Positions 1 to 64,000 of a stretch of DNA of 64,000 nt are shown here, one piece after another. The DNA lies in contig NZ_FRBF01000017.1 in assembly GCF_900142545.1 (NCBI RefSeq), forward strand, positions 1-64,000, in the 5' to 3' direction. A program made the position numbers and the translations under genes. A model generated the notes under the pieces. That model saw only the letters and a list, made by a program, of their open reading frames with translations. It searched no databases and was not told where the DNA came from. How positions within the stretch are numbered: position 1 is the first letter of the stretch; each line of letters begins with the position of its first letter. This DNA comes from Fibrobacter sp. UWT2 (GTDB lineage: Bacteria; Fibrobacterota; Fibrobacteria; Fibrobacterales; Fibrobacteraceae).

Positions 1-336
1 GTCATATTTTAGAAAACCTTGCAATATTTTCACAGGGTAGAAATCAGTTTTTCCCAATAGTTATGCGGGCTGGGCGGGATTTTAAGGGACGACTAAATAC
101 GGCGAAATTTGACTAAAAAAGCAGTTTTTCTAAAAAGCTTGTTTTTGGAACAAAGTAATTTTTTGTGACAAAAATGAGACAAAACTGAGAAAAAAGTTTG
201 ACAAAAATGCAAAAAAATTTGACAAACCTATTGCTTTTCGAAAAAAATAGTTGTATATTAGGGACATAAACCGGTTGAACGCCCACCAACGGGCCAGAGA
301 CCAAACAAGTGTGTAACAAACAACAAGGAGTACACT
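1..336. other. AT-rich non-coding region upstream of the pilin gene
   Basis: No convincing reading frame is present. Positions 170-226 carry repeated gacaaaa-like words within long A tracts, including two copies of tttgacaaa. This stretch may contain upstream promoter (UP-like) sequence or regulator sites for the pilin gene. The end of any gene to the left lies outside the window. Confidence 0.5.
231..259 (+). promoter_or_regulatory. Predicted sigma-70-like promoter of the pilin gene
   Basis: A TTGCTT hexamer (231-236) is separated by exactly 17 bp from TATATT (254-259). Transcription would start near 266, giving a leader of about 70 nt that ends in a clear ribosome binding site (aaggag, 325-330) before the ATG at 337. 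The same TTG.../17 bp/TAtATT layout occurs at three other places in this window. Confidence 0.55.
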
Positions 337-861
337 ATGAAAAAGCAAGGTTTTACACTCATTGAATTGATGGTCGTGATCGTGATCATGGGCATCTTGG
401 CCGCCGTCGCAGTGCCGAAACTGTTCGGCATGATCGCTAAGTCCAAGGCTTCCGAAATCGGCCCGGCTGCTGGCGAATACATCAAGCTCCAGGACGCATA
501 CGTGTCTGAAACTGGATTGTACGTCGGTACGTGGAGCACTATCGGTTATACGATGAACGGTGAAACGCCGGCCTTCAAATATGAAGACGTGCTTTCTGTT
601 CCTCAGAATAAGGTGTCTACCGACATCCCCACCACTGCTGGCAAGGCATGGAAAGCTACTGCTAAGGTGGGCTTGAACGAATGCGATAAAGGCTCCACAT
701 GGGTTCTTTACCTGAGTACTGGTGCTAATGGAAATGGCCTTACTTGGGGTGCTGGTGTCAAGGACGCAACCTCTGGTGAAGCTGCTGTGCTTGATATGGA
801 TGATGCCTGCTCTGTGCTGACCCCGCAGTTCGTCAACTTCCGCACTCAGTCTGGTTCCTAA
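337..861 (+). CDS. pilA: Type IV major pilin-like protein (prepilin)
   Basis: This 174-residue protein has a short leader (MKKQG) followed by the prepilin peptidase site FTLIELMVV, with Gly at -1, Phe at +1 and Glu at +5. A hydrophobic helix of about 20 residues then runs to about residue 27. This is the class III signal of type IV pilins. Two cysteines in the C-terminal half (around residues 112 and 158) could close the D-region disulfide loop. Its own promoter and strong terminator suggest high monocistronic expression, as expected for a major pilin. Pili are thought to help Fibrobacter adhere to cellulose, which is context only. A type II secretion pseudopilin is the main alternative. Confidence 0.85.
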   Translation: MKKQGFTLIELMVVIVIMGILAAVAVPKLFGMIAKSKASEIGPAAGEYIKLQDAYVSETGLYVGTWSTIGYTMNGETPAFKYEDVLSVPQNKVSTDIPTTAGKAWKATAKVGLNECDKGSTWVLYLSTGANGNGLTWGAGVKDATSGEAAVLDMDDACSVLTPQFVNFRTQSGS

Positions 862-880
862 TTAATTCATTTTTAATGAA

Positions 881-914
881 AAAAAAAGACTTGCCTTTGG
901 GCAAGTCTTTTTTG
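881..914 (+). terminator. Rho-independent terminator after the pilin gene
   Basis: The inverted repeat agacttgcc/ggcaagtct with a short loop is flanked by A and T runs (aaaaaaa before, tttttt after), so it could work in both directions. It lies about 20 nt after the pilin stop codon. Confidence 0.9.
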
Positions 915-1002
915 TATAACTCTCAAAATTATGCCTAGTTAGGAATGAAAATATGTATATTCAAGCCAAATCCAAGAATAATTGTTGAGAGAGTCCTTTA
1001 AA

Positions 1003-2046
1003 ATGTTTCCCCCCTTGATTTCTATAATCGTTCCGATTCATAATGCTGCGTTGACGCTTACTAAATGCGTGAACAGCCTGACTTCGCAGACATTTAAGAA
1101 TATAGAGGTCTTGTTAATTAATAACGGTTCCACGGATGACAGTTGGTCGGCGTGCTTGGAACTAGCTTCTAAAGATTCCCGTGTTAAAGCAATAGGCCTT
1201 TCTGAAAAAGGAGTTTCTTCGGCGCGTAATCGAGGAATTCAGGAATCAATCGGTGATTATGTGATGTTTGTGGATGCCGATGATTGGGTAGACAACAATG
1301 TTTGCGAATTATTTGTCAATGAAAATCGACTTCATAATTATGATCTTTTTTGCTTTTCCGCACAATATCACAAAGAAAATAGTTCGTTAAAATCTTTTTT
1401 ATTTGCGCAGAATGTTCAATTATTATCCGAAAACCAAAAAGAAGAATTACAAATAAAAGTCTTTGCTCCTGAAGCTCCTTGTTTTAATTACAAGACTAAT
1501 ACGCGGTTTTTGGGAAGTGCGTGGGGAAAAATTTATAAGAAGGATGTTTTAATAAAGCACGACCTCCACTTTTCCTCAGAAACGATTATCAGTGAAGATG
1601 TTTTGTTTAATACACTAGCGTTGGATCATTTTGATCGAATTGGCTATTCAAGAAATTGTTTTTATCATTATGAACAACAAACTAATTCCGCGCAAAGCCG
1701 TTATAGGCCAGATAGTGAAAAATATTTTGATTTTGTCATTACCCAAATTCGGCAGTGGCTAGAGCAAACAAAAAAAAACAGACGCTTTGTTGATGCGGCA
1801 AATTGTTTATTTGTCCATTATCTGTTCGGGATTCTAAAAGAAGATTTAGTTCACAGGGATAACGGATATACTCTTACGCAACGTTGCGAAGCTTTAGAAA
1901 AGTTATTGAAAAAAGAAAACTTCCAAACATTGTTGCAAAACGTCAATAAGGATTATTTTTCTACGTCCGAAAAAATATTGATGTTGCTAATGAAAATGAA
2001 ATTATATAAGTTAATAATAGTTCTTTTGCAGGTCTATTTGAGATAG
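1003..2046 (+). CDS. Family 2 glycosyltransferase
   Basis: A GT-A fold transferase of 347 residues that opens with the family 2 signature LISIIVPIHNAALTL. It has the nucleotide-binding NNGSTDDSW segment near residue 40 and the metal-binding MFVDADDW motif near residue 90. The ATG at 1003 is chosen over an upstream TTG because gagag lies 10 nt before it. The gene is AT-rich compared with the housekeeping genes of the window and starts a three-gene run with the next two transferases. It probably adds one sugar to the surface glycan exported by the nearby ABC transporter. Donor and acceptor cannot be read from sequence. Confidence 0.85.
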   Translation: MFPPLISIIVPIHNAALTLTKCVNSLTSQTFKNIEVLLINNGSTDDSWSACLELASKDSRVKAIGLSEKGVSSARNRGIQESIGDYVMFVDADDWVDNNVCELFVNENRLHNYDLFCFSAQYHKENSSLKSFLFAQNVQLLSENQKEELQIKVFAPEAPCFNYKTNTRFLGSAWGKIYKKDVLIKHDLHFSSETIISEDVLFNTLALDHFDRIGYSRNCFYHYEQQTNSAQSRYRPDSEKYFDFVITQIRQWLEQTKKNRRFVDAANCLFVHYLFGILKEDLVHRDNGYTLTQRCEALEKLLKKENFQTLLQNVNKDYFSTSEKILMLLMKMKLYKLIIVLLQVYLR

Positions 2047-2057
2047 TATACAAACTA

Positions 2058-2924
2058 ATGCCTATAACATCTTGTGTCATATTGAATTACAATGATGCGT
2101 CCACAACAATGAAATTGGTGGAGCATATAAAGGCGTATACTCTTTTAGATTTTATTGTAGTTGTCGACAATTGTTCAACCGATGATTCTTGGAATCTGTT
2201 GCAGAATTGTAAAAGTGATAAACTTCATGTTGTTAAATCGCCTAGAAATGGCGGCTATGGTGCTGGGAACAACTTAGGATTGCACTATTCGTCGGAGGTT
2301 TTAAAAGCCGATTATTCAATTATTGCAAATCCTGATGTGCTTTTTAGTGAAGATTGTATTCGCAAATTTCTCCAGACTTTTCAAAACGATTCTTCCGTTG
2401 CAGTCGTTTCTGCTAAGCAATCTAATTCAGCAGATTGTGCTTGGAAAAATTGCGGTATAATACGACATGTGCTTGCGACAAGTTTATTCTTTGAGCTTTT
2501 GCTTAAAATACGTTCTTATTCTGCAGAGTATTTTAAAGAGAAAACCTCAGTTCCTGTATTTGCAGTCCCAGGATCCTTGTTGATGGTTGACTTGAAGAAA
2601 ATGCTTGAATACGGTATGTATGATGAAGATTTCTTTCTCTACTACGAAGAATTTGTTCTGGCGCATAAGTTTGCGAATGCCGGATTGAAGACCATTTTGA
2701 GACGTGATTGTTCGTACATTCACAATCATCACGTCAGTATTTCTAAAACATATAATCGTTGGTCTATGCAACATGCGATTCTGTTGAAAAGTGCAGAACT
2801 CTTCTTGCGAAAATACAAAAAGGCTAATGCGTTGCAAATGGCTTTGGCAAAGCTGTGGTTCACGTATACAAAATTGGAATTTTGGATATATGACATCTAT
2901 AAAATCATGAGGTTTAAAATATGA
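2058..2924 (+). CDS. Family 2 glycosyltransferase, rhamnosyltransferase-like
   Basis: This 288-residue GT-A transferase has the N-terminal SCVILNYND core, DNCSTDDSW, the NGGYGAGNN segment and IANPDVLF as the DxD-like site. That pattern is shared with WsaE/WbbL-type rhamnosyltransferases, though the sugar is only inferred. It begins 11 nt after the preceding transferase, overlaps the next gene by 4 nt (ATGA), and is strongly AT-rich, so the three genes are probably one transcript. No clear ribosome binding site is visible. It most likely acts at the cytoplasmic membrane on a lipid-linked glycan. Confidence 0.8.
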   Translation: MPITSCVILNYNDASTTMKLVEHIKAYTLLDFIVVVDNCSTDDSWNLLQNCKSDKLHVVKSPRNGGYGAGNNLGLHYSSEVLKADYSIIANPDVLFSEDCIRKFLQTFQNDSSVAVVSAKQSNSADCAWKNCGIIRHVLATSLFFELLLKIRSYSAEYFKEKTSVPVFAVPGSLLMVDLKKMLEYGMYDEDFFLYYEEFVLAHKFANAGLKTILRRDCSYIHNHHVSISKTYNRWSMQHAILLKSAELFLRKYKKANALQMALAKLWFTYTKLEFWIYDIYKIMRFKI

Positions 2925-4057
2925 AAAAAGTTCTTTTTATTACTCATGATGACATGGCTGGTGGGTCTGCCAAAAGTTTACTTTCGCAAATAGAATACCT
3001 AAGAAATTCTAGAAACATTGATCCAATTGTTGTTACATGGAAAAATAATTCGTTGACCTCTTGTTTGACGGAAAAAGGAATTCAGTGCTATGCGGTGAAA
3101 TATGATTTTACATCTGTATGGACACAAAATACTTTTTTCCACATGATTAAAAGGCCGTATTATAGACTGTTCTACAATCATATTGCCTATAAATTATTAA
3201 AAAACAAAATTGATTTTTCGTCAATATCCCTAATCGTTTCTAATTCTAGTGTTATTGATTTTGGAGCCTATTTACATCGAAAACTGCAGATCCCGCATGT
3301 ATGGTATTTGCGAGAATTCGGAGATTTAGACTTCAACATTCTGCCATACATCAAAAATTTTCCGCATTATATTGAGGGAAACTCCGATGCTATAATTGCC
3401 GTTTCTAATGCCGTTGCACAACATTGGATGGAACGTGGAATTGTAAAGGGCATTGAAGTAATCTATGATGGCGTGGTTGATAAGCATCATTCTCAACCAA
3501 GTTCTACTAAAGATTCAATAGTTAAAATTGTAATGTGTGGGCGGCTGAGTCCCGCTAAGGGACAGTTTTTAGCATTGCAAGCATTATTATGTCTCCCCCA
3601 AAATGTCTTGGAGCAAATTCATTTAGATTTTTTTGGAGATGGCGAATCTGAAAATGGTTTGCGAAAATTGGTGAAAATTAAAAATCTAGAAAGATTCGTT
3701 TCTTTTAAAGGTTTTTCTTCTAATCTTGAGGTTGAATTAGACAACTATGAAATTGGTCTAAATCTAAGTAAAGCTGAAGCTTTTGGACGCACGACCGTAG
3801 AATATATGAATCATGCTCTTTTTGTTATTGGGACAAATTCCGGGGGAACTCCAGAATTGTTACAAAATGGTAAATATGGAATTCTCATACCCCCAAATAA
3901 TCCGGAACAATTGGCTCAAGCAATTACCAATTACTGCTTGTCTCGAGACGAACTCAAAACGAAAGCAGCGCTTTCTCAGGGCTATTCAGAAGACTTATTT
4001 TCTATTTCAAAGAATGCCGAACAGGCCTATCTGTTTTATGAAAAATACATGCTGTAA
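2921..4057 (+). CDS. Family 4 glycosyltransferase (GT-B fold)
   Basis: A 378-residue GT-B enzyme. The N-terminal domain starts KKVLFITHDD with a Gly-rich loop. The C-terminal domain carries VMCGRLSPAKGQ and the donor-binding region EAFGRTTVEYM followed by GGTPELL, the usual EX7E area of GT4 retaining enzymes. Residues around SNSSVIDFGAYL closely resemble the oppositely oriented GT4 at 4960-6111, so the two look like diverged paralogues. It overlaps the preceding GT2 by 4 nt. The likely role is surface-glycan assembly with an unknown sugar. Confidence 0.85.
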   Translation: MKKVLFITHDDMAGGSAKSLLSQIEYLRNSRNIDPIVVTWKNNSLTSCLTEKGIQCYAVKYDFTSVWTQNTFFHMIKRPYYRLFYNHIAYKLLKNKIDFSSISLIVSNSSVIDFGAYLHRKLQIPHVWYLREFGDLDFNILPYIKNFPHYIEGNSDAIIAVSNAVAQHWMERGIVKGIEVIYDGVVDKHHSQPSSTKDSIVKIVMCGRLSPAKGQFLALQALLCLPQNVLEQIHLDFFGDGESENGLRKLVKIKNLERFVSFKGFSSNLEVELDNYEIGLNLSKAEAFGRTTVEYMNHALFVIGTNSGGTPELLQNGKYGILIPPNNPEQLAQAITNYCLSRDELKTKAALSQGYSEDLFSISKNAEQAYLFYEKYML

Positions 4058-4080
4058 GGTCTTGCTGTCGTATTTGAAAA

Positions 4081-4944
4081 CTAGTTGTTTAAAAAAGCCG
4101 TTCGTGACTTAGAAATAGTCTTGTTTGTTTTTATTTGCTTGTATTTAAGTAGAAGATCTTTAATGTATTTGACAAATGAAAAAGACCTCTCCCTAAATAG
4201 ATATTTTACACAATCGCATGCAAAGCCATAAACGGCAAATAAATCAGATCTTTCAAAGTCGCTTAGAAATACAAGAGTTCTAACGAATGATAGATACAAT
4301 TTCTTTTCAGGAGGATCAATTCGGTTCTCCCGGTCGTGTATTGCTATTGCACTAGGAACAATCCCTATTTTAAATTCTTTGAATCTTGCTCTATCGCAAT
4401 AGTTGTCGTCTTCGCCATAATGATGGAAAGTTGGCGAAAATCCTCCGACTTCAAGAAGACATTTCCTGCTAATCAACCAATGGGCTGCCATAACATTATT
4501 AACGGATATGATTTCGCCAGAGTGATTGGATCTTGAAAAAATTAGATTAAAGTCGGAATCTAAATGGGCGCAATTAGCCTGGAATTGCATTGGTGAAAGA
4601 ATTCCAAATTCAGGATGACGCTCGCATTCGTTGATAAGTGTGGGTACTGTGTTTGGTTGGATCCAGGCGTCTTGATTGAGAAGATATACATATGAATAAT
4701 TGTGGTCTATTGCGTATTGTAGGCCGATGTTATTTGCTGCGCCGAATCCGAGATTTTTTTTGTTTTGGATAATTTTAAGGTCTGCATAATTCTCTTTTAT
4801 GTGTTCTACAGTTTTGTCGGACGATGCGTTGTCAATAATGAATAAATCTAAAGGGTGTTTGGAGCTGTATACACTTTGAATGCATTGATCAATCCACTGC
4901 ATGGCGTTATATGTTACAACGATGACAAGAGCCTTATCTTTCAT
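4081..4944 (-). CDS. Family 2 glycosyltransferase, rhamnosyltransferase-like
   Basis: A 287-residue GT-A transferase with ALVIVVTYN at the N-terminus, IIDNASSDKT, NLGFGAANN and the LLNQDAW acidic motif, a pattern typical of GT2 rhamnosyltransferases. It is transcribed after the GT4 gene at 4960-6111 with a 15-nt gap, so these two form a short operon that converges on the plus-strand GT4. The gene is AT-rich like its neighbours. Substrate is unknown. Confidence 0.8.
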   Translation of the reverse strand: MKDKALVIVVTYNAMQWIDQCIQSVYSSKHPLDLFIIDNASSDKTVEHIKENYADLKIIQNKKNLGFGAANNIGLQYAIDHNYSYVYLLNQDAWIQPNTVPTLINECERHPEFGILSPMQFQANCAHLDSDFNLIFSRSNHSGEIISVNNVMAAHWLISRKCLLEVGGFSPTFHHYGEDDNYCDRARFKEFKIGIVPSAIAIHDRENRIDPPEKKLYLSFVRTLVFLSDFERSDLFAVYGFACDCVKYLFRERSFSFVKYIKDLLLKYKQIKTNKTISKSRTAFLNN

Positions 4945-4959
4945 AATTTGCCGTAGAAT

Positions 4960-6111
4960 TTAAAGAACAATTCTGTTGTATTCATCAACAATATAGCGAA
5001 TATTTTTTTCAATGCAATATTTTTCTAATGCAATGCTTTGTGCACTTTGGCCCATTTGCGACATTTCAATCCTGTTGTAAAAACAGTATGAAATTTTGTC
5101 AGCTAATGATTGAATGTCAAAATCTTTGTAAAGTAAGCCTGTTTTCCCGTTTTCAATAAGTTCCTGTATAGCGGTATCTCCGTTTCCGATAACGCATAAG
5201 CCAGAAAGCATATATTCTACAGTAACACGAGAAAAACCTTCGGTGTGTGACGGCTGGACGCCTATGTCATAATTGGGAAGTGTTTTGAAAACATTGCAAC
5301 AAAAGTCCTTAAAAGAAACTATATGATTAATTGATTTTTTACAAGCTATAGCTTTTAATTCTTGTAAAAATCCATCGGCATTTGCCCCATAAAAATCAAT
5401 AAAAATACTTTTTTTTACTTGTGCAGGTAACAAAGCGATGGCTTCAAGTAGAACGTCTTGGCCTTTTATGCGGGAATAATTGCCAACACAAACTAACCGT
5501 AATTCTTTAGAATCATTAAATTGAGTGGCTCCAATTTTATCTATACTCGATCTATATACCCCATCATAAATTGTTTTTATTTTGCCACATTTGGTTTTAC
5601 TTTTTAAAAAAGCATTTAATTGATTAGATACGGTTATAATTTGAGAAGAATTCTGTGCAATATATTTTGGAAGATTGATAATAATTGGTTTTTGCAGTTG
5701 ATTAAACGCCAGAAAATCCCGAATATGCCAAATATGGGGAATATGAAGTTTTTTGTATAAATAGGCTCCAAAATCTATAGTAGACGAATTTGAATGGATC
5801 AAATTTAATGATTTAAAATCAATTTTTTTCGCCATTTTTTTGTATGCATAAAAATTTAAAAACGGACGGCAAAGAATAGCAATAATCCATCCGATAATGC
5901 CCATACCGAAACTGCACGTTCTAGCGTAATGTACCGCATAATTTTCAACGGATATACTGTCACATTCTTTATTTAAGCTGCTGTGGGACGGAGTTATTAC
6001 AATGGGTTCAAATTTGCTATTCTTTTTAAGCTCTTGAATTAACTCTATGGCGCATTTCCCGGAGCCAGATGTTAAATCAGCTTCAACAATATAAAGGATT
6101 TTTTTCCGCAT
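4960..6111 (-). CDS. Family 4 glycosyltransferase (GT-B fold)
   Basis: A 383-residue GT-B enzyme starting MRKKILYIVEADL. A TTG 21 nt further upstream is a weaker start. The C-terminal domain has LVCVGNYSRIKGQD and EGFSRVTVEYM, the GT4 donor-binding region. The segment HSNSSTIDFGAYLYKKL matches the GT4 at 2921-4057 nearly residue for residue, showing common descent. It is the first gene of a two-gene minus-strand unit with the GT2 downstream. Role in surface-glycan synthesis is inferred from context. Confidence 0.85.
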   Translation of the reverse strand: MRKKILYIVEADLTSGSGKCAIELIQELKKNSKFEPIVITPSHSSLNKECDSISVENYAVHYARTCSFGMGIIGWIIAILCRPFLNFYAYKKMAKKIDFKSLNLIHSNSSTIDFGAYLYKKLHIPHIWHIRDFLAFNQLQKPIIINLPKYIAQNSSQIITVSNQLNAFLKSKTKCGKIKTIYDGVYRSSIDKIGATQFNDSKELRLVCVGNYSRIKGQDVLLEAIALLPAQVKKSIFIDFYGANADGFLQELKAIACKKSINHIVSFKDFCCNVFKTLPNYDIGVQPSHTEGFSRVTVEYMLSGLCVIGNGDTAIQELIENGKTGLLYKDFDIQSLADKISYCFYNRIEMSQMGQSAQSIALEKYCIEKNIRYIVDEYNRIVL

Positions 6112-6264
6112 ATTTGCCGTTACATCATACAATAAGTTTTTCTAAGCTATGCTACTATACAGGGAAAAATATTCTTTTAGCAATAATCCCTACTTTTTGT
6201 ACCATAGCCGTCTTTATCCATAATAATTATTATTATTTATAAATATACAATGTGTAGAGGAAAA
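6112..6264. promoter_or_regulatory. Divergent intergenic region with AT-rich palindromic core
   Basis: This 153-bp gap separates two divergently transcribed glycosyltransferases and must contain promoters for both. The stretch around 6222-6250 is almost pure A/T (aataattattattattt then tataaatatac) and provides several possible -10 elements. No clear -35 box is visible. Confidence 0.4.
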
Positions 6265-7242
6265 ATGAAGTATTTATATGTCCTAGTTGGCTCAAAAAAA
6301 GGGTTTTATTGTGAGCAGACATTGGTGTCTATGGCTTCATTGAAAAATGTCCAGCCGGATGCCTTTGTGACATTGTTGGTTGATTGTCAAACGGATAAAG
6401 ATTTCCTATCGGATTTAGAACGGATAAAAAAGTATGTAAATGAATATATCATTGTTCCCGTAGAGGATTGTGTTCCTCCTATAGCCAAATCTCGTTACAT
6501 AAAGACGTCTATGAGAAAATATGTAAAAGGCGATTTTTTATACATAGATGCTGATACGGTTTGGAATACTCCTGTTAGTGAGTCTGATTTTACGCATGAT
6601 GTAATGGGTGTCTTAGACGGGCACTGCTTGTTAGCGACGCATCCCTTAAAAAAGGAAATAGAAGCAGATTTCAAGAGGGTGAATTGCGATCCTGGTGTAG
6701 AACGATATGTGAATGGGGGTGTTCTTTTTTCAAAAGATTCTAGTATTTCGAGAGCTTTTTTTGACTTATGGCATAAAAAATGGCTGCAGACGTCGGAAAC
6801 GGGATGCTTTATTGATATGCCTTCGCTGAATGTTGCTTTTAAAGAGGTGTATGGAAATGATGTTCCTCTGCTTCCAGGTGTATATAATTGTCAAATTAGC
6901 CGATCTTGGAAATATTTTGTAAAAGCGAAATTGATCCATTTCTTTACAGGGTGGATGACTGAATGTGGAGATAAAGCATACGCTTTTCAACGAAAAGCGT
7001 TTTGGGAATTTGTTCGAACAAATGGCTTAGATGATTCTGTTGTAGATATGTTGAAGAATCCTTTAAGTGCATTTGCAATTCCAATAGAAATTTGCGATGG
7101 AGTGGATCTTGAGTTGCGAAAGACTGCTACTTATGGTTTACTTCGGGATATGTTTGAACGCAAAATTTATGGAAAGAGAAGTCGTTTTGATTTAGTTGAA
7201 AAAATTGTCGGAAAATTGAGTGCTATCTTCGATGGAGGGTGA
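6265..7242 (+). CDS. Putative glycosyltransferase, family 8-like
   Basis: A 325-residue protein with the DxD motif FLYIDADTVWN near residue 95, a later YVNGGVLFSKDS segment and LIHFFTGW near residue 215. This layout is seen in GT8-type retaining transferases that use UDP-sugars. The ATG at 6265 is preferred over one at 6250 because gagg lies just before it. The gene stands alone on the plus strand and its 3' end overlaps the convergent ATP-grasp gene by 20 nt. Assignment to GT8 rests on the motif pattern only. Confidence 0.65.
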   Translation: MKYLYVLVGSKKGFYCEQTLVSMASLKNVQPDAFVTLLVDCQTDKDFLSDLERIKKYVNEYIIVPVEDCVPPIAKSRYIKTSMRKYVKGDFLYIDADTVWNTPVSESDFTHDVMGVLDGHCLLATHPLKKEIEADFKRVNCDPGVERYVNGGVLFSKDSSISRAFFDLWHKKWLQTSETGCFIDMPSLNVAFKEVYGNDVPLLPGVYNCQISRSWKYFVKAKLIHFFTGWMTECGDKAYAFQRKAFWEFVRTNGLDDSVVDMLKNPLSAFAIPIEICDGVDLELRKTATYGLLRDMFERKIYGKRSRFDLVEKIVGKLSAIFDGG

Positions 7243-8149
7243 TTAGATCTCCGAATTTTTTGTCCCATTCTGGTGGGTTGAATTTTTCAAAGCCTGCACC
7301 CGGGTAAAAAGTTAGCTCGCCTACATAGATTTTATTGTTAAATTCATAAAAATCTACTCGAAGAAATTGAAATTGATGTGCAACTGTTTCACTAATTTCA
7401 ATCATTTTTTCAAAAAAAACGGGTTTTGCCAAAGCGTTCGTTTCTTTTGGATATAGTTTTGTAAAATTTAATGGGTGCCATTTTCGGTCAAAGAATGTGA
7501 CGTGCAGCCCTTCTTTTGAAAAACGCTTGCTGCATACAAAGCAATTCTTTACTTTGCCATTGAATATTTGAAATTTGTAATCATTCAAATTTGTTGATTC
7601 TAAATATTTTTCGGCAATGATTCGTGGCTTAACATTTTTATAGGGCCATTCTCTAGATGGATAATAGTAGTTAATGGATAAATGTTTATAAAGTTTCTTT
7701 TTCGCAGAAGTAAAGTCGAATGTTGTTTTGTCCTTACATATAATGACGCTTCCTGAATCATGTGTACATTTCAATACAAATTGCTGGGGCAACTTTTCTA
7801 AATCAATGTCATCGACTTTGTCCCATACTCCGAGTAGTGGGATTAGATAATCTTCACCTATCGTTTCAGCTATGTATTTTCGGGCTTCGTATTTGTCAAC
7901 AAGTTTTGTATATAGAGGGTTTCGGTCGTAAATTTTTAGCCATTGAAGTTTTTCATTAAATGTTTGAGGATTTGCCCAGTTCATCCAATAACCCATTTTA
8001 CTTCGGAACATTAATGAAAGGTACCATTTGTCCGGCATCCACTTTAATCGACCCTTCCATGCCCAAGTGTCGAAGATATTTAGGGGGCGCTTGATATAAA
8101 GACGCAATTGGTTTATGTACAAGAAAAATGTCGCTTTGAAATTTGTCAT
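7223..8149 (-). CDS. TupA-like ATP-grasp protein of a polysaccharide locus
   Basis: This 308-residue protein matches the TupA-like ATP-grasp family: PQTFNEKLQWLKIYDRNPLYTKLVDKY near residues 60-90, then GVWDKVDDID and the LKCTHDSGSVIICKDK segment that forms part of the nucleotide pocket. Family members are common in capsule and O-antigen loci and are thought to attach amino-acid-like or similar groups, with exact reactions mostly unproven. It is a single AT-rich gene on the minus strand, convergent with and overlapping the GT8-like gene. Confidence 0.75.
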   Translation of the reverse strand: MTNFKATFFLYINQLRLYIKRPLNIFDTWAWKGRLKWMPDKWYLSLMFRSKMGYWMNWANPQTFNEKLQWLKIYDRNPLYTKLVDKYEARKYIAETIGEDYLIPLLGVWDKVDDIDLEKLPQQFVLKCTHDSGSVIICKDKTTFDFTSAKKKLYKHLSINYYYPSREWPYKNVKPRIIAEKYLESTNLNDYKFQIFNGKVKNCFVCSKRFSKEGLHVTFFDRKWHPLNFTKLYPKETNALAKPVFFEKMIEISETVAHQFQFLRVDFYEFNNKIYVGELTFYPGAGFEKFNPPEWDKKFGDLITLHRR

Positions 8150-8207
8150 TTTAGTATTGCTCTGAAAAAAATATATATTGGATTATAGAAAATAAAGAGG
8201 AAAAATA

Positions 8208-9362
8208 ATGCTTGATAATCCATTGATTTCAATAATAATGCCTGTTTATAACGCAAAACGGTTTCTTGAAAGTGCGATTGAAAGTATTTTATCTCAAAGT
8301 CTTGAAAATTTTGAATTAATTTTGATTGATGACGGCTCTTTTGATGGTAGTGCGTCTATTTGCGATGATTTCGCCAAGCGAGATTCCCGTATCATTCTTG
8401 TGCATCAAAAAAACATGGGGACATCGTTTGCTCGAAATGTTGGGTTGAAAATGGCGAAAGGAAAATATGTTGCCTTTTGTGATCATGACGATGAATTCTC
8501 TCCAGAAATGCTAAAATCAAATTATGAAATAGCTGAAGAATATAAAGCAGATGTCGTGTGCTGTTCTGTAAAAATATTTTATCCTCGAGACGAGGGAACT
8601 TTCATTCATACTTTATCTCAGCCAACCAAGGTTTACGGTCTAAACTCTCGTTCAGAACTCGTTATAGATTTAAAGTACAATAATAACACTTTGTTTGGCT
8701 ACGTATGGAACCATTTATATCGTAGAGATGTAATTGAAAATTTAAAATTCGATGTAAGATTTAGGCATGGTCACGAAGATCAGGTTTTTAATTTATGTAC
8801 GATTAATCACTTAAAGGGAAATTTTGTTTTTAATGAATCTACTTTCTACAAACATTATAGTCGACTAAATTCATCTAGTAAAACATTTGATAAAGAAATC
8901 AACAAAACTATTCAAGAAGATCTTATCCTTTTTGATTATGAGTATAATTTTGCAATCAAATACGGAAATTGTCATCAAGTGAATGGAGGGCACGTTTTGG
9001 CATCTCATTTGTACGCATTGCATTATCGTAGCTGTTTTAGATATCAACGAGAATTCAAGGCTGTTAGAAAGTGTGATTATATAAGTAAATACCCTCTTCC
9101 GCTGACAATGGCTGAAAAAATATTGTTGTTTAGTTTTAGAAAAGTATATCCGCTATTTAAGGTGTTGTGTGGGATGAATTGGGCTCGTTATATCCCTGGT
9201 AAAAAAGAAATGATATTGTCGTCAAACGGAAGTGATTTCTGGGAAAGTCCGTTATGTAGTTTTTTTTGGAATCTTTATGCTTCAAGCCGAGGCCGTTGGT
9301 TATTTAGTATATGCAATACGATCGTTCGGATTGTATTGATTCCTTTTAATATTTTGAGATAA
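8208..9362 (+). CDS. Family 2 glycosyltransferase
   Basis: A 384-residue GT2 enzyme with the N-terminal ISIIMPVYNAKRFLESAI, LIDDGSFDGS, and the acidic AFCDHDDEFS motif near residue 92. A ribosome binding site (agagg) lies 8-10 nt upstream of the ATG, and a TATATT box at 8174-8179 may be its -10 element. The C-terminal 130 residues have no clear domain. Its last 17 nt overlap the convergent wzt gene. It is AT-rich like the other transferases of this locus. Confidence 0.85.
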   Translation: MLDNPLISIIMPVYNAKRFLESAIESILSQSLENFELILIDDGSFDGSASICDDFAKRDSRIILVHQKNMGTSFARNVGLKMAKGKYVAFCDHDDEFSPEMLKSNYEIAEEYKADVVCCSVKIFYPRDEGTFIHTLSQPTKVYGLNSRSELVIDLKYNNNTLFGYVWNHLYRRDVIENLKFDVRFRHGHEDQVFNLCTINHLKGNFVFNESTFYKHYSRLNSSSKTFDKEINKTIQEDLILFDYEYNFAIKYGNCHQVNGGHVLASHLYALHYRSCFRYQREFKAVRKCDYISKYPLPLTMAEKILLFSFRKVYPLFKVLCGMNWARYIPGKKEMILSSNGSDFWESPLCSFFWNLYASSRGRWLFSICNTIVRIVLIPFNILR

Positions 9363-10626
9363 GTTGACATAGTTTTAACCATTTGCAGTGAAAAAGTGAT
9401 CTTTTTATTGATCCTTCTTCGTCAAAAGGATTTCCAAAATGATTAGATCCTTGGTGTATGGTGAAATCTAACTCACTTAGATCGGTTGTGTAACACTTGA
9501 CATTTCTTTCAGCAATATCAAATTTAATTTTATAATCGCCTGCGGCCAAGGTGAATGCGGGAATTTCAAATTCAATGTGGTAGCTTCCTGGCTTAAGAGA
9601 GCTTTCTTGAGAATCTTCGTTGTAATCACATCTAGCAATTGGCGTCCCAAAATTGTTGCAAATGTTAAAGCCGGCAACAAGGGATCCGATGTTTCTTTTT
9701 ATGGTAAAATCTGCTTCAATTATTATTATTGAATCTACAAAAAAATTTTGATTGTGATTTTTATTTCGAATGCATGCTTTATTTAAATATAAGACTTTGG
9801 GGTCCCCGTCAGTTCCGTTAAATTCGGAACAATAATTATTTTGACTTAGGTAAAGTTCTATAGCTTGATTTGTGTTCCCTTGATATTTTATTTGCCCTGA
9901 ATCCAATGCAATCCCTTTTGTGCATAGACGTTGAATGCTGTCCATATTGTGGCTCACGAACAGCACCGTTCTGCCTTCGCCGCGGCTTACGTCCTGTATC
10001 TTGCCGATGGCCTTCTTCTGGAATTCGGCGTCGCCCACGGCAAGCACTTCGTCCACCACGAGGATTTCGGGTTCCAGGTGAGCTGCGATGGCGAACCCGA
10101 GGCGCACGGTCATGCCGCTGCTGTAGCGTTTCACGGGGGTGTCCAGGTAGCGTTCGCATCCGCTGAAGTCCACGATTTCGTCGAGTTTGCGGGTAATCTC
10201 GGCGCGGCTCATGCCCATGATGGCGCCGTTCATGTAGATGTTCTCGCGACCGGTCATTTCCGGGTGGAATCCTGTGCCCACTTCGAGGAGGCTCGCGATG
10301 CGGCCCCGTGCGCGGATGGTGCCGGTGGTGGGGGCAGTCACGCGGCTCAGTAGCTTGAGAAGCGTACTCTTACCGGCTCCGTTCCTGCCGATGATTCCCA
10401 CGACGTCGCCCTGTTCCACTTTAAAATTGATGTCTTTCAGGGCCCACACGTATTCGCTGTCGCCCTTGTGTGCGCGATCGTTGACTTCGCCCACCTTGAG
10501 ATAGGGGTCCTCGCGGCGCAGCACCTTGGTCTGCCAGAACCTGTTCAGGTCGTGGCTGAGCGTCCCGGTGCTCACTAGCCCCAAACGGTACTGCTTGCTG
10601 ATGTTTTCAAACTCGATCGCGGTCAT
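9346..10626 (-). CDS. wzt: Polysaccharide ABC exporter ATPase with C-terminal glycan-binding domain (Wzt-type)
   Basis: A 426-residue ATPase of the ABC-dependent O-antigen/capsule export pathway. Residues 1-240 form the nucleotide-binding domain: Walker A GIIGRNGAGKSTLLKLL near 83, signature YSSGMTVRLGFAIA near 165, Walker B LVVDEVLAVGD near 190 and the switch His in VSHNMDSI. Residues 265-426 form a beta-rich domain like the Wzt C-terminal carbohydrate-binding domain, which in E. coli O9a decides which glycan is exported. Base composition changes abruptly at the domain boundary near 9955: the ATPase half is GC-rich, the binding half AT-rich. A TATATT box ends 7 nt before the ATG, with no Shine-Dalgarno sequence. 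Confidence 0.9.
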   Translation of the reverse strand: MTAIEFENISKQYRLGLVSTGTLSHDLNRFWQTKVLRREDPYLKVGEVNDRAHKGDSEYVWALKDINFKVEQGDVVGIIGRNGAGKSTLLKLLSRVTAPTTGTIRARGRIASLLEVGTGFHPEMTGRENIYMNGAIMGMSRAEITRKLDEIVDFSGCERYLDTPVKRYSSGMTVRLGFAIAAHLEPEILVVDEVLAVGDAEFQKKAIGKIQDVSRGEGRTVLFVSHNMDSIQRLCTKGIALDSGQIKYQGNTNQAIELYLSQNNYCSEFNGTDGDPKVLYLNKACIRNKNHNQNFFVDSIIIIEADFTIKRNIGSLVAGFNICNNFGTPIARCDYNEDSQESSLKPGSYHIEFEIPAFTLAAGDYKIKFDIAERNVKCYTTDLSELDFTIHQGSNHFGNPFDEEGSIKRSLFHCKWLKLCQLISKY

Positions 10627-10658
10627 ATAAAGGAATATAATAAAAAAGCAGGTGCTGT

Positions 10659-12317
10659 TTATTTCTTTTTTTGAAGTAAAATGCTCTCGTATATCAGATG
10701 ACTGGACATTTTATTTATTTCTTTGTTCAGAGAATCAAGCCCAATGCTTTCGACAAGTGTTTTTTGACTGCTAAAAAGGTCTGTGCCGAATCCGAGTCTG
10801 TCCCCATTGATATTGAAATCCATTGTGCTGAGGATAGTTGGAAACATATCTATGTCAGAAAAGAGTCGTACTTCATTTGAGGTAGGAGCCTTTGGAGAAT
10901 TTATAAAAATATTGATCCATTTTCTGTTTTTGAATCCTTTTACTAAACGGGTTCCCATGAAAAGGTGGTCTCCAAAGATTATGATAGATGTATTTTCATA
11001 AAAAGGTTTAGCCTTTATTGAAACCAGAAATTTGCTGAGTTCTCTTGATGCGCAACGTACGGATGCTTTAAGGAGCTCATCTTCGTTCTTTTCGTCGAGA
11101 CTTTTTATACAGTTGGGGTCATAAAATCCGTGGGGCGAATGGGTGTCTATAGTGAAAAATGTTAGTGTGAAAGGTTCTGATATCGTATCAAGAATTTGAT
11201 TGGCTGCCTTAAAAACGTCTTTATCATGAACAGATTTAAACAATTTGCTTTTTGTAAGATTTGTTGTATCTAAGTTTAGCCTTTGTATTAAATCGTCGGG
11301 ACCGTAAACTTCATTTATTTTTTGATCTGTCATAAAATTTCGAAAGCCATTGTAAAAACCAGAATTCCCTTGAATGAATATCTGCTTGTAGCCATTATTG
11401 TTAAGAATTTTATAAAGGCTTTTGTAATGGTGTAATATGGGGGTCTTTTTATAGTTGGCGATATCGGGAATTCCTAAAGAACGCGTAATCATTGCCCCAA
11501 ATGTAGAGCTAGAACCGATTGCGTCGAACCCGCCACCGATGTTTTTTTTGATTCTACCAAAGCTTAGATTTTGTTGCGCTAATTCTGTAATTTCAGGAAT
11601 AAGATTGATGTCTTGGTTGCCACCGTGTTCTTTGTCAGAGAATGTTGTCTCGAGAGATTCTAAATATATTAGAATTAAGTTTTTTTTCTGTTCGGGTGCT
11701 GTAATTTTGACGGAGTCGGGGTTGACATAGTTTTCTGCAAAGAACTTTGAGTAGATTGCGTTTTTTTCGGGTTCATTGTTTATGATGTGTATGTAATCGG
11801 ATGTTGGAATGACGCTGATAAAGAGAACTATAGTGGCTGCAAAGTATGTTCCTATGACGAACAGCCTTGTCTTTGTGCGGTTTAAAACTGTATATAAGAA
11901 AATGGTTAGGATTGCCGTTATGATTAGTGCCTGAGGGATAGTCGTGGTCAGGTACAATTTGACCATGCCGTAGGCGAAGTCGTCAAATGGCTCCTGCAGG
12001 GTAAGGAAAACAGTGTTTGCATCCCTAAGAGGAAAAGTGTTTAACGCCCAATAAATTCCAGCTCTTAGATGAACTGCTAAAAAAAGTAGAACGGTTATGA
12101 GTAGAATGTGGGATGGTTTAAAATAGTTTTCTTTCTTATATGTTTGGGTGTACCAATTTAAAGCAATAAGGACAAAAAAGGATAGTATGAATGTTGGCGA
12201 AATGGCTAATGGCTCTATCTCAAAAAAATAGTGTTCTGCAATAAAAAAGAGGCTCACTACTATTGTGACTATTTTTGCCGGCAGAATGATTATGTTCTTC
12301 ATCTTGCTTTTTTGCAT
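10659..12317 (-). CDS. Membrane-anchored sulfatase/phosphoglycerol transferase, LTA-synthase-like
   Basis: A 552-residue protein with about five N-terminal membrane helices (residues 5-160) followed by an extracytoplasmic alkaline-phosphatase-superfamily domain. Visible motifs are LILIYLESLETTF, where Thr is the likely nucleophile, FFTIDTHSPHG, and IIIFGDHLFMG for metal binding. This is the architecture of LtaS and of OpgB/MdoB-type enzymes that move phosphoglycerol or phosphoethanolamine onto glycans. It is strongly AT-rich and sits between the GC-rich wzm and wzt genes on the same strand, so it looks like an insertion into the exporter operon. It probably decorates the exported glycan. Confidence 0.8.
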   Translation of the reverse strand: MQKSKMKNIIILPAKIVTIVVSLFFIAEHYFFEIEPLAISPTFILSFFVLIALNWYTQTYKKENYFKPSHILLITVLLFLAVHLRAGIYWALNTFPLRDANTVFLTLQEPFDDFAYGMVKLYLTTTIPQALIITAILTIFLYTVLNRTKTRLFVIGTYFAATIVLFISVIPTSDYIHIINNEPEKNAIYSKFFAENYVNPDSVKITAPEQKKNLILIYLESLETTFSDKEHGGNQDINLIPEITELAQQNLSFGRIKKNIGGGFDAIGSSSTFGAMITRSLGIPDIANYKKTPILHHYKSLYKILNNNGYKQIFIQGNSGFYNGFRNFMTDQKINEVYGPDDLIQRLNLDTTNLTKSKLFKSVHDKDVFKAANQILDTISEPFTLTFFTIDTHSPHGFYDPNCIKSLDEKNEDELLKASVRCASRELSKFLVSIKAKPFYENTSIIIFGDHLFMGTRLVKGFKNRKWINIFINSPKAPTSNEVRLFSDIDMFPTILSTMDFNINGDRLGFGTDLFSSQKTLVESIGLDSLNKEINKMSSHLIYESILLQKKK

Positions 12318-12372
12318 GTTATGTAATAAAGATTAAAAAATGGCTAATAATGTGTTCAAAGTTGCGGTGTAA

Positions 12373-13221
12373 TTACACTGTATCCATGAAGGTGCGCTGG
12401 ATCTTGTTGAAGACGATTACGCCGAGTGCTAAGATGAAGGCGGCGAAGCCGGCGGTGTAGCCGAGGGCGGCCCAGCTGAATTCTCCTACGCCAAGCATAC
12501 CGAACTTGAATGTTTCCATGATGCTGGTGAGTGGGTTCGCCTGCATCATCATTTTCAGGCGCGGGTCTTCGATGGTGCTGAGTGGGTAAATCACTGGCGT
12601 TGCATACATCCAGAGTTGCACGATAAACGTAAGTAAGAAAGTCAGATCGCGGTATTTGGTGGTGAGGCTGCTGAACAGCACGCCGAATCCGAGTGCGAGT
12701 GCCGCGATTAGCACAATAAGGATTGGCGTGAGTAGCAGGTAAATATTCGGGTGCACCGGGGCGTCAGTAAAAATCAGGTAGTACGCAAATACAATCAGGA
12801 ATAGTCCCATCTGGATGCTGAGTCGCACCAGGTTGCTTGTGACGGTTGCGAGGGGCACGACGAGTCGCGGAAAGTACACCTTGCCGAACATGTTCGCGTT
12901 TTCGATGAACGTTTTACTGGTCTGGTTCAGGCATTCCGAAAAATAGGTCCACAGGCAAATGCCCGCGAGGTAAAAGAGCGGTTGCGGGAGTCCGTCGGTA
13001 CTGATTTTGGCGATGCCGCCGAATACGACCATGAACATGATGGTGGTCATGATGGGCTGGATAAAGAACCACAGCGGACCGAGAATGGTCTGCTTGTACC
13101 AGGTGACAATGTCGCGCTTCACGAACATACGGTACAAATCGCGGTACTGCCAAAGTTCATCGAAGTTTACCGAGAGTAGGCTTGCTTTGGGTTTAATGAC
13201 GGTGGTCCATTGTGTATCCAT
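12373..13221 (-). CDS. wzm: Polysaccharide ABC exporter permease (ABC-2 type, Wzm-like)
   Basis: A 282-residue membrane protein with six predicted helices. The N-terminal segment LWQYRDLYRMFVKRDIVTWYKQTILGPLWFFIQP is the hallmark of ABC-2 polysaccharide permeases of the KpsM/Wzm/RfbD class (residues 20-55). With Wzt it would export a lipid-linked glycan across the inner membrane. The ATG at 13221 is chosen because the family starts close to this point and upstream codons overlap the divergent gene. A TATATT box lies 9 nt before the ATG with no Shine-Dalgarno sequence. It heads the minus-strand exporter operon. Confidence 0.92.
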   Translation of the reverse strand: MDTQWTTVIKPKASLLSVNFDELWQYRDLYRMFVKRDIVTWYKQTILGPLWFFIQPIMTTIMFMVVFGGIAKISTDGLPQPLFYLAGICLWTYFSECLNQTSKTFIENANMFGKVYFPRLVVPLATVTSNLVRLSIQMGLFLIVFAYYLIFTDAPVHPNIYLLLTPILIVLIAALALGFGVLFSSLTTKYRDLTFLLTFIVQLWMYATPVIYPLSTIEDPRLKMMMQANPLTSIMETFKFGMLGVGEFSWAALGYTAGFAAFILALGVIVFNKIQRTFMDTV

Positions 13222-13246
13222 ACGTGATAAAATATATATTTCTCGT
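13222..13246. promoter_or_regulatory. 25-bp divergent start region with shared TATATATA core
   Basis: Only 25 bp separate the start codons of wzm (minus) and the membrane-protein gene (plus). The centre is aatatatatt, giving a TATATT box 9 nt before one ATG and another 6 nt before the other. If both act as -10 elements, transcription would begin at or next to the start codons and both mRNAs would be leaderless. Confidence 0.45.
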
Positions 13247-14944
13247 ATGCCTTTTAAACGTGCATTTTTATATTCGGTCGCAATCAATCTGTTCTTTTTG
13301 GTGCTTTGCCTTGTTTTTGGCGACATCAAGTTCGGGGCTGTAGACGACTATTTTATGGCGGCGGTACTGACCGGTGCCCATGGCACCGATTATAACCCGC
13401 ATCTGCTTTTTGTGAACGCTGTTTATGGCTACGCCTTGTTGCCGCTGTACCACTTGTTCCCCAAGGTGGGGTGGTATTACATTGGCGAAATGTTTGCGGT
13501 GTTCGCGTCTTTTACGGCTGTCGGCTATGTGCTGTTGCGGCGGTGTGGCGAACGTTGGGGGCTTTTGCTGGCGATGCTTTTTACAGCCATGTTCGCTAGC
13601 GATTTTTATTTGGTTATTCAGTTTACGCAGTGCGCTTCTATTTTGAGTGCGGCGGGAATGCTGTTGTTTGCACATGGCTTGGTAGATTGCCGCGCCCCTA
13701 AAGTGGCTCGGCATGACATTGTCGTTGTAGTGCTGGGTGTTTTGCTGTTGCTTTGGGGCTCCGTGATGCGCTGGCAGGTCTTTTTGATGGGAACGCCGTT
13801 CTTTTGCGTGGGGTTGCTGTTTAACCTGAAACTGTGTTGGAAGTTTAAGTGGGTGACGGTGACAGGCCTTACAGTGATGTTTGCGGGGGCGTACGCCATG
13901 CACCATTTTGATGCTTCGCTGTATAGAAATGCGGAGTACGCACCTTATGTAGATATTCAGGGGCCGCGCGCTGCTTTAGGTGAAGCATCCAATTATAATC
14001 AGAATGCCGTGTATGAAGATCTTGAAGAGATGGGTAAGTCCGGTGTTGATTACCACATGCTTACCGAATGGATGTTTTATGATACAGAAACGTTCGCTGT
14101 TGACAGTATGCGTGCCATTATCGATGTAGTCGGTAATTATCGTGATAAAATAGAACGGGGCGGTATCCCGCAGCGATTGCTGAGTGCGTTGGGTCATTCA
14201 CTACATTCGCCGCTGTTTTGGACATGGTTCATTTTCTGCTTGCTGATATGTGCGACCAATCGTCAAAAGTTTCTGTATTTGTGGGCGAATTTTGCGGTGA
14301 TTTTGTACTTGATGTCTATGTTGCTTGCTATGAACCGCCTGGTGTACCGTGTAGAAAGCGGCTTCTGGCTTTACGCGGCGGTACTTGCGGTGCCGTTGTG
14401 GGGGCGATTCCGCTATGAGTTGCCGCGCAAGTTGGTGGTTGTTGCGTTGTCTGTGATTGCTCTTGCGAATGTGTATACCTATGCAACTAGTGGAGAGTTG
14501 GTGCGCGGTCCGAGTTCGGGCGAACTCCGTACCTTGGCTATTGAAGATTCTACGGACTACGACCAAGTATTTGCCTATATCGATAGCCAGCCGGACAAGA
14601 TGTTTTTGTTGAGCATGAACGCTTATATGCGTTTTAGCCACCACAAAAATCCGCCTTATTTGGCGGAGCCCATTGGCAGCTACCGCCGCACGGTGTCTTT
14701 TGGTTACTGGACACCTTACCTGCCGGAGATTACTCAAGCGCTTGCGGAGTTCGGTATCACGAACCCTATTAAAGATGTGGTGCATGACAACGTGATTGTG
14801 ATTAATGAAGGTAATTTGGCGAAATTTTTGCAGCGGCATTACTATGATAGCGTTGCGGTGGATACTCTCAGGGTTATCGGTGAAATGGAATTCTTCAAGT
14901 ACCGCTTGGTTGAGGCTGACTCTGCGGCAAAGGAGACTGAATAA
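13247..14944 (+). CDS. Polytopic membrane protein of unknown function
   Basis: A 565-residue protein with about ten hydrophobic helices: residues 8-28, a cluster between 50 and 210, and more between 330 and 410. The remainder (about 415-565) is a soluble domain. The layout resembles oligosaccharyl or lipid-linked sugar transferases of the GT-C type, but no catalytic motif was recognised with certainty. The start at 13247 is chosen because the upstream sequence belongs to the divergent wzm gene. It overlaps the next gene by 1 nt (TAATG), so the two are translationally coupled and probably act together at the membrane. Confidence 0.7.
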   Translation: MPFKRAFLYSVAINLFFLVLCLVFGDIKFGAVDDYFMAAVLTGAHGTDYNPHLLFVNAVYGYALLPLYHLFPKVGWYYIGEMFAVFASFTAVGYVLLRRCGERWGLLLAMLFTAMFASDFYLVIQFTQCASILSAAGMLLFAHGLVDCRAPKVARHDIVVVVLGVLLLLWGSVMRWQVFLMGTPFFCVGLLFNLKLCWKFKWVTVTGLTVMFAGAYAMHHFDASLYRNAEYAPYVDIQGPRAALGEASNYNQNAVYEDLEEMGKSGVDYHMLTEWMFYDTETFAVDSMRAIIDVVGNYRDKIERGGIPQRLLSALGHSLHSPLFWTWFIFCLLICATNRQKFLYLWANFAVILYLMSMLLAMNRLVYRVESGFWLYAAVLAVPLWGRFRYELPRKLVVVALSVIALANVYTYATSGELVRGPSSGELRTLAIEDSTDYDQVFAYIDSQPDKMFLLSMNAYMRFSHHKNPPYLAEPIGSYRRTVSFGYWTPYLPEITQALAEFGITNPIKDVVHDNVIVINEGNLAKFLQRHYYDSVAVDTLRVIGEMEFFKYRLVEADSAAKETE

Positions 14945-16161
14945 TGAAACTCCTTTACCCGTTGATTGCAAGCGCCCTTATTACCATTGTGCCCTTCTTG
15001 CTGACTTTTGAAAAGGGGCAAGACATTGTTCGTGGACTCTTCGGCTTTGAAGAATTCTGCTTGCTGATGCTTTTTGTTCTAGCGAAAAGTTTTAGAAGGT
15101 TGCGGTGGGTGCTGCTGCCGGTGATTGGCGCGGCGATGGTGGTTGTCGCTTGGCTGGATTTGCAAAACTTGCTCGCCATCAAGGGCTGGTCTACGGGCTG
15201 GTACGGCGTGTTGCCTTTTGTGACTTGCGGCCTTGCCGTAGCCATGATGTGGAAAGTGAAACCTTTCAGCGCGAGTGCCATTTCGTTCATCCTCTTTGTG
15301 GCGTTGATGGCGCACTTGTTTGCCTATAACCATTATGCGGCGCAGCCTTTAGCGCAGTTCCCGGTGGTGGACTATGCGAGTCGTACGGCACCCAAGCCGA
15401 TTGCTCGCGACAGCTTGCCGGAATCGTTCAAGGCGAAATATTTTACGACCGATTCGGCAACAATTACGCGAGGCTTTGTCGATTCGACTAAGACGAATGT
15501 GCTGGTACTTGTTGAAAGCTGGGGAATCCCGTTAGATACGAATCGCTTTGCAAAGCAGTTGCGAATTTTTGAAGGAATCTCGATGCAGGTGGGGGCGCAC
15601 CACCGCATGTATAGCCGCACAAGGACCGCCGAACGTGAAGACTTGATTTATAGCGTCACGCGCGATTCAACGGGCCGCCGCGATACGGTGTTCTTACCGC
15701 AGGTGCTGCGGGCGCAAGGCGTAAAGACGCAGTTTATTTATGGCGGCGATAGCCTAGTGCAAATGCGCAACAAGTACATTCGTAATGTTGGCTTTGACGA
15801 GGTCTTCTACGGCGCTTCGGGTAGTTCGGGCGCTGAGCCTCGCGCAGATCATGAGTCAGTTGCGTTGCTTGATAGCTTGCTGAATGTACAGGATCCCACC
15901 TTGCGTTTTATCGCCTGGACTACGCTAGACACCAAGTTCCCGCTGCAGGGTTTCAAGGATCCTTACAGGATTGATGCTGCTGCTGTGGATTCTGCTTATA
16001 CCGAACGCCTTGCAGGTACACTGCAACTGATTGCTAACCTTGCGAAAAAGCACCCGAATGTTCGCTTTATTGTACAAGGCGACCATAACCCCATACTTTC
16101 TCCGTTAAAATTCCAAGAGAAATTCTACAAACGCTGGGTCCCGTTCGTGGTGCTGAATTAG
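14944..16161 (+). CDS. Membrane-bound sulfatase-like enzyme (alkaline phosphatase superfamily)
   Basis: A 405-residue protein with about five N-terminal membrane helices (residues 3-130) and a compact extracytoplasmic domain. Motifs are VLVLVESWGIPLD, with a conserved Glu of the metal site, FIAWTTLDTKFPL, and the C-terminal FIVQGDHNPIL metal-binding segment. It is shorter than typical LTA synthases. Translational coupling (TAATG) to the upstream polytopic protein points to joint action, perhaps transfer of a phospho-alcohol to a surface glycan. A sulfatase or phosphoethanolamine transferase activity is possible. Confidence 0.7.
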   Translation: MKLLYPLIASALITIVPFLLTFEKGQDIVRGLFGFEEFCLLMLFVLAKSFRRLRWVLLPVIGAAMVVVAWLDLQNLLAIKGWSTGWYGVLPFVTCGLAVAMMWKVKPFSASAISFILFVALMAHLFAYNHYAAQPLAQFPVVDYASRTAPKPIARDSLPESFKAKYFTTDSATITRGFVDSTKTNVLVLVESWGIPLDTNRFAKQLRIFEGISMQVGAHHRMYSRTRTAEREDLIYSVTRDSTGRRDTVFLPQVLRAQGVKTQFIYGGDSLVQMRNKYIRNVGFDEVFYGASGSSGAEPRADHESVALLDSLLNVQDPTLRFIAWTTLDTKFPLQGFKDPYRIDAAAVDSAYTERLAGTLQLIANLAKKHPNVRFIVQGDHNPILSPLKFQEKFYKRWVPFVVLN

Positions 16162-16184
16162 AAGGCTTTTGTTTCTCAACGCTA

Positions 16185-16213
16185 TTGACTTTAGGGTTAA
16201 CATTTTGTATATT
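16185..16213 (+). promoter_or_regulatory. Predicted sigma-70-like promoter of the ATPase gene
   Basis: TTGACT (16185-16190) and TATATT (16208-16213) are separated by exactly 17 bp. The expected transcription start near 16220 leaves a leader of about 20 nt with gagga as ribosome binding site. Confidence 0.7.
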
Positions 16214-16239
16214 ACATTTTGTTAAGTGAGGACAATTGT

Positions 16240-17364
16240 ATGAAAAATCCGTTTATTTTGGTTCCGTATGAGAATAAATTCCTGTTTTGCGATCGTGAAA
16301 CAGAAACGGAAAATATTCTTGACGATTTGCTAAATGGGGTTAATGTCACACTGATTTCTCCACGAAGATTGGGCAAGACAGGATTGATATACAGGGTGTT
16401 CGATGAATTGGCTAAGAAGGAACCTTCTGTTATTAAATGCTATTGCGATATTTATTCCGCAAGTAACGTTGAAGATTTTATCAAACTTTTGGCCGAAGCC
16501 GTTGTGAAAAATGTTCAAGATAAATCAATTTTAAAAAAATTCTTTTCGGCGTTTGGCGGTGTACGACCGTTATTGTCATACGACTCTATTTCAGGGACTC
16601 CGCAAGTTACAATTACTTATCAGAATGATAAACAGAAAGAAACCTCGATAAAAGAAATCTTTGATTTTTTAGGAAAGCAAAAAAAGAAAATAGTCGTTGC
16701 AATAGACGAATTTCAAGAAATCCGCAATTTCAAGGATGTTAATATGGAAGCTCTACTCCGTACCTACATTCAACCTTTGAAAAACGTGCGTTTTATTTTT
16801 TGCGGAAGTAAAAAACATGTGATGACAGACATGTTTACAAACGCCAAAAGTCCTTTTTATGAAAGTACCCATTGTATTTATTTAGGCAAAATTGAGCACG
16901 ATAAGTATGTTCGTTTTATTAAAAAATTATTTGTAATGGGCAAATTTACAATAGATGACGAAAGTTTGGATTTTATTATGGAATGGACTCGGGGACATAC
17001 TTTTTATACGCAGAGTCTGTGCCATCGAATTTTCAAAATTTCAACAGGAGCCATTGGTTTAGAGACGGTAAAAAAAGCTTGTGCACAGCTTTTGGATGAA
17101 GGAATTCCTGGATTCTTGGAACGGCGTAATTTGATTACGGATAAACAATGGCTTTTTTTGAAAGCCGTTGCGAAAGAAGGTTGTGTGTCGCAACCGACTT
17201 CTGGCGCATTTATATCTAAATACAAGCTGGGAACCTCTGCAGCAGTAAAGAGAATTGTTGAGTCCCTTGTCGATAAGGAACTTTTGCTGGAAGAACTTTC
17301 GCTCGAAGGAAAAAGCTATTCTGTTTACAATGTTTTTATGAGCCGCTGGTTAGAAAGACTGTAA
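16240..17364 (+). CDS. AAA ATPase of the archaeal-ATPase-like family
   Basis: A 374-residue P-loop ATPase: Walker A LISPRRLGKTGLI near residue 40, Walker B KIVVAIDEFQEI near residue 150, sensor-like FIFCGSKKHVM near 190, and a C-terminal winged-helix-like region (about 290-374). PRRxGKT is typical of the prokaryotic ATPase_2 (PF01637-like) family, whose cellular roles are mostly unknown. Many copies per genome are common in Bacteroidetes-type anaerobes. The ATG at 16240 is preferred over an upstream TTG because gagga precedes it. It is monocistronic with its own promoter, convergent with the next gene. Confidence 0.75.
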   Translation: MKNPFILVPYENKFLFCDRETETENILDDLLNGVNVTLISPRRLGKTGLIYRVFDELAKKEPSVIKCYCDIYSASNVEDFIKLLAEAVVKNVQDKSILKKFFSAFGGVRPLLSYDSISGTPQVTITYQNDKQKETSIKEIFDFLGKQKKKIVVAIDEFQEIRNFKDVNMEALLRTYIQPLKNVRFIFCGSKKHVMTDMFTNAKSPFYESTHCIYLGKIEHDKYVRFIKKLFVMGKFTIDDESLDFIMEWTRGHTFYTQSLCHRIFKISTGAIGLETVKKACAQLLDEGIPGFLERRNLITDKQWLFLKAVAKEGCVSQPTSGAFISKYKLGTSAAVKRIVESLVDKELLLEELSLEGKSYSVYNVFMSRWLERL

Positions 17365-17365
17365 A

Positions 17366-18313
17366 TTAGAAAGTTCGTTCACGCACCACGTATTGCGGCG
17401 ACTGGTTGATGCTGATGTAGATGCGGCCCACGTATTCGCCGATGAGTCCGAGCAAGAGCATAATCATACCGCCCACGAACAGGAGTGTGGCGAGCATGCT
17501 GGTGTAGCCCACGGGAATTTCGGGATTGAGAAATTTCTGGTAGACGACGTAGAGGCCCGCGAGAAATCCTACGAGGGCGCAGATAACGCCAATAAAAGTC
17601 GCGGCGCGGAGCGGCTTGACGGAGAATGCGGTAAAGCCGTTGATCCAGAGCCCGATAAGGCCTGCGATAGTGTAGCCGGAGCGGCCTTCGAGGCGGCGGC
17701 GGTGTTGCACTTCGACGTTGCCCAGATTTTTTGTGGCGCGGAAAACGAGCCCGCTAATGTAGGCAAACGGGTTGGGGTAGCGCACGATTTCATCGACGAT
17801 GAACTTGCGCATAATAAAGAAACTCGTTGTGCGAAGCGTCTTGGGCTGGCCAATAATCGCTTCGGCCATTTTCTTGTTGACCCAGGTGCCAAAACGGCGG
17901 AACAGGTGCTGCGCCGAGTGTTCGTAGTAGCCGTAAACGACGTCGTAGCCTTCTTCTAGTTTGTCTACAAGCTTGAAACTTTCGCTGGCGGGGGTTTGGC
18001 CGTCGTCATCGAGGCTGATGATGTAGTCGCCGGTGGCCTGGCCGTAGCCTGCCATTAGGGCACTGTGTTGCCCGAAATTCTTGGCGAGGCAGATTCCTTT
18101 AATCTTGTTGTCGGCGGCGGCGAGTTTCTTGATGACTTGCCATACGCCATCGGGGCTGCAGTCGTTTATCAGGACGATTTCGTAGTCGAAGGACTTGCCG
18201 TCGGAGCCGTTGCCTGCTGCGTTGCGCGCGGCCACGGTGTCGCGGATTTCTTGCACCACGGTTTCGATGGTGTTTTCGCTGCGGTAACAGGGAATGACAA
18301 AAGAGAGTTTCAT
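17366..18313 (-). CDS. Family 2 glycosyltransferase, ArnC/GtrB/DPM1-like, membrane-anchored
   Basis: A 315-residue polyisoprenyl-phosphate glycosyltransferase: N-terminal LSFVIPCYRSENTI, LINDCSPDG, the YIISLDDDGQTPAS catalytic acidic motif near residue 100, and FFIMRKF. Two C-terminal membrane helices lie around residues 235-300. Enzymes of this type load a sugar onto undecaprenyl phosphate for periplasmic glycan modification. Its start codon directly abuts the stop codon of the upstream oxidoreductase gene with no gap, so it is the third gene of an ATP-grasp/oxidoreductase/transferase operon. Confidence 0.88.
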   Translation of the reverse strand: MKLSFVIPCYRSENTIETVVQEIRDTVAARNAAGNGSDGKSFDYEIVLINDCSPDGVWQVIKKLAAADNKIKGICLAKNFGQHSALMAGYGQATGDYIISLDDDGQTPASESFKLVDKLEEGYDVVYGYYEHSAQHLFRRFGTWVNKKMAEAIIGQPKTLRTTSFFIMRKFIVDEIVRYPNPFAYISGLVFRATKNLGNVEVQHRRRLEGRSGYTIAGLIGLWINGFTAFSVKPLRAATFIGVICALVGFLAGLYVVYQKFLNPEIPVGYTSMLATLLFVGGMIMLLLGLIGEYVGRIYISINQSPQYVVRERTF

Positions 18314-19453
18314 TTAAAACCTTTGCTGAACGGATTCCCACTTGTTACTTTGTGCGGACTTCGCGGCGGCCTGCATCATGGCGAGGCCTTCCAGCGAGGT
18401 GTGAATGCCGCATACGTACTGGCTTGTAAAGCTTCCGGTCGCGAAATATTGGCCGAGGCAGTCGGCGATGTCTTTGTAGTAGTTCGCGAATGCTTCGATG
18501 AATCCAGCGGGGTGACCAGCTTTAAAGCGGTTGTAGCGTTGCTGGTTTGCGATTTTGACGTCGCCGGTGCGGTCGCGCAGGCTTACGTTGCCGCGCAGGT
18601 CGCAGGTCTTGAGCGTTTCGGGTTCCAGCTGGAACCATTCGGCGCTGCCTTCACTGCCGTATACGCGGATGCGCAGGCCGTTGCGGTTGCCGAGTGCGGT
18701 TTTGCTGAACCAAATTTGCGCGCGAACGTTGTTGGTGTATTGCACGAGGGCGCCCACGTTATCGACAATCTGCGGGAAAAGCCCGAAGGTGGTCTGGTCG
18801 GCCACGATGTGTTCGGGGCGTTCGCCGGTCAAAAAGTAAATCATGTTGTGCAGGTGGCTGCCAAGGTCCAGCGAGATTTTTGGAATCACGGTGTCCTTGA
18901 GTCGCCAGCTTTGTGGTTTGGGCGGTTCGTTGTTGGTGCCCAGGCGCATAAAGCCTTCTTGCGGCATTTCGACTTGCACTTGCTGAATTTTACCGAGCTT
19001 GCCGTCGGCGATGAACTGCTTGAGTTCGCGTACCATGGGGTAGCCGGTGTAGTTGTAAGTGGTGCAGAAAAATCCTTTGGTGTCGGCAACGACTTTTGCG
19101 ATGGCTTCGCCTTCGGCTACGCTGGTGGCGAGCGATTTTTCGCAAATCACGGGGAACCCGGCGTTCAGTGCGTCAATCACGATGTCTTTGTGGTAATCGG
19201 TCGGCGCGAGCACCACGACGGCGTCGAGCTTGCCTTTTTCGGCTTTCAAAAGTTCGTGGTAGTCGGCGTAGGTGCGTTCGTCTGCGACGCCCCAGGTGCG
19301 GGCGGTTTTTTGGTTGGTTTCGGTGTGAGTGCTGAATGCGCCCGCCACAAGTTCAAAATGCCCGTCCATCTGGCTTGCGGCCTTGTGGACTTCGCCGATG
19401 GCCGAATTGATTCCGCCCCCGATAAACGCAATCTGATAAGGTTCCTTCTTCAT
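18314..19453 (-). CDS. Gfo/Idh/MocA family NAD(P)-dependent oxidoreductase
   Basis: A 379-residue enzyme with the Rossmann motif IAFIGGGINSAIG at residues 8-20, the LDAVVVLAPTDYH segment and CEKSLATSVAEG, the counterpart of the family EKP motif with Ser in place of Pro. A substrate domain fills residues 130-379. Relatives oxidise or reduce sugars and inositols, often in nucleotide-sugar pathways. A TATATT box ends 7 nt before the ATG and overlaps a possible aagg ribosome site. It sits between an ATP-grasp enzyme and a GT2, so a sugar-modification role is likely. Confidence 0.85.
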   Translation of the reverse strand: MKKEPYQIAFIGGGINSAIGEVHKAASQMDGHFELVAGAFSTHTETNQKTARTWGVADERTYADYHELLKAEKGKLDAVVVLAPTDYHKDIVIDALNAGFPVICEKSLATSVAEGEAIAKVVADTKGFFCTTYNYTGYPMVRELKQFIADGKLGKIQQVQVEMPQEGFMRLGTNNEPPKPQSWRLKDTVIPKISLDLGSHLHNMIYFLTGERPEHIVADQTTFGLFPQIVDNVGALVQYTNNVRAQIWFSKTALGNRNGLRIRVYGSEGSAEWFQLEPETLKTCDLRGNVSLRDRTGDVKIANQQRYNRFKAGHPAGFIEAFANYYKDIADCLGQYFATGSFTSQYVCGIHTSLEGLAMMQAAAKSAQSNKWESVQQRF

Positions 19454-19473
19454 ACCTTGGAATATAGTAAACT

Positions 19474-20697
19474 TTATTCTGCCACTATTTTCGCGAGTTC
19501 GGTCATGCGGGCGGTTTTGTCTTGCATCTCGGCGAGGGTGTCGAACTTGAAGAATACGATTCCGGCTTTGTAGGTGAGTTTATCTGTAATAACTTCGCCG
19601 GGTTTGTACCACAGGAATTTTTCGACGATATTGCCTTGAATTTCGGGTGCGAATGTCACATCGCGGACGGTGCTTCCGTTTTCGATTTCGGGCCCGGCCA
19701 TGATGCAGTGACGCAGCCAGAACCCTTGCGTGGGCACGTCGGCGATGCCGGAAATGTCTTCGCCGATTTCAGCCAGCACGATGAATTTCGGGTAGTCGAT
19801 GCCTGTCGCATACTTCACGAACTTGATGTATAAATCTCCCGGCGGGCGGCGACAGATTTCGATGATGACGGGTGTGCCGTCGGCCCGTTCGATGTACTGG
19901 ATGTGCAGAATGCCGTCGACCAAGTGTAATTCTTGCGCGATGCGTTCGCTGTATTCGCGGAGTTTGGCGAGGCCTGTAACTGCCGTGGTGCTTGGCGTGT
20001 TTGCGCCGCTCACCAAGTATTTGTTGACGAAGTATTGTTCGTTGTCTGCAAAGGCAAATGCGACTTTGCCTTTTACGAGCATGGCGGAGAACCCGTGGTT
20101 TGTGCCCTGTACAAATTCTTCGACAACGACATGATCTTGCCGTGTGCGGCTGCAGGCGTCTTTGTAAGCGATCCGGGCTTCGTCGGCGTTTGCGGCGCGA
20201 TGAATGCCCTTGCCGCCGGTCAAGTCGACGGGCTTCACGATAATCGGAAAGGTAAGTTGCGCAATGGCGGCTTCGAAGTCTGCGCGCCCTTCGGCAGAAT
20301 CCGTGTCAGCGACTTTAACGGTAATGGCCCGCGGCGTCGGAATGCCGAGTTTAGTTGCGAGTGCGCGGTACTTATCCTTGTGATGAATCTCGAGGCTGGC
20401 CGCGTAGCTGTCGTGGCCGGGGAGTCCAAGTTTTTCGCAAACGTACACGGTGCTGAGCAAGGCGAAGTCATTGCAGCCGGAGCAGACCGCTTGTACACCC
20501 TCGCTCTTGGCGAGTTCCAGCATGGCGTCTTTGTCGCTAAAGTCTGCAAAAACGTTCTTGTCGGCGTAAGGGTGGCCCAAGCCTTCGCGAGCGTTACCCG
20601 TGGTAATCACATACCAGCCCAAACTTTGCGCGGCCTGGATCAGCGGAATTTCGGCGTGGCTACCACCGAGAAGCAACATTTTCTTTTTAAAACTCAT
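19474..20697 (-). CDS. ATP-grasp enzyme, carbamoyl-phosphate-synthase-like
   Basis: A 407-residue ATP-grasp protein. The N-terminal Rossmann-like preATP-grasp domain starts KMLLLGGSHAEIPLIQAA. The ATP-grasp core contains FPIIVKPVDLTGGKGIH near residue 155, VVEEFVQGTNHGFS near 195 and VIIEICRRPPGDLY near 275 for metal and ATP binding. Such enzymes join a carboxylate to an amine through an acyl phosphate. Beside WecE-type aminotransferase and sugar oxidoreductase genes, it may acylate an amino sugar with an amino acid; that is inference. A TATATT box lies 9 nt before the ATG without a Shine-Dalgarno sequence. Confidence 0.8.
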   Translation of the reverse strand: MSFKKKMLLLGGSHAEIPLIQAAQSLGWYVITTGNAREGLGHPYADKNVFADFSDKDAMLELAKSEGVQAVCSGCNDFALLSTVYVCEKLGLPGHDSYAASLEIHHKDKYRALATKLGIPTPRAITVKVADTDSAEGRADFEAAIAQLTFPIIVKPVDLTGGKGIHRAANADEARIAYKDACSRTRQDHVVVEEFVQGTNHGFSAMLVKGKVAFAFADNEQYFVNKYLVSGANTPSTTAVTGLAKLREYSERIAQELHLVDGILHIQYIERADGTPVIIEICRRPPGDLYIKFVKYATGIDYPKFIVLAEIGEDISGIADVPTQGFWLRHCIMAGPEIENGSTVRDVTFAPEIQGNIVEKFLWYKPGEVITDKLTYKAGIVFFKFDTLAEMQDKTARMTELAKIVAE

Positions 20698-20749
20698 GAT
20701 GTAAACAATATATCTTTTTTATGCCTGAAAAATATATATTTTCTGCGTT

Positions 20750-20836
20750 ATGAAGATTCCATTCAACAAGCCGCCGTTCGTGGGGCTCGAACTCGATTAT
20801 GTGAAGCAGGCCGTCGAAAGCGGCTTTTTGTACTAA
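20750..20836 (+). pseudogene. Truncated 5' end of a wecE-type aminotransferase gene
   Basis: Twenty-eight codons from ATG to a stop. Residues IPFNKPPFVGLELD and the following YVKQAVESG are identical to the start of the intact aminotransferase at 25074. Over 23 aligned codons there are 11 base differences, all synonymous. Homology ends after ESG. The upstream TATATT box (20735-20740, 9 nt before the ATG) is retained. The fragment is divergent from the ATP-grasp gene exactly where an intact wecE would be expected, so it is probably the original or a second copy broken by the inserted FISUMP block. Confidence 0.85.
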
Positions 20837-20858
20837 TTGCCCTATATAGTTCAGAGGC

Positions 20859-22481
20859 CTAATAATCCTGCACACAACGAATAGAGAGTGCGTCTCGTTT
20901 ATTCGCCCCAAAACTAAATGTCTGCTCATTTTGGGTAACAAAAATCACATCCCATACCACGTATTCATCTTTTTCTGAGGAGCTCCAGAATTCTGCGGAG
21001 TTTTTGGCTGCCCCAAAAACCATCGCTTCATAAACGTAACGCCCATTCCCCATAGTATATTCTCCACGGCCCGCAGGCATCACAGAAAAACCAAACGTAT
21101 CATCGCCGTTTTCGCGACTCCATCCAGTATGGGATTTGAGAATTTGGCCAGCATCATCATCACCTCCTGCGATAAAAAGAAGAGCATCCCATTCTTCCCG
21201 ACTAGGCAGGTGCCAACCCTTGGGGCATACTCCCCGTACAGGCTGAGTCGGCGAACATACAGAACCAAAGCCGCAGCCGGTATTGACAGAATCAATAGCC
21301 CCTCCCCAGGTGTAAAGGCGACCCGCCACATTGCAATTATCCGCCACATTATCATAGCACCAACTACGCCTCAATTTAACAGGAGTGTCCTCACTATCCG
21401 TATCAAAGTTCAGATTTTCAGCCATCCACCATAGCTCACCTATCTTAATAATCTTGTAAACCTGACCATCCCGATCGTCGGTTATGGACTCGTACTCGAT
21501 TTTAGAATTGAAGAACGATTCCTTAGGATACTCCCATTCAAACACAGAACTGCTAGAGGCCTCCGCAGACGAACTTGATTCATTGAGCGATGGCCGATTA
21601 GGAGAATCCTTGAGACAACGAACGGAATAACCGTATTCTTTTTTATTGCACTTTCGTTCTACACCATTCTGTGATTTGCTCAGAGCCATATAGCACGCCT
21701 GCAAGCTATCAGGGACTCCCGTGGTTGTGCTCCAGAAGAACGCCACTTCACCTTGACTCCAAAAGGTTTTGTTTTCATAGCCTCCAGTGGGTAAGGCGGA
21801 AAAGCCAAAAGCATCATCACCGTTTCCATCAACACTGTAGTCGTCACCACTACTTTTCCAACCAACCGTAGATTTGAGCTTTTTTCCTGCTATAGATTTG
21901 CCACCAACCGCAATGAACAGTTCCTCCCAGTCTTCTTGATCGGGCAAGTGCCAACCCTTAGGGCAAATTCCCTGTACAGGCAGAGTCGGCGAGCATTTCG
22001 AGCCGTAACCACAACCGGTATTAACGGAATCCATAGCAGCACCCCACGTGTAAAGGCGTCCCTTTACGTTGCAATCGTCCATTGCGGAACTTTCGCACCA
22101 TGATTTGTGGGCGGGGTCTACAAAGTTCAAGCCCTGCGCCATCCAGGTCTGTTCACCAATTTGAATCGTCCTATACACCCGTTGGTCCCTTTCGTCAAGG
22201 AGTTCGCCATACTTCCCTGCCTTTAGAAGATCCTGATTTAGGTATTCCGTCGTAATACATTTGTATTTTTGGCAGTCATATGCTCTTTTTTCCAAACTTG
22301 ACGAACTCGAAATTTTTGAAGACGACGAACTTGAAATTTTTGAGGCCGACGAACTAGAAGTAGCAGAAGACGAGCTACTCTCGGAGCTCGGTTCCTCGGA
22401 ACTTGCTGACGAAGAATCATCGCAAGCAAAAAAGGCCAGAACAAGCACCATGGCGAAAAGAGCGAGAGATTTATTATTCAT
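20859..22481 (-). CDS. FISUMP-domain lipoprotein with two tandem domains
   Basis: A 540-residue secreted lipoprotein. The signal peptide ends in the lipobox LAFFAC (Cys around 20), followed by a Ser-rich linker to about residue 64. Two copies of the Fibrobacter major paralogous domain follow (about 70-295 and 315-540). Each has WMAxxLNF, a C-rich GRLYTWG segment, GICPKGWHLP or GVCPKGWHLP, a GW motif and a terminal (Y/I)SVRCLKD or SIRCVQD. FISUMP domains are abundant in Fibrobacter and of unproven function; surface attachment or substrate binding is suspected. The gene starts 1 nt inside the upstream homologue's stop (TAATG), so both are one operon. The insert disrupts the sugar-modification locus. 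Confidence 0.9.
   Translation of the reverse strand: MNNKSLALFAMVLVLAFFACDDSSSASSEEPSSESSSSSATSSSSASKISSSSSSKISSSSSLEKRAYDCQKYKCITTEYLNQDLLKAGKYGELLDERDQRVYRTIQIGEQTWMAQGLNFVDPAHKSWCESSAMDDCNVKGRLYTWGAAMDSVNTGCGYGSKCSPTLPVQGICPKGWHLPDQEDWEELFIAVGGKSIAGKKLKSTVGWKSSGDDYSVDGNGDDAFGFSALPTGGYENKTFWSQGEVAFFWSTTTGVPDSLQACYMALSKSQNGVERKCNKKEYGYSVRCLKDSPNRPSLNESSSSAEASSSSVFEWEYPKESFFNSKIEYESITDDRDGQVYKIIKIGELWWMAENLNFDTDSEDTPVKLRRSWCYDNVADNCNVAGRLYTWGGAIDSVNTGCGFGSVCSPTQPVRGVCPKGWHLPSREEWDALLFIAGGDDDAGQILKSHTGWSRENGDDTFGFSVMPAGRGEYTMGNGRYVYEAMVFGAAKNSAEFWSSSEKDEYVVWDVIFVTQNEQTFSFGANKRDALSIRCVQDY
22297..22371 (-). repeat. 24-bp tandem repeats encoding a Ser-rich linker
   Basis: About three imperfect copies of a unit resembling gacgaacttgaaatttttga encode SSSSKIS-type sequence after the lipobox. 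Such repeats can change length by slippage and so vary the distance between the lipid anchor and the folded domains. Confidence 0.6.
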
Positions 22482-24148
22482 TAATCCGCATCCTTAAAGC
22501 AACGAACTGAAAAAGCAACTTCTATAAATTCTGAGTAAAATGAAAATGCATCGTTACTGGCAGAGACCAGACCTTCGTAATCCGCCTGAACGGTGCTAGA
22601 TTGGGTAGCAGTCCAATAGCTCGCGCGAGAGCCTATACTTTCAAAACCAGAACCATTACGCCGGCCGGTAGGCAGCGCAGCGAAACCATAGGCATCGGTG
22701 CCGCCACCTTTATTGCTCCACCCAAGCTGAGACTTGAGCGCTTTACCAGCATTAGCGTAATTACCAGTCATCTCTAACTTGCCGCCCACTGCTTCGAACA
22801 AGGTTTCCCAATCCCCATCACGAGGTAAATACCAACCATCGGGGCAAATGCCCTGAATACGACCTAAATAGCCACAATCGTGATATCGGCCGCAATCCCG
22901 CGGATTATCGGCATCGGTCGCCAATTTCACCGAATCAATCGCAGCAGTCCATGTGTAAAGCCTACCTGCCACCTCACAGTTTTCTTCCAAATCATTGTAA
23001 CACCAACTCCCGCCCTTGAGGCTGGGTGTCGCTACGCTATCGGCGTAATTGAGGTTCTCCGCCATCCACCATTGTTTTCCGATTTTAACAACCTTGTAAG
23101 TTTTACCATCGCGGTCATCGGTAATGGTTTCATAATTGATTTCAGAATTCAAGTATGCTTCTTTCGGCAAATCCCAACTCGGGCCCACAGAAGAACTGGA
23201 CTTTACGGAACTACTACTAGACTCATCCCCATTGAGAGAACTGGAGGAACTGGATTTTGCAGTATCGTCAGAGTTCTGAAGACAACGGACAGAAAAACCG
23301 ACATAACTGTAGTCGTAGTCTTGAAGTGCAGATTTACGGCCGTAATACAAATTCATGTAAGCGGCCTCGTGGCTGCCAAACCAAGAAGCGCTCCAGACGT
23401 AGGCAGAGTTTCCAACATCGTAGAAGTTGCCATTAAGATCTCTGAGACCCGCCGGCAATGCCGAAAAGCCGTAACCATCAGCGCCGTCACCACTGCCATA
23501 CCAACCCGTCTGGGACTTGAGAGCAGAGCCAGCAGCAGACTTTCCGCCCACAGCGCTGAATAGGGTGTTCCAATCAGCCTCTTTCGGTAGGTGCCAGCCC
23601 TTCGGACAAATTCCCTGAACGCTTGCCGGAAGGGTACAAGTCTTACCATAACCACAATCCTGCGGATTGTCAGCATCGGTTGCAAGTTTCACGGAATCAA
23701 TAGCCGCAGCCCAGGTGTAAAGGCGACCTGTCACCGCGCAGTTTTCAGCCTTGTCGTCATAACACCAGCTCCTACCCTTAAGGCTAGGATTCGCTGCACT
23801 GTCGGCGAAATTCAAATTTTCTGCCATCCAGGTCTGGGAGCCTATTTTTATAGTCTTGTATTTTTTCCCATCGCGGGAATCGGTCATGGTGCCATAGGTA
23901 ATTTTCGGATTCAAGAGAGACGCCCTCGACACATCCCAGCTCCAAGCATCCTTAAGTTCCTTTTGCGAACTTGAAGAAGATTTCTGAGTATCAGAAGATG
24001 AGACTTTATCATCTACATCTTCATCTACATCTTCACCAATATCTTCACCAACTTCTTCATTATCTTCATCATCCAGGGATACGGTGTGCGAACAACCACC
24101 GACGAACAGGGCTGCTATTCCCAAAATTACACGTAACGCTTTACGCAT
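22481..24148 (-). CDS. FISUMP-domain lipoprotein with two tandem domains
   Basis: A 555-residue secreted lipoprotein that starts MRKALRVILG with lipobox LFVGGC (Cys near 19). An acidic stretch of VGEDIGEDVDEDVDD type and a short Ser linker follow. Two FISUMP domains lie at about residues 75-290 and 320-555, with WMAENLNFAD, GRLYTWAAAIDSV, QGICPKGWHLP or QGICPDGWYLP, and FSVRCLQN or FSVRCFKD at the domain ends. The start at 24148 is supported by a strong ggggagg site 8 nt upstream. It is the first gene of a two-gene operon; a TATATATATT box on the minus strand near 24194-24207 may be the promoter. Function is unknown. Confidence 0.9.
   Translation of the reverse strand: MRKALRVILGIAALFVGGCSHTVSLDDEDNEEVGEDIGEDVDEDVDDKVSSSDTQKSSSSSQKELKDAWSWDVSRASLLNPKITYGTMTDSRDGKKYKTIKIGSQTWMAENLNFADSAANPSLKGRSWCYDDKAENCAVTGRLYTWAAAIDSVKLATDADNPQDCGYGKTCTLPASVQGICPKGWHLPKEADWNTLFSAVGGKSAAGSALKSQTGWYGSGDGADGYGFSALPAGLRDLNGNFYDVGNSAYVWSASWFGSHEAAYMNLYYGRKSALQDYDYSYVGFSVRCLQNSDDTAKSSSSSSLNGDESSSSSVKSSSSVGPSWDLPKEAYLNSEINYETITDDRDGKTYKVVKIGKQWWMAENLNYADSVATPSLKGGSWCYNDLEENCEVAGRLYTWTAAIDSVKLATDADNPRDCGRYHDCGYLGRIQGICPDGWYLPRDGDWETLFEAVGGKLEMTGNYANAGKALKSQLGWSNKGGGTDAYGFAALPTGRRNGSGFESIGSRASYWTATQSSTVQADYEGLVSASNDAFSFYSEFIEVAFSVRCFKDAD
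24011..24058 (-). repeat. 12-bp tandem repeats encoding an acidic linker
   Basis: Four 12-bp units follow in register: two exact copies of atctacatcttc, then accaatatcttc and accaacttcttc (plus-strand reading). They encode the Glu/Asp/Val-rich stretch after the lipobox of the FISUMP lipoprotein and are candidates for length variation. Confidence 0.75.
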
Positions 24149-24438
24149 ACAAAACACCTCCCCGGATCATTTTAAAAGTTTTTTTACAATTAGTAATATA
24201 TATACAAATCGCCCTGTCGGAACACGCGAAAACGGGAAAAAGGCTAGTTTAGTGCATATTGTATCATTCACGAATGTTAGTTGCATAATAGATTAAGCAA
24301 AAAGTGGCAAAAATTGCTTATCATGTTAAGCAGAATTCGGATTTTTGTGCCGGAAGGGCCCGTTTTTACGAAAAATGCGCATTGTTTGCGCTTTTTGTAC
24401 ATTATATGTCGAAAAATGTTGTTTTCTGCTGATTTTGT
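24149..24438. other. Non-coding region between the FISUMP operon and a truncated ATPase gene
   Basis: This gap carries the FISUMP promoter region (AT-rich, 24180-24210). To its right no coding potential is visible, and the frame of the DUF4143 fragment is blocked by a stop codon just before 24439. It is probably a recombination or deletion junction. Confidence 0.5.
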
Positions 24439-24987
24439 ATGCGGAAAAATGTATACAAGAAATTTATTTACGGAGCTCTCCGTAAAGGGGCTCGTGCGAC
24501 ACAATACGAAGAAGCCATCGAATGGCTGGTTGATTCTGGCCTGTTATACAAGGTATCGCGTGTGTCCAGGCCCGCTTTGCCGTTAAGCATATACGAAGAA
24601 CTAAACATTTTCAAGCTGTATACGCTTGACGTGGGACTGCTAGGTGCGATGGCGAATACAGACTCCTCGCAAATTCTAATTAAAAGCGACTTGATTGCTG
24701 ATTTCAATGGTGGACTTGCCGAACAATTTATTCTGCAGCAAATGAAAAGTAAGCAAATAGATCCGATTTACTATCACTCAACAGATGATTCTCGGTTGGA
24801 ATTGGATTTCTTAATACAGTCGGAGGGTCACCTTTTACCCATTGAAGTAAAATCGGGTGAATCTGTGCGTTCAAACTCACTTTCGATGTTATTGCAAAAA
24901 ACACCTGGGCTTAGGGCTATCCGTTATTCGCTGCGCCCCTATAAGGAACAAAATTTCCTTACCAATATCCCGCTTTATGCGGTGTGA
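24439..24987 (+). pseudogene. 5'-truncated DUF4143-type ATPase (C-terminal half only)
   Basis: The 182 codons match the C-terminal half of prokaryotic ATPases with a DUF4143 domain: KKFIYGALRKGARATQYEEAIEWLVDSGLLYKV, then KLYTLDVGLLG, GGLAEQFILQQM and the PD-(D/E)xK-like ELDFLI...LLPIEVKSG. The N-terminal P-loop AAA half is missing, so ATP hydrolysis is impossible. The frame runs into a stop just upstream. It has a good terminator downstream. Its position inside the block that separates the wecE fragment from intact wecE supports foreign or rearranged origin. Confidence 0.85.
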
Positions 24988-24990
24988 TTA

Positions 24991-25022
24991 AATCCCCTCG
25001 AAATCGAGGGGTTTGCATTTTT
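24991..25022 (+). terminator. Rho-independent terminator
   Basis: The inverted repeat aatcccctcga/tcgaggggttt with a two-base loop is followed by a T-rich run. It follows the truncated ATPase and insulates the wecE promoter region at 25049. Confidence 0.85.
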
Positions 25023-25073
25023 TCTCTTAAAAAGAGGGCTAAATGATGTATATTTAGGTCGGAGAAAATTCCT

Positions 25074-26210
25074 ATGACTAAGATTCCATTCAACAAACCG
25101 CCTTTTGTAGGACTTGAACTTGATTACGTAAAACAGGCCGTCGAAAGTGGCCGTATTTGTGGTGATGGCACTTACAACTTGATGTGCCACGATTGGCTTG
25201 AAAAGCATACCGGTACGGCAAAGGCGCTGTTGACCACCAGTTGCACGCATGCGCTTGAAATGTCGGCCCGCCTTTGCGACATTCAGCCCGGCGACGAGGT
25301 GATTATGCCGTCGTTTACGTTCGTGAGTACGGCAGATGCGTTTGTGTCGCAGGGAGCTAAGTGCGTGTTTGTGGACATTCGCCCCGATACCATGAATCTG
25401 GACGAAAATTTGATTGAAGCGGCCATTACCGAAAAGACGAAAGCGATTGTGCCGGTGCACTACGCGGGCGTGGCTTGCGAAATGGACAAAATCAACGAGA
25501 TTGCAAAACGCCACAATCTTTTCGTGGTGGAAGATGCCGCTCAAGGCATGATGGCAACTTACAAGGGCAAGGCGCTCGGAACGCTTGGTGACTTTGGCTG
25601 CTACAGCTATCACGAAACCAAGAATTACAGCATGGGTGAGGGCGGTGCGCTGCTCATCAATGATAAAAAGTATTGCGACCGCGCCGAAATCATTCGCGAA
25701 AAGGGCACGAATCGCTGCCAGTTCCACCGCGGCGAAGTCGACAAGTACACATGGGTAGAGCTCGGCTCCAGCTACTTGCCGAGCGAACTCAACGCCGCTT
25801 ACCTTTATGCGGAATTGGAATGCGCCGATGAAATTTATGACAACCGCATGGCTAGTTGGAACGCTTACCGTGAACGCTTGCAGCCGCTAGCCGACAAGGG
25901 CTTGGTTGAGTTGCCGGTTATTCCGGAGCATTGTACGCACAATGCTCACATGTTCTACCTGAAGGTCGAAGACTTGCAGACGCGTACGGCGCTTCTCAAG
26001 CACTTGGTGTACAACGGAATTCTAGCGGTGTTCCATTACGTGCCGTTGCATTCGTCGCCTGCGGGCCTGTGCTATGGCCGCTTTAACGGCGAAGATAAGT
26101 ACACCACCAACGAAAGCAATCGCTTGCTGCGCCTGCCGATGTTCTTTGGCCTGAAAACTGAAGAAATTGACTTTGTCTGCAGCAAAGTGAACGAATTCTT
26201 CGGTGTTTAA
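25074..26210 (+). CDS. wecE: DegT/DnrJ/EryC1 aminotransferase, dTDP-4-amino-4,6-dideoxygalactose transaminase type
   Basis: A 378-residue PLP-dependent sugar aminotransferase. The start KIPFNKPPFVG and the segment LLTTSCTHALEMSARL are typical of WecE/RffA, as is the PLP-lysine motif SYHETKNYSMGEGGAL (Lys near residue 182). WecE makes dTDP-4-amino-4,6-dideoxygalactose from the 4-keto sugar with glutamate as donor. ggag lies upstream of the ATG and TATATT at 25049-25054. The first 26 codons also exist as a synonymously diverged fragment at 20750. With the ATP-grasp and oxidoreductase genes it probably makes and modifies an amino sugar for a surface glycan. Confidence 0.9.
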   Translation: MTKIPFNKPPFVGLELDYVKQAVESGRICGDGTYNLMCHDWLEKHTGTAKALLTTSCTHALEMSARLCDIQPGDEVIMPSFTFVSTADAFVSQGAKCVFVDIRPDTMNLDENLIEAAITEKTKAIVPVHYAGVACEMDKINEIAKRHNLFVVEDAAQGMMATYKGKALGTLGDFGCYSYHETKNYSMGEGGALLINDKKYCDRAEIIREKGTNRCQFHRGEVDKYTWVELGSSYLPSELNAAYLYAELECADEIYDNRMASWNAYRERLQPLADKGLVELPVIPEHCTHNAHMFYLKVEDLQTRTALLKHLVYNGILAVFHYVPLHSSPAGLCYGRFNGEDKYTTNESNRLLRLPMFFGLKTEEIDFVCSKVNEFFGV

Positions 26211-26229
26211 ATTAGGTGTATTCAGCTTT

Positions 26230-28257
26230 TTAGTACGTCAGCCCGTAGCCGTATGGGTATAATCCCTTTTTGCCGTCACCGACGTTAATCGGGATTTGCT
26301 TGGCGTCTTTGGGCCAGGTGTGGGGGAGTTTGCCGGTGGGCTTTACCTTGCCATAGAGAACGTCTGCAACGCCTGCGCCTTCGCTACCGGGGAGCCATGC
26401 TACGACAAATGCATCGGCAGCCTTGATGAACGAGGTGATGGGGAGCGGGCGGCCGGTGATGAGCACGACGGCGACTTTGTGGCCGGCTTTTTGCCAAGCC
26501 TTAATCTGTGCGATGTATTCGTCGGTGCTGTTGAAGGACATGTCGGTGCGGTCTTCTTTGAAAATGATTTTGTTGTTGAAATCGTCGCCGCGGTAGTCGC
26601 CGAACCATTCGGCGTAGGGGACTTCGCCGACAACGTACACGATGGTGCCGGCTTCTTCAGCGGTATTCACACGCGTGCCTTTTGCGACTTCGTCGAACCC
26701 TGCTTGAATCGATGTGGCTCCGGGGACTTCGTCGAGGGTGCCTTGCCAGCCGAGCGTCCAGGCGCCGCATTGTAGGCCGGTGTTGTTCGCGTGACTGCCG
26801 GTCACGAAGACTTTGCCGTTGGTATCCAGCGGAAGAACCTTGTTGTTCTTGAGGATGACGAGACTTTTTTGAACGGCTTCGCGGGCGATTTGACGGTGTT
26901 CGTTGCTGCCGATGTTCTTGGTAACGCCTACGTAGGCGGCGGGACCCTTGGGGTTGTCGATTCGGCCGGCGCGGATTTTGGCGCGCAATATTCTGCGGCA
27001 GGCGTCCTTGATGCGGTCTTCGCTGATATTTCCTTCGGCAAGTAGCACCTTCATGGTCTTGACAAAGTTGTGTACCGATTGCGGAACCATGGCCATGTCG
27101 AGGCCCGCGTTAATGGAAGCGCGGATGGCGTCTTTCGAAGACATGTCGGTGACTTCGCCGGCGAAGTAGTTGCCTGCAGCGCCTGGCGTCGTGGAATGTT
27201 CGATGCCTTCCCAGTCAGCAATCACGTAGCCGTCAAAGGCGAGTTCCGTCTTGAGAACGCCTGTGAGCAGGGCAGAATCGATATGCTGATGAACGCCGTT
27301 CACTTGGTTAAAGCTTGCCATGACGCTCAAAGCGCCTTGTTCGATGGCGGCTTCGTAGGGTGGCAGGTATTTTTTGTAGAGATCCTTTTTAGAGATAATG
27401 GCGTTGCCGCGGTCGTATCCTTTTTTGGTGGCTCCATCGCCGATAAAGTGCTTGATGGTGGTAATCACGCGCCATTCAGCGTCGTTGTGGTCGCCTTGTT
27501 GTCCGCGCACGAATGCGGCCCCCAGGCTCACGGCGAGTTCGGGGTCTTCGCCAAAGCCTTCGTAGACGCGGCCCCAGCGTTCATCTTGCGGTACGGTAAT
27601 GGCGGGCGCGAAATTCAAGTCAATGTGGGCGGCCCACATTTCTTCGGCGACGGCTTGCCCGATTCTGCGTACAAGCGCTGAGTCGCGGGTGGCACCGAGG
27701 CCGATGTTGTGCGGAAAAATGGTTGCCCCTTTTACGTCGGCGACGCCATGCACGTTGTCTTTGCCGTAGGTGGCAGGGATTTTTTGACTCCAGGCGCTCT
27801 TGTAGAAATCGGCGGTGTAGGCACCGCCGCCTTCGAGGGCGGAACCGCAAACGCCTTCGCCGCAGTTGAGCTTGGGAACTTTCGCTTGCGTCATCTGGGC
27901 GATCATGTCGTCAATGGTCATGCCCGCCATGATTTCGTCGATTTTATTTTCGATGGGGTCGCGCTTTAAGGTAATGTTATCGTATTTCTTTTGGCCTGCG
28001 ACTACGCTGAGCGTTTCGGGGAGGAACCCCGCCTTGCGCACGATGATGCTTTGGTCTTTCCTGGCGTTGCCAAGCTTGAAGGCTCCCTTGTCGTTCGTGA
28101 GTGTCCGGGCGTTTGCGAGTAGGTTCGGGAGAGTCCTGACGGTGACGGCGGCGTTGTGAACGGGTGCGCCCGATTCATCGACGACGTTGCCCGTAATGGC
28201 TGCCTGCGAAAAACCGTAGGCGGCAACAGCGAAAAGAGCGATTTTAGAGAAATTCAT
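26230..28257 (-). CDS. Family 3 glycoside hydrolase (beta-glucosidase / exo-beta-glucanase)
   Basis: A 675-residue secreted enzyme. A signal peptide (residues 1-19) and a small Ig-like regulatory domain (about 20-95, GNVVDESGAPVHNAAVTV) precede the GH3 N-terminal barrel (about 110-440) with KHFIGDGATKKG and the nucleophile motif GYVIADWEG (Asp near 345). The GH3 C-terminal domain (about 460-675) ends in YPYGYGLTY. The KHFxGDG pattern is that of exo-acting glucan glucohydrolases. It would release glucose from cello-oligosaccharides or mixed-linkage glucans in the periplasm or outside. The ATG at 28257 is chosen for its signal peptide and aagg site. Confidence 0.92.
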   Translation of the reverse strand: MNFSKIALFAVAAYGFSQAAITGNVVDESGAPVHNAAVTVRTLPNLLANARTLTNDKGAFKLGNARKDQSIIVRKAGFLPETLSVVAGQKKYDNITLKRDPIENKIDEIMAGMTIDDMIAQMTQAKVPKLNCGEGVCGSALEGGGAYTADFYKSAWSQKIPATYGKDNVHGVADVKGATIFPHNIGLGATRDSALVRRIGQAVAEEMWAAHIDLNFAPAITVPQDERWGRVYEGFGEDPELAVSLGAAFVRGQQGDHNDAEWRVITTIKHFIGDGATKKGYDRGNAIISKKDLYKKYLPPYEAAIEQGALSVMASFNQVNGVHQHIDSALLTGVLKTELAFDGYVIADWEGIEHSTTPGAAGNYFAGEVTDMSSKDAIRASINAGLDMAMVPQSVHNFVKTMKVLLAEGNISEDRIKDACRRILRAKIRAGRIDNPKGPAAYVGVTKNIGSNEHRQIAREAVQKSLVILKNNKVLPLDTNGKVFVTGSHANNTGLQCGAWTLGWQGTLDEVPGATSIQAGFDEVAKGTRVNTAEEAGTIVYVVGEVPYAEWFGDYRGDDFNNKIIFKEDRTDMSFNSTDEYIAQIKAWQKAGHKVAVVLITGRPLPITSFIKAADAFVVAWLPGSEGAGVADVLYGKVKPTGKLPHTWPKDAKQIPINVGDGKKGLYPYGYGLTY

Positions 28258-28335
28258 AATAATACCTTTCAAGGTAAATTTACATACAAAAGGTCTTAAA
28301 GAGAAAATGAATCTGCGATTTCGCGTGTACATAAG

Positions 28336-28370
28336 AAAACGGCCTTATTTCACGAGGAAATAAGACCGAA
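28336..28370 (-). terminator. Terminator of the isocitrate dehydrogenase gene
   Basis: On the minus strand, cggtcttatttc and gaaataaggccg pair fully over 12 positions around a short loop, followed by ttttctt. It lies 20 nt after the icd stop codon. Confidence 0.85.
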
Positions 28371-28390
28371 TCTCGTTTGCTGCACGCCGA

Positions 28391-30865
<2,475 letters not shown>

Positions 30866-32596
30866 ATGAGTGTTTGGAAGTTGCCTGCGCCGGTCATGGG
30901 CGCGTTCGGTTTGATGTTTGCGGTGTCGTCGTATGCGGCGGATTATGTTCCCCCTGCAACGGCGGTTTCGAAGGTTAACAGCTACCGCGGCTATTCGGAG
31001 TTGACTTCGGCCGCGTCTGGCATGGACATTGACCAATATGCCTACAACATGACCACGTGGCAGATTGGCAACGGCGGTTTTTACAAGGCGATGGCCGACA
31101 AGTACAAGAGTGCCTATTCCGGTGGACAAAAGTCGGAATGGCGCGCCAAGGATGGCGGCGACCTCGGCACCATCGACAACAATGCGACCATTCAAGAAAT
31201 GCGCTTGCTGGCGGTGCGTTACAAGGAGACGACCAACGGCAATTACAAGGCGGCTTTCAAGACGAGTTTTAACAAGGCCGTGAACTTTTTGCTGACTATG
31301 CAGCGTTCCAAGGGCGGGCTTCCGCAGGTGTGGCCCAAGCGCGGAAACTATTCGGACCAAATTACGCTGAACGACAACGCCATGATTCGCGCAATGGTCA
31401 CGATGATGGACATTGCAAACAAGACTTCGCCGTTTGATTCCGATATCATTGATGATGCGACTCGCGCCAAGATGCAAGGGGCGATGGACAAGGCAATTGA
31501 CTACTTGCTCAAGGCGCAGATTGTGAATAACGGAAATTTGACGGTGTGGTGTGCCCAGCATGACACGAACAGTCTCGCTCCGGTGGGAGCCCGCGCTTAC
31601 GAACTTCCGAGTAAGTCTGGCAACGAATCGATGGGCGTGGTGTGGTTCCTGATGAACTGGCCGGAACAGACCGAGGCAATCCAGAAAGCGGTCAAAGGGG
31701 CCATTTCCTGGTACAAGAAAAACAAGCTGAAAGACAAAGCCTTTAGCAAGACTGCCGGTGTAGTCGACAAGGCGGGCTCTTCGTTGTGGTTCCGCTTTTA
31801 CGAGGTGAATAGCGACGACTACTTTTTCTGCGACCGCGACGGGGCCAGCACCAAGACGCAGGACTTTATGAAGATTAGCGAGGAACGCCGCACGGGTTAC
31901 CAGTGGGCAGGCGACTACGGCAGCGCAATCCTTTCGACAGAATCCGCATATTTGGAAGCGCTTGAAAAGATGTCTGGCACCTACGTTCCGCCTCCGCCGC
32001 CGGCAGTACTTTGCGGGAGCGATACCTGCAAGACATTCATCGATGGCGTGAACTTTGTAGACATCAAGGGCGCTAAAGAAGCGACCAACACGGGCTTTGT
32101 GGGCGAGGGCTACGCCAATGTAGACAACGAAACGGGTAGCTACGTAACTTACGGCGTGACCGCTGCGAAGGCGGGCGAATACGATTTGACAATTCGCTTT
32201 GCAAATGGTGGCTCTAGCGCTCGCGACTACGACATATACGTGGGCGATGTGCTTGTTGTTCAAGGCGTGAGCATGGGTTCTACTGGTGGCTGGACCACTT
32301 GGGAGGCACAAACCATTAAGGTGCCGCTCGAAAAGGGCTACAGCGAACTCAAGTTTGTGAGCACCTCGAAAGACGGCATGGCAAACATCGATTACGTTGG
32401 CTGGATGAGCGCTGACCTGTACGCCGGCGAAAAGGATATCGGTGGAACGACCGTGATCGGGACACGCGCTGTGCAGGCGGTTCCGGCAAATGCTGCCGCC
32501 CGCTACTACGTAGACTTCGGTAGCCGCGATAACGCTACTGGCGTTTACCTGAAGAAAGCAAACGGCAAAATCTTCCGCATCAACGGAGCGAGGTGA
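30866..32596 (+). CDS. Secreted pectate lyase, family PL10, with C-terminal CBM35/6-like module
   Basis: A 576-residue protein with a signal peptide ending near residue 24. The PL10 catalytic domain (about 30-380) shows NGGFYKAMADKY, GTIDNNATIQEM, GGLPQVWPKRGNYSDQITLND and the SSLWFRFYEVNSDDYFFCDRDG family signature. A Pro-rich linker leads to a carbohydrate-binding module (about 390-520) containing GEYDLTIRFANGG and a Trp-rich face. A short tail ends GKIFRINGAR. It cleaves de-esterified polygalacturonate by beta-elimination. gagga precedes the ATG at 30866. The pectinesterase gene follows 1 nt later, so both act in sequence on pectin. Confidence 0.9.
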   Translation: MSVWKLPAPVMGAFGLMFAVSSYAADYVPPATAVSKVNSYRGYSELTSAASGMDIDQYAYNMTTWQIGNGGFYKAMADKYKSAYSGGQKSEWRAKDGGDLGTIDNNATIQEMRLLAVRYKETTNGNYKAAFKTSFNKAVNFLLTMQRSKGGLPQVWPKRGNYSDQITLNDNAMIRAMVTMMDIANKTSPFDSDIIDDATRAKMQGAMDKAIDYLLKAQIVNNGNLTVWCAQHDTNSLAPVGARAYELPSKSGNESMGVVWFLMNWPEQTEAIQKAVKGAISWYKKNKLKDKAFSKTAGVVDKAGSSLWFRFYEVNSDDYFFCDRDGASTKTQDFMKISEERRTGYQWAGDYGSAILSTESAYLEALEKMSGTYVPPPPPAVLCGSDTCKTFIDGVNFVDIKGAKEATNTGFVGEGYANVDNETGSYVTYGVTAAKAGEYDLTIRFANGGSSARDYDIYVGDVLVVQGVSMGSTGGWTTWEAQTIKVPLEKGYSELKFVSTSKDGMANIDYVGWMSADLYAGEKDIGGTTVIGTRAVQAVPANAAARYYVDFGSRDNATGVYLKKANGKIFRINGAR

Positions 32597-32597
32597 T

Positions 32598-34718
32598 ATG
32601 TTGAATAAGATTTTTGTTTGTGCGGCTTTAGGCTTCGCAGTTTCTGCCTCCGCAGTCGAAAAAAAGAAAATCGATTTCGTGGTCGGTGTCGATGGCGACT
32701 TTAAGGCGGCCATGAGCAAGGCTGCGTCTTCGGGCGCGAGCGAATCGAACCATTTCGTTATCTTCTTCCCCGATGGCGAATACAACATCGGAAGCCTTAC
32801 CGGCGACAGCAACCAGATGACGACTTTCACGGCGTCGAATACTTCGCTCGTGGGGCAAAGTGCCGACAAGACGGTTCTTTACAACAAGTCCATTAACGAA
32901 GGCATTAGCGTGACCGCGACTCTCAAGGTGAGCGCAAACAGCGTGTACATGCAAGACATTACGCTTTACAACAAGGCAAACTACGGGAATGAAGCCAACT
33001 GCGGCAGCGCCTGCCGCCACGACGCGCTCATGACTGTGGGCGACAAGCTTGTATACAAGAACGTAAAGCTCCTGAGTACGCAGGATACCTATTACACCAA
33101 GCTGAACAACAACAAGAAGGGCCGCAGCTATTGGGAAAACGGACAGATCGAAGGTACGGTCGACTTTATTTGCGGTGACGGCGATGTGTTCTTTGAAGGA
33201 ACGAACCTAGTGATGCGCCGTAGCGGCGGCTACATTACCGCCTCGCAGAACAATACCGATTGGGGTTACGTGTTCAACAACACGACAATCACCGTGACGA
33301 ACAGCAGCTTTAACGGCACGTTCTACTTGGGGCGTTCGTGGGGAACTGCAAGAACAGTTTTCTTGAACACCAAGATGATTGCGCAGCCCACAGCCGAAGG
33401 CTGGCAAAAGAACATGAATTCGGCGCCCAAGGTCTTTGGCGAATACAACAGCAAAGACGGCAACGGGAACGCGGTGAACACGAGCAAACGTCGAACCTAC
33501 TTTGACGGCAGCAAAGATGGCTCTACCGCGACGCTCAAGACGGTATGGGACGCAAACGATGCCGCCAAGTACACACTCCAGAACGTGCTCAAGGGTAGCG
33601 ACAACTGGGATCCGACCAAGTTGACGGCGCAGGCAAATACTCCGAAAATTGAGCAGCAAGGTGCCGAAATCGTATGGGCCGACGACAATAATGCTCGTGC
33701 CTGGGTGGTGTTTGTAAACGGCAAGTACAAAACGAATGTGACGGCACCTAGTTTCTCGCTTGATGGCGTTGCCACGGGCTCCAAGATTACGGTGCGTGCG
33801 GCTAACAGCAGGGGCGGTCTCGGCGCAAGTTCCAACGAAGTCGCAACAGTCGATGCGAATGCGACTTATTACAAAGTAACGCTCGGTGAAACCTTTGGCG
33901 GTAAAATTACGACAAACCTCAATGGCGATAAAGTCATGGAAGGCAAAGAGGCTGTATTCACGGCTGCAGCCAACGCGGGCTGGAAATTCGCGGGCTGGAG
34001 CGGCAAGAGTGCTGCCGGAATCGATGCCGAAAAATCTCCGGTGACCATTAAGGCTACAGGCGATATTGAACTTACGGCGAAATTCGTGGGCGATGGCTCT
34101 AACGTGTTTCAGGCGGAAGACGGTATCATTACGAATGCCGCTGCCGAAAGCAACAATGCGGGCTTTAATGGAACCGCCTTCGTGAACTTTGCAGCCGGCG
34201 ACTTGAGCATGATTCAAGTGCCCGTATATGCTGAAGTCGCGGGCGAGTATGAAGTTGTGGTGCGCTATGCGAACGGTAGCGGCAATGCACGCAGCCTGGC
34301 GGCCGCGGCCCCGGGCGTGTGCTCTGCCGGCATTGACGGTTGTAAGAGTGCCGAGTCGCTTTCCTTTGCGGCGACCACGAATTGGACGACTTGGGAAACG
34401 CTTTCGTTCAAGGCGAAACTCGCCGAGGGCGCGGGCTACATGACGTTTGCGACTGTGGGCGGTAACGATGGCCCGAACCTGGACCAGGTGGAACTCAAGT
34501 TGGTGAAGGCCGATGGAACGACTGTGATTCGCGGGCTTGCAACGCCGGGCCAGCAGTTGGTCCCGACAACTCGCGTTCGCCTGTTTACCTTGACGGGACA
34601 ACTGATTCGCGAATCCGTAGGCTCAAGCGTAAGCACCGAAAATCTGGCACCGGGCATGTACCTGCTGCAGCGTGGCGACGGCTCCCTACTCCGCCAGCAA
34701 ATCATCCGCGTGAAGTGA
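32598..34718 (+). CDS. Secreted pectinesterase, family CE8, with InlB-like repeat and CBM35-like module
   Basis: A 706-residue protein with signal peptide (1-19). The CE8 beta-helix domain (about 25-330) carries TQDTYYTK and EGTVDFICGDG, supplying the two catalytic Asp residues, and YLGRSWG, the counterpart of the LGRPW motif. An Fn3-like stretch and a divergent InlB-type repeat (about 425-500, GWKFAGWSG) follow, then a CBM35-like module (about 505-640) and a sorting-like tail with VRLFTLTGQLIRE. It removes methyl esters from pectin, making substrate for the adjacent lyase. A gaggtga site overlaps the end of the lyase gene, so the two are translationally close. Confidence 0.9.
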   Translation: MLNKIFVCAALGFAVSASAVEKKKIDFVVGVDGDFKAAMSKAASSGASESNHFVIFFPDGEYNIGSLTGDSNQMTTFTASNTSLVGQSADKTVLYNKSINEGISVTATLKVSANSVYMQDITLYNKANYGNEANCGSACRHDALMTVGDKLVYKNVKLLSTQDTYYTKLNNNKKGRSYWENGQIEGTVDFICGDGDVFFEGTNLVMRRSGGYITASQNNTDWGYVFNNTTITVTNSSFNGTFYLGRSWGTARTVFLNTKMIAQPTAEGWQKNMNSAPKVFGEYNSKDGNGNAVNTSKRRTYFDGSKDGSTATLKTVWDANDAAKYTLQNVLKGSDNWDPTKLTAQANTPKIEQQGAEIVWADDNNARAWVVFVNGKYKTNVTAPSFSLDGVATGSKITVRAANSRGGLGASSNEVATVDANATYYKVTLGETFGGKITTNLNGDKVMEGKEAVFTAAANAGWKFAGWSGKSAAGIDAEKSPVTIKATGDIELTAKFVGDGSNVFQAEDGIITNAAAESNNAGFNGTAFVNFAAGDLSMIQVPVYAEVAGEYEVVVRYANGSGNARSLAAAAPGVCSAGIDGCKSAESLSFAATTNWTTWETLSFKAKLAEGAGYMTFATVGGNDGPNLDQVELKLVKADGTTVIRGLATPGQQLVPTTRVRLFTLTGQLIRESVGSSVSTENLAPGMYLLQRGDGSLLRQQIIRVK

Positions 34719-34737
34719 CAAAAGGCGTTAGCTTTTT

Positions 34738-34830
34738 TGTCATCCTGAGCTTGTCGAAGGATCTCTGTTGCGTTTAGATTCTTCGACTACGCAACTACGT
34801 TGCTTCGCTCAGAATGACACGTTCGTGTCA
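34738..34830. repeat. Intergenic palindromic repeat (tgtcatcctgagc family)
   Basis: tgtcatcctgagc...gtcgaaggatct is followed about 25 bp later by the inverted half agattcttcgac...gctcagaatgaca. A related element lies at 38242-38288. Repeats of this type are common between genes in several bacteria and probably form long RNA hairpins. It separates the pectin genes from the next transcription unit. Confidence 0.75.
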
Positions 34831-34866
34831 CTTCTTATTGTCAGCTTTTACTATATTGCTCCCTGT

Positions 34867-35802
34867 ATGTTAGGTATTGAGCAGAAAAAAGGAAATGACG
34901 ACAACCTGTGCGGGCGCATGATTGCCTATGCCAAGATTTTGCCGAACCCCGACGAACGCGATAGCGGCACACCGTTCGATGACATGATCAAGAACGGGCT
35001 CTTGGCGCTCGAAGGCGATTTCCGCATGTTCTCGCCGCGCGTACCTAGCAAGAAGGCGATTGACCGTGCTGTCGATGACAAGCTGAACGACATGCTGGAA
35101 TCGATGCAGGCCGAAGGCGTGGAACTCCCGCCCGATATGGATGTAGAGCAGATGCGCGAACGCCTGCACGAACTTTCGAGCATGGAAGTCATTCCGATTC
35201 CGGCAAAGATCGGTAACTTTAACCGCGAAGAGGACATTCTCGCCGAAGACGCCGACATTTATTACATCGGTGAATTCATTGGCGCGGGGCAGGCTCACTT
35301 TTGCCTCACGACGCTCCCGATTTATTACCAGGCAAGGTTCCGCGAACAGGCCCGCAAAAAAGAGATGGACTTTTTGAACGAGGCGCTCACGCAGATTGAA
35401 TCCGGCGAATTTATGGATACCGACGACCTGCAGAACGATACCGAAGAGTTGTTCCCGAAGGGGCTCACGCTGAATACCTTCGTGGGCGACTTGGGCAAGC
35501 TTTTGAACGTGCGCGTGATTCCGTTCTTGCTTGCGCTCGAAACCGACGCCCAGTACGATGAACAAATCAAGCTGTTTTATGACTTTATGAAGGGCTACCC
35601 GGCAAAGGCCGATATCAAGCTGATTGACTTGGCCATTCGCGACTTGCGCAGTCAAAAGGATTCTGCGCTGGCGCGCCGCATTCTGGAACTGGGTTGCCAA
35701 AAAATCGATGCCATCTACAACGAAGATACGCAGAAGGCAAACGAAATCGCACAGGAAATTATCAAGTTCGCTAAAGATAAAAGTAGCGGGGAGCAGTCGT
35801 AA
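34867..35802 (+). CDS. Conserved-looking protein of unknown function
   Basis: A 311-residue soluble, acidic, largely helical protein without signal peptide or membrane helix. No known domain was recognised. Notable segments are GRMIAYAKILPNPDERD at the start, ELFPKGLTLNTFVGDL near 230 and a C-terminal helix-rich region with KDSALARRILELG. The ATG at 34867 is chosen because upstream codons lie inside an intergenic repeat. TATATT ends 9 nt before it and no Shine-Dalgarno sequence is seen. Its stop overlaps the start of the M16 protease by 1 nt (TAATG), so the two proteins are coupled and possibly work together. Confidence 0.7.
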   Translation: MLGIEQKKGNDDNLCGRMIAYAKILPNPDERDSGTPFDDMIKNGLLALEGDFRMFSPRVPSKKAIDRAVDDKLNDMLESMQAEGVELPPDMDVEQMRERLHELSSMEVIPIPAKIGNFNREEDILAEDADIYYIGEFIGAGQAHFCLTTLPIYYQARFREQARKKEMDFLNEALTQIESGEFMDTDDLQNDTEELFPKGLTLNTFVGDLGKLLNVRVIPFLLALETDAQYDEQIKLFYDFMKGYPAKADIKLIDLAIRDLRSQKDSALARRILELGCQKIDAIYNEDTQKANEIAQEIIKFAKDKSSGEQS

Positions 35803-37265
35803 TGAATTGGCTCAATAAAATTTCGTGGGGTGTGGCGCTGGTCGCCGCCTTGTTTACGCAGTCTTTTGCCCAGGTGAACTTGGTGGTTCACAAAGAAGTT
35901 TTGCCGAACGGGCTCACGGTGCTTTTGCACCCGAACAAGCAGGCACCTACGGTGAGCTGCCGCCTGTTCTATGTGACGGGTTCCGTGCACGAAGTTCCGG
36001 GGAAGTCCGGCCTTGCGCATATTCTTGAACATGAACTCTTTAAGGGAACCAAGAAGGTGGGCATTACCGACAGCATTGCCGACGCCAAGTTCATGGCCAC
36101 ACAAGATAGCCTGCAGGCACTCATCCGTCCGGCGATTTTGGCGGGCGATACCGCGAAGGTGAAAAAGCTCACCGCCGAGCACGATTCCGTGGTGAACGAA
36201 CACCGCAAGATTTTTGTGAAGGACGAACTCTGGGGCGCTTACCAGGCCGCAGGCGGCACGGGCTTGAACGCTTTCACCAGCGACCTCATGACCGCCTACA
36301 TCGTGACGCTCCCGAAGAATAAAATTGAACTGTTCATGTGGCTGGAATCCGATCGTATGCAGAACGCCGTGCTGCGCGAATTCTATTCCGAACGTATGGT
36401 GGTGCGCGAAGAACGCCGCATGCGCTACGATGACAAGCCCACGGGTCGTTTCTACGAAACGCTGAATTCCATGATTTACGAAGCCTTCCCGTATCGTGTG
36501 CCGACCATTGGTTGGCCGAGCGACATTATGAACTTGACTCGAGAAATGGCCGACGAACATTACCGCAAGTATTACAAGCCGCGCAATGCGATTCTCGTGC
36601 TGGCAGGTGACATTGATACGACCTCCACGATGGAAATGGTGAAGAAGTACTTTGGCCCGATTCCGACGGGCGAGGCTTTCCCGCCGCTTACGATTCGTGA
36701 CCCCGAACAGGCCGGCGAAAAGCGCCTGACCGTAAAGCGCCCGGATGCTCCGAACCTTTATACTCTAGTGTTTACGACTCCTGAAGTGGGTAACCAGATT
36801 CTTTACCCGCTGGACATTGCCGAAGGTGTTTTGAATGGCCGCTCCGGCAGACTTTACAAGCGCCTGATTCAAGAAGAAAAGCTCGCCGTGAGTGTGAAGG
36901 CTTCGAATTCGCCGAACAAGTATGTTTCTGAATTCGGCGTGACGGTGAACCTGCGTCCGGATGCCGACCCTGCGAAAGTCGAAAAAATCGTGTGGGAAGA
37001 ATTGGAACGCTTGAAGACTGAAACCGTGAGCGAACGCGACTTCCAGAAGGTGAAGAATCACGCCTACGCTGGCTTGGTACGCAGCTTGACCGATATGGAA
37101 AATGTTGCGACCATGCTTGCCTGGTACGAAATGTACGGCGATTACCGCATCTTCCTCAACTGGGCAGATGAACTCAATAAGGTGACCGCCGCTGACGTGC
37201 AGGCTGCCGCTCAGAAGACCTTCGTCCGCGAAAAGAGCGTCGCCGGCTTCCTACTGAAGAAGTAG
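35802..37265 (+). CDS. M16 family zinc metalloprotease (insulinase/pitrilysin type), exported
   Basis: A 487-residue protein with an N-terminal signal peptide (cleavage near residue 23, SFAQ). The inverted zinc motif HILEHELFKGT (HxxEH) is near residue 73 and the third ligand Glu lies in ERMVVREERR near 200. An inserted helical segment (about 95-145) separates them. A second, inactive-type M16 domain fills about 250-480, ending in FLLKK. Such proteases degrade peptides in the periplasm or process secreted proteins. It is translationally coupled to the unknown upstream gene. Confidence 0.88.
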   Translation: MNWLNKISWGVALVAALFTQSFAQVNLVVHKEVLPNGLTVLLHPNKQAPTVSCRLFYVTGSVHEVPGKSGLAHILEHELFKGTKKVGITDSIADAKFMATQDSLQALIRPAILAGDTAKVKKLTAEHDSVVNEHRKIFVKDELWGAYQAAGGTGLNAFTSDLMTAYIVTLPKNKIELFMWLESDRMQNAVLREFYSERMVVREERRMRYDDKPTGRFYETLNSMIYEAFPYRVPTIGWPSDIMNLTREMADEHYRKYYKPRNAILVLAGDIDTTSTMEMVKKYFGPIPTGEAFPPLTIRDPEQAGEKRLTVKRPDAPNLYTLVFTTPEVGNQILYPLDIAEGVLNGRSGRLYKRLIQEEKLAVSVKASNSPNKYVSEFGVTVNLRPDADPAKVEKIVWEELERLKTETVSERDFQKVKNHAYAGLVRSLTDMENVATMLAWYEMYGDYRIFLNWADELNKVTAADVQAAAQKTFVREKSVAGFLLKK

Positions 37266-37267
37266 CA

Positions 37268-37313
37268 TTGTCATGCCGGCTTGAATCGTCATGCCGGGCT
37301 TGACCCGGCATCA
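37268..37313. repeat. Intergenic palindrome atgccggg/cccggcat (bidirectional terminator-like)
   Basis: tgtcatgccggcttga is followed by a complete copy, cgtcatgccgggcttgacccggcatcagctttt. The stem (37291-37298 with 37304-37311) and the following T run could end transcription of the protease gene. It lies between two convergent genes. The same family occurs at 41534 and, with ccc in place of gcc, at 44728. Confidence 0.8.
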
Positions 37314-37317
37314 GCTT

Positions 37318-38217
37318 TTATACTTTCTTAGGATCGTACGGGTCGATGTGCACGAGCGCATCGACTACATTTTCACCCGCATCAATAATACGGCGTTCCA
37401 CCTCTTCGGCCAAATCATGCGCTGCCAAAAGTGTCATGTCGGCGGGAACGACCACATGCAAATCCACATGCAAATCGCTGCCCACGTAACGCGTGCGGAA
37501 CCCGTGAATGCTAATCACATTTGGGCAGGCGAGTGCGATTTCGCGCAACTTTTGGGCCACTTCGGCGCTTGCGCCTTCGTCGGCCACGCGGTGGATTCCC
37601 GGCCAAGCAATCTCAAAGCCCGAATGTAGAATGAAAACGGAAACGATAATCGCACCTACGGAGTCTGCAAACCAGAGCGTCGGACAAAGAATGCCGAACA
37701 GGACCGCGACCAAGACCGGAATAGAACTATAGGCGTCACTCCTATGGTGCCAAGCGTTTGCCTCGACGGCTTCGCTGCGAATCGCGCGACCCTTCGCCCG
37801 CGTGTAGCGGAAAAGCGCCTCTTTCACGATAATCGAAACCGCCGCCATAATCGCCGCAATCCATTCGGGGTGCGACTGCTCGCCGTTTTTAAGTGCCACG
37901 ACTGCATTGTAACCGAGGCCAATGCCCACGGCGCAAACCGCAAGCCCGATTCCGACCGAAATCAGTGTCTCGAATCGCCTGTGCCCATACGGGTGCTCCG
38001 CATCGGGCGGCGAATTCCAAAAACGTGACCCGACGATAATCGCGATGTCCGTGGTAAAATCAGACGCACTGTGAATGGCGTCGGCAATAAGTGCTTGAGA
38101 CCCGCCAAAATAACCCGCAAAAAACTTGCCAACCGACAAGGCGACGTTCCAGCCGAGCCCCACCCACGTGACGCGGCGAACCTCGGAACTGTCATCTTTT
38201 TTTGCAATGCGAGTCAT
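37318..38217 (-). CDS. Cation diffusion facilitator family transporter
   Basis: A 299-residue inner-membrane protein with six predicted helices (about 15-210) and a cytoplasmic C-terminal domain (about 215-299). Metal-site motifs are ALIADAIHSASDFTTD near residue 42 and ANAWHHRSDAYSSI near 152, the D/HxxxD pattern of CDF exporters. It would export Zn2+, Fe2+, Mn2+ or a related divalent cation in exchange for protons; the metal cannot be told from sequence. The gene is a single minus-strand unit. Confidence 0.93.
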   Translation of the reverse strand: MTRIAKKDDSSEVRRVTWVGLGWNVALSVGKFFAGYFGGSQALIADAIHSASDFTTDIAIIVGSRFWNSPPDAEHPYGHRRFETLISVGIGLAVCAVGIGLGYNAVVALKNGEQSHPEWIAAIMAAVSIIVKEALFRYTRAKGRAIRSEAVEANAWHHRSDAYSSIPVLVAVLFGILCPTLWFADSVGAIIVSVFILHSGFEIAWPGIHRVADEGASAEVAQKLREIALACPNVISIHGFRTRYVGSDLHVDLHVVVPADMTLLAAHDLAEEVERRIIDAGENVVDALVHIDPYDPKKV

Positions 38218-38241
38218 AATCTAGACGAAAGAATGGCGGAT

Positions 38242-38288
38242 GTGTCATCCTGAGCGTAGCCTGTAGGGCGTAGTCGAAGGATCTTGAG
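38242..38288. repeat. Intergenic repeat (tgtcatcctgagcgtag family)
   Basis: tgtcatcctgagcgtag...gtagtcgaaggatctt matches one half of the element at 34738-34830. It lies in the divergent gap between the cation transporter and the efflux adaptor. The remaining bases of the gap (38289-38399) hold an AT-rich stretch with ataatataaaa and show no gene. Confidence 0.7.
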
Positions 38289-38399
38289 CATAATATAAAA
38301 AAATGGGGATAAACTCTTGTAAATAGGCAACCTTTTGCGGTGCATACGCATCTAATTATTCGAAAAACGGGTAAGACTTTCTATTTTTAGGTCGCATCT

Positions 38400-39695
38400 A
38401 TGAAAAAGCTTTTGAAAATTCTCATCCTCCTCGTGATTCTTGGCGCTATCGCTTATGGCGTCAAGATGTTCTTTTTTTCCGAGAAGGCGAGCGCTGCCGC
38501 AGGCCCGCTCGTAAGCACCAAGGTGGTGCAGACCACAATCTCGACCACCATTTCGGCAACTGGTACGTTGGAACCTGTCGACCAGGTGGAAGTCGGTACG
38601 CAGGTGTCGGGCGACATCGCCAAAATCAACGTCGACTTTAATTCCAAGGTCAAAAAAGGCCAGATTATCGCCGAACTGGACAAATCCAAGCTCAAGGCCA
38701 CGCTCACGCAGGCTGAAATTGCCTTCCGTAGCGCCGAAACCGACTATAAGTATAAGGAATCGACCTACAACCGCGTCAAGAAACTTTCCGAAAGCCATTC
38801 CGCAAGCGCTGTGGAACTGGAAACTGCCGAATACAACATGAATTCGGCAAAGCTCTCCGTTGAACGCAGCCAGAACGAAGTCAACCAGGCTCGACTTAAC
38901 TTGAGCTATGCAACCATCAAGAGCCCCATTGATGGCGTAGTCCTGAAGCGCGCCGTTGAAGTCGGCCAGACGGTGGCCGCCTCCATGAGTACTCCTACTT
39001 TGTTCGTAATCGCCAAGGACTTGAGCCAAATGAAGGTGATGGCCGCCGTAGATGAAGCGGACATCGGTCAGGTGAAGCAAGGCCAGCGTGTTACCTTCAC
39101 CGTAGACGCTTTTCAGAACGAAACTTTCAACGGCTCGGTGCAAGAAGTCCGCCTGAATCCGACGACCACGAGCAACGTGGTGACTTACACCGTCGTGATT
39201 ACCGCCGAGAACCCGGAACAGAAACTGCTACCCGGCATGACGGCGACCTGCACCATCGTGACCCAGGAAATCACCGACGCCATCGCGATCCCGGTGAAGG
39301 CTCTCAAGTTTACTCCTGCTGACGGTACCCCGATGGCTGAACCGCCCAAGGGCATGCGCCCGCCGCACCCCGAATCCGGCGATTCTACCGCCAGCGACTT
39401 CCCGAAAGGCGACTTTAAGAAGGGTGATTTTCCACCCATGCCGCCCAAGTCCTTCAAAAAACGCCCCGACGGCAAAAAGCCTAGCGGCAACCTCGTGTGG
39501 GTCAACATCGACGGCAAGGCGGCGCCTCGCCGTGTCAAGACAGGCATCAGCGACGGCGTGAACATCCAGATTCTCAAGGGGCTTTCCGTGGGCGATTCCG
39601 TGGTCGTAAGCCAAGAAACCCTCGGCGCTACCAAGGAAAAGTCCGCCGCCAGCAGCCCGTTCATGCCCGGACCCCCCGGCAAAAAGAAGAAGTAA
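38400..39695 (+). CDS. Periplasmic adaptor of an RND/MacA-type efflux system
   Basis: A 431-residue membrane fusion protein: N-terminal membrane anchor (about 5-22), barrel-sandwich lipoyl halves (GTQVSGDIAKINVDFNSKVKKGQ near 65 and SPIDGVVLKRAVEVGQ near 180), an alpha-helical hairpin (about 100-165) and a beta-barrel (about 205-290). The membrane-proximal domain contains an unusual Pro/Lys/Gly-rich insertion (about 312-362, with FPKGDFKKGDFPP). Such adaptors connect an inner-membrane pump to TolC. No pump or TolC gene is adjacent, so partners are elsewhere. No Shine-Dalgarno sequence is obvious before the ATG. Confidence 0.88.
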   Translation: MKKLLKILILLVILGAIAYGVKMFFFSEKASAAAGPLVSTKVVQTTISTTISATGTLEPVDQVEVGTQVSGDIAKINVDFNSKVKKGQIIAELDKSKLKATLTQAEIAFRSAETDYKYKESTYNRVKKLSESHSASAVELETAEYNMNSAKLSVERSQNEVNQARLNLSYATIKSPIDGVVLKRAVEVGQTVAASMSTPTLFVIAKDLSQMKVMAAVDEADIGQVKQGQRVTFTVDAFQNETFNGSVQEVRLNPTTTSNVVTYTVVITAENPEQKLLPGMTATCTIVTQEITDAIAIPVKALKFTPADGTPMAEPPKGMRPPHPESGDSTASDFPKGDFKKGDFPPMPPKSFKKRPDGKKPSGNLVWVNIDGKAAPRRVKTGISDGVNIQILKGLSVGDSVVVSQETLGATKEKSAASSPFMPGPPGKKKK

Positions 39696-39698
39696 ACA

Positions 39699-39727
39699 TT
39701 GACTTGTATCCCGGTTTTTACTAAATT
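39699..39727 (+). promoter_or_regulatory. Predicted promoter of the yceD-rpmF-plsX operon
   Basis: TTGACT (39699-39704), 17 bp, TAAATT (39722-39727) extended to TAAATTTG. Transcription would start near 39734, only a few bases before the TTG start codon of yceD, implying a leaderless mRNA. Confidence 0.7.
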
Positions 39728-39736
39728 TGGGCTACT

Positions 39737-40252
39737 TTGAGATTAGATATCGCACAAAAACTTGTTGATTCCGAAGACCGCCGGGTGGTCTGGTCCCGCT
39801 CCGATGCCCCCGAAATCTTCGACGAACTGCACCTCAAGGGCGACCTGGTAGCCGAGGTGCTGGTAAGCCCCGAAGGCGAAAGCAAGTGTCTTGTGACCGG
39901 TACAATCTCCGGAGTGCAAACTCTGACCTGCTCCCGTACCTTGGAGCCGTTCGACCGCCCCTTTTCGACTGAAATCGTGGCTGAAATAACGCGCACCGGG
40001 GTTTCGCAACAGGAACTCGATGAAGACGATGTAGACGTCTTTGCCTACCGAATTCCTCAGGGGCAGAACTTCGTGGACCTTTCCGAGTGCATCCGACAGC
40101 TGGTTATTCTACAAGAACCGCAAGCACCCGTGAAAAATCCTGACGAAGATTTTATCTTTGTAACAAACAAACCCGCCGACGAGGAACCTCAAAGCGACCC
40201 TCGTTGGGACAAACTCAAGGCTCTTAAGAGCAAAATGGAAAATAGGAGTTAA
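39737..40252 (+). CDS. yceD: YceD/DUF177 family protein (large-subunit rRNA accumulation protein)
   Basis: A 171-residue protein of the YceD family, which in E. coli and chloroplasts is linked to 23S rRNA accumulation. It is recognised by position directly before rpmF and plsX, by the central CLVTGTISGVQTLTCSRTLEPF segment with the paired Cys, and by the FDLSECIRQ-like stretch VDLSECIRQLVIL near 115. The start is a TTG 9 nt after the -10 box. No in-frame ATG gives a better start. It precedes rpmF by 2 nt. Confidence 0.88.
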   Translation: MRLDIAQKLVDSEDRRVVWSRSDAPEIFDELHLKGDLVAEVLVSPEGESKCLVTGTISGVQTLTCSRTLEPFDRPFSTEIVAEITRTGVSQQELDEDDVDVFAYRIPQGQNFVDLSECIRQLVILQEPQAPVKNPDEDFIFVTNKPADEEPQSDPRWDKLKALKSKMENRS

Positions 40253-40254
40253 AA

Positions 40255-40443
40255 ATGGCAGTACCTAAAAGAAAAACCTCGACCGCCCGTCGTGACAAGC
40301 GCCGCACCCACTGGAAGATGGAAGTGCCCGCTATGGCTACCTGCGATCATTGCGGTTCCGTGAAGCGCCCGCACCGCGTGTGCCCGGTTTGCGGCTACTA
40401 CAATGGTGTCGAAGTGATCAACATGAAGGATGCCGAAGCCTAA
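40255..40443 (+). CDS. rpmF: 50S ribosomal protein L32
   Basis: A 62-residue basic protein starting AVPKRKTSTARRDKRRTHW, the standard L32 N-terminus. CDHCG and CPVCG give a zinc-binding four-cysteine ribbon, so this is the zinc-containing (C+) form. taggag precedes the ATG within the end of yceD. It is cotranscribed with yceD and plsX, a classical arrangement linking ribosome and lipid synthesis. Confidence 0.97.
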   Translation: MAVPKRKTSTARRDKRRTHWKMEVPAMATCDHCGSVKRPHRVCPVCGYYNGVEVINMKDAEA

Positions 40444-40474
40444 TTAACGGTTCTACTGTTGTAAGGAGATGTCC

Positions 40475-41458
40475 ATGGTAAAAGTTGCTCTTGATGCTCT
40501 CGGTGGCGATTTCGCCCCGGACGTAGTGATTGAAGGTGCGGTTAACGCCGTCAACAAGAACGAAAACCTGCATGTGGTTCTGTGCGGACCGGAGGCCGAG
40601 GTCAAGGCTAAGCTCGAAAAGCTTGGCTATGCTGGCAAAGGCATTTCTGTGGTCGATGCACCGGATCCCGTGGCCATGGACGAACATCCTGTCGAAGTCC
40701 TCAAGAAGAAGCCCCATTCCGGCTTGGTGACTTGCGTCGCCTTGCAGAAGAAGGGCATGGTAGATGCCTCCGTGAGTGCCGGTAACTCTGGTGCCATGAT
40801 GGCTAGCTGCCTTATGCTTCTTGGCCGTACTACAGACAAATTCAGCCGTCCGCCTATCGGCTGCGTGATTCCGACCGCTGACCGTCCGATCATCTTGGTC
40901 GATGCCGGTGCAAACGTCGATGAACGCGCTGCTACCTTGGTGGATTTTGCCATTGCAGGTTCCGCTTTCGCCGAGACCTACTTCGGTTACGAAAAGCCAA
41001 AGGTTGGCCTCCTCAATATGGGCGAAGAAGAACACAAGGGCCCGGCTGTGTTGCAGGAAGCTCACCAGTTGCTGAAGGCTGCTCCGGTGAACTTTATCGG
41101 TAACATCGAAGGCGAAACGCTTATCGAAGGCGTGGCCGATGTGGTGGTGACCTCCGGCTTTACGGGTAACGTTGTTTTGAAGATGCTCGAAGGCTTCTAC
41201 GAACTTCACAAGAAGATGTTCGGTGTCATCGATACCCCGAATGGTCGTCGTTTCGACGAAATGTGGGACTACCGTATGACGGGTGGCGCCTTGCTGCTCG
41301 GCCTGAACGGTACCGGCATCATTGCTCACGGCCGTTCCGATGCTCTCGCTATCGAAAAGGCTGTGGAAGTGGCTGCCAAGTACGCCGAAAAGGGCGTGTC
41401 CAAGAACGTCAACGAACGCCTGCTCGCTATCAAGGATGATTCCTCCGAAGCAAAGTAA
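40475..41458 (+). CDS. plsX: Phosphate acyltransferase PlsX
   Basis: A 327-residue enzyme that makes acyl-phosphate from acyl-ACP for phospholipid synthesis at the membrane. Family segments are VKVALDALGGDFAP at the start, SVSAGNSGAMMA near 105, ILVDAGANVDERA near 148, GNIEGETLIEGVADVVVTSGFTGN near 210-232 and GLNGTGIIAHGRSDA near 283. The ATG at 40475 is preferred over the one at 40469 because the aaggag site (40463-40468) would otherwise abut the start codon. Third gene of the yceD operon, closed by a strong terminator. Confidence 0.96.
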   Translation: MVKVALDALGGDFAPDVVIEGAVNAVNKNENLHVVLCGPEAEVKAKLEKLGYAGKGISVVDAPDPVAMDEHPVEVLKKKPHSGLVTCVALQKKGMVDASVSAGNSGAMMASCLMLLGRTTDKFSRPPIGCVIPTADRPIILVDAGANVDERAATLVDFAIAGSAFAETYFGYEKPKVGLLNMGEEEHKGPAVLQEAHQLLKAAPVNFIGNIEGETLIEGVADVVVTSGFTGNVVLKMLEGFYELHKKMFGVIDTPNGRRFDEMWDYRMTGGALLLGLNGTGIIAHGRSDALAIEKAVEVAAKYAEKGVSKNVNERLLAIKDDSSEAK

Positions 41459-41493
41459 GCTTTCTAATTAGCTTATTTGAAACCAGGTTTCAG

Positions 41494-41524
41494 GAACCCC
41501 GAAAAAATCGGGGTTCTTTTTTTT
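41494..41524 (+). terminator. Rho-independent terminator after plsX
   Basis: gaaccccga and tcggggttc pair around an A5 loop, followed by eight T residues. It ends the yceD-rpmF-plsX transcript. Confidence 0.95.
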
Positions 41525-41533
41525 AGACTGAAT

Positions 41534-41566
41534 TGTCATGCCGCACTTGATGCGGCATCAGCTTTT
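41534..41566. repeat. Intergenic palindrome atgccgca/tgcggcat
   Basis: tgtcatgccgcacttgatgcggcatcagcttttt has the same frame as the copy at 37268: stem 41538-41545 with 41551-41558, cttga loop and cagctttt tail. The rest of the 272-bp gap to fabD has a TATATT box at 41617-41622 and no gene. Confidence 0.8.
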
Positions 41567-41730
41567 TAGACAGAATTTTCATAAACTCGCTTGTTATGGA
41601 AATGTGCTAAAAACCTTATATTTACAATTTCTTGTATACAGGGGCTGACGGTTCGTTTCCGCCTGTCCTTATTTTCTAAATTGTAGCGCGAAACAATAAA
41701 ATGCGGTCTAGCCGCAGAGGTTTATTTATA

Positions 41731-42651
41731 ATGTCTAAGACGATTCTTCTTTTCCCTGGCCAGGGTGCCCAGTATGTAGGCATGGGCCAGACGCTCGCTT
41801 CTACTTTTGAACCGGCCAAGAAACTCATGCAGCAGGCCGACGAAATTCTCGGTTTCTCGCTCTCCAAGCTCATGGCCGAAGGCCCCGAAGATGTTCTGAA
41901 GAGCACCGACAACACGCAGCCGGCTCTGTTTACGGTGTCCGCTATGGTCATGGAACTCCTCAAGTCCGAAGGCTTTGCCTTTGACTATGTGGCTGGTCAC
42001 TCCCTCGGTGAATACTCTGCCATTTACGCCGCCGGCGGTTTCAGCTTCGAAGAAGGCCTCCGCTTGGTGCGTACCCGTGGCGAACTCATGGCTAGCGCCG
42101 GTTCCAAGAACCCGGGTGCCATGGCTGCTATCATGGGCCAGGACGAAGCCAAGATTCTTGAACTTTGCGAAGCCGTAAAGGATGCTGGTACCGTGGTTCC
42201 GGCAAACATCAACTGCCCGGGTCAGATTGTCGTGTCCGGTGCGGTCGCTGGCGTGAACAAGCTCGTCGAAAACTGCGCTGCTGCCGGTATCAAGGCCATT
42301 CCGCTTGCCGTGTCTGGCGCCTTCCACAGCCCGCTCATGCAGTTCGCTCAGGCAGGCCTTGCCGAAGCGATTGCCAAGACCAAGTTTAACGATGTCGAAA
42401 AGCCGGTCATCGCCAACGTGATTGCCGAACCGGTCACGAAGGGCTCTGAAATCGCTGACCTCCTGGTGCGCCAGCTGGTGTCTCCGGTTCGCTGGAACGA
42501 CTGCATGAACAAGGCTATGTCTCTGGGCGTGACCCAGGGTGTCGAAGTGGGCTCCGGCAAGGTGCTCATGGGCCTCATGCGCAAGATCAGCCGCGACGTG
42601 AAGGTCACTCCGGTCGAAACGATCGAAGCTTTCCAGGCTCTCAAGGGATAA
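41731..42651 (+). CDS. fabD: Malonyl-CoA:ACP transacylase
   Basis: A 306-residue enzyme that loads malonyl groups onto ACP for fatty acid synthesis. It has LLFPGQGAQYVGMG at the N-terminus, the catalytic serine motif GHSLGEYSA (Ser near 92), the arginine region around EGLRLVRTRGELM and the His-containing AVSGAFHSPLM near 200. The ATG at 41731 matches the family start; agagg lies 12 nt upstream. fabG follows after 28 nt. Confidence 0.97.
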   Translation: MSKTILLFPGQGAQYVGMGQTLASTFEPAKKLMQQADEILGFSLSKLMAEGPEDVLKSTDNTQPALFTVSAMVMELLKSEGFAFDYVAGHSLGEYSAIYAAGGFSFEEGLRLVRTRGELMASAGSKNPGAMAAIMGQDEAKILELCEAVKDAGTVVPANINCPGQIVVSGAVAGVNKLVENCAAAGIKAIPLAVSGAFHSPLMQFAQAGLAEAIAKTKFNDVEKPVIANVIAEPVTKGSEIADLLVRQLVSPVRWNDCMNKAMSLGVTQGVEVGSGKVLMGLMRKISRDVKVTPVETIEAFQALKG

Positions 42652-42679
42652 TTTTAACTACAAACCACAGGTAACTACT

Positions 42680-43420
42680 ATGGGTAAACTTACTGGTAAA
42701 AAGGCAATCGTGACCGGCGCTTCTCGCGGTATCGGTCTTGCCATTGCAACCAAGCTCGCCAGCGAAGGTGCTGACGTCGCCATCCTTTCCACCTCGGTCA
42801 AGGAAGAATTGGCCGCCAAACTTTCCGCCGAACTTGGGGTGCAGGTCAAGAGCTATGCTTGCAATGTGGCCGACTCCGAAACGGTGCAGAACGTGTTCAA
42901 GCAGATCATTGCTGACATGGGCACGGTTGACATTCTGGTGAACAACGCCGGTATTACCCGCGATGGCCTGCTGATGCGCATGAAGGACGAAGACTTCGAC
43001 GCCGTGATCGCCACGAACCTGCGTTCCGTGTTCCTTTGCACCCGCGCTGTCGCCCGCACCATGATGGGCAAGCGTACTGGCCGCATTATCAACATTTCGA
43101 GCATTAACGCCCTGCACGGTCAGGCCGGTCAGGCCAACTACGCCGCTGCCAAGGCTGGCATTATCGGTATGACCCGCTCTAACGCCATGGAATTTGCCTC
43201 TCGCGGTATTACCGTGAACGCGATTGCCCCCGGTTTTATCGGTACCGACATGACCGCCGCCATGGATGAGGCTACCAAGGAAAAGTATGCCGCCCAGATT
43301 CCGCTCGGCCGCATCGGAAAACCCGAAGATATTGCCAACGCTGCCGCATTTTTGGCATCGGACGACGCCTGCTACATCACCGGCCAGATTCTTGGCGTCG
43401 ATGGTGGGTTGAACGCCTAG
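42680..43420 (+). CDS. fabG: 3-oxoacyl-ACP reductase
   Basis: A 246-residue short-chain dehydrogenase. The NADPH site is KKAIVTGASRGIGLAIA (residues 6-22), followed by VNNAGITRDGLLMRM near 88, the catalytic serine in IINISSINA near 138 and YAAAKAG (Tyr and Lys near 154 and 158). It reduces 3-oxoacyl-ACP in each elongation cycle. It lies between fabD and acpP. Its last codons overlap the -35 element of the predicted acpP promoter. Confidence 0.97.
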   Translation: MGKLTGKKAIVTGASRGIGLAIATKLASEGADVAILSTSVKEELAAKLSAELGVQVKSYACNVADSETVQNVFKQIIADMGTVDILVNNAGITRDGLLMRMKDEDFDAVIATNLRSVFLCTRAVARTMMGKRTGRIINISSINALHGQAGQANYAAAKAGIIGMTRSNAMEFASRGITVNAIAPGFIGTDMTAAMDEATKEKYAAQIPLGRIGKPEDIANAAAFLASDDACYITGQILGVDGGLNA

Positions 43421-43437
43421 GCATTTTTTACTAAATT
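43409..43437 (+). promoter_or_regulatory. Predicted acpP promoter overlapping the end of fabG
   Basis: TTGAAC (43409-43414) lies inside the last fabG codons and TAAATT (43432-43437, extended to TAAATTTG) follows after exactly 17 bp. It closely matches the yceD promoter. It would allow acpP to be made in excess over the enzymes, as carrier protein is needed. Confidence 0.65.
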
Positions 43438-43471
43438 TGAACTCAAACAATCAATCCAAATGGAGATTACA

Positions 43472-43711
43472 ATGAACGAAGAAATTTTCAAGAAGGTCAC
43501 CGCTGTTATCGTTGACAAGCTCGGCGTTAAGGCTGAAGATGTGAAGCCGGAATCCGAATTCGGTAACGACCTCGGTGCCGACTCCCTCGACCGTGTGGAA
43601 CTCGTGATGGCCCTCGAAGACGAATTCGAAGTCGAAATCCTCGACTCCGACGCCGAAAAGTTTGCCAAGGTTGCCGACGTGGTTGCCTTCATCGAAGCTA
43701 AGAAGGCTTAA
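43472..43711 (+). CDS. acpP: Acyl carrier protein
   Basis: A 79-residue acidic helical protein with the phosphopantetheine attachment motif [18 protein letters not shown] (Ser near 37). The ATG at 43472 is chosen because tggag lies 8 nt before it. It carries the growing acyl chain for fatty acid and lipid A synthesis and feeds PlsX. It has its own promoter and a likely terminator downstream. Confidence 0.97.
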
Positions 43712-43745
43712 TTTATTAGCCTCTCTCGATAAGAAACTAGACTGG

Positions 43746-43775
43746 GTGGCCCGGAATGGGTTGCCCTTTCTTTTT
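43746..43775 (+). terminator. Likely terminator after acpP
   Basis: gggtggccc can pair with gggttgccc using three G-U pairs, followed by tttctttttg. The hairpin is weaker than the others but well placed 35 nt after the stop. Confidence 0.6.
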
Positions 43776-43891
43776 GAGCGATGAGGCCGCTCGTAAACTC
43801 GCTTTGAGGTCGCTTCGCTTTGGGGTTTGTAGATATCCTCTTACCTCAGAGGCGCGTAGCGCCGACCTCATAGCTCACAGCTATATTATAC
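43776..43891. other. Repeat-like non-coding stretch between acpP and rnc
   Basis: This stretch is rich in short repeated words such as gaggtcgcttcgcttt, cctcagagg and cctcatagctcacagc, and includes the palindrome ggcgcgtagcgcc (43852-43864). No gene is visible where fabF lies in many bacteria. TATATT at 43882-43887 ends 4 nt before the rnc ATG. Confidence 0.5.
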
Positions 43892-44710
43892 ATGGAAAAG
43901 AACACTCTACTCCACAAAGTGCTTAAACTCTGGTTTCGCCAGAAGTCCGATGGCGGGCTTGAGGCGAAGCTCGGGTACCGGTTCAAGGATCCTGAACTTT
44001 TGGCGCACGCCCTGGTGCACCGTTCATTCTTGACAGGTACTGACCTGCCTTACGTGAGCAACAACGAACGTCTGGAATTCCTGGGCGATTCCGTGCTGAA
44101 CATGCTCACCACCGAATACCTTTACAAGACTTACCCCGACGACCCGGAAGGTGAACTTTCCAAGCGCAAGAGCGCCATCGTCTCGGGACATGCTTGCGCC
44201 CAGTCGTCCAAGGAATGGAGCCTGAGCGAATACGTGAAGGTGGGCAAGGCCGAAGAAAAACTCGGCGGCCGCGGCAAGGAAAGCATTCTGGCCGACGCCT
44301 ACGAAGCGGTTCTTGGCGCCGTGTATTTGGATGGCGGCCTCGACGAAGTCCGCGTGATTCTGAACAAGTTCCACTTTCCGCGTGTGCAAGAGATTATCTC
44401 TGCCGAAGACTTTATCAACCACAAGAGCGAACTGCTGGAATACCTGCAGGGCAAGCTCCGCACGGTTCCGGAATACGTGGTGGTCGATGAATCGGGCCCG
44501 GAACACCAGAAGGTGTTCACGGTCGAAGTCCATGTGGACGGCCGCGTGTACGGTCGCGGACAGGGTGGCAACAAGAAGAAGGCCGAACAGGAGGCCTCTC
44601 GCGTGTCGCTCGAAATGCTGCTAGCCGAAGCCGCCAAGGCCGAAGCAGAAAAGGGCCCGGAAGAATCCAAGCCCAAGAAACAAAAGCAGCGCCACGTTGG
44701 GCTGCCGTAA
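43892..44710 (+). CDS. rnc: Ribonuclease III
   Basis: A 272-residue double-strand-specific endoribonuclease. The catalytic domain has NNERLEFLGDSVLNML near residue 65 and ADAYEAVLGAVYLDGG near 132, which supply the acidic metal ligands. The double-stranded RNA-binding domain (about 170-240) contains QKVFTVEVHVDGRVYGRGQGGNKKKAEQ. A charged Lys/Glu tail of about 25 residues (KAEAEKGPEESKPKKQKQ) is longer than in E. coli. It processes rRNA and structured mRNAs. It follows the fatty acid genes as in many bacteria, though fabF is absent. Confidence 0.96.
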   Translation: MEKNTLLHKVLKLWFRQKSDGGLEAKLGYRFKDPELLAHALVHRSFLTGTDLPYVSNNERLEFLGDSVLNMLTTEYLYKTYPDDPEGELSKRKSAIVSGHACAQSSKEWSLSEYVKVGKAEEKLGGRGKESILADAYEAVLGAVYLDGGLDEVRVILNKFHFPRVQEIISAEDFINHKSELLEYLQGKLRTVPEYVVVDESGPEHQKVFTVEVHVDGRVYGRGQGGNKKKAEQEASRVSLEMLLAEAAKAEAEKGPEESKPKKQKQRHVGLP

Positions 44711-44727
44711 TCTTAGAAAGCCGTAAA

Positions 44728-44759
44728 AGGAGATCCCGGCTCAAGGCCGGGATGACATT
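44728..44759. repeat. Intergenic palindrome atcccggc/gccgggat (terminator-like)
   Basis: Stem 44733-44740 with 44746-44753 around tcaag, followed by gacatttt. This is the reverse-orientation member of the tgtcat-ccgg repeat family at 37268 and 41534. It sits between the convergent rnc and lipoprotein genes and probably ends transcription from both sides. Confidence 0.75.
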
Positions 44760-45971
44760 TTAGCGTAAAAAGTCGCTGGGCTTGACGCCGTAGAACACGA
44801 CATCGTCAATCCAGAATTCCGTGCTGTCGTAGGCGGCGATCGAAATCGTCGTCACCGACTTGCTGATGACTTCCCAGCCGAGGTTTCCGTACTTGTCGTC
44901 GCGCGGCTTGAAGTTTTCGGGCTTTATAACTCGTCGCGTCCACTCGTCGCTAGTCTTGAGCGTGTCGTAGGCGAGTGTCTTGCCTTCGGTGTTTGATTCG
45001 CCCAAGGTTTCCAGGATAATCGAGATGACGCCTGTGCCGCGAGCGTAGTAAACGATAGAATCGGTCGCGGACAAGTCGCAGGGCGATTCTTCCTTGCAAA
45101 TCCAGATTCCGTAGAACGACCAGGAACCACGCATGGCTGCCGAAGTTTCCCAATAAATAGCGTTCCCTTCGCGATCTGCGCCCGCTTCGACAATGAATTC
45201 CGAGAGGTCTTTGCGGGTTTCGGGAATGATTTCGACTTCGGGAGTCGTCTTGACGCTTGTGTCGGTAGAAGACATGTAGCCCGTTTCGCTGATGCCGAGT
45301 TCCTTGATTGTGAATTGGGCACTTGCCGATTCAAAATCCAGCACCTTGACCGAGTCGGGCTCGAAGGTGCGCACGTTTGCAGAAACATCTTCGCCGGCAT
45401 CGATTTTGGTGGACTGTTCGACAACGCTGTCGCCAATGATCACGCGCATGTCGTATTCGTACGGCGGCAGCGAATCCATTTCGTAAAAGCCTTCGCTGTC
45501 GGTTTTAACCAGGCGATCGGTGCCGTACACTTGCACCCAGGCGTAGTCGACGCTGTCGGGCAAGTAAACCTTGCCGCGCAGGCTGCCCGTTTTTTCGAGG
45601 GCGTACTGTACGGAATCGCCTTCTTGAATGTCTTTGGCCGAAATCTTGGTGAACAGGCCTTCGCCGGCGTCGACAATTTCAATCATTGCCTCATTTACGC
45701 TAAGGCTGTCGATGTGAATTTGGCCCAAGGAATCGGTCGTGAATTCCTCGAAGAAAATAGCTTTGGAAGAATCGTCTTCGATGTCGCGGACAAAGTCCAC
45801 GGAACGCATGCGGGCGACAACGCCCACCGCCGGTTTAGAATCTTCACGGACAATCTGAATCAAGAACGCGTTTTCGGTTTCAACGGTACTAATGCCCGCG
45901 ACTTCTTTGTCGGAGCAAGCCCAAAAGGCCAGGGGCGCTAAACACGCGAGTAGCAAAAACAGTCGTTTCAT
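44760..45971 (-). CDS. Lipoprotein with carboxypeptidase-like regulatory domain and C-terminal beta-sandwich
   Basis: A 403-residue exported lipoprotein. The signal peptide ends in LAFWAC (lipid Cys near 19). A beta-rich regulatory-type domain (about 125-200, GSLRGKVYLPDSVDYAWVQVYGTDR) is followed by a sandwich (about 215-403) with GSWSFYGIWIC and TEFWIDDVVFYG, resembling family 11-type carbohydrate-binding folds. Function is unknown. It starts 3 nt after the TIGR02147-type gene, so the two form an operon. It may act at the cell surface with the regulator as partner. Confidence 0.75.
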   Translation of the reverse strand: MKRLFLLLACLAPLAFWACSDKEVAGISTVETENAFLIQIVREDSKPAVGVVARMRSVDFVRDIEDDSSKAIFFEEFTTDSLGQIHIDSLSVNEAMIEIVDAGEGLFTKISAKDIQEGDSVQYALEKTGSLRGKVYLPDSVDYAWVQVYGTDRLVKTDSEGFYEMDSLPPYEYDMRVIIGDSVVEQSTKIDAGEDVSANVRTFEPDSVKVLDFESASAQFTIKELGISETGYMSSTDTSVKTTPEVEIIPETRKDLSEFIVEAGADREGNAIYWETSAAMRGSWSFYGIWICKEESPCDLSATDSIVYYARGTGVISIILETLGESNTEGKTLAYDTLKTSDEWTRRVIKPENFKPRDDKYGNLGWEVISKSVTTISIAAYDSTEFWIDDVVFYGVKPSDFLR

Positions 45972-45974
45972 GTT

Positions 45975-46826
45975 TTACCCCTCTTTCTTGGTTCGTGGAT
46001 CGTTAGAAATGTCGGCCACCGGGTAAAGCGCAAATACAAACTGCATAGCGCGGTTAGGCTTGTTGACCTCGGCCACTCTGCGTTGTACCTGGCGCCTGAA
46101 CTCCAGAGTCATTTCGTTCAAGTCGGCAAAGCAGTCCTCATCGACTCCCACCAGCAGCGAAGAAATATTGCGCTGGGCAGGTTCCACTGCAATCAGGGAG
46201 TTCTGCGCGAGCGCCAAAAGTTGATTCTGGTAGCTGCGGATGGCGGCGGTCTTTGTGGCTGACCCTGCCGATGTAAAGTTAGCAGTTGTTGCGGCGTAGC
46301 GTTCCGAGGCAAGCGGCGTAATGAGCTTTAAATCCTTCAAAACGGTTATGGCTTCGCGGACTTGGTCTTCGGAAACCGTCGGAGAAATCTGCTTGACCAG
46401 GTGCGAAACTTCGGCATGCCCGCCGTTCATTTCAATCAGGGCGCGCACCACGGGAATCCACCACTTGCTTAGGAACAGGTATTCGCTTGCACTCAGCTTG
46501 CGCAAGTCCACATCTTGCAAGGCGAGCGCCATTTTATAAAGCTTGTCCTTTTTGGCGGGGGACTTGGTCTTGGAGGCGGCCACCAGGATTTCGAAAAGTT
46601 CGCCCTTGCGGCCCTTCAGGTCGAGCAAGTCTTTTGCCAAGGGAATGCTGCGGTTCGGCAGGTGCAGTTCCTTGTTCAGCACGCGGAAAACCTGACTCGT
46701 GTCGAGCCCGAGCTTTTGGCCCATCATTTTATAGGAATACAGCGGCATATCCAGCTTGCGCTGGGTATAGTAATTCTTGAGCAAGTCCCTGTAATCGCTT
46801 ATTTCGTCAATGTTGAGCATACCCAT
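45975..46826 (-). CDS. TIGR02147 family protein, probable regulator
   Basis: A 283-residue protein of the TIGR02147 paralogous family, common in Fibrobacter and rare elsewhere. Typical features are the N-terminal DYRDLLKNYYTQRK, the YKMMGQKLGLDTSQVFRVLNKE helix-turn-helix-like region near residue 35 and LSASEYLFLSKWWIPVVRAL near 120. A helical C-terminal region ends KPNRAMQFVFALYPVAD. DNA binding is suspected from the HTH-like segment but unproven. The ATG at 46826 has aaagg 7 nt before it. It is divergent from the GH54 gene and leads the lipoprotein operon. Confidence 0.85.
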   Translation of the reverse strand: MGMLNIDEISDYRDLLKNYYTQRKLDMPLYSYKMMGQKLGLDTSQVFRVLNKELHLPNRSIPLAKDLLDLKGRKGELFEILVAASKTKSPAKKDKLYKMALALQDVDLRKLSASEYLFLSKWWIPVVRALIEMNGGHAEVSHLVKQISPTVSEDQVREAITVLKDLKLITPLASERYAATTANFTSAGSATKTAAIRSYQNQLLALAQNSLIAVEPAQRNISSLLVGVDEDCFADLNEMTLEFRRQVQRRVAEVNKPNRAMQFVFALYPVADISNDPRTKKEG

Positions 46827-46969
46827 AAAATAACCTTTTCTCGGGCCGAAAAGCAAAAAAAGAGCGAATCGTTTTTGACAAAAATGCAATAGAAGAATCT
46901 CCAAAGGCGTGATTTTGGCCCGTTTTAGAAGTAATTTGATATTGGTTGGTAAAAAAGAGGGATGTTGGG
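46827..46969. promoter_or_regulatory. Divergent control region between TIGR02147 gene and arabinofuranosidase
   Basis: On the plus strand TTGGCC (46915-46920) is followed after 17 bp by GATATT (46938-46943), a possible GH54 promoter. A ttgacaaaaatgcaa word at 46875 matches one upstream of the pilin gene. An HTH protein encoded next to this gap could bind here, but no operator was identified. Confidence 0.4.
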
Positions 46970-48700
46970 ATGAAATACAATTCATTTTTGACAGTGCTGG
47001 CGCTTGTGGCGCCCACCATGGTCTTGGCCAAAGAAGGCCCCTGTGACATTTACGCAAAGGCAAACACCCCGTGCGTGGCGGCGCATAGTTTGACGCGCGC
47101 GCTTTTCGGGGAGTATAATGGCAACCTGTACCAGGTTCGTCGAGCCGATGGAGCCACTAAAGATATTCCGCTCGAAGAAAAGGGCGGGTATGTCAATTCC
47201 TCGGTGCAAGACGAATTCTGCAAAGGTTCCAGGTGTACCATCTCGATCATTTACGACCAGTCGGAATACAAGAACGACCTGAAAAAATCGCCCGTGGTAT
47301 ACTGGCTTAAAGAAGGCGGTAAAGAGGCGATTGCGGACAAGGCTCCCATTTACATTAACGGGCGCAAGGCTTATGGCTTTTATCGCGACGCCTGGTCTGC
47401 CACCGGTTACCGCAATAACAATACCAAAGGTGTAGCCACCGGCGACGAAGAAGAATCCATGTACATGGTCGTTGACGGCAGACATTACAACGACTTGTGC
47501 TGTTTCAACTACGGAAATGCAGAAACAACCGGTAACGATGACGGCCCTGGAACCATGGAATGCATCTACTTCGGAAGCGACAAGGACTGGGGCGGTCCAG
47601 GACAAGGAAACGGTCCGTGGGTTGCCGCCGACTTGGAAGACGGCGTATTCAAGGGAAACGATGCTGGTTGGCAATGGGGCAAGACCCATACAACACCGTG
47701 GCCAGACGCACTTTCTATTGAAGCAGACTATGTGACCGCCATGCTCAAAGGACCGAATGACGGAACGTTCAAGCTCAAGGGCGGCAGCGCTCAAAAAGGA
47801 ACCCTCAACACCATGTGGGACGGACCGCGCAAAAGAGGCTACAGCCCACGCAAGCTGCAAGGCGCCATCGTGCTCGGCAATGGCGGTGACGGCAGCGACG
47901 GCGGTGCAGGAACGTTCTTCGAAGGTGTGATGACCATCGGAAACCCGCCCGATTCCGTTGACGATTTGGTACAGGCAAACATCGTTGCCGCCGGTTACGG
48001 AAGCAAAATTGACATTTTCAAAAAAGTCGAAATTGAACCGTTCAAAGATACACTTACCATCCCCGGAAAAATCGAAGTCGAGAACTATGATAAAGGCGGC
48101 AACGGCCGCGGATTCCTGGACAGCGATATCGAAAACGAAAACAGCCTCTACCGCGATGACAACGCAGGCCTCGACAGCGCAGAAGGCGCCATCATTTACG
48201 GCTGGGGTTATGCCGATGACTGGTTACGTTACACGGTAAAAGCGTCCAAGAACGACTCGCTCACGCTCACGGCGCGCGTCGCCTCCCCAAGCGATAGCAC
48301 ATTCTTCTCCGTACTCGTTGACGAGAAAAAAGTCGTCACCGTGATGGTCCCGAATACCGGCGACTGGAAGACGTTTGAAACGGTTGCGGTTTCCGTGCCC
48401 GCAATTGCAGAAGGTGCGCATGTGCTAAAAATAAAGATTGACAAGCCGTACTTCAATCTCGACTGGATTGAATTTACAATCGCAAAATCCACCACCCAAA
48501 TGCCGAGATTCAAAAGCAACTTCACTTCAACACCACAAACGGCTACCGTATATGACGTTCTCGGAAATCGCGTTATCACTTTCCGTGCAGATGAAAAGAC
48601 GATATATAGAGCATGGGATAAAGTTCGTATGAATCTTCCCAACGGAATTTATGTCATCAAAACGAACAATAAAATTGTCCGAGCAGTAAAGACAAAATAA
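46970..48700 (+). CDS. Secreted alpha-L-arabinofuranosidase, family GH54, with CBM6-like module
   Basis: A 576-residue enzyme. A signal peptide (about 1-20) is followed by a GH54 catalytic domain (about 20-335) with CDIYAKANTPCVAAHS, LCCFNYGNAE, GTMECIYFG (likely nucleophile Glu near 197) and GPWVAADLEDGVF. A CBM6-like module (about 360-500) includes GKIEVENYDKGGNG and YADDWLRYTV. A sorting-like tail has ATVYDVLGNRVI and NGIYVIKTNNKIVRAVKTK. It removes arabinose side chains from arabinoxylan or arabinan. GH54 is best known from fungi, so a bacterial copy is notable. The ATG at 46970 is chosen for its signal peptide. Confidence 0.88.
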   Translation: MKYNSFLTVLALVAPTMVLAKEGPCDIYAKANTPCVAAHSLTRALFGEYNGNLYQVRRADGATKDIPLEEKGGYVNSSVQDEFCKGSRCTISIIYDQSEYKNDLKKSPVVYWLKEGGKEAIADKAPIYINGRKAYGFYRDAWSATGYRNNNTKGVATGDEEESMYMVVDGRHYNDLCCFNYGNAETTGNDDGPGTMECIYFGSDKDWGGPGQGNGPWVAADLEDGVFKGNDAGWQWGKTHTTPWPDALSIEADYVTAMLKGPNDGTFKLKGGSAQKGTLNTMWDGPRKRGYSPRKLQGAIVLGNGGDGSDGGAGTFFEGVMTIGNPPDSVDDLVQANIVAAGYGSKIDIFKKVEIEPFKDTLTIPGKIEVENYDKGGNGRGFLDSDIENENSLYRDDNAGLDSAEGAIIYGWGYADDWLRYTVKASKNDSLTLTARVASPSDSTFFSVLVDEKKVVTVMVPNTGDWKTFETVAVSVPAIAEGAHVLKIKIDKPYFNLDWIEFTIAKSTTQMPRFKSNFTSTPQTATVYDVLGNRVITFRADEKTIYRAWDKVRMNLPNGIYVIKTNNKIVRAVKTK

Positions 48701-48723
48701 GACACCTCCACACACCCCAAAAA

Positions 48724-48757
48724 CACCCCGCAGGCTCTAGCTTGCGGGGCGTTTCTA
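48724..48757 (+). terminator. Rho-independent terminator after GH54
   Basis: ccccgcaggc and gcttgcgggg pair around a four-base loop and are followed by cgtttct. It lies about 25 nt after the stop codon. Confidence 0.85.
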
Positions 48758-48780
48758 TTGAAAGGGTGGATATCTGACTA

Positions 48781-48810
48781 AATGAGACCTTCGAAGAAGT
48801 TGTTACCCCA
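48781..48810 (-). pseudogene. Remnant of the 3' end of a second fumarase gene
   Basis: On the minus strand these 30 nt read GNNFFEGLI and stop, identical in protein to the end of the intact fumarase at 48922, but with five base changes, all synonymous or in the stop codon (tag against taa). Homology ends at the Gly: the intact gene has VDDK before it, the remnant has HW. Presumably it is the tail of a lost or replaced allele. Confidence 0.75.
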
Positions 48811-48820
48811 ATGAGACTCC

Positions 48821-48893
48821 GTATTTGGCTATCGCATTAAAGAACTTACGACGCCAAATACTCCGCGCTTCTACGGCTCGTTAATACGAGCCG
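48821..48893. repeat. Two inverted repeats between fumarase remnant and fumarase
   Basis: gtatttggc (48821-48829) is inverted as gccaaatac (48853-48861), and cggctcg (48874-48880) as cgagccg (48887-48893) around ttaata. They could form RNA hairpins or be the arms of a short insertion. They fill most of the gap between the remnant and the intact gene. Confidence 0.65.
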
Positions 48894-48921
48894 CATCCGC
48901 TTGGCGCAAGGGCAACATCTT

Positions 48922-50559
48922 TTAAATCAGTCCTTCAAAGAAGTTGTTGCCCTTGTCATCCACGAGGATGAATGCGGGGAAGTCCTTGATGGTAATCTTG
49001 CGGATGGCTTCCATGCCGAGTTCCGGGAAAGCCACGATGTCGTTGCTCAGAATGTTCTGTTCAGCGAGGATGGCTGCCGGACCGCCGATAGAGCCGAGGA
49101 AGAATCCACCGTACTTCTTGCAGGCGTCGGTCACGTCCTGAGAGCGGTTGCCCTTGGCGACCATGATCATCGAAGCACCCTTGCTCTGGAAGCGCATCAC
49201 GTACGGGTCCATGCGGTTAGCCGTCGTCGGGCCGAAGCTACCCGTGGGCATGCCTGCCGGAGTCTTGGCCGGGCCGGCGTAGTAAATCGGGTGGTCAGAA
49301 ACAACCTTCAATACGGTCTTTTCTTCGTCCGTGAGTTCTTCGCCGCGTTCCTGCTTGTCGAAGATTTCGGCAATCTTCGCGTGTGCCATGTCGCGGGCCA
49401 CAATCATCGTGCCCTTGAGGCTAAGGCGAGTCTTCACCGGATACTTGGTGAGGTCGGCGAGCACTTCCTTCATCGGACGGTCGAGGTCAATTTCAACAGC
49501 CGGAGCGAGGTTCACGGCGTTGCCAGCCGGGATGTAGTTTTCCGGATGGTGTTCCATCTTTTCGAGCCAGAGGCCGTTTTCGTCAATCTTTGCCTTGATG
49601 TTACGGTCAGCAGAGCAGCTGACGCCGATAGAAACTGGGCAGCTTGCTGCATGACGCGGAGCGCGGATCACGCGAACATCGTGCACCAGGTACTTGCCGC
49701 CGAACTGGGCGCCAATGCCCGTCTTCTGGCAAATGTGGAGAACCTTTTCTTCCATTTCAAGGTCGCGGAAAATACGGCCGCCTTCAGAACCGCTCGTCGG
49801 AATATCGTCGAGGTAGCCGCAGCTAGCGAGCTTCACCATGTGGGTGTTCATTTCGGCAGAGGTACCACCAATCACGATGGCGAGATGGTACGGAGGGCAA
49901 GCGGCTGTACCGAGAGTTTTCACCTTTTCAGCAAGGAACTTTTCCAAGGACTTCGGGTTGAGGAGCGCCTTGGTCATCGGCCAGTAGTAAGTCTTGTTAG
50001 CAGAGCCACCGCCCTTAGCGACGAACAAGAACTTCATTTCGGCACCTTCTTCAGCGTGGATATCAATCTGAGCCGGGAGGTTGCAACCGGTGTTCTTTTC
50101 TTCGTACATCGTCAAGGGAGCAATCTGGCTGTAGCGAAGGTTCTTGGTGGTGTAAGCGTTGTAGACACCTTCAGAAATCGCTTCGGCATCGTCGAAACCC
50201 GTCCAGACCTGCTGGCCCTTGTGGGCAACGCAAATAGCCGTACCGGTGTCCTGGCAGAACGGGAGGATGCCCTTGGCGGCAACGCAGGCGTTCTTGAGCA
50301 TGGTGAGGGCGACAAACTTGTCGTTGTCCGAAGCTTCCGGATCCTGGAGAATCTTCGCGACCTTGGCCGTGTGGGCCGGACGGAGGCAGAATTCAACTTC
50401 TTCGAAAGCGGCCTGGGCGATCTTCGTCAGGGCTTCCTTGGAAACCTTGAGAATCTTCTTGCCTTCGAATTCGGCGACGGAAACGCCTTCCTTGCCGAGG
50501 TTCACGTATTCGGTAGTATCTTCACCGTGCTGGACGGTAGCTTCGTATTTGAATGCCAT
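48922..50559 (-). CDS. fum: Fumarate hydratase, class I (iron-sulfur)
   Basis: A 545-residue class I fumarase, colinear with E. coli FumA/FumB. Conserved segments include CQDTGTAI near residue 100 and GAQFGGKY near 285. [16 protein letters not shown] near 310 together with the CQDTG cysteine contributes to the 4Fe-4S cluster. Others are [13 protein letters not shown] near 415 and the end [19 protein letters not shown]. In a succinate-forming anaerobe it most likely runs malate to fumarate in the reductive branch. Start at MAFKYEA is chosen by alignment with FumA; no Shine-Dalgarno sequence is present. The adjacent remnant shares its C-terminus. Confidence 0.96.
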
Positions 50560-50852
50560 AGTAGAATCTGGGGTTGATTGTGTCATTGCAGTCGTCCCCG
50601 GTGTCTGGCCTCACGGAGGTGAGGGCGGGGAAGACATTTTATGCGTGTAATTTAAAATTTCTGACGCTTTTGGTCTAAATATCCCGCCCGAATGGAGCGG
50701 TTTTACCCGTGGCAGTGTGAGGAATATCTCAAAATGGCGATGAATGGACGGAAAATGGCGACAATTTGTACTTTTTTTATAAAAAAGTTGGCAGACAACC
50801 GAAATTTGTACTATTTTTTACATCGTTAAAAGTTTAAACTGAAGAGGAAACT
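50560..50852. promoter_or_regulatory. Divergent region between fumarase and the Ala/Pro-rich protein
   Basis: No gene is seen. The ten-base word aatttgtact occurs twice, at 50763 and 50803, each followed by a run of T, in front of the plus-strand gene. TTGGCA (50788-50793) followed by TACTAT (50809-50814) with 15-bp spacing is a possible promoter. Fumarase promoter candidates (TAAATT-like) lie near 50650 on the minus strand. Confidence 0.4.
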
Positions 50853-51533
50853 ATGAAGATCAAGACTCTCATGTTGGCAACTATGCTTGCCTCTGCTGTT
50901 GTTTTTGCAGCCCCGGCTGCCAAGGACGCTAAGGCTGCCGCACCGGCCGCCAAGCCCGCTGCCGCTGCTCCGGCTGCTGAAGCCGCCAAGCCGGCCGAAG
51001 CTGCTGCACCTGCCGCAGCCCCCGCCGCTGCTCCGGCTGCCGCTCCTGCCAAGGCAGAAGCTGCCAAGCCCGCTGCCGAAGCTAAGCCGGCTGAAGCCCC
51101 GAAGGCTGAAGCTGCTAAGGCTGAACCGGCCCCCGCCGCCGCTGCTCCGGCTGCTGCACCTGCCGCTGATACTGCTAAGGCTGCCGAAGCTGCTCCTGCT
51201 GCCGAAGCTGCCGCTGCCCCGGCTGACTCTGCTGCCGCTCCTGCTGAAGCCGTAGCTGCCGAAGCTGCTCCGGCTGACACCGCCAAGACCGAAGTGCTCG
51301 AAGCCAAGGCTGAAGAAGCTCCGGTTGACAGCGCCGCTCTCGCCAAGGCCGAAGAAGAAAAGAAGGCTGCCGAAGCTGAAGCTAAGGCCAAGGCCGAAGA
51401 ACAGGCTGCTCTCGAAAACAGCTCTGCCGGTTCTGCCAAGTCCACCATCATGGAAAACCCGTGGGAATTCCTGATCGTGTCTGCCGCCTTTGTTGCCTCC
51501 GTGCTCGTGATCATCTTCACCGGCAAGGACTAA
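50853..51533 (+). CDS. Ala/Pro/Lys/Glu-rich envelope protein with C-terminal membrane helix
   Basis: A 226-residue protein with a signal peptide (MKIKTLMLATMLASAVVFA) and about 165 residues of low complexity built from AAPAAK, KPAEA and AAPADTAK units. A final segment ENPWEFLIVSAAFVASVLVIIFTG forms one membrane helix next to the C-terminus. The middle would be an extended, highly charged rod that may span the periplasm, similar in build to TonB/TolA linkers, though no interaction domain follows. gaagagg precedes the ATG and a strong terminator follows, so it is monocistronic. The opposite strand is open over the same length, but only because of the alanine-rich coding. No known function. Confidence 0.8.
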   Translation: MKIKTLMLATMLASAVVFAAPAAKDAKAAAPAAKPAAAAPAAEAAKPAEAAAPAAAPAAAPAAAPAKAEAAKPAAEAKPAEAPKAEAAKAEPAPAAAAPAAAPAADTAKAAEAAPAAEAAAAPADSAAAPAEAVAAEAAPADTAKTEVLEAKAEEAPVDSAALAKAEEEKKAAEAEAKAKAEEQAALENSSAGSAKSTIMENPWEFLIVSAAFVASVLVIIFTGKD

Positions 51534-51563
51534 TCTAGCGGTTTAAAATCCACAGATTTTTAG

Positions 51564-51594
51564 AGGTCGATGCCTACGGGCACCGACCTTTTTT
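51564..51594 (+). terminator. Rho-independent terminator
   Basis: aggtcgatgcc and ggcaccgacct pair with one mismatch around tacg, a stable tetraloop, then six T residues. It ends the Ala/Pro-rich protein transcript. Confidence 0.95.
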
Positions 51595-51823
51595 GTAAAC
51601 AAAACTAAACCTTGTTCTATATATTTCTTACTAAAATCTTTTATACGAAACAGCGTGTCCCAAATCATAAAAAAACGCCCTTTTTGAGAGCAAAAAGGGA
51701 ACATTTTCTGGTTTTTGAGTGACCGCTTTTAGGTTTATAAATCTATTTTTAAAACGTGTATTTGGGATTTATGGAACGGGTATCTGCAGTACCCGTGTTG
51801 GCTGTATTATAAAGGAGGCTTTT
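51595..51823. promoter_or_regulatory. Upstream region of the GH9 gene
   Basis: Contains TATATATTT at 51618-51626 as a possible -10 box and several AT-rich stretches. Bases 51719-51823 are open in the GH9 frame but lack signal-peptide features. The strong aaaggagg site at 51811-51818 points to the GTG at 51824 as start. Confidence 0.45.
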
Positions 51824-54800
51824 GTGCCCGTTAAAAAGAATCTGTTTGCCGCGCTTACTATAGCTGCGTTTGTTTCGTTTGCCTTTGCCGCCGAGCAAGA
51901 GCAGCCTACGCCCTACGACCTGATTCGCCCGGTCTACCCGCTTACGTGGGATACGACCGTCTTTGATCATTACGACACGACGGTGACCAAGAAGCACAAT
52001 ATGGTGCCCAAGAACCGCACTCCTGCCTCTTACGTACCGAACGCCTTGATTCCCGATACCTTGAACCAGGCTTATTTGGATGCGATTAACTACCGTATGT
52101 CGCCGATTCGTATTAACCAGGCCGGTTACTTGGAAAGCGACCCTGAAAAGCAATTCTACTACGTGGGTACGGCGACGACGTTCGAAGTGGTCGATATTGA
52201 CGGTAATTCCCTGAACCCGAAGGTGACAGGTTCTTTAGCCAGTAGCGGTTTCCAGACCTCTTCGGATTGGACTATCATTGCCGGTACTAATGCGGCTACG
52301 AATGACCAGAAGCGTTACCAGGTGGATATTACGGGACAGTCCGGTATTATTCAGGTGGGTCACATTCCTGGTAACGTTCCGACGGATACCCGTTTGCGCA
52401 TCAAGGTCGGAAATGATATTTCGAGTACCTTCATTGTGAGTGACAAGGTGTATTCCATGGTGAAGGATGCTGCCCTCAAGTTCTACGGCATTAACCGTAG
52501 TGGTGATGGTGATTCCTGGTTTCACCCCGCAAGCCACATGAAAGATGGTGCTGGTGCTGTAGTTACGGGTGCTGCTGATGTACGCGACCAGTATAATGCC
52601 GCTCTTGCGGGAACTTTGCAAGGTGGTTACTATGACTGCGGTGACCATTTGAAGGAATCCCAGACTCAGATGTATGCCTTTATGGTTGCCGCCGTTCTTG
52701 CTGCTACCAATGCTGATGCCGACGAAGACCACTATGCCTTTAACCACGGTGAAACGGTGAATAAGGACGGTGTCCCGGATATGATGCGCGAAGCAAAGCA
52801 TGGCGCTGATTATGTGTTGCGTGCCTATGTCCGTGCCAAGGGTGTGATTGACGATATGGCTCTTTCTGTGGGTAACTTCGGTTCTGACCACGGTTGGTGG
52901 GGCCGTCCTGAAAATAGCGACTTGCTTCCTGTTGATGGTTCTGCTGCAGCGACGGACCGTGGTGGTCCTATGTCTCGTACCGTGCGCCTTGGCGAAATCG
53001 GTGCAAATATCGGTGGTGAAACGGCGGCGGGCCTTGCCCTTGTGGGTAAGCTTTATTCCGATTATAAGGATCCTAAGTATGAGGCTTTTGCTGACAGCTG
53101 TTTGAAGGTTGCAAAGGAAATGTATGAATTTGCAAAATCGATGGCTCAGGGCAAGACCTATAAGAATAATACCGAAGCTGCCGGCTGGTCTTCTCCGGCC
53201 TACAACGGCAACAACGAATATTTCGATGATTTGGCACTCGCCTCTGTTGCCCTTTGGTATGCCACAGGTGATTCGAAGTATGGTGACGACGCTATCCGTT
53301 CCAAAACGCTTGGCACGACGGTTCCGCAGTCGTTCATGGAAAACTGCGTGGGTTGCTTCGACGGTGGTTGGTTCGTGACAGATAACAAGGGCTTCCTTAA
53401 GAATGTCAAGAATACCAGCTGGGCAAATGCCTACGCCTATGCGACCTATGCTCTTTATAAGTTGATTCTTGCTGACGAAAACAAGGCCATTAATGAATTT
53501 GGCTTGACAAAGGAAGAACGCCTGAATGCCATCGAAGACTGTATCATGAGCATGATCCACAACCTGGCTGACGTGAGCGCCGGTACGGCGACGATTGTTT
53601 TGCCTCGCAAGGATCCTTCTAACTACATGATCCAGGATATCGGCTGGAAGGGTAACGAAGTCAAGTATGACCCGATTTGGTTCTCGATGCAGACGGACCA
53701 GACCTGGATTTACAACCGTTATCAGGCCGGTAACATCTTTGAAGTTTTGGCATATGCCGACGTCGCCAAGGATATTGAAAAACAGAATTTGGCTCTCCCG
53801 AACTTGGGCACCCCCGACTGGAAATCCGATGAAATGCACCAGCTGGGTATTAATCAGTTGAACTACTTGCTCGGTGTGAACCCGTGGGATGTGTCCTACA
53901 TTTTGGGCGTTGGCGACAAGAACGATGCTCACCCGCACCATCGTGCCGCTAACCCCGAAGGCAAGAACCAGCCGGGTGCCGGTTACAAGTACCGCCCGCC
54001 TGTTGGCGCCCTTTATGGTGGCGTGACTCCGGGGGCTACAAACTCCATGGTTCCCGACAACAAGAGCTGGGAAGACTACCATAAGTCTGAAACTTGTATC
54101 GATGCTGCGGCTACTCTTGTGAGCTCTGGTATGCTTGCTGCCGCCAAGTTCGATCGCACGATTGCCCCGGGCGTGAGCGTGGAAATCCGTCACGTGAGCA
54201 TGGACTCTGCCATTGTGGTGGTCAAACTTTCGACTCGTGGTACGGCAAGCCTTTACTACGGTATCGACGAAGCTTCGATGACCGAAACTGCCGTTCCGGA
54301 CGACAATGCGGCCGGCGTGCAGCACGAAATTATCTTGCGTGGCTTGCAGCCCGGTACTGCCTACCATTTCTACGCCGTGGGCCAAAATGCCTATGTGCCG
54401 GAAAACCTGACCATCAAGTACATGGTGGATTCTACCAAGACTCCGTTCAGCTTTACCACTCTCAATACGGTGGAAAGCGCCCAGATTACGAATGTGACTG
54501 TCTGTAATATGTTTGGAGACAGTGCCGAAATCATGTGGTACACTCCGAATGGCGAATACGAATCCAAGATTTATTGGGATACAGTCCCGCATGCTACCGC
54601 TTCTGAATACGCCTTTAATAGTGGGGCAAGCAATGCCGACGTGTCGGGCATTCCGACCAAGTTCCACTACGTAAAGATTGGCGGCCTTAAAGAAAAGACG
54701 ACATACTACTACATGGTCGAAAGTAACGGTCAGTTCACCAATGTTGACGAAAAGACGGGAGAAATGCTCAAGTTTACGACTCCGGTGGGTTGGTACGACT

Positions 54801-57800
54801 TTAGTGTCCGTGCTTATCAGTATGACTTCGGTGGCACTGAATTCCTGAACCTGAACATCTATAACAACGAGGCGCGTCCATTCGATAGTTTGACGCTTCG
54901 AATGTACTTTACGGCTCTCCCCGAAGAAGTTGAAAAATGCGCCACCTTGATTGACTCCGATATTTGCCAGGCCTACGATGAAGCTGGCTTCAACAAACCC
55001 TGCGAAAATGACCGCGAACTCCGCGACTTGATGCGTGCTGCATTGCCTGTGCGTTTGGATGACACTTACGATGCAACAACAGGAAAGTATTCCTATTACT
55101 TCCCGGTTCCTTTGGGATCGTCTATTATCAAGTCCCAGTCACGCTTGCGTGTTGACTTGACCTATTCTTCGGGTATTTCTAATGACAATTACCAGACTTG
55201 CGAAACGTTGCGTTCTGCAGCTAAGAAGCACATGGACAAGAAGACCGACTGGTCCTGGGCTCCGCATAAGTTCCTGGACGATGGTGCCGATTACGATGGT
55301 ATGCCGTATGAAGACAAGGACTATGGCGATATCGATGGTGAAATTCCTGTCAATCCTTATATTGTGGTTTATCGTAAAGATGAATTCATTTGGGGTTATA
55401 GCCCCTCGGCGCAGGAAATGTCGACCAAGCGTGCCCATTACAAGATGGATGTGAACTTTGATGCTCCGTTCAATGTGTCTAACAATTCTTACGTGCAGAT
55501 TGACCAGACCAGCAGTACGGTGTACGTAAAGGGTTATGCTCAGGTTTCTGAACAGGGCTACATTACCCGCATTTGGGCGAATGGTCAGGAAATCAAGACG
55601 GTTATCGATCGAATCGGTGACGAAATCTTCTTGCTGGATTATGAAAACCACGAAATCATCGCTCACTACAACGTGACGAGTGGCAACGGCACCATTGACT
55701 CGACCGGTCTCTGGACGCTCAATATCCCGGTGAAGATGAAGATTGGTAGCAACAAGATTGACTTGACGCTTTTCGCCGGTGCTAACCCCGAATGTGAAGA
55801 ATGTGCCGAAAACGGTGGTTGCGCATTCATTAACCGTACCTACTATGTGCAGTTCACTCGCGGCAACCTCACGGCCTCTAGCCTTACCATTAAGGACGAA
55901 GCTGGCAACCCGGTGGCATCTCCGGCCGATCCGTCGAATACCCGCTTCTATGTTTACCTGAACGACAAGGATAAGGCTGGTACTTCTGCCCCGATCGAAG
56001 TCTTGGTAATCAACAACAAGAAGAGCGATACCTTGAAGGTCAAGATGGTGGAAGACGCTTCTAATCCGGGTAGCTTCAAGAGCGCGAACGCCATTACGGC
56101 AACCTCCATTGCTCCGGAAGCAAGAAATAACACCCAGATTTCGTTCTTCGCCGGTGACACGATCCAGGTGATTTACATTGACCCCGATGACGAAGAAGAC
56201 GTTTCTAAGCAGAGCTTCTTTGCCGAATCCAAGTACCCCGAACCCACGAAGGTCTTGGCTCAGGATAGCGACTGCGACAACATTGCCGACAAGCTGGTGG
56301 TGACATTCAGCAATGCACTGACAAGCGACTACAGCTTCGACAGCATTCGCGTGTACCTGCCCGGCATGGCCGATACGGTGACGCTTAAGGTGGATCCCGC
56401 CTCGGCACTGGACCAGAGCGACGTGGTGGTGGATTTGCCTGCAACGCTCGGTATCGAAGAAAATGCCGCTCCTGCGGGCATGTCTACGGTGTACATGAAG
56501 GCCGAAGGCGCTACCAACGCAAGTCGCATGGCAATTTCCGATGGCATTCTGCCGCAGCTAATGAGCGTGACGATTCTTGAAAATCCGAATCGCGAATATC
56601 CGGAAGATACCGTGATGATCGCCTTTACCGAACCGGTGATTCTCAATTCCGCAAGCACTTGGCCGTTGGATATTGTCGGCGTCACCGGTGCCGCCATTAG
56701 CGTGGTGGGCAAGGCGACTACGACTAACGACGGCAAGAGCTGGATGTTTGCCATTACCGGCAACACCGATGGCGCTTTCGTGAAGGAAGGTGCTACGGTC
56801 ATGGTGAAGGGCAACCAGGTGGCCGACAAGGCCTTGAACGTGCTTGACCCGACTCTGATTTGTAAGACGGTCAAGGTGGCGGAAACCCCGAGGCCGGTAC
56901 CTGTTACTCTTGCCGAAATGCGTGACCACGAAGGCGACGGCTACCCCGACGAACTCTACATGAAGTTTGCCAAGAAGCTCCGCGACAAGGACATGCTCGA
57001 CAGCTTTGTGGTGGAATGGGGCCTGAAGGGCGAAGTCCGCAGCATGTTGCCCGAATGGGAACATACGTTTGAATATGGTACCCACGAAGAAACCAAGATG
57101 GCTGCCGATTCGTCTCTTGCGACTGTGACGATTGCCGATACGTTCTCGGTGATTACCATTAAGCTGACTCCTGCAAATACGTTTGCCTACGGTTCGACCA
57201 CCGGTGCTTACGACGGTTACGGCCGCGTGACTCCGCGCCTTGGCCCCGAAGGTGGCTTCTTTGACAAGTATTACCCGATTGTGGACAAGTGCCCGCCGGT
57301 GATTTTGACCGCGGTGTGGCAGGGCTTCGATGTGGGCGACGATTCTTACGGTTCTCAGGACTACGTGACCCTTACGCTGTCTGAACCGCTCGATACTGTG
57401 CCTACCGGCGCCTATGTGGTGGAACGCAAGCGCGAAGCCAATGCAGGCGTGTTCTTTAGCCCCAAGCAGAACCCCAGTCTTTCGCTGACTTACATGACGC
57501 ACTCCACTTCGGCAAAGCTTGGCTACAAGCACAAGTATAACGAAGCCATTTGGATTGCGGACTCCGTGCGCCTGGTTTCTGATCCGGAAGCAAGCTACTT
57601 CAAGGATCTGTTTGGCCAGTACGCCGGCTACGCTACTCCGTGGGTGCCTGTGACCGGTTCTGTGTCCAAGATCAAGTTCACCATTACGACTGTGGATGGC
57701 GTGACCAAGTCCAGGAACGCAAACGCTATGTACTATGGCGGCGTCCCGATGGATCCGAATGTGAACTTCCGCTTGACGACCTTGAACAAGAGCAACGAAA

Positions 57801-58276
57801 CGGTTGTGGTGGCCGAAGGCAACAGCAAGTTGCATGATGTCATTAGTTCGCCGATTCGTAACTACGTTCATGGCGGCCCGGTCTTTATGGTCGAAATCGC
57901 ATTGCCCGATGTGTTGGACAAGACGGAACTCGGCGAAGCCAAACGCGATTACGATGTCAAGCTTGAAATGGACATCTTCAACAACATGGGCTCTTATGTG
58001 AACAGGGCGACATACTCCTTCAAGTCGTCGCAGCTCCAAGAATACATCTCGGCAAGCAGCACTTTGACCCTTTACCTGGAATGGTGCGCTCCGGAAGATT
58101 ATCCGAAGAGTGCCGACGGCAAGAAGATTGGTACTGGACCTTACATTGCAAAGTTCAATACCAAGGCCAAGAGCGAGTACCTGCCGCAGAAGGCTGACGA
58201 AGGCGACCGAACCGAAACGTTCAAGGATTCGGATACCTTCACCAGAACCTTCGGTTTCAGAAGGGCAAAGAACTAA
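51824..58276 (+). CDS. Very large secreted family 9 glycoside hydrolase (endoglucanase type)
   Basis: A 2150-residue secreted protein. The GTG start has aaaggagg 5 nt before it, and the signal peptide runs through FAFAAE (about 23). An Ig-like CelD-N segment (SPIRINQAGYLE, about 90-190) precedes the GH9 catalytic domain (about 215-770), with GGYYDCGDHLKES (Asp near 271), HPHHRAANPEG near 703 and YHKSETCIDAAATLV with the general acid Glu near 757. Downstream are two Fn3-like domains (about 785-990), a CBM3-like sandwich region (about 990-1330), several beta-sandwich repeats (about 1330-1900) and a FlgD-Ig-like C-terminal part (about 1960-2110, LEWCAPEDYPKS). It cleaves beta-1,4-glucan at the cell surface or outside. 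Most GH9 enzymes are below 1000 residues. Confidence 0.92.
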   Translation: MPVKKNLFAALTIAAFVSFAFAAEQEQPTPYDLIRPVYPLTWDTTVFDHYDTTVTKKHNMVPKNRTPASYVPNALIPDTLNQAYLDAINYRMSPIRINQAGYLESDPEKQFYYVGTATTFEVVDIDGNSLNPKVTGSLASSGFQTSSDWTIIAGTNAATNDQKRYQVDITGQSGIIQVGHIPGNVPTDTRLRIKVGNDISSTFIVSDKVYSMVKDAALKFYGINRSGDGDSWFHPASHMKDGAGAVVTGAADVRDQYNAALAGTLQGGYYDCGDHLKESQTQMYAFMVAAVLAATNADADEDHYAFNHGETVNKDGVPDMMREAKHGADYVLRAYVRAKGVIDDMALSVGNFGSDHGWWGRPENSDLLPVDGSAAATDRGGPMSRTVRLGEIGANIGGETAAGLALVGKLYSDYKDPKYEAFADSCLKVAKEMYEFAKSMAQGKTYKNNTEAAGWSSPAYNGNNEYFDDLALASVALWYATGDSKYGDDAIRSKTLGTTVPQSFMENCVGCFDGGWFVTDNKGFLKNVKNTSWANAYAYATYALYKLILADENKAINEFGLTKEERLNAIEDCIMSMIHNLADVSAGTATIVLPRKDPSNYMIQDIGWKGNEVKYDPIWFSMQTDQTWIYNRYQAGNIFEVLAYADVAKDIEKQNLALPNLGTPDWKSDEMHQLGINQLNYLLGVNPWDVSYILGVGDKNDAHPHHRAANPEGKNQPGAGYKYRPPVGALYGGVTPGATNSMVPDNKSWEDYHKSETCIDAAATLVSSGMLAAAKFDRTIAPGVSVEIRHVSMDSAIVVVKLSTRGTASLYYGIDEASMTETAVPDDNAAGVQHEIILRGLQPGTAYHFYAVGQNAYVPENLTIKYMVDSTKTPFSFTTLNTVESAQITNVTVCNMFGDSAEIMWYTPNGEYESKIYWDTVPHATASEYAFNSGASNADVSGIPTKFHYVKIGGLKEKTTYYYMVESNGQFTNVDEKTGEMLKFTTPVGWYDFSVRAYQYDFGGTEFLNLNIYNNEARPFDSLTLRMYFTALPEEVEKCATLIDSDICQAYDEAGFNKPCENDRELRDLMRAALPVRLDDTYDATTGKYSYYFPVPLGSSIIKSQSRLRVDLTYSSGISNDNYQTCETLRSAAKKHMDKKTDWSWAPHKFLDDGADYDGMPYEDKDYGDIDGEIPVNPYIVVYRKDEFIWGYSPSAQEMSTKRAHYKMDVNFDAPFNVSNNSYVQIDQTSSTVYVKGYAQVSEQGYITRIWANGQEIKTVIDRIGDEIFLLDYENHEIIAHYNVTSGNGTIDSTGLWTLNIPVKMKIGSNKIDLTLFAGANPECEECAENGGCAFINRTYYVQFTRGNLTASSLTIKDEAGNPVASPADPSNTRFYVYLNDKDKAGTSAPIEVLVINNKKSDTLKVKMVEDASNPGSFKSANAITATSIAPEARNNTQISFFAGDTIQVIYIDPDDEEDVSKQSFFAESKYPEPTKVLAQDSDCDNIADKLVVTFSNALTSDYSFDSIRVYLPGMADTVTLKVDPASALDQSDVVVDLPATLGIEENAAPAGMSTVYMKAEGATNASRMAISDGILPQLMSVTILENPNREYPEDTVMIAFTEPVILNSASTWPLDIVGVTGAAISVVGKATTTNDGKSWMFAITGNTDGAFVKEGATVMVKGNQVADKALNVLDPTLICKTVKVAETPRPVPVTLAEMRDHEGDGYPDELYMKFAKKLRDKDMLDSFVVEWGLKGEVRSMLPEWEHTFEYGTHEETKMAADSSLATVTIADTFSVITIKLTPANTFAYGSTTGAYDGYGRVTPRLGPEGGFFDKYYPIVDKCPPVILTAVWQGFDVGDDSYGSQDYVTLTLSEPLDTVPTGAYVVERKREANAGVFFSPKQNPSLSLTYMTHSTSAKLGYKHKYNEAIWIADSVRLVSDPEASYFKDLFGQYAGYATPWVPVTGSVSKIKFTITTVDGVTKSRNANAMYYGGVPMDPNVNFRLTTLNKSNETVVVAEGNSKLHDVISSPIRNYVHGGPVFMVEIALPDVLDKTELGEAKRDYDVKLEMDIFNNMGSYVNRATYSFKSSQLQEYISASSTLTLYLEWCAPEDYPKSADGKKIGTGPYIAKFNTKAKSEYLPQKADEGDRTETFKDSDTFTRTFGFRRAKN

Positions 58277-58285
58277 GGATTACAT

Positions 58286-58312
58286 AGCCGCGGAAGACAA
58301 TCCGCGGCTTTT
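58286..58312 (+). terminator. Rho-independent terminator after GH9
   Basis: agccgcgga and tccgcggct pair perfectly around agacaa, followed by tttt. It lies just before the kinase ribosome site region, so the kinase needs its own promoter or read-through. Confidence 0.88.
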
Positions 58313-58328
58313 AGATGGGTGAAATAAA

Positions 58329-60695
58329 ATGGCAGAGAGCTTGTTTTCCGATTCTCCGTACCTTTTGGTACTTTCGGTGCTAGCCCTTATTGTATCGTTT
58401 TATTACCCTGTTTTGCTAGAACGCAAGATGACGGCACGCCGTTTGCCGAAACCCTTGCGTATGATGGTGCTTGCAAATATTGCCTGGAACGCTTGTAGTA
58501 TTCTAGGCATCCTCTTCTTTTACGGCCCCATAGAACCCGATCTGTCTGGCCGCTATATTGGTCGCCAGCTCGTCTTTGGATTGCAGGCCTTGTGCTGGGT
58601 GCGTGTAGGTGTTGCCGTTTACGACATGTGCGAATTGGTGCTGTATAGCCGCCGCACCGTATTCAAGGCGCTGTCCGCTTATGTGGGCATGATCGTGATT
58701 ATCGCCCTTACCACCGTGTTTGTGCTTTGCCCAGAAGTGGTGCCCGAATTTGACTTGTTCGGGTTCCATCCCTTTGAAGGAATGCCGATATTCAAGACCT
58801 TTACGGTTGTCTATGTGCTGTTCTTTTTACCGCCTTGCTTGATCGTGATTTACCAGTTGTTGCTGGGCTCCCTTAATTCGCTGGACCAAACGGTGCGGCA
58901 TACGGGCGCCTACATGGCCGGTAGCTTTACCCTGTGCTTGATTGTTGCGGTTCTTTTTGATTTCCTCATTCCCATCATCAAGGAATTTGGCGCTTGGCAT
59001 GGCGGGTTCCAGTTCATTGTTTGGCACCAGTTCTTGACGCTGTTCCTGGCACTGCTTTGCGGTCAGTACTACACGTCTGCCAGGTTTAGGGACATGGGGG
59101 CCTTCTGGTTCTTGCAAAAGCTGATTACCAAGATCGAAGACGGTATCATCTACTACGATGATGCCGGGCGAATCAAGGCGGTGAACCATGGCGCAACCAA
59201 ACTCTTGGGCCAGTCTTCTATTAATTTGTGTGGAAAATCCATCAAGAATGTCTTGCCGCCGAATCTTGAATTCTTCAAGGAATCGGTTTACAGCGATGTC
59301 CGCATGAACATTAACGGCGAAACTCACGTGATGAAGATTTACCTGTTCAAGTGCAGGCAGACTCTCATGACGGTCGTCAACATCGCCTTTTTCATGGACC
59401 AGTCCAAGACCTTGTTGCTGCAGCAGAACTTGAAAACGCTGAACGAACAGTATGTGGAATATACTCATGACCTGGTGCGTTATCAGGACCGCTTGAACAA
59501 GGAAGCGTCTATCAAGGCAGAAAAAGAAAACGTGCTGAACACCTTGATTAACGCATTGCCCTTTAGAGTGTGGTACAAGAGCGAACTGGGCGTTTACCAG
59601 AAGCAGAACCAGCTGGACCTTGCCAAGCGCGGCTCGCGCGAAGGCGCCCGCGACAACAACGAAGATATTTCTATCTACGAAAAAGAGGCCCGTGAAAAGG
59701 GCGAAGTCAAGGTCTATACTTCTTTCGAAGATAAAGACGGCGTCGAAATTTCACAGGACGAAGCCAACCGCCTTACAGCCTTGGGCGAACTGGTGCAGAC
59801 GTTCGATAACATGTACATTCCGATTATTCAGCAGGGTGCGGCTCCTTACAAGACCTTGTGTCTTAAGGTGGACATGACCGAACAGCGCAGGCTTGAATAC
59901 GAACGGAACATGTTGCGCGAACAGAAGTTCATTCACTCCCGTCTCGAAGAACTGGGCTCCATTTGCGGCGCGTTCGCTCACGACTACAACAATATTCTTG
60001 GCGCCCAGTTGGGCTTCTTGGAACTCACGAAGGAATTGCTTGGTCTGGAGAAGATTGAAGATCAAAAGCCGCAGTTGCTCTCTTTTGTGTCGGAAGCTTT
60101 GAAGGCGTCTAACCGTGCCAAGGATTCGCTCAATGAATTGCTGAGCGCCATTCGTGGTAATGCCGATGCGGCAACACCTGCTATCGTGTTCTCGCCTTAC
60201 ATGATTATCGAAGACGTGGTCCGCAAGATTTCTCTGACCTTGCCGCCTAACGTGAAGGTGCATAGCGAGGAACTGGACAAGAACATTAAGGTCCGTGGTA
60301 TTGTGGCCTCTCTCGACCGCATTATCAGTAACCTCGCGAACAACGCCCTGTTTGCTATGAAGGAAACGGGCGGCGGATCTCTGACCTTCAAACTTTATCC
60401 TGAAGTTCTCGAATCTCAACTGGTGACGCCTTATGCTCCGCCGGTTCCTGCTGGCTCGTATGCCAAGTTTGAAATCGCCGATACGGGCTCGGGTATGGAT
60501 TCGAACACCCTGGAACGTATTTTTGCACCGTTTTTCACCACAAAGGCGCCTGGAGAGGGTCTTGGATTGGGACTTTCTTCGGCCTTAAGGCTGTTAAAAG
60601 AGGGAAATGCCTACTTTACAGTGCAGACAACGTTGGGTGAAGGAACTACATTTTATCTATATTGGCCAATGGAAACTGAAACGAAGGAGGGCTAG
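58329..60695 (+). CDS. Membrane histidine kinase with 7TM sensor and PAS domains
   Basis: A 788-residue sensor kinase. Seven hydrophobic helices (about 10-245) form a membrane sensor, followed by a PAS domain (about 260-355, [20 protein letters not shown]), a coiled stretch, a second PAS-like domain (about 400-520) and the kinase core. The phospho-acceptor is His near 551 in [14 protein letters not shown], the HPK4-type HDxNNxL pattern. The ATPase domain has [12 protein letters not shown] (N box), DTGSGMD (G1) and [12 protein letters not shown] (G2). Signal is unknown. Its stop overlaps the response regulator start (TAGTG), so the phospho-transfer partner is probably the next gene. Confidence 0.92.
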
Positions 60696-61069
60696 TGCCT
60701 ACAATCCTGATTATTGATGACAACGAGCAGTTTAATTTGATGCTCAAGTCCGCCCTTGAGATCAAGGGTTACAATGTGGAAACGGCAAAGAACGGTAAAG
60801 AAGCCAAGACTCTTTACCAGAATAAGACCTATGACGTGATTATTACCGACATCATTATGCCGGACGTCAATGGCTACGAAGTCATTTTGGACTTGCGTCG
60901 CTTGAACATGAGCGATCGCACTATCGCCGTGAGCGGCGGTGGCCGTACCTCTGCCGAATACTACCTGATGACTGCCCAGCATTTTGACGCTGCGGCAACC
61001 TTCAACAAGCCTGTAGACTTGCAAGCCCTTCGTGCGAAGGTCGAAGAAATCATCAAGAGCCATTCGTAA
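60695..61069 (+). CDS. Single-domain response regulator (CheY-like receiver)
   Basis: A 124-residue stand-alone receiver: acidic pair IIDDNEQ near 8-9, phospho-acceptor Asp near 52 in DVIITDIIMPDVNG, switch Ser in IAVSGGG near 80 and Lys in FNKPVD near 105. Every catalytic residue is present. It starts with GTG inside the kinase stop codon, with aaggagg before it. It has no output domain, so it probably passes phosphate to another protein or regulates by binding. The NtrC-type gene follows 10 nt later. Confidence 0.93.
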   Translation: MPTILIIDDNEQFNLMLKSALEIKGYNVETAKNGKEAKTLYQNKTYDVIITDIIMPDVNGYEVILDLRRLNMSDRTIAVSGGGRTSAEYYLMTAQHFDAAATFNKPVDLQALRAKVEEIIKSHS

Positions 61070-61079
61070 GTAGGTCGCG

Positions 61080-62549
61080 ATGAATATCCTGATCGCGGAC
61101 TTGGATCAGAAATTTATCGACGATATCCAGCACTCTTGGTCGGTTGCGGGGACAACCTTGTTCACCTGTACCCGCGAGAGTGACTTAATGCCCATCGTCA
61201 AGAAGGATTCGATAGACCTGGCGTTTATCGAAGTTCCCTTTTTAATGCAGGACAACATGGACATGGTGAGCTTCTTGAAGGAGCGTCACCCGGGCATTGA
61301 AATCTTCGTGCTTTGCGACGACCGCAACTGGCAGGGCGCTGCCGCTGCCATTACCCGCGGTGCAAACACGTTCCTGAAAAAGCCCATTTCTATATCTCAG
61401 TTGGAATCGACGGCCCAGAAGGTTCGTGCCCAGCAACTGAACAAGTCCAACAACCAGCTCATGGAATCCCAGGTGCTGGACGGCCTCTTGGGGAACACCC
61501 CCGAGATGCGCAAGATTTTAAAGACTGTCTACAAGGTGGCTCCCACCAACAGTACGGTGCTCATTACCGGCGAATCCGGTTCGGGCAAGGAATTTTTGGC
61601 CAATGTGATTCACCGCTACAGCAAGCGTGCCGCCGAACCGTTCGTGGCGGTAAACTGTGGCGCTATTCCCGAAAACTTGGTGGAAAGCGAACTCTTCGGT
61701 AGCAAGAAGGGTTCTTATACCGGTTCTACCGCCGACAAGAAGGGCTTGTTTGAATCCGCCAATGGCGGTACGCTCTTCTTGGACGAAGTCGGCGAATTGT
61801 CTGCAGCAACCCAGGTCAAACTTTTACGTTTTTTGCAAAGTCACGAAATTCGCCGTGTGGGCGATACCCAACCGCAGTACTTGGACGTGCGTGTGTTGGC
61901 TGCAACAAACCGTGACTTGCAAGAGGCTATGCAAGAAGGCCGTTTCCGCGAAGACTTGTATTATCGCCTAAACACCTTCCATTTGCTTTTGCCGCCGCTC
62001 CGCGAACGCAAGCCTGCGCTCCCGAACTTGATCAAGTATTTCATTTTGAAAAACAAGGATGCCCAGGGCAAGGAAATTGTCGACCTTGAACCGGCGGCTT
62101 TGTACGCGTTGACTAAGTATTCGTATCCGGGCAACATTCGTGAACTCGAAAACATTATCGAGCACGCTACTGTGTTAGCTGAAGGCGGCGTGATCCGCCT
62201 GGAAGACTTGCCCGAAGAGGTGCAAGCCTATGCCTGCGAACAGACGATGGCGATTCCGCATATTAAGGGCGACCACAATGCAGAGCCCCAGGTAATTGAA
62301 GCGGAGTCGGTGGAAGTACCGGGAATCTCCTTTGAAAGCGGCAAGTCCGAAAAGAAGGCCGCTGCTGAAAGCGAAGCGGATGGCGAACTCTTGTCGCTCG
62401 AAGAAATGGAACGCAGGCACATCCTGCGTGCCTTGAGCGTGTGCAACGGCAACCGTACCGAAGTCTGCAAGCGTCTGGGAATCAGCCGCGCTACCTTGTG
62501 GCGTAAACTGAAAGAACTTAAGATTACTATGGATGGCGACGATGCCTGA
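61080..62549 (+). CDS. Sigma-54-dependent activator (NtrC type) with degenerate receiver domain
   Basis: A 489-residue activator of sigma-54 RNA polymerase. In the receiver (about 1-115) Glu51 stands where Asp is phosphorylated (IDLAFIEVPF) and the switch residue is Cys (IFVLCDD), so normal phospho-control is unlikely. The AAA+ domain (about 140-375) has Walker A GESGSGKE near 163, GSYTGS in place of GAFTGA near 211, and GGTLFLDEVGEL (Walker B). A Fis-type helix-turn-helix (about 448-489, GNRTEVCKRLGISRATLWRKL) ends the protein. It overlaps dnaB by 17 nt. It follows the kinase and receiver, forming a three-gene signalling set. Confidence 0.92.
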   Translation: MNILIADLDQKFIDDIQHSWSVAGTTLFTCTRESDLMPIVKKDSIDLAFIEVPFLMQDNMDMVSFLKERHPGIEIFVLCDDRNWQGAAAAITRGANTFLKKPISISQLESTAQKVRAQQLNKSNNQLMESQVLDGLLGNTPEMRKILKTVYKVAPTNSTVLITGESGSGKEFLANVIHRYSKRAAEPFVAVNCGAIPENLVESELFGSKKGSYTGSTADKKGLFESANGGTLFLDEVGELSAATQVKLLRFLQSHEIRRVGDTQPQYLDVRVLAATNRDLQEAMQEGRFREDLYYRLNTFHLLLPPLRERKPALPNLIKYFILKNKDAQGKEIVDLEPAALYALTKYSYPGNIRELENIIEHATVLAEGGVIRLEDLPEEVQAYACEQTMAIPHIKGDHNAEPQVIEAESVEVPGISFESGKSEKKAAAESEADGELLSLEEMERRHILRALSVCNGNRTEVCKRLGISRATLWRKLKELKITMDGDDA

Positions 62550-63954
62550 TTTTGAAAATCAACATAATTCATACGAAGGCCGTCAGGTTCCCATGGACCT
62601 GGATGCTGAACGTTGCCTGCTTGGAAGTATTTTGCGCGATCCGGACGTGATGGGTAATGCCATCATGATCATTAAGGACGAAAGCTTTTTCTACTTGGAA
62701 AAGCATCAGCTGATTTGGACTGCCCTTTGCACGCTTAACCGCAATGTGACACCGATTGACTTGGTGACTCTCGCTGCCGAACTTGAAACCATGGACAAGC
62801 TCAAGTTGGTGGGTGGTCGCGAATACCTGTTCGAACTCATGGAATCGGTGGCCTCGTCGGCCAATGCGGATTGGCATATCGAACTTCTGCGCAAGAAGGC
62901 GACGCTCCGCAAGCTGATCAAGTCTTCGTCTGCGGTCATCAAGAATGCGATGGATCCGGCGGCAGTTCCCGACGAGGTGCTGCAAGATGCCGAACGCGAT
63001 ATCTTTGCGATTGCTGACGACCAGATTCGCGATTCGTTGAAGCCGATTCAGAATTTCGTGACGCCGCTCTTGGAACGCCTGAACAACCGCAAGGACGGTA
63101 TCACTGGCATTCGTACGGGCATTACTGAACTTGACGAACTCACGAACGGACTCCAGAAGTCCGACTTGATTATTCTCGCGGCACGTCCTGGTGTGGGTAA
63201 GACTTCTTTCGCACTTACGATTGCGGCGAATGCGGCAATCAATTTTCATCAGAATGTGGCCTTCTTCAGCTTGGAAATGGACGGTGTCCAGCTGGCTCAG
63301 CGTTTACTTTGTTCGCAAGCGCAGATTGACCAGAGCAAGCTCCGTAACGGCTATCTCAACAGCGACGAAAAGAAAAAGCTGATTGCAGCCGTGTCGCCCA
63401 TTCAGCAGGCTCCGCTTTACGTAGACGATAACGCAGATCTCGGTATCATGGAACTTATGAGTAAGGCCCGCCAGCTCAAGCGTAAGGGCAAACTCGACTT
63501 GCTGATTATCGACTACCTGCAGCTCATGAAGACGGGCAAAGAAGAAAACCGCGCCGTGGCTATCGGTGCAATCTCCCGTGGCCTCAAGATTCTGGCGAAG
63601 GAAATGCAGATTCCGGTCATCGCGCTCGCACAGCTTAGCCGTAAGGTCGAAGAAAAGGGGCGCGAACGTCCGCAGCTTTCTGACTTGCGTGAATCGGGTT
63701 CTATCGAACAGGATGCTGACATGGTGTGGTTCGTGGAACGTAAGTTCGTACAGACTCACCGCGAAGAAGATAAGCATACTGCGGAACTGATTGTGGCAAA
63801 GCACCGTAACGGTTCGGTGAAGGATATTCCCATGACCTTCATTCCGGAATACACAACGTTCTACGATTTCACTCCTGAAAGCGAAGGCGGTGGCGAAGCT
63901 TATGCTTACGACGATGCCGGCGATATGGGACCAGCTGATTTCGGAAGTTACTAA
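62533..63954 (+). CDS. dnaB: Replicative DNA helicase DnaB
   Basis: A 473-residue hexameric helicase for replication forks. The N-terminal domain (about 15-120) has VPMDLDAERCLLGSIL. The RecA-like domain has Walker A AARPGVGKTSFAL near 217, FFSLEMDGVQLAQRLL, DLLIIDYLQLM (Walker B) and QLSRKVEEKGRERPQLSDLRESGSIEQDAD near 365. ATGs at 62533 and 62542 are both possible; neither has a strong ribosome site, and both overlap the activator gene, so translation is probably coupled. The acidic C-terminal tail is typical. No replication origin is visible nearby. Confidence 0.96.
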   Translation: MATMPDFENQHNSYEGRQVPMDLDAERCLLGSILRDPDVMGNAIMIIKDESFFYLEKHQLIWTALCTLNRNVTPIDLVTLAAELETMDKLKLVGGREYLFELMESVASSANADWHIELLRKKATLRKLIKSSSAVIKNAMDPAAVPDEVLQDAERDIFAIADDQIRDSLKPIQNFVTPLLERLNNRKDGITGIRTGITELDELTNGLQKSDLIILAARPGVGKTSFALTIAANAAINFHQNVAFFSLEMDGVQLAQRLLCSQAQIDQSKLRNGYLNSDEKKKLIAAVSPIQQAPLYVDDNADLGIMELMSKARQLKRKGKLDLLIIDYLQLMKTGKEENRAVAIGAISRGLKILAKEMQIPVIALAQLSRKVEEKGRERPQLSDLRESGSIEQDADMVWFVERKFVQTHREEDKHTAELIVAKHRNGSVKDIPMTFIPEYTTFYDFTPESEGGGEAYAYDDAGDMGPADFGSY

Positions 63955-63964
63955 GGAGTCCTAG

Positions 63965-64000
63965 ATGCAGTTAGTATTAGCCCCATTTATCTGGTTTGGC
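63965..64000 (+). CDS. Start of a further gene (cut by the window end)
   Basis: ATG at 63965 with a clear aaggag site (63953-63958) overlapping the dnaB stop region. Only the first 12 codons (MQLVLAPFIWFG) are visible. The product cannot be identified. Close spacing to dnaB suggests co-transcription. Confidence 0.55.
   Translation, partial: MQLVLAPFIWFG

Follow-up and report, generated by a model that had tools for sequence, protein, structure and literature searches.

The 25-bp gap between wzm and a divergently oriented membrane protein gene, both surface-polysaccharide genes of the rumen bacterium Fibrobacter sp. UWT2, is probably a minimal bidirectional promoter from which both genes would be transcribed leaderless or nearly so, wzm having taken over the -10 signal of a neighbouring cassette without regulated alternation between the two directions. 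The gap, the rarity of its palindromic core, a leaderless gene class, the conservation of the core with the membrane protein gene, its changing partners and the gene order were established by sequence comparison; from these we infer the actual transcript starts, the use of the core by wzm and the order of events. The genes concerned lie as follows in the 64,000 nucleotides that were analysed (the window), with the evidence for each feature in brackets.

9346-10626, minus strand: wzt, export ATPase (profile matches)
10659-12317, minus strand: phosphoglycerol transferase or LTA-synthase-like gene, downstream of wzm (profile matches)
12373-13221, minus strand: wzm, ABC-2 polysaccharide export permease (PF01061, E 4.3e-22; Wzm/RfbD model below cut-off)
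13222-13246, no strand: intergenic gap, the whole shared control region (sequence and ORF list)
13230-13241, no strand: palindromic core AAATATATATTT, a 12-mer of perfect symmetry (sequence, motif counts, locus comparison)
13247-14944, plus strand: GT-C-fold membrane glycosyltransferase of 565 aa (AlphaFold model, structure matches)
14944-16161, plus strand: sulfatase-fold gene, overlapping the stop of the GT-C gene and travelling with it (weak PF00884 match below cut-off; synteny)
16237-17364, plus strand: ATPase_2 gene, end of the plus-strand cassette (profile match; junction)
17366-18313, minus strand: gtrB-like polyprenyl-phosphate sugar synthase, directly preceding wzm in other genomes (profile matches)

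As in the preliminary description, the boundary is divergent and 25 bp long, with the ATG of wzm at 13221 on the minus strand, that of the membrane protein gene at 13247 on the plus strand and the gap at exactly 13222-13246. It reads CAT (13219-13221), ACGTGATA, AAATATATATTT, CTCGT and ATG (13247-13249), i.e. 8 bp, the 12-mer and 5 bp, with aatatatatt at 13231-13240. Longer mechanical ORFs exist on either side of the gap (TTG 13329 and TTG 13007); both starts are plausible. MPFKRA at the plus start aligns with relatives, and the minus ORF is the ABC-2 permease listed above. Allowing at most one mismatch, AAATATATATTT occurs at four sites of the window (two exact) compared to 0.17 expected, a number reached by none of 100 shuffles, and only three exact sites were found in the 3.49-Mb genome. 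Across 61 Fibrobacter genomes, 110 sites were counted vs 28 for the reversed 12-mer, with at least one site in 46 of the 61, and the exact arrangement CAT-N8-AAATATATATTT-N5-ATG was detected in six of them, in one copy each and always where a GT-C gene begins. The boundary arrangement is more than chance. The second exact copy in the window (within 20730-20835) lies 8 nt before a 28-codon ORF, whose frame continues in locus L081; the ORF, which has no Pfam match, resembles the start of what we take to be a DegT/WecE-like aminotransferase. The third genomic copy (C11:81475) lies before an unrelated, leadered lipoprotein/hydrolase-like gene. A search of a plasmid collection with 13100-13400 gave no match, and plasmid carriage of the boundary is thus unsupported.

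Candidate -10 signals were read from a sample of 464 kb (20 stretches plus the window), of which the near-random portion covers 400 kb of the 3.49 Mb. Inspected by eye, six of its eight tRNA genes have TAnnTTTG at -10, three of these as TATATTTG, and an exact TTGACA 17-18 bp upstream in three of the eight. Upstream of called genes TATATTT was the top-enriched 7-mer (39 vs 4.05), a value that serves as a guide only, as the gene caller is poor at starts (13301 was given for the GT-C gene); the spacing counts from TATATTT to ATG and the whole-genome counts are independent of it. When TATATTT-N{d}-ATG was counted for ATGs opening ORFs of at least 100 codons in the 464 kb, a peak appeared at d=5 (seven cases) and d=6 (five), with 0-4 cases at any other d from 0 to 59 and none at d=0-4. 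The degenerate TAnnTTT gave 18 cases at d=5 and 17 at d=6 (next highest 12 at d=18), and the reversed or complemented words showed no peak at d=5/6 in the same sample. The position of this peak suggests a leaderless-gene signature as in other bacteria, where TA-led leaderless genes are described as having little or no 5' UTR and a -10-like signal some 12 bp in front of the coding region (PMC3160421). Counted over the whole of this genome without gene calling, TATATTT-N5-ATG occurs 41 times vs 2 for the reversed control, and over the 61 genomes 2,249 times vs 254; at d=13 the corresponding numbers are 559 and 278. The d=5 count exceeds the d=13 count in all 61 genomes, each of which holds between 16 and 61 strict d=5 sites. 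Judged by these counts, TATATTT is the best candidate -10 signal in this organism, and its occurrence 5-6 nt before ATG marks a predicted genus-wide class of leaderless genes. All six genomes sampled from five further genera of the family showed the signal too, pointing to a family-wide class, and it was weaker or absent in most of the remaining phylum sample. A literature search on Fibrobacter transcription starts found no such study, and the class is apparently undescribed in the literature searched.

Applied to the boundary, this signal predicts the following elements; a promoter-like site inside the GT-C gene, which is discussed below, is included.

13235-13240, plus strand: predicted -10 hexamer TATATT of the GT-C gene (TATATTT to 13241), 5 nt before its ATG (d=5/6 spacing peak)
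13231-13236, minus strand: predicted -10 hexamer TATATT of wzm (TATATTT 13236-13230), 8 nt before its ATG (motif scan, geometry)
13247, plus strand: predicted transcription start of the GT-C gene, the A of its ATG, leaderless (geometry)
13224, minus strand: predicted transcription start of wzm, 3-nt leader (geometry)
13253-13258, minus strand: weak -35-like TTTAAA of wzm, in codons 3-4 of the GT-C gene (promoter scan)
13389-13416, minus strand: rival promoter-like site of wzm, TTCACA-16-TATAAT, inside the GT-C gene (11/12 consensus match)

In front of the GT-C gene TATATTT-CTCGT-ATG places the signal at -12 to -6, the leaderless spacing, and with its end exactly 5 nt ahead of the ATG, the predicted first nucleotide of the mRNA is the A of the start codon. 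On the minus strand, TATATTT-TATCACGT-ATG predicts that the wzm message begins about 3 nt ahead of its ATG; the d=8 of this signal lies outside the d=5/6 peak (two matches at d=8 in 464 kb). The two hexamers overlap by 2 bp, T13235-A13236, the sharing of bases that characterises a bidirectional promoter, so that the -12T/-11A pair of the plus strand is the -11A/-12T pair of the minus strand, and a 7-nt spacing from -10 to start would put the two starts 23 bp apart. A good -35 is lacking on both sides. None is recognisable for the plus gene at 16-18 bp, where a canonical sigma-70 promoter would have it (13212-13217 at 17 bp), and for wzm the TTTAAA at 13258-13253 has a spacing of 16 bp to the -10 and an overall consensus match of 9/12. 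No Shine-Dalgarno sequence precedes wzm or the GT-C gene. The geometry agrees with the preliminary description in three respects: sequence comparison supports aatatatatt as a -10 box for each gene, as far as predicted starts go; two polymerases could not occupy the core together, given the shared T13235-A13236; and -35 elements would indeed fall inside the opposite coding regions (13212-13217 in wzm, 13258-13253 in the GT-C gene). We propose that AAATATATATTT offers TATATTT to the housekeeping RNA polymerase on both strands, with initiation at the A of the GT-C ATG in one direction and about 3 nt ahead of the wzm ATG in the other. With 5' ends at or beside the start codons, neither a leader nor a Shine-Dalgarno sequence would be needed, and the gap could be as short as two back-to-back -10 boxes.

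We were interested whether the core follows the GT-C gene or wzm, and 51 GT-C loci (L002-L052; L002 is the window locus and was counted) were collected, of which 33 with a readable GT-C 5' end were compared. Left out were copies of the same contig (L034, L038, L040, L041, L044, L045, L048, L049 and L050), the distant or unresolved loci L022 and L026-L031, and L018, whose 5' end is missing and whose other piece is L052; L047 is listed and was not counted. After assignment of the locus classes by hand, TATATTT was found 4-7 nt before the ATG in 24 of 26 GT-C genes that have no co-directional gene in front, whatever the upstream context, and in none of the seven that lie behind a co-directional gene (Fisher p 8e-6, with related loci). 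The exceptions among the first-gene loci are L011 and L019, the latter with TAACTTT at this position. This distribution assigns the core to the GT-C gene as its predicted promoter. A divergent ORF begins 22-26 bp away in 17 loci, and all 17 carry TATATTT on the opposite strand as well, at d 5-9 before the ATG of that ORF. The divergent partner is wzm in six loci, a GT4 gene in seven, a GT2 gene in two, a GT32-like gene in one and an ORF of about 50 codons and no assigned family in one. Where no divergent ORF begins at such a distance, the left half AAATATA is kept in two of nine loci (read by eye), the other seven having the GT-C half only or neither half. Collapsed to seven partner/gap classes, the comparison gives 7/7 vs 2/9 (p 0.003), and 6/7 vs 2/9 for the exact 12-mer AAATATATATTT (p 0.04), in a test that was framed after viewing the data and with loci that are related. 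Among the five wzm-adjacent loci with a 25-bp gap the core is invariant in all five, and variation affects 0 of 12 core positions vs 6 of 13 flank positions (p 0.015). Both genes stand at 5 nt in L006, which would be a fully symmetric leaderless pair 22 bp apart if its GT-C gene starts at the upstream ATG, and in L046 the core is kept though the partner is 51 bp away. A scan of about 1.0 Mb (mostly GT-C or wzm loci, with the 400 near-random kb included) for AAAnnTAnnTTT flanked on either side by an ORF start at d 5-9 (minimum ORF length 50 codons) gave such pairs only at GT-C boundaries. L051 and L042 keep the 25-bp gap and carry pieces of other ORFs that separate the GT-C core from a truncated or shifted GT4 gene; one of these pieces resembles a HipA_C-matching gene of L008.

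The origin of the wzm promoter is suggested by the gene order. In nine of 28 wzm loci wzm follows directly behind gtrB on the same strand. In the window, both genes are on one strand as well and are split by a 4.1-kb plus-strand cassette (GT-C, sulfatase-like and ATPase genes), whose last stop codon is one base from the gtrB stop, and in four other genomes gtrB, the GT-C gene and wzm are all on one strand, without the -10. From the adjacency of gtrB and wzm elsewhere and the reversed cassette between them here, wzm probably took its promoter from the cassette. The core would belong to the GT-C gene and travel with it; once the reverse-oriented cassette lay between gtrB and wzm, wzm would have been without the gtrB operon promoter and most likely came to use the other side of the symmetric -10. 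On the simplest reading, wzm would thus have been severed from its operon by the reversed cassette, whose symmetric -10 stepped in. The LTA-synthase/phosphoglycerol-transferase-like gene (10659-12317) sits between wzm and wzt; L033 has different DNA there.

The AlphaFold model of the plus gene (pLDDT 86.5, pTM 0.85) led to a more precise assignment. Its best 32 matches in VIA-align, with Z from 7.9 to 11.7 and ArnT at 10.4 over 414 residues, are what we take to be GT-C enzymes, with Pmt4, DPY19, ArnT and OST as the best matches (Z 9-12); a Z below 13 is modest for a helical protein. With Foldseek the best E-value was 2.8e-3, none reaching 0.001. A profile search with the gene and its relatives assigned no Pfam family of its own, and PMT_2 matched at 4e-5 in one of 20 relatives. 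As modelled, the protein has the GT-C membrane fold. Together with the gtrB-like gene in its neighbourhood, this makes modification of the exported glycan, dependent on polyprenyl phosphate, its most likely role. As in known gtrB/GT-C modification genes with Wzm/Wzt export, a GtrB-like synthase, a GT-C-fold transferase and Wzm/Wzt are found in one locus; unlike there, these genes are shuffled in order and orientation from one Fibrobacter genome to the next.

This assignment bears on the suggestion of the preliminary description that the two operons set export against membrane modification and may be expressed alternately. The plus gene is better described as a GT-C-fold glycosyltransferase that likely works with export in one surface glycan pathway, for which co-expression with wzm would make at least as much sense as alternation. 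Alternation itself found no support, as one direction hardly affects the other in the E. coli cases described (PMC12825309). There, basal transcription from five E. coli bidirectional promoters, whose starts lie 10-23 bp from each other, is reported to be too low for competition; altering one direction barely changed the other, and competition was seen only under strong one-sided activation (PMC12825309). By analogy, alternation would not be the default expectation and would need strong activation of one side; both directions are probably active in the same cell, with one polymerase at a time and without regulated alternation.

Other readings of the gap have to be weighed against a shared promoter. 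We consider it rather unlikely that the core promotes the GT-C gene only and that wzm depends on a start within the GT-C gene (about 160 nt of leader) or on read-through from gtrB. Of all sigma-70-type matches from 8 to 18 kb, the site at 13416-13389 scores best (11/12), and it is present in four of the five wzm-adjacent loci with a 25-bp gap; however, it is made by codons for conserved residues (DYN...FVN), its TATAAT also occurs in L035 and L011, both without an adjacent wzm, and in the wzm-adjacent L033 its -11A is lost by a synonymous change while the intergenic core is intact. Read-through from gtrB would have 4.1 kb of antisense to cross. An exchange point, where recombination at the AT-palindrome swaps the divergent neighbours and the similar gaps are breakpoints, would account for upstream sequences that are unrelated between loci up to the core, for the conserved side from core to ATG, and for the inserts between the core and the GT4 gene in L051 and L042. 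We regard it as improbable, as the core keeps a constant 5 nt from the GT-C ATG, which is the leaderless spacing seen across the genome, and as GT-C copies inside operons, which moved as well, lack the motif; exchange is nevertheless compatible with a bidirectional promoter, and both can hold.

AT-rich start regions aid initiation in related phyla, and neither gene has a Shine-Dalgarno sequence, which fits a core that merely keeps the start regions unstructured for Shine-Dalgarno-free translation, with the promoters elsewhere. The strand and spacing specificity of the signal, the reversed word being unenriched, and the presence of TATATTTG before tRNA genes, which are untranslated, make this very improbable. 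Hardly credible to us is an operator for a surface-glycan regulator, in spite of the perfect 12-bp symmetry and of two of the three genomic copies lying in this polysaccharide locus: without a close divergent gene the left half is lost and the GT-C half stays. A specific operator or regulon was rejected as the main reading, the third copy (C11:81475) preceding the unrelated leadered gene mentioned above.

The bidirectional promoter that we favour resembles known systems in part. Promoters with a symmetric -10 are described for E. coli and Salmonella (PMC12825309; PMC10268837), defined by starts 7-25 bp apart, with 18 bp commonest in E. coli and 10 and 23 also common (PMC12825309). The Fibrobacter boundary would share with these the symmetric -10, opposite starts at a predicted 23 bp and two mRNA genes of a linked pathway; compared with the accounts in these papers it differs in messages predicted to be leaderless or nearly so, a gap no longer than the core, a divergent partner that changes between genomes, and a promoter predicted here from sequence. 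With TA-led leaderless genes as described (PMC3160421) the GT-C gene has in common a -10-like signal roughly 12 bp ahead of its start codon, the signal being TATATTT and not TANNNT; Fibrobacter is absent from the main text of that study. In Deinococcus-Thermus expression is reported to need little more than a -10 box close in front of the ORF, by a few bp, with weak dependence on a -35 (PMC12340547), and the Fibrobacter -10 is likewise only a few bp away from the ORF; unlike here, the main text of that work contains no divergent or bidirectional use.

Both bidirectional -10 promoters and leaderless genes have been described separately, and here they would be combined in the smallest possible form, leaderless or almost so on both sides, with one core facing at least four unrelated annotated partner families. 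A tentative and possible extension is that the GT-C cassette is mobile in Fibrobacter surface-polysaccharide loci and has a symmetric leaderless promoter at its front end. The outward face of the 12-bp palindrome would then be a ready promoter 22-26 bp from the start codon of any head-to-head gene, so that partners (wzm, GT2, GT4, GT32-like) could be swapped with expression kept, i.e. promoter capture by symmetry. If true, this would explain the immediate expression of glycan-locus genes that are moved or severed from their operon, and the influence of promoter symmetry on the evolution of gene order would become open to testing. Another divergent pair of the window, 58 bp apart (8150-8207), contains AAATATATATTG at 8169-8180, and its plus gene has a leader with a GAGGAA stretch.

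What the first reader, a model, noticed from the sequence alone, without database searches (positions are those of the whole stretch)
48781..48921. Second gene-end duplicate: fumarase 3' end left as a 30-nt synonymous remnant
The nine C-terminal residues and stop of fumarase (GNNFFEGLI) occur again 112 nt beyond the intact stop, on the same strand, with five base changes that are all silent or in the stop codon. Homology stops sharply. The short gap holds two inverted repeats. This is the same logic as the wecE scar, but at the 3' end, and it suggests gene replacement or insertion that restores gene ends.
Basis: partly seen in the sequence, partly recalled or inferred. Interest (0 to 1): 0.7.

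Follow-up and report, generated by a model that had tools for sequence, protein, structure and literature searches.

The report
Tiny gene-end-restoring insertion in fumarase
The duplicated fumarase end marks a 144-bp piece of folded, non-coding DNA that slipped into the end of the gene and brought its own replacement ending; related pieces sit in the 3' ends of about a dozen other housekeeping genes of Fibrobacter bacteria, several carrying a short stretch complementary to the exact spot where they sit, and what moves them is unknown.

Summary
Between the intact fumarase stop and the displaced copy of its last nine codons lies a structured ~90-nt body (two covarying hairpins). It occurs at 18 of 39 Fibrobacter-genus fumarase ends read; related bodies occur at the ends of dppC, PFOR, trpS, a murC-like gene, leuB, xer, pta, argF, pheS, adk, argJ and tRNA-Arg. 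Six empty/occupied pairs sharing downstream sequence show that the 'remnant' is the native gene end and the 'intact' end came with the insert. Fumarase differences between the copies are all synonymous (30 codons, 0 non-synonymous), so this is not a decayed target-site duplication. In forward-oriented copies the displaced end starts 7 nt after the body. In six target genes a segment between gene end and body is complementary to that gene across the insertion point, and matches its own target best. Non-identical units form tandem arrays. No integrase, Y1 transposase, RT or IS110 gene co-occurs; the own genome has only two tyrosine recombinases (presumed XerC/XerD). No Rfam, phage or viral match. 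Best reading: a new family of non-coding, gene-end-restoring mini integrative elements; the enzyme is unknown.

The parts
48922..50586 (-). class I fumarate hydratase; its last ~31 nt (48922-48952) are inferred to have come with the insert
   Evidence: ORF; NCBIfam class I fumarase, E 3.6e-241; empty-site comparison
48922..48952 (-). restored gene end (block): GGGCAACAACTTCTTTGAAGGACTGATTTAA; insertion point at the 48952/48953 side (CAA|GGG, one-base ambiguity)
48907..48921 (-). 'guide': reverse complement of fumarase across the insertion point (14 of 15 nt)
   Evidence: inverted repeat I1; own-target specificity in six genes
48815..48904 (-). conserved structured body (CCAAGCG-hairpin1-AGCGCGGAG-hairpin2-CGGAGTC), 90 nt
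   Evidence: covariance model R1, 109.8 bits; pair covariation. The model was built from this and related sequences.
48874..48893 (-). hairpin 1 (CGGCTCGT-ATTA-ACGAGCCG)
48821..48861 (-). hairpin 2 (GTATTTGGC ... GCCAAATAC, variable loop)
48808..48814 (-). 7-nt right end (TCATTGG) between body and displaced gene end; the length of 7 is kept at fumarase, dppC and PFOR
48778..48807 (-). remnant: displaced native fumarase 3' end ([12 protein letters not shown])
48724..48751 (.). native terminator-like hairpin, now downstream of the remnant; also present next to the empty site in G040
   Evidence: sequence and G040 locus

Best explanation
The interval is one member of a Fibrobacter family of very small, non-coding integrative elements. 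Each unit runs from the insertion point: a substitute gene end (so the host gene stays intact), then a target-complementary segment ('guide'), then a two-hairpin body, then 7 nt, after which the displaced native gene end follows. SHOWN by sequence: insertion into the 3' end of fumarase and other conserved genes, replacement of the gene end, a 7-nt right junction at three target genes, target-specific complementarity spanning the insertion point in six target genes, stems kept by compensatory changes, tandem arrays of non-identical units. INFERRED: it moves as a folded single strand (units of 92-154 nt are very short for double-stranded circles; guide, body and block are predicted to fold into a cruciform whose base stem is guide:block), and a recombinase supplied in trans joins it where the guide matches the target, much as folded single-stranded att sites or guide-directed IS608 DNA are used. 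NOT SHOWN: the enzyme, and whether any copy is mobile today.
For: Same element at the fumarase end in many species. Empty sites whose gene end and downstream DNA match remnant and downstream DNA of occupied genomes: G040 for the window, G039/G002 for G065, G018/G008 for G054, G017 for G045, G001 for G066, G031 for G011. Intact/remnant fumarase differences 30 synonymous, 0 non-synonymous. Right junction exactly 7 nt after GGAGTC at dppC and PFOR, 6-7 at fumarase. Each of six guides matches its own target best; diagonal scores 13-26, all other pairs 6-14; the 3 nt just outside the duplicated block, present in the gene but mostly not before the remnant, match in every family. Covarying stems. Tandem arrays. 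tRNA-Arg 3' end duplicated by a 298-bp tandem unit. Target genes named by NCBIfam. Cruciform fold z -3.3 to -6.4.
Against: No enzyme found: the own genome has only two tyrosine recombinases, no Y1 transposase, RT or IS110, and an orphan tyrosine recombinase conserved in about 37 genomes does not track the fumarase element. One genome per species, so no strain-level gain or loss was seen. In the leuB and xer insertions the body lies in the opposite orientation and the target-complementary stem is hairpin 2 itself, not a stem across the junction, so one rule does not yet cover all copies. In G061/G019 the guide does not match the host codon exactly; this fits transfer from another species but also decay.
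Confidence: 0.72

Rival explanations
1. Scar of a larger tyrosine-integrase island: attL and attR with the cargo and integrase deleted.
For: The layout (crossover at the 5' side of an identity block that restores the gene end; insertion at tRNA and protein-gene 3' ends) is that of such islands.
Against: Every copy read with a recognisable block, at several target genes, lacks cargo; the body and 7-nt junction are constant; units stack in tandem at 92-154 bp; the own genome has only two tyrosine recombinases. No viral, phage or plasmid counterpart.
Confidence: 0.12
2. A host RNA element (3'-UTR hairpin or terminator) useful to the genes, spread between species by homologous recombination rather than self-mobility.
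For: Lies in the 3' UTR before the native terminator; strong conserved stems; G-U pairs exceed A-C pairs on one strand (35 versus 5, but mostly from one position).
Against: At leuB, xer and other genes the body lies antisense to the gene, so the folded strand is not always the mRNA; it does not explain the displaced native ends, the exact junction or the target-complementary segment.
Confidence: 0.1
3. Transposition with a ~30-bp target-site duplication, the downstream copy then decaying.
For: Some copies are identical or nearly so (G011 30/30, G015).
Against: 30 synonymous versus 0 non-synonymous codon differences at fumarase; the duplicated length differs between targets (about 18 to over 100 nt) and tends to end near the gene's stop or terminator.
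Confidence: 0.03
4. Local duplication of the gene end or chance similarity.
For: None beyond the short length.
Against: Empty sites, many species and the same body at other genes.
Confidence: 0.01

Closest known systems
Tyrosine-recombinase genomic islands and prophages at 3' ends of tRNA and protein genes
   Same: Direct-repeat att layout; the insert supplies a substitute gene end and displaces the native one; tandem accretion
   Different: No gene of any kind inside; 92-300 bp; a target-complementary segment beside a structured body; no integrase found
IS200/IS605 (IS608) single-strand transposons and their non-autonomous derivatives
   Same: Hairpins near the ends, a guide 5' of a hairpin base that pairs with target sequence flanking the insertion (IS608: PMC5934647)
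   Different: Guide is about 7-19 nt and plainly antiparallel, not 4 nt; carries a gene end; Y1 transposase absent from the own genome and not correlated
Integron cassettes / attC folded single-strand sites
   Same: Small units in tandem, non-identical; a stem at the recombination point made by pairing of two separated segments
   Different: No attC core motif visible at the junctions, no integron integrase found in the own genome, target differs from gene to gene
REP/BIME palindromic repeats with RAYT
   Same: Short dispersed hairpin elements downstream of genes
   Different: REPs are 20-40 bp (PMC3733652 abstract) and not known (own knowledge) to replace gene ends; no Y1/RAYT in the own genome
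IS110 bridge-RNA elements
   Same: A non-coding segment that matches the target (PMC11208160, abstract only)
   Different: No IS110 recombinase in 74 of 80 genomes; no gene in the element

Membership tests
Tyrosine-recombinase integrative element | Flanking att direct repeats, gene end restored, native end displaced | tested here: met
Tyrosine-recombinase integrative element | Integrase encoded in the element or demonstrably linked | tested here: not met
   No coding gene in the unit; two tyrosine recombinases in the own genome, presumed XerC/XerD but not individually verified; the orphan recombinase does not co-occur
Tyrosine-recombinase integrative element | Excised circular form | not testable with these tools
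   needs reads or PCR
IS200/IS605 or REP | Y1 HUH transposase present in the genome or co-occurring | tested here: not met
   0 in G000; 27 of 80 genomes, no association with strong element hits; one adjacent case in 30 IS loci
IS200/IS605 or REP | Guide at hairpin base pairing with target flank | tested here: inconclusive
   A target-complementary segment is there, close to hairpin 1 in three of six targets; pairing geometry differs from IS608
Integron cassette | attC core (RYYYAAC/GTTRRRY) at the junction and integron integrase | tested here: not met
   Junctions CAA|GGG, ATG|GAT, GTG|GAT, AAG|GCC lack it by inspection; integrase count in the own genome
Xer/dif-integrated element (IMEX) | dif-like junction | tested here: inconclusive
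   A dif candidate TGCCGATAATGTATATTATGTAAA (3 mismatches, control counts similar) does not resemble the junctions, but dif itself is not verified
IS110/bridge RNA | IS110 recombinase | tested here: not met
   6 of 80 genomes, not the own
Retroelement | Reverse transcriptase present | tested here: not met
   17 of 80 genomes, not the own
Known structured RNA | Match to an Rfam family | tested here: not met
RNA-guided nuclease elements (TnpB/IscB) and serine recombinases | Partner gene present or linked | not tested

The most novel reading that the evidence does not exclude
A new class of mobile element: a gene-free, ~100-300-nt folded single-stranded DNA (or RNA-derived) cassette that is programmed by a short target-complementary segment to enter the 3' ends of conserved genes, carries a substitute gene end, and is retargeted by changing only that segment and the gene end.
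Probability: 0.3. Interest if true: 0.95.

Novelty: new variant of a known kind. Interest (0 to 1): 0.78.

Why it matters
These would be among the smallest integrative elements described, with no gene, many conserved target genes and a visible target-complementary segment. They also change the C-termini of housekeeping proteins (LeuB AALK to AALA; Xer gains a different tail). If the complementarity does direct insertion, a compact guide-directed DNA-insertion system exists in Fibrobacter, and its enzyme can be sought directly.

Tried and rejected
Rfam on the window stretch and ten loci: nothing. Patterns for the body in viral contigs: class 1 none; class 2 five chance hits not supported by the model. 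Genome-wide pattern scan: hits outside Fibrobacter not supported by the model. Phages and plasmids by blastn: nothing useful. Orphan tyrosine recombinase as partner: rejected on co-occurrence. Y1 transposase: one chance neighbour, no association. RT and IS110: no association. Xer/dif: junctions unlike a dif candidate. Target-site duplication: rejected by codon pattern. Fumarase-versus-body identity as a transfer test: inconclusive, because fumarase is too conserved. Occupancy on a fumarase tree: patchy (9 changes) but the tree is poorly resolved. Papers: no report of such an element found in the held library.

Full report
WHAT IS IN THE SEQUENCE. Class I fumarase lies on the minus strand (50586..48922). 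Its last nine codons and stop recur at 48778-48807 with five changes, all silent or in the stop. The 114 nt between hold three inverted repeats: hairpin 1 (48874-48893), hairpin 2 (48821-48861) and a 15-nt segment (48907-48921) complementary to the gene's own end. The region folds with z = -5.3.

IT IS AN INSERT, AND THE REMNANT IS THE NATIVE END. A search of 80 genomes of the genus found the interval at the fumarase end of other species. Of 39 fumarase ends read, 18 have the body. Occupied and empty genomes share downstream DNA: the empty G040 reads ...GGACTGATCTAGTCGAAACCACCCTTTCAATAGAAACGCCCCGCAAGCTAGAGCC, and the window's remnant is followed by ...TAGTCAGATATCCACCCTTTCAATAGAAACGCCCCGCAAGCTAGAGCC. 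The same holds for G039/G002 with G065, G018/G008 with G054, G017 with G045, G001 with G066, and G031 with G011. The intact end continues into the insert (...TAAAAGATGTTGCCCTTGCGCCAAGCG...), which empty genomes lack. Among fumarase pairs, 30 differing codons are synonymous and none non-synonymous (the species are related, so these are not 30 independent events). Both copies therefore diverged while coding, so the insert brought a gene end from elsewhere. The codon tally for all targets also contains misframed and junction codons and is not used.

A FAMILY. A covariance model of the body (99.6% of cells paired, 11 pairs with changes on both sides, none of 500 shuffles as high) finds matches in 69 of 80 genus genomes, weak ones included, and outside the genus in only one of the other phylum genomes searched. 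Titles of matching contigs name Fibrobacter. Flanks of 88 copies were read. Targets, by NCBIfam or tRNA search: an Opp/Dpp-type permease (called dppC here), pyruvate:ferredoxin oxidoreductase (PFOR), trpS, a murC-like ligase, pta, argF, pheS, adk, argJ and tRNA-Arg; from sequence and conserved residues leuB and a Xer-type recombinase. Two sub-classes exist (GCCAAGCG...GCGGAGTC and GTGAG...GCGGTC). Whether all weak matches share one origin is not proven.

JUNCTION AND GUIDE. In forward-oriented copies at dppC and PFOR the displaced end begins exactly 7 nt after GGAGTC, 6-7 at fumarase where a repeated G blurs it. 38 of 88 copies exceed the 99% null score for a flanking repeat; a number of others score just below it with the block in the same place, while several lack a block. 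The segment 5' of the body is the reverse complement of the target across the insertion point: fumarase CAAG|GGCAACA, dppC ATG|GATCC, PFOR GTG|GATGCCCGCT, murC-like CTGATG|(G/T)GCGC, trpS GAAAAG|GCC, tRNA-Arg AAAGG|CTCCAG. It lies within about 3 nt of the body at fumarase, dppC and PFOR, further away at the others. Of six guides against six targets each scores highest with its own (the trpS match is the weakest). The three nucleotides outside the duplicated block match the gene in all families, and the remnant side fully only at trpS, where both sides are the same (those triplets were picked by eye). The guide also pairs with the displaced block, giving a predicted cruciform in five of five sequences tried.

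ARRAYS. Fumarase carries two full units in G058 (143-bp spacing) and inner 99-bp units in two, three and five copies in G065, G054 and G066, with differing loops. tRNA-Arg in G037 carries a 298-bp unit twice, with the tRNA 3' end repeated each time. leuB in G047 has units of about 94 bp each starting with a leuB end, and xer in G045 two 92-bp units. At leuB and xer the body is antisense to the gene and hairpin 2 itself contains the gene's last codons; this is a second layout that I cannot yet reconcile with the forward one.

MECHANISM. The unit is too short to carry a gene and very short for a double-stranded circle, so a folded single strand is the likeliest mobile form (inference). What acts on it is unknown. 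The own genome has two tyrosine recombinases and none of Y1, RT or IS110. A conserved orphan tyrosine recombinase is absent from the own genome and several other occupied ones. The enzyme may be lost, borrowed or of an unsearched kind; serine recombinases and TnpB/IscB were not searched.

COMPARISON. It works like an integrative element that repairs the gene it enters, and its guide recalls IS608, where a guide 5' of a hairpin base pairs with the flanking target (PMC5934647). It fails the enzyme test for each family tried. No description was found in the held papers, which does not exclude one elsewhere.

Noticed in passing
L245 / G000:C2:142615-142702 (own genome): A second copy in the same genome sits at the leuB end; the element supplies the C-terminus (IAALA) and hairpin 2 is made from those codons, while empty genomes end in AALK, AALG or KALA.
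   Followed up: partly
L121 (G045) 1279-1461 and L125 (G058): Copies at the 3' end of a Xer-type recombinase gene alter its C-terminus, in G058 with a repeated Asp-Arg-Thr-Gly.
   Followed up: partly
L134 1447-2283 and about 36 other genomes: A conserved orphan 278-aa tyrosine recombinase (Phage_int_SAM_5 type), not next to this element; function unknown.
   Followed up: partly
L115 (G037:C1:110574-113359): Tandem 298-bp non-coding units after tRNA-Arg(ACG), each repeating the tRNA 3' end.
   Followed up: partly
G000:C6:57448-57532: A third, weak match to the body in the own genome (34 bits); context not read.
   Followed up: no
L104-L106: After the murC-like remnant, further short GTGCGGTC-type pieces follow, looking like decayed units.
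   Followed up: no
window 50853-51533: ORF for a very Ala/Pro/Lys-rich 226-aa protein with a C-terminal hydrophobic segment, low complexity.
   Followed up: no
   Followed up: no
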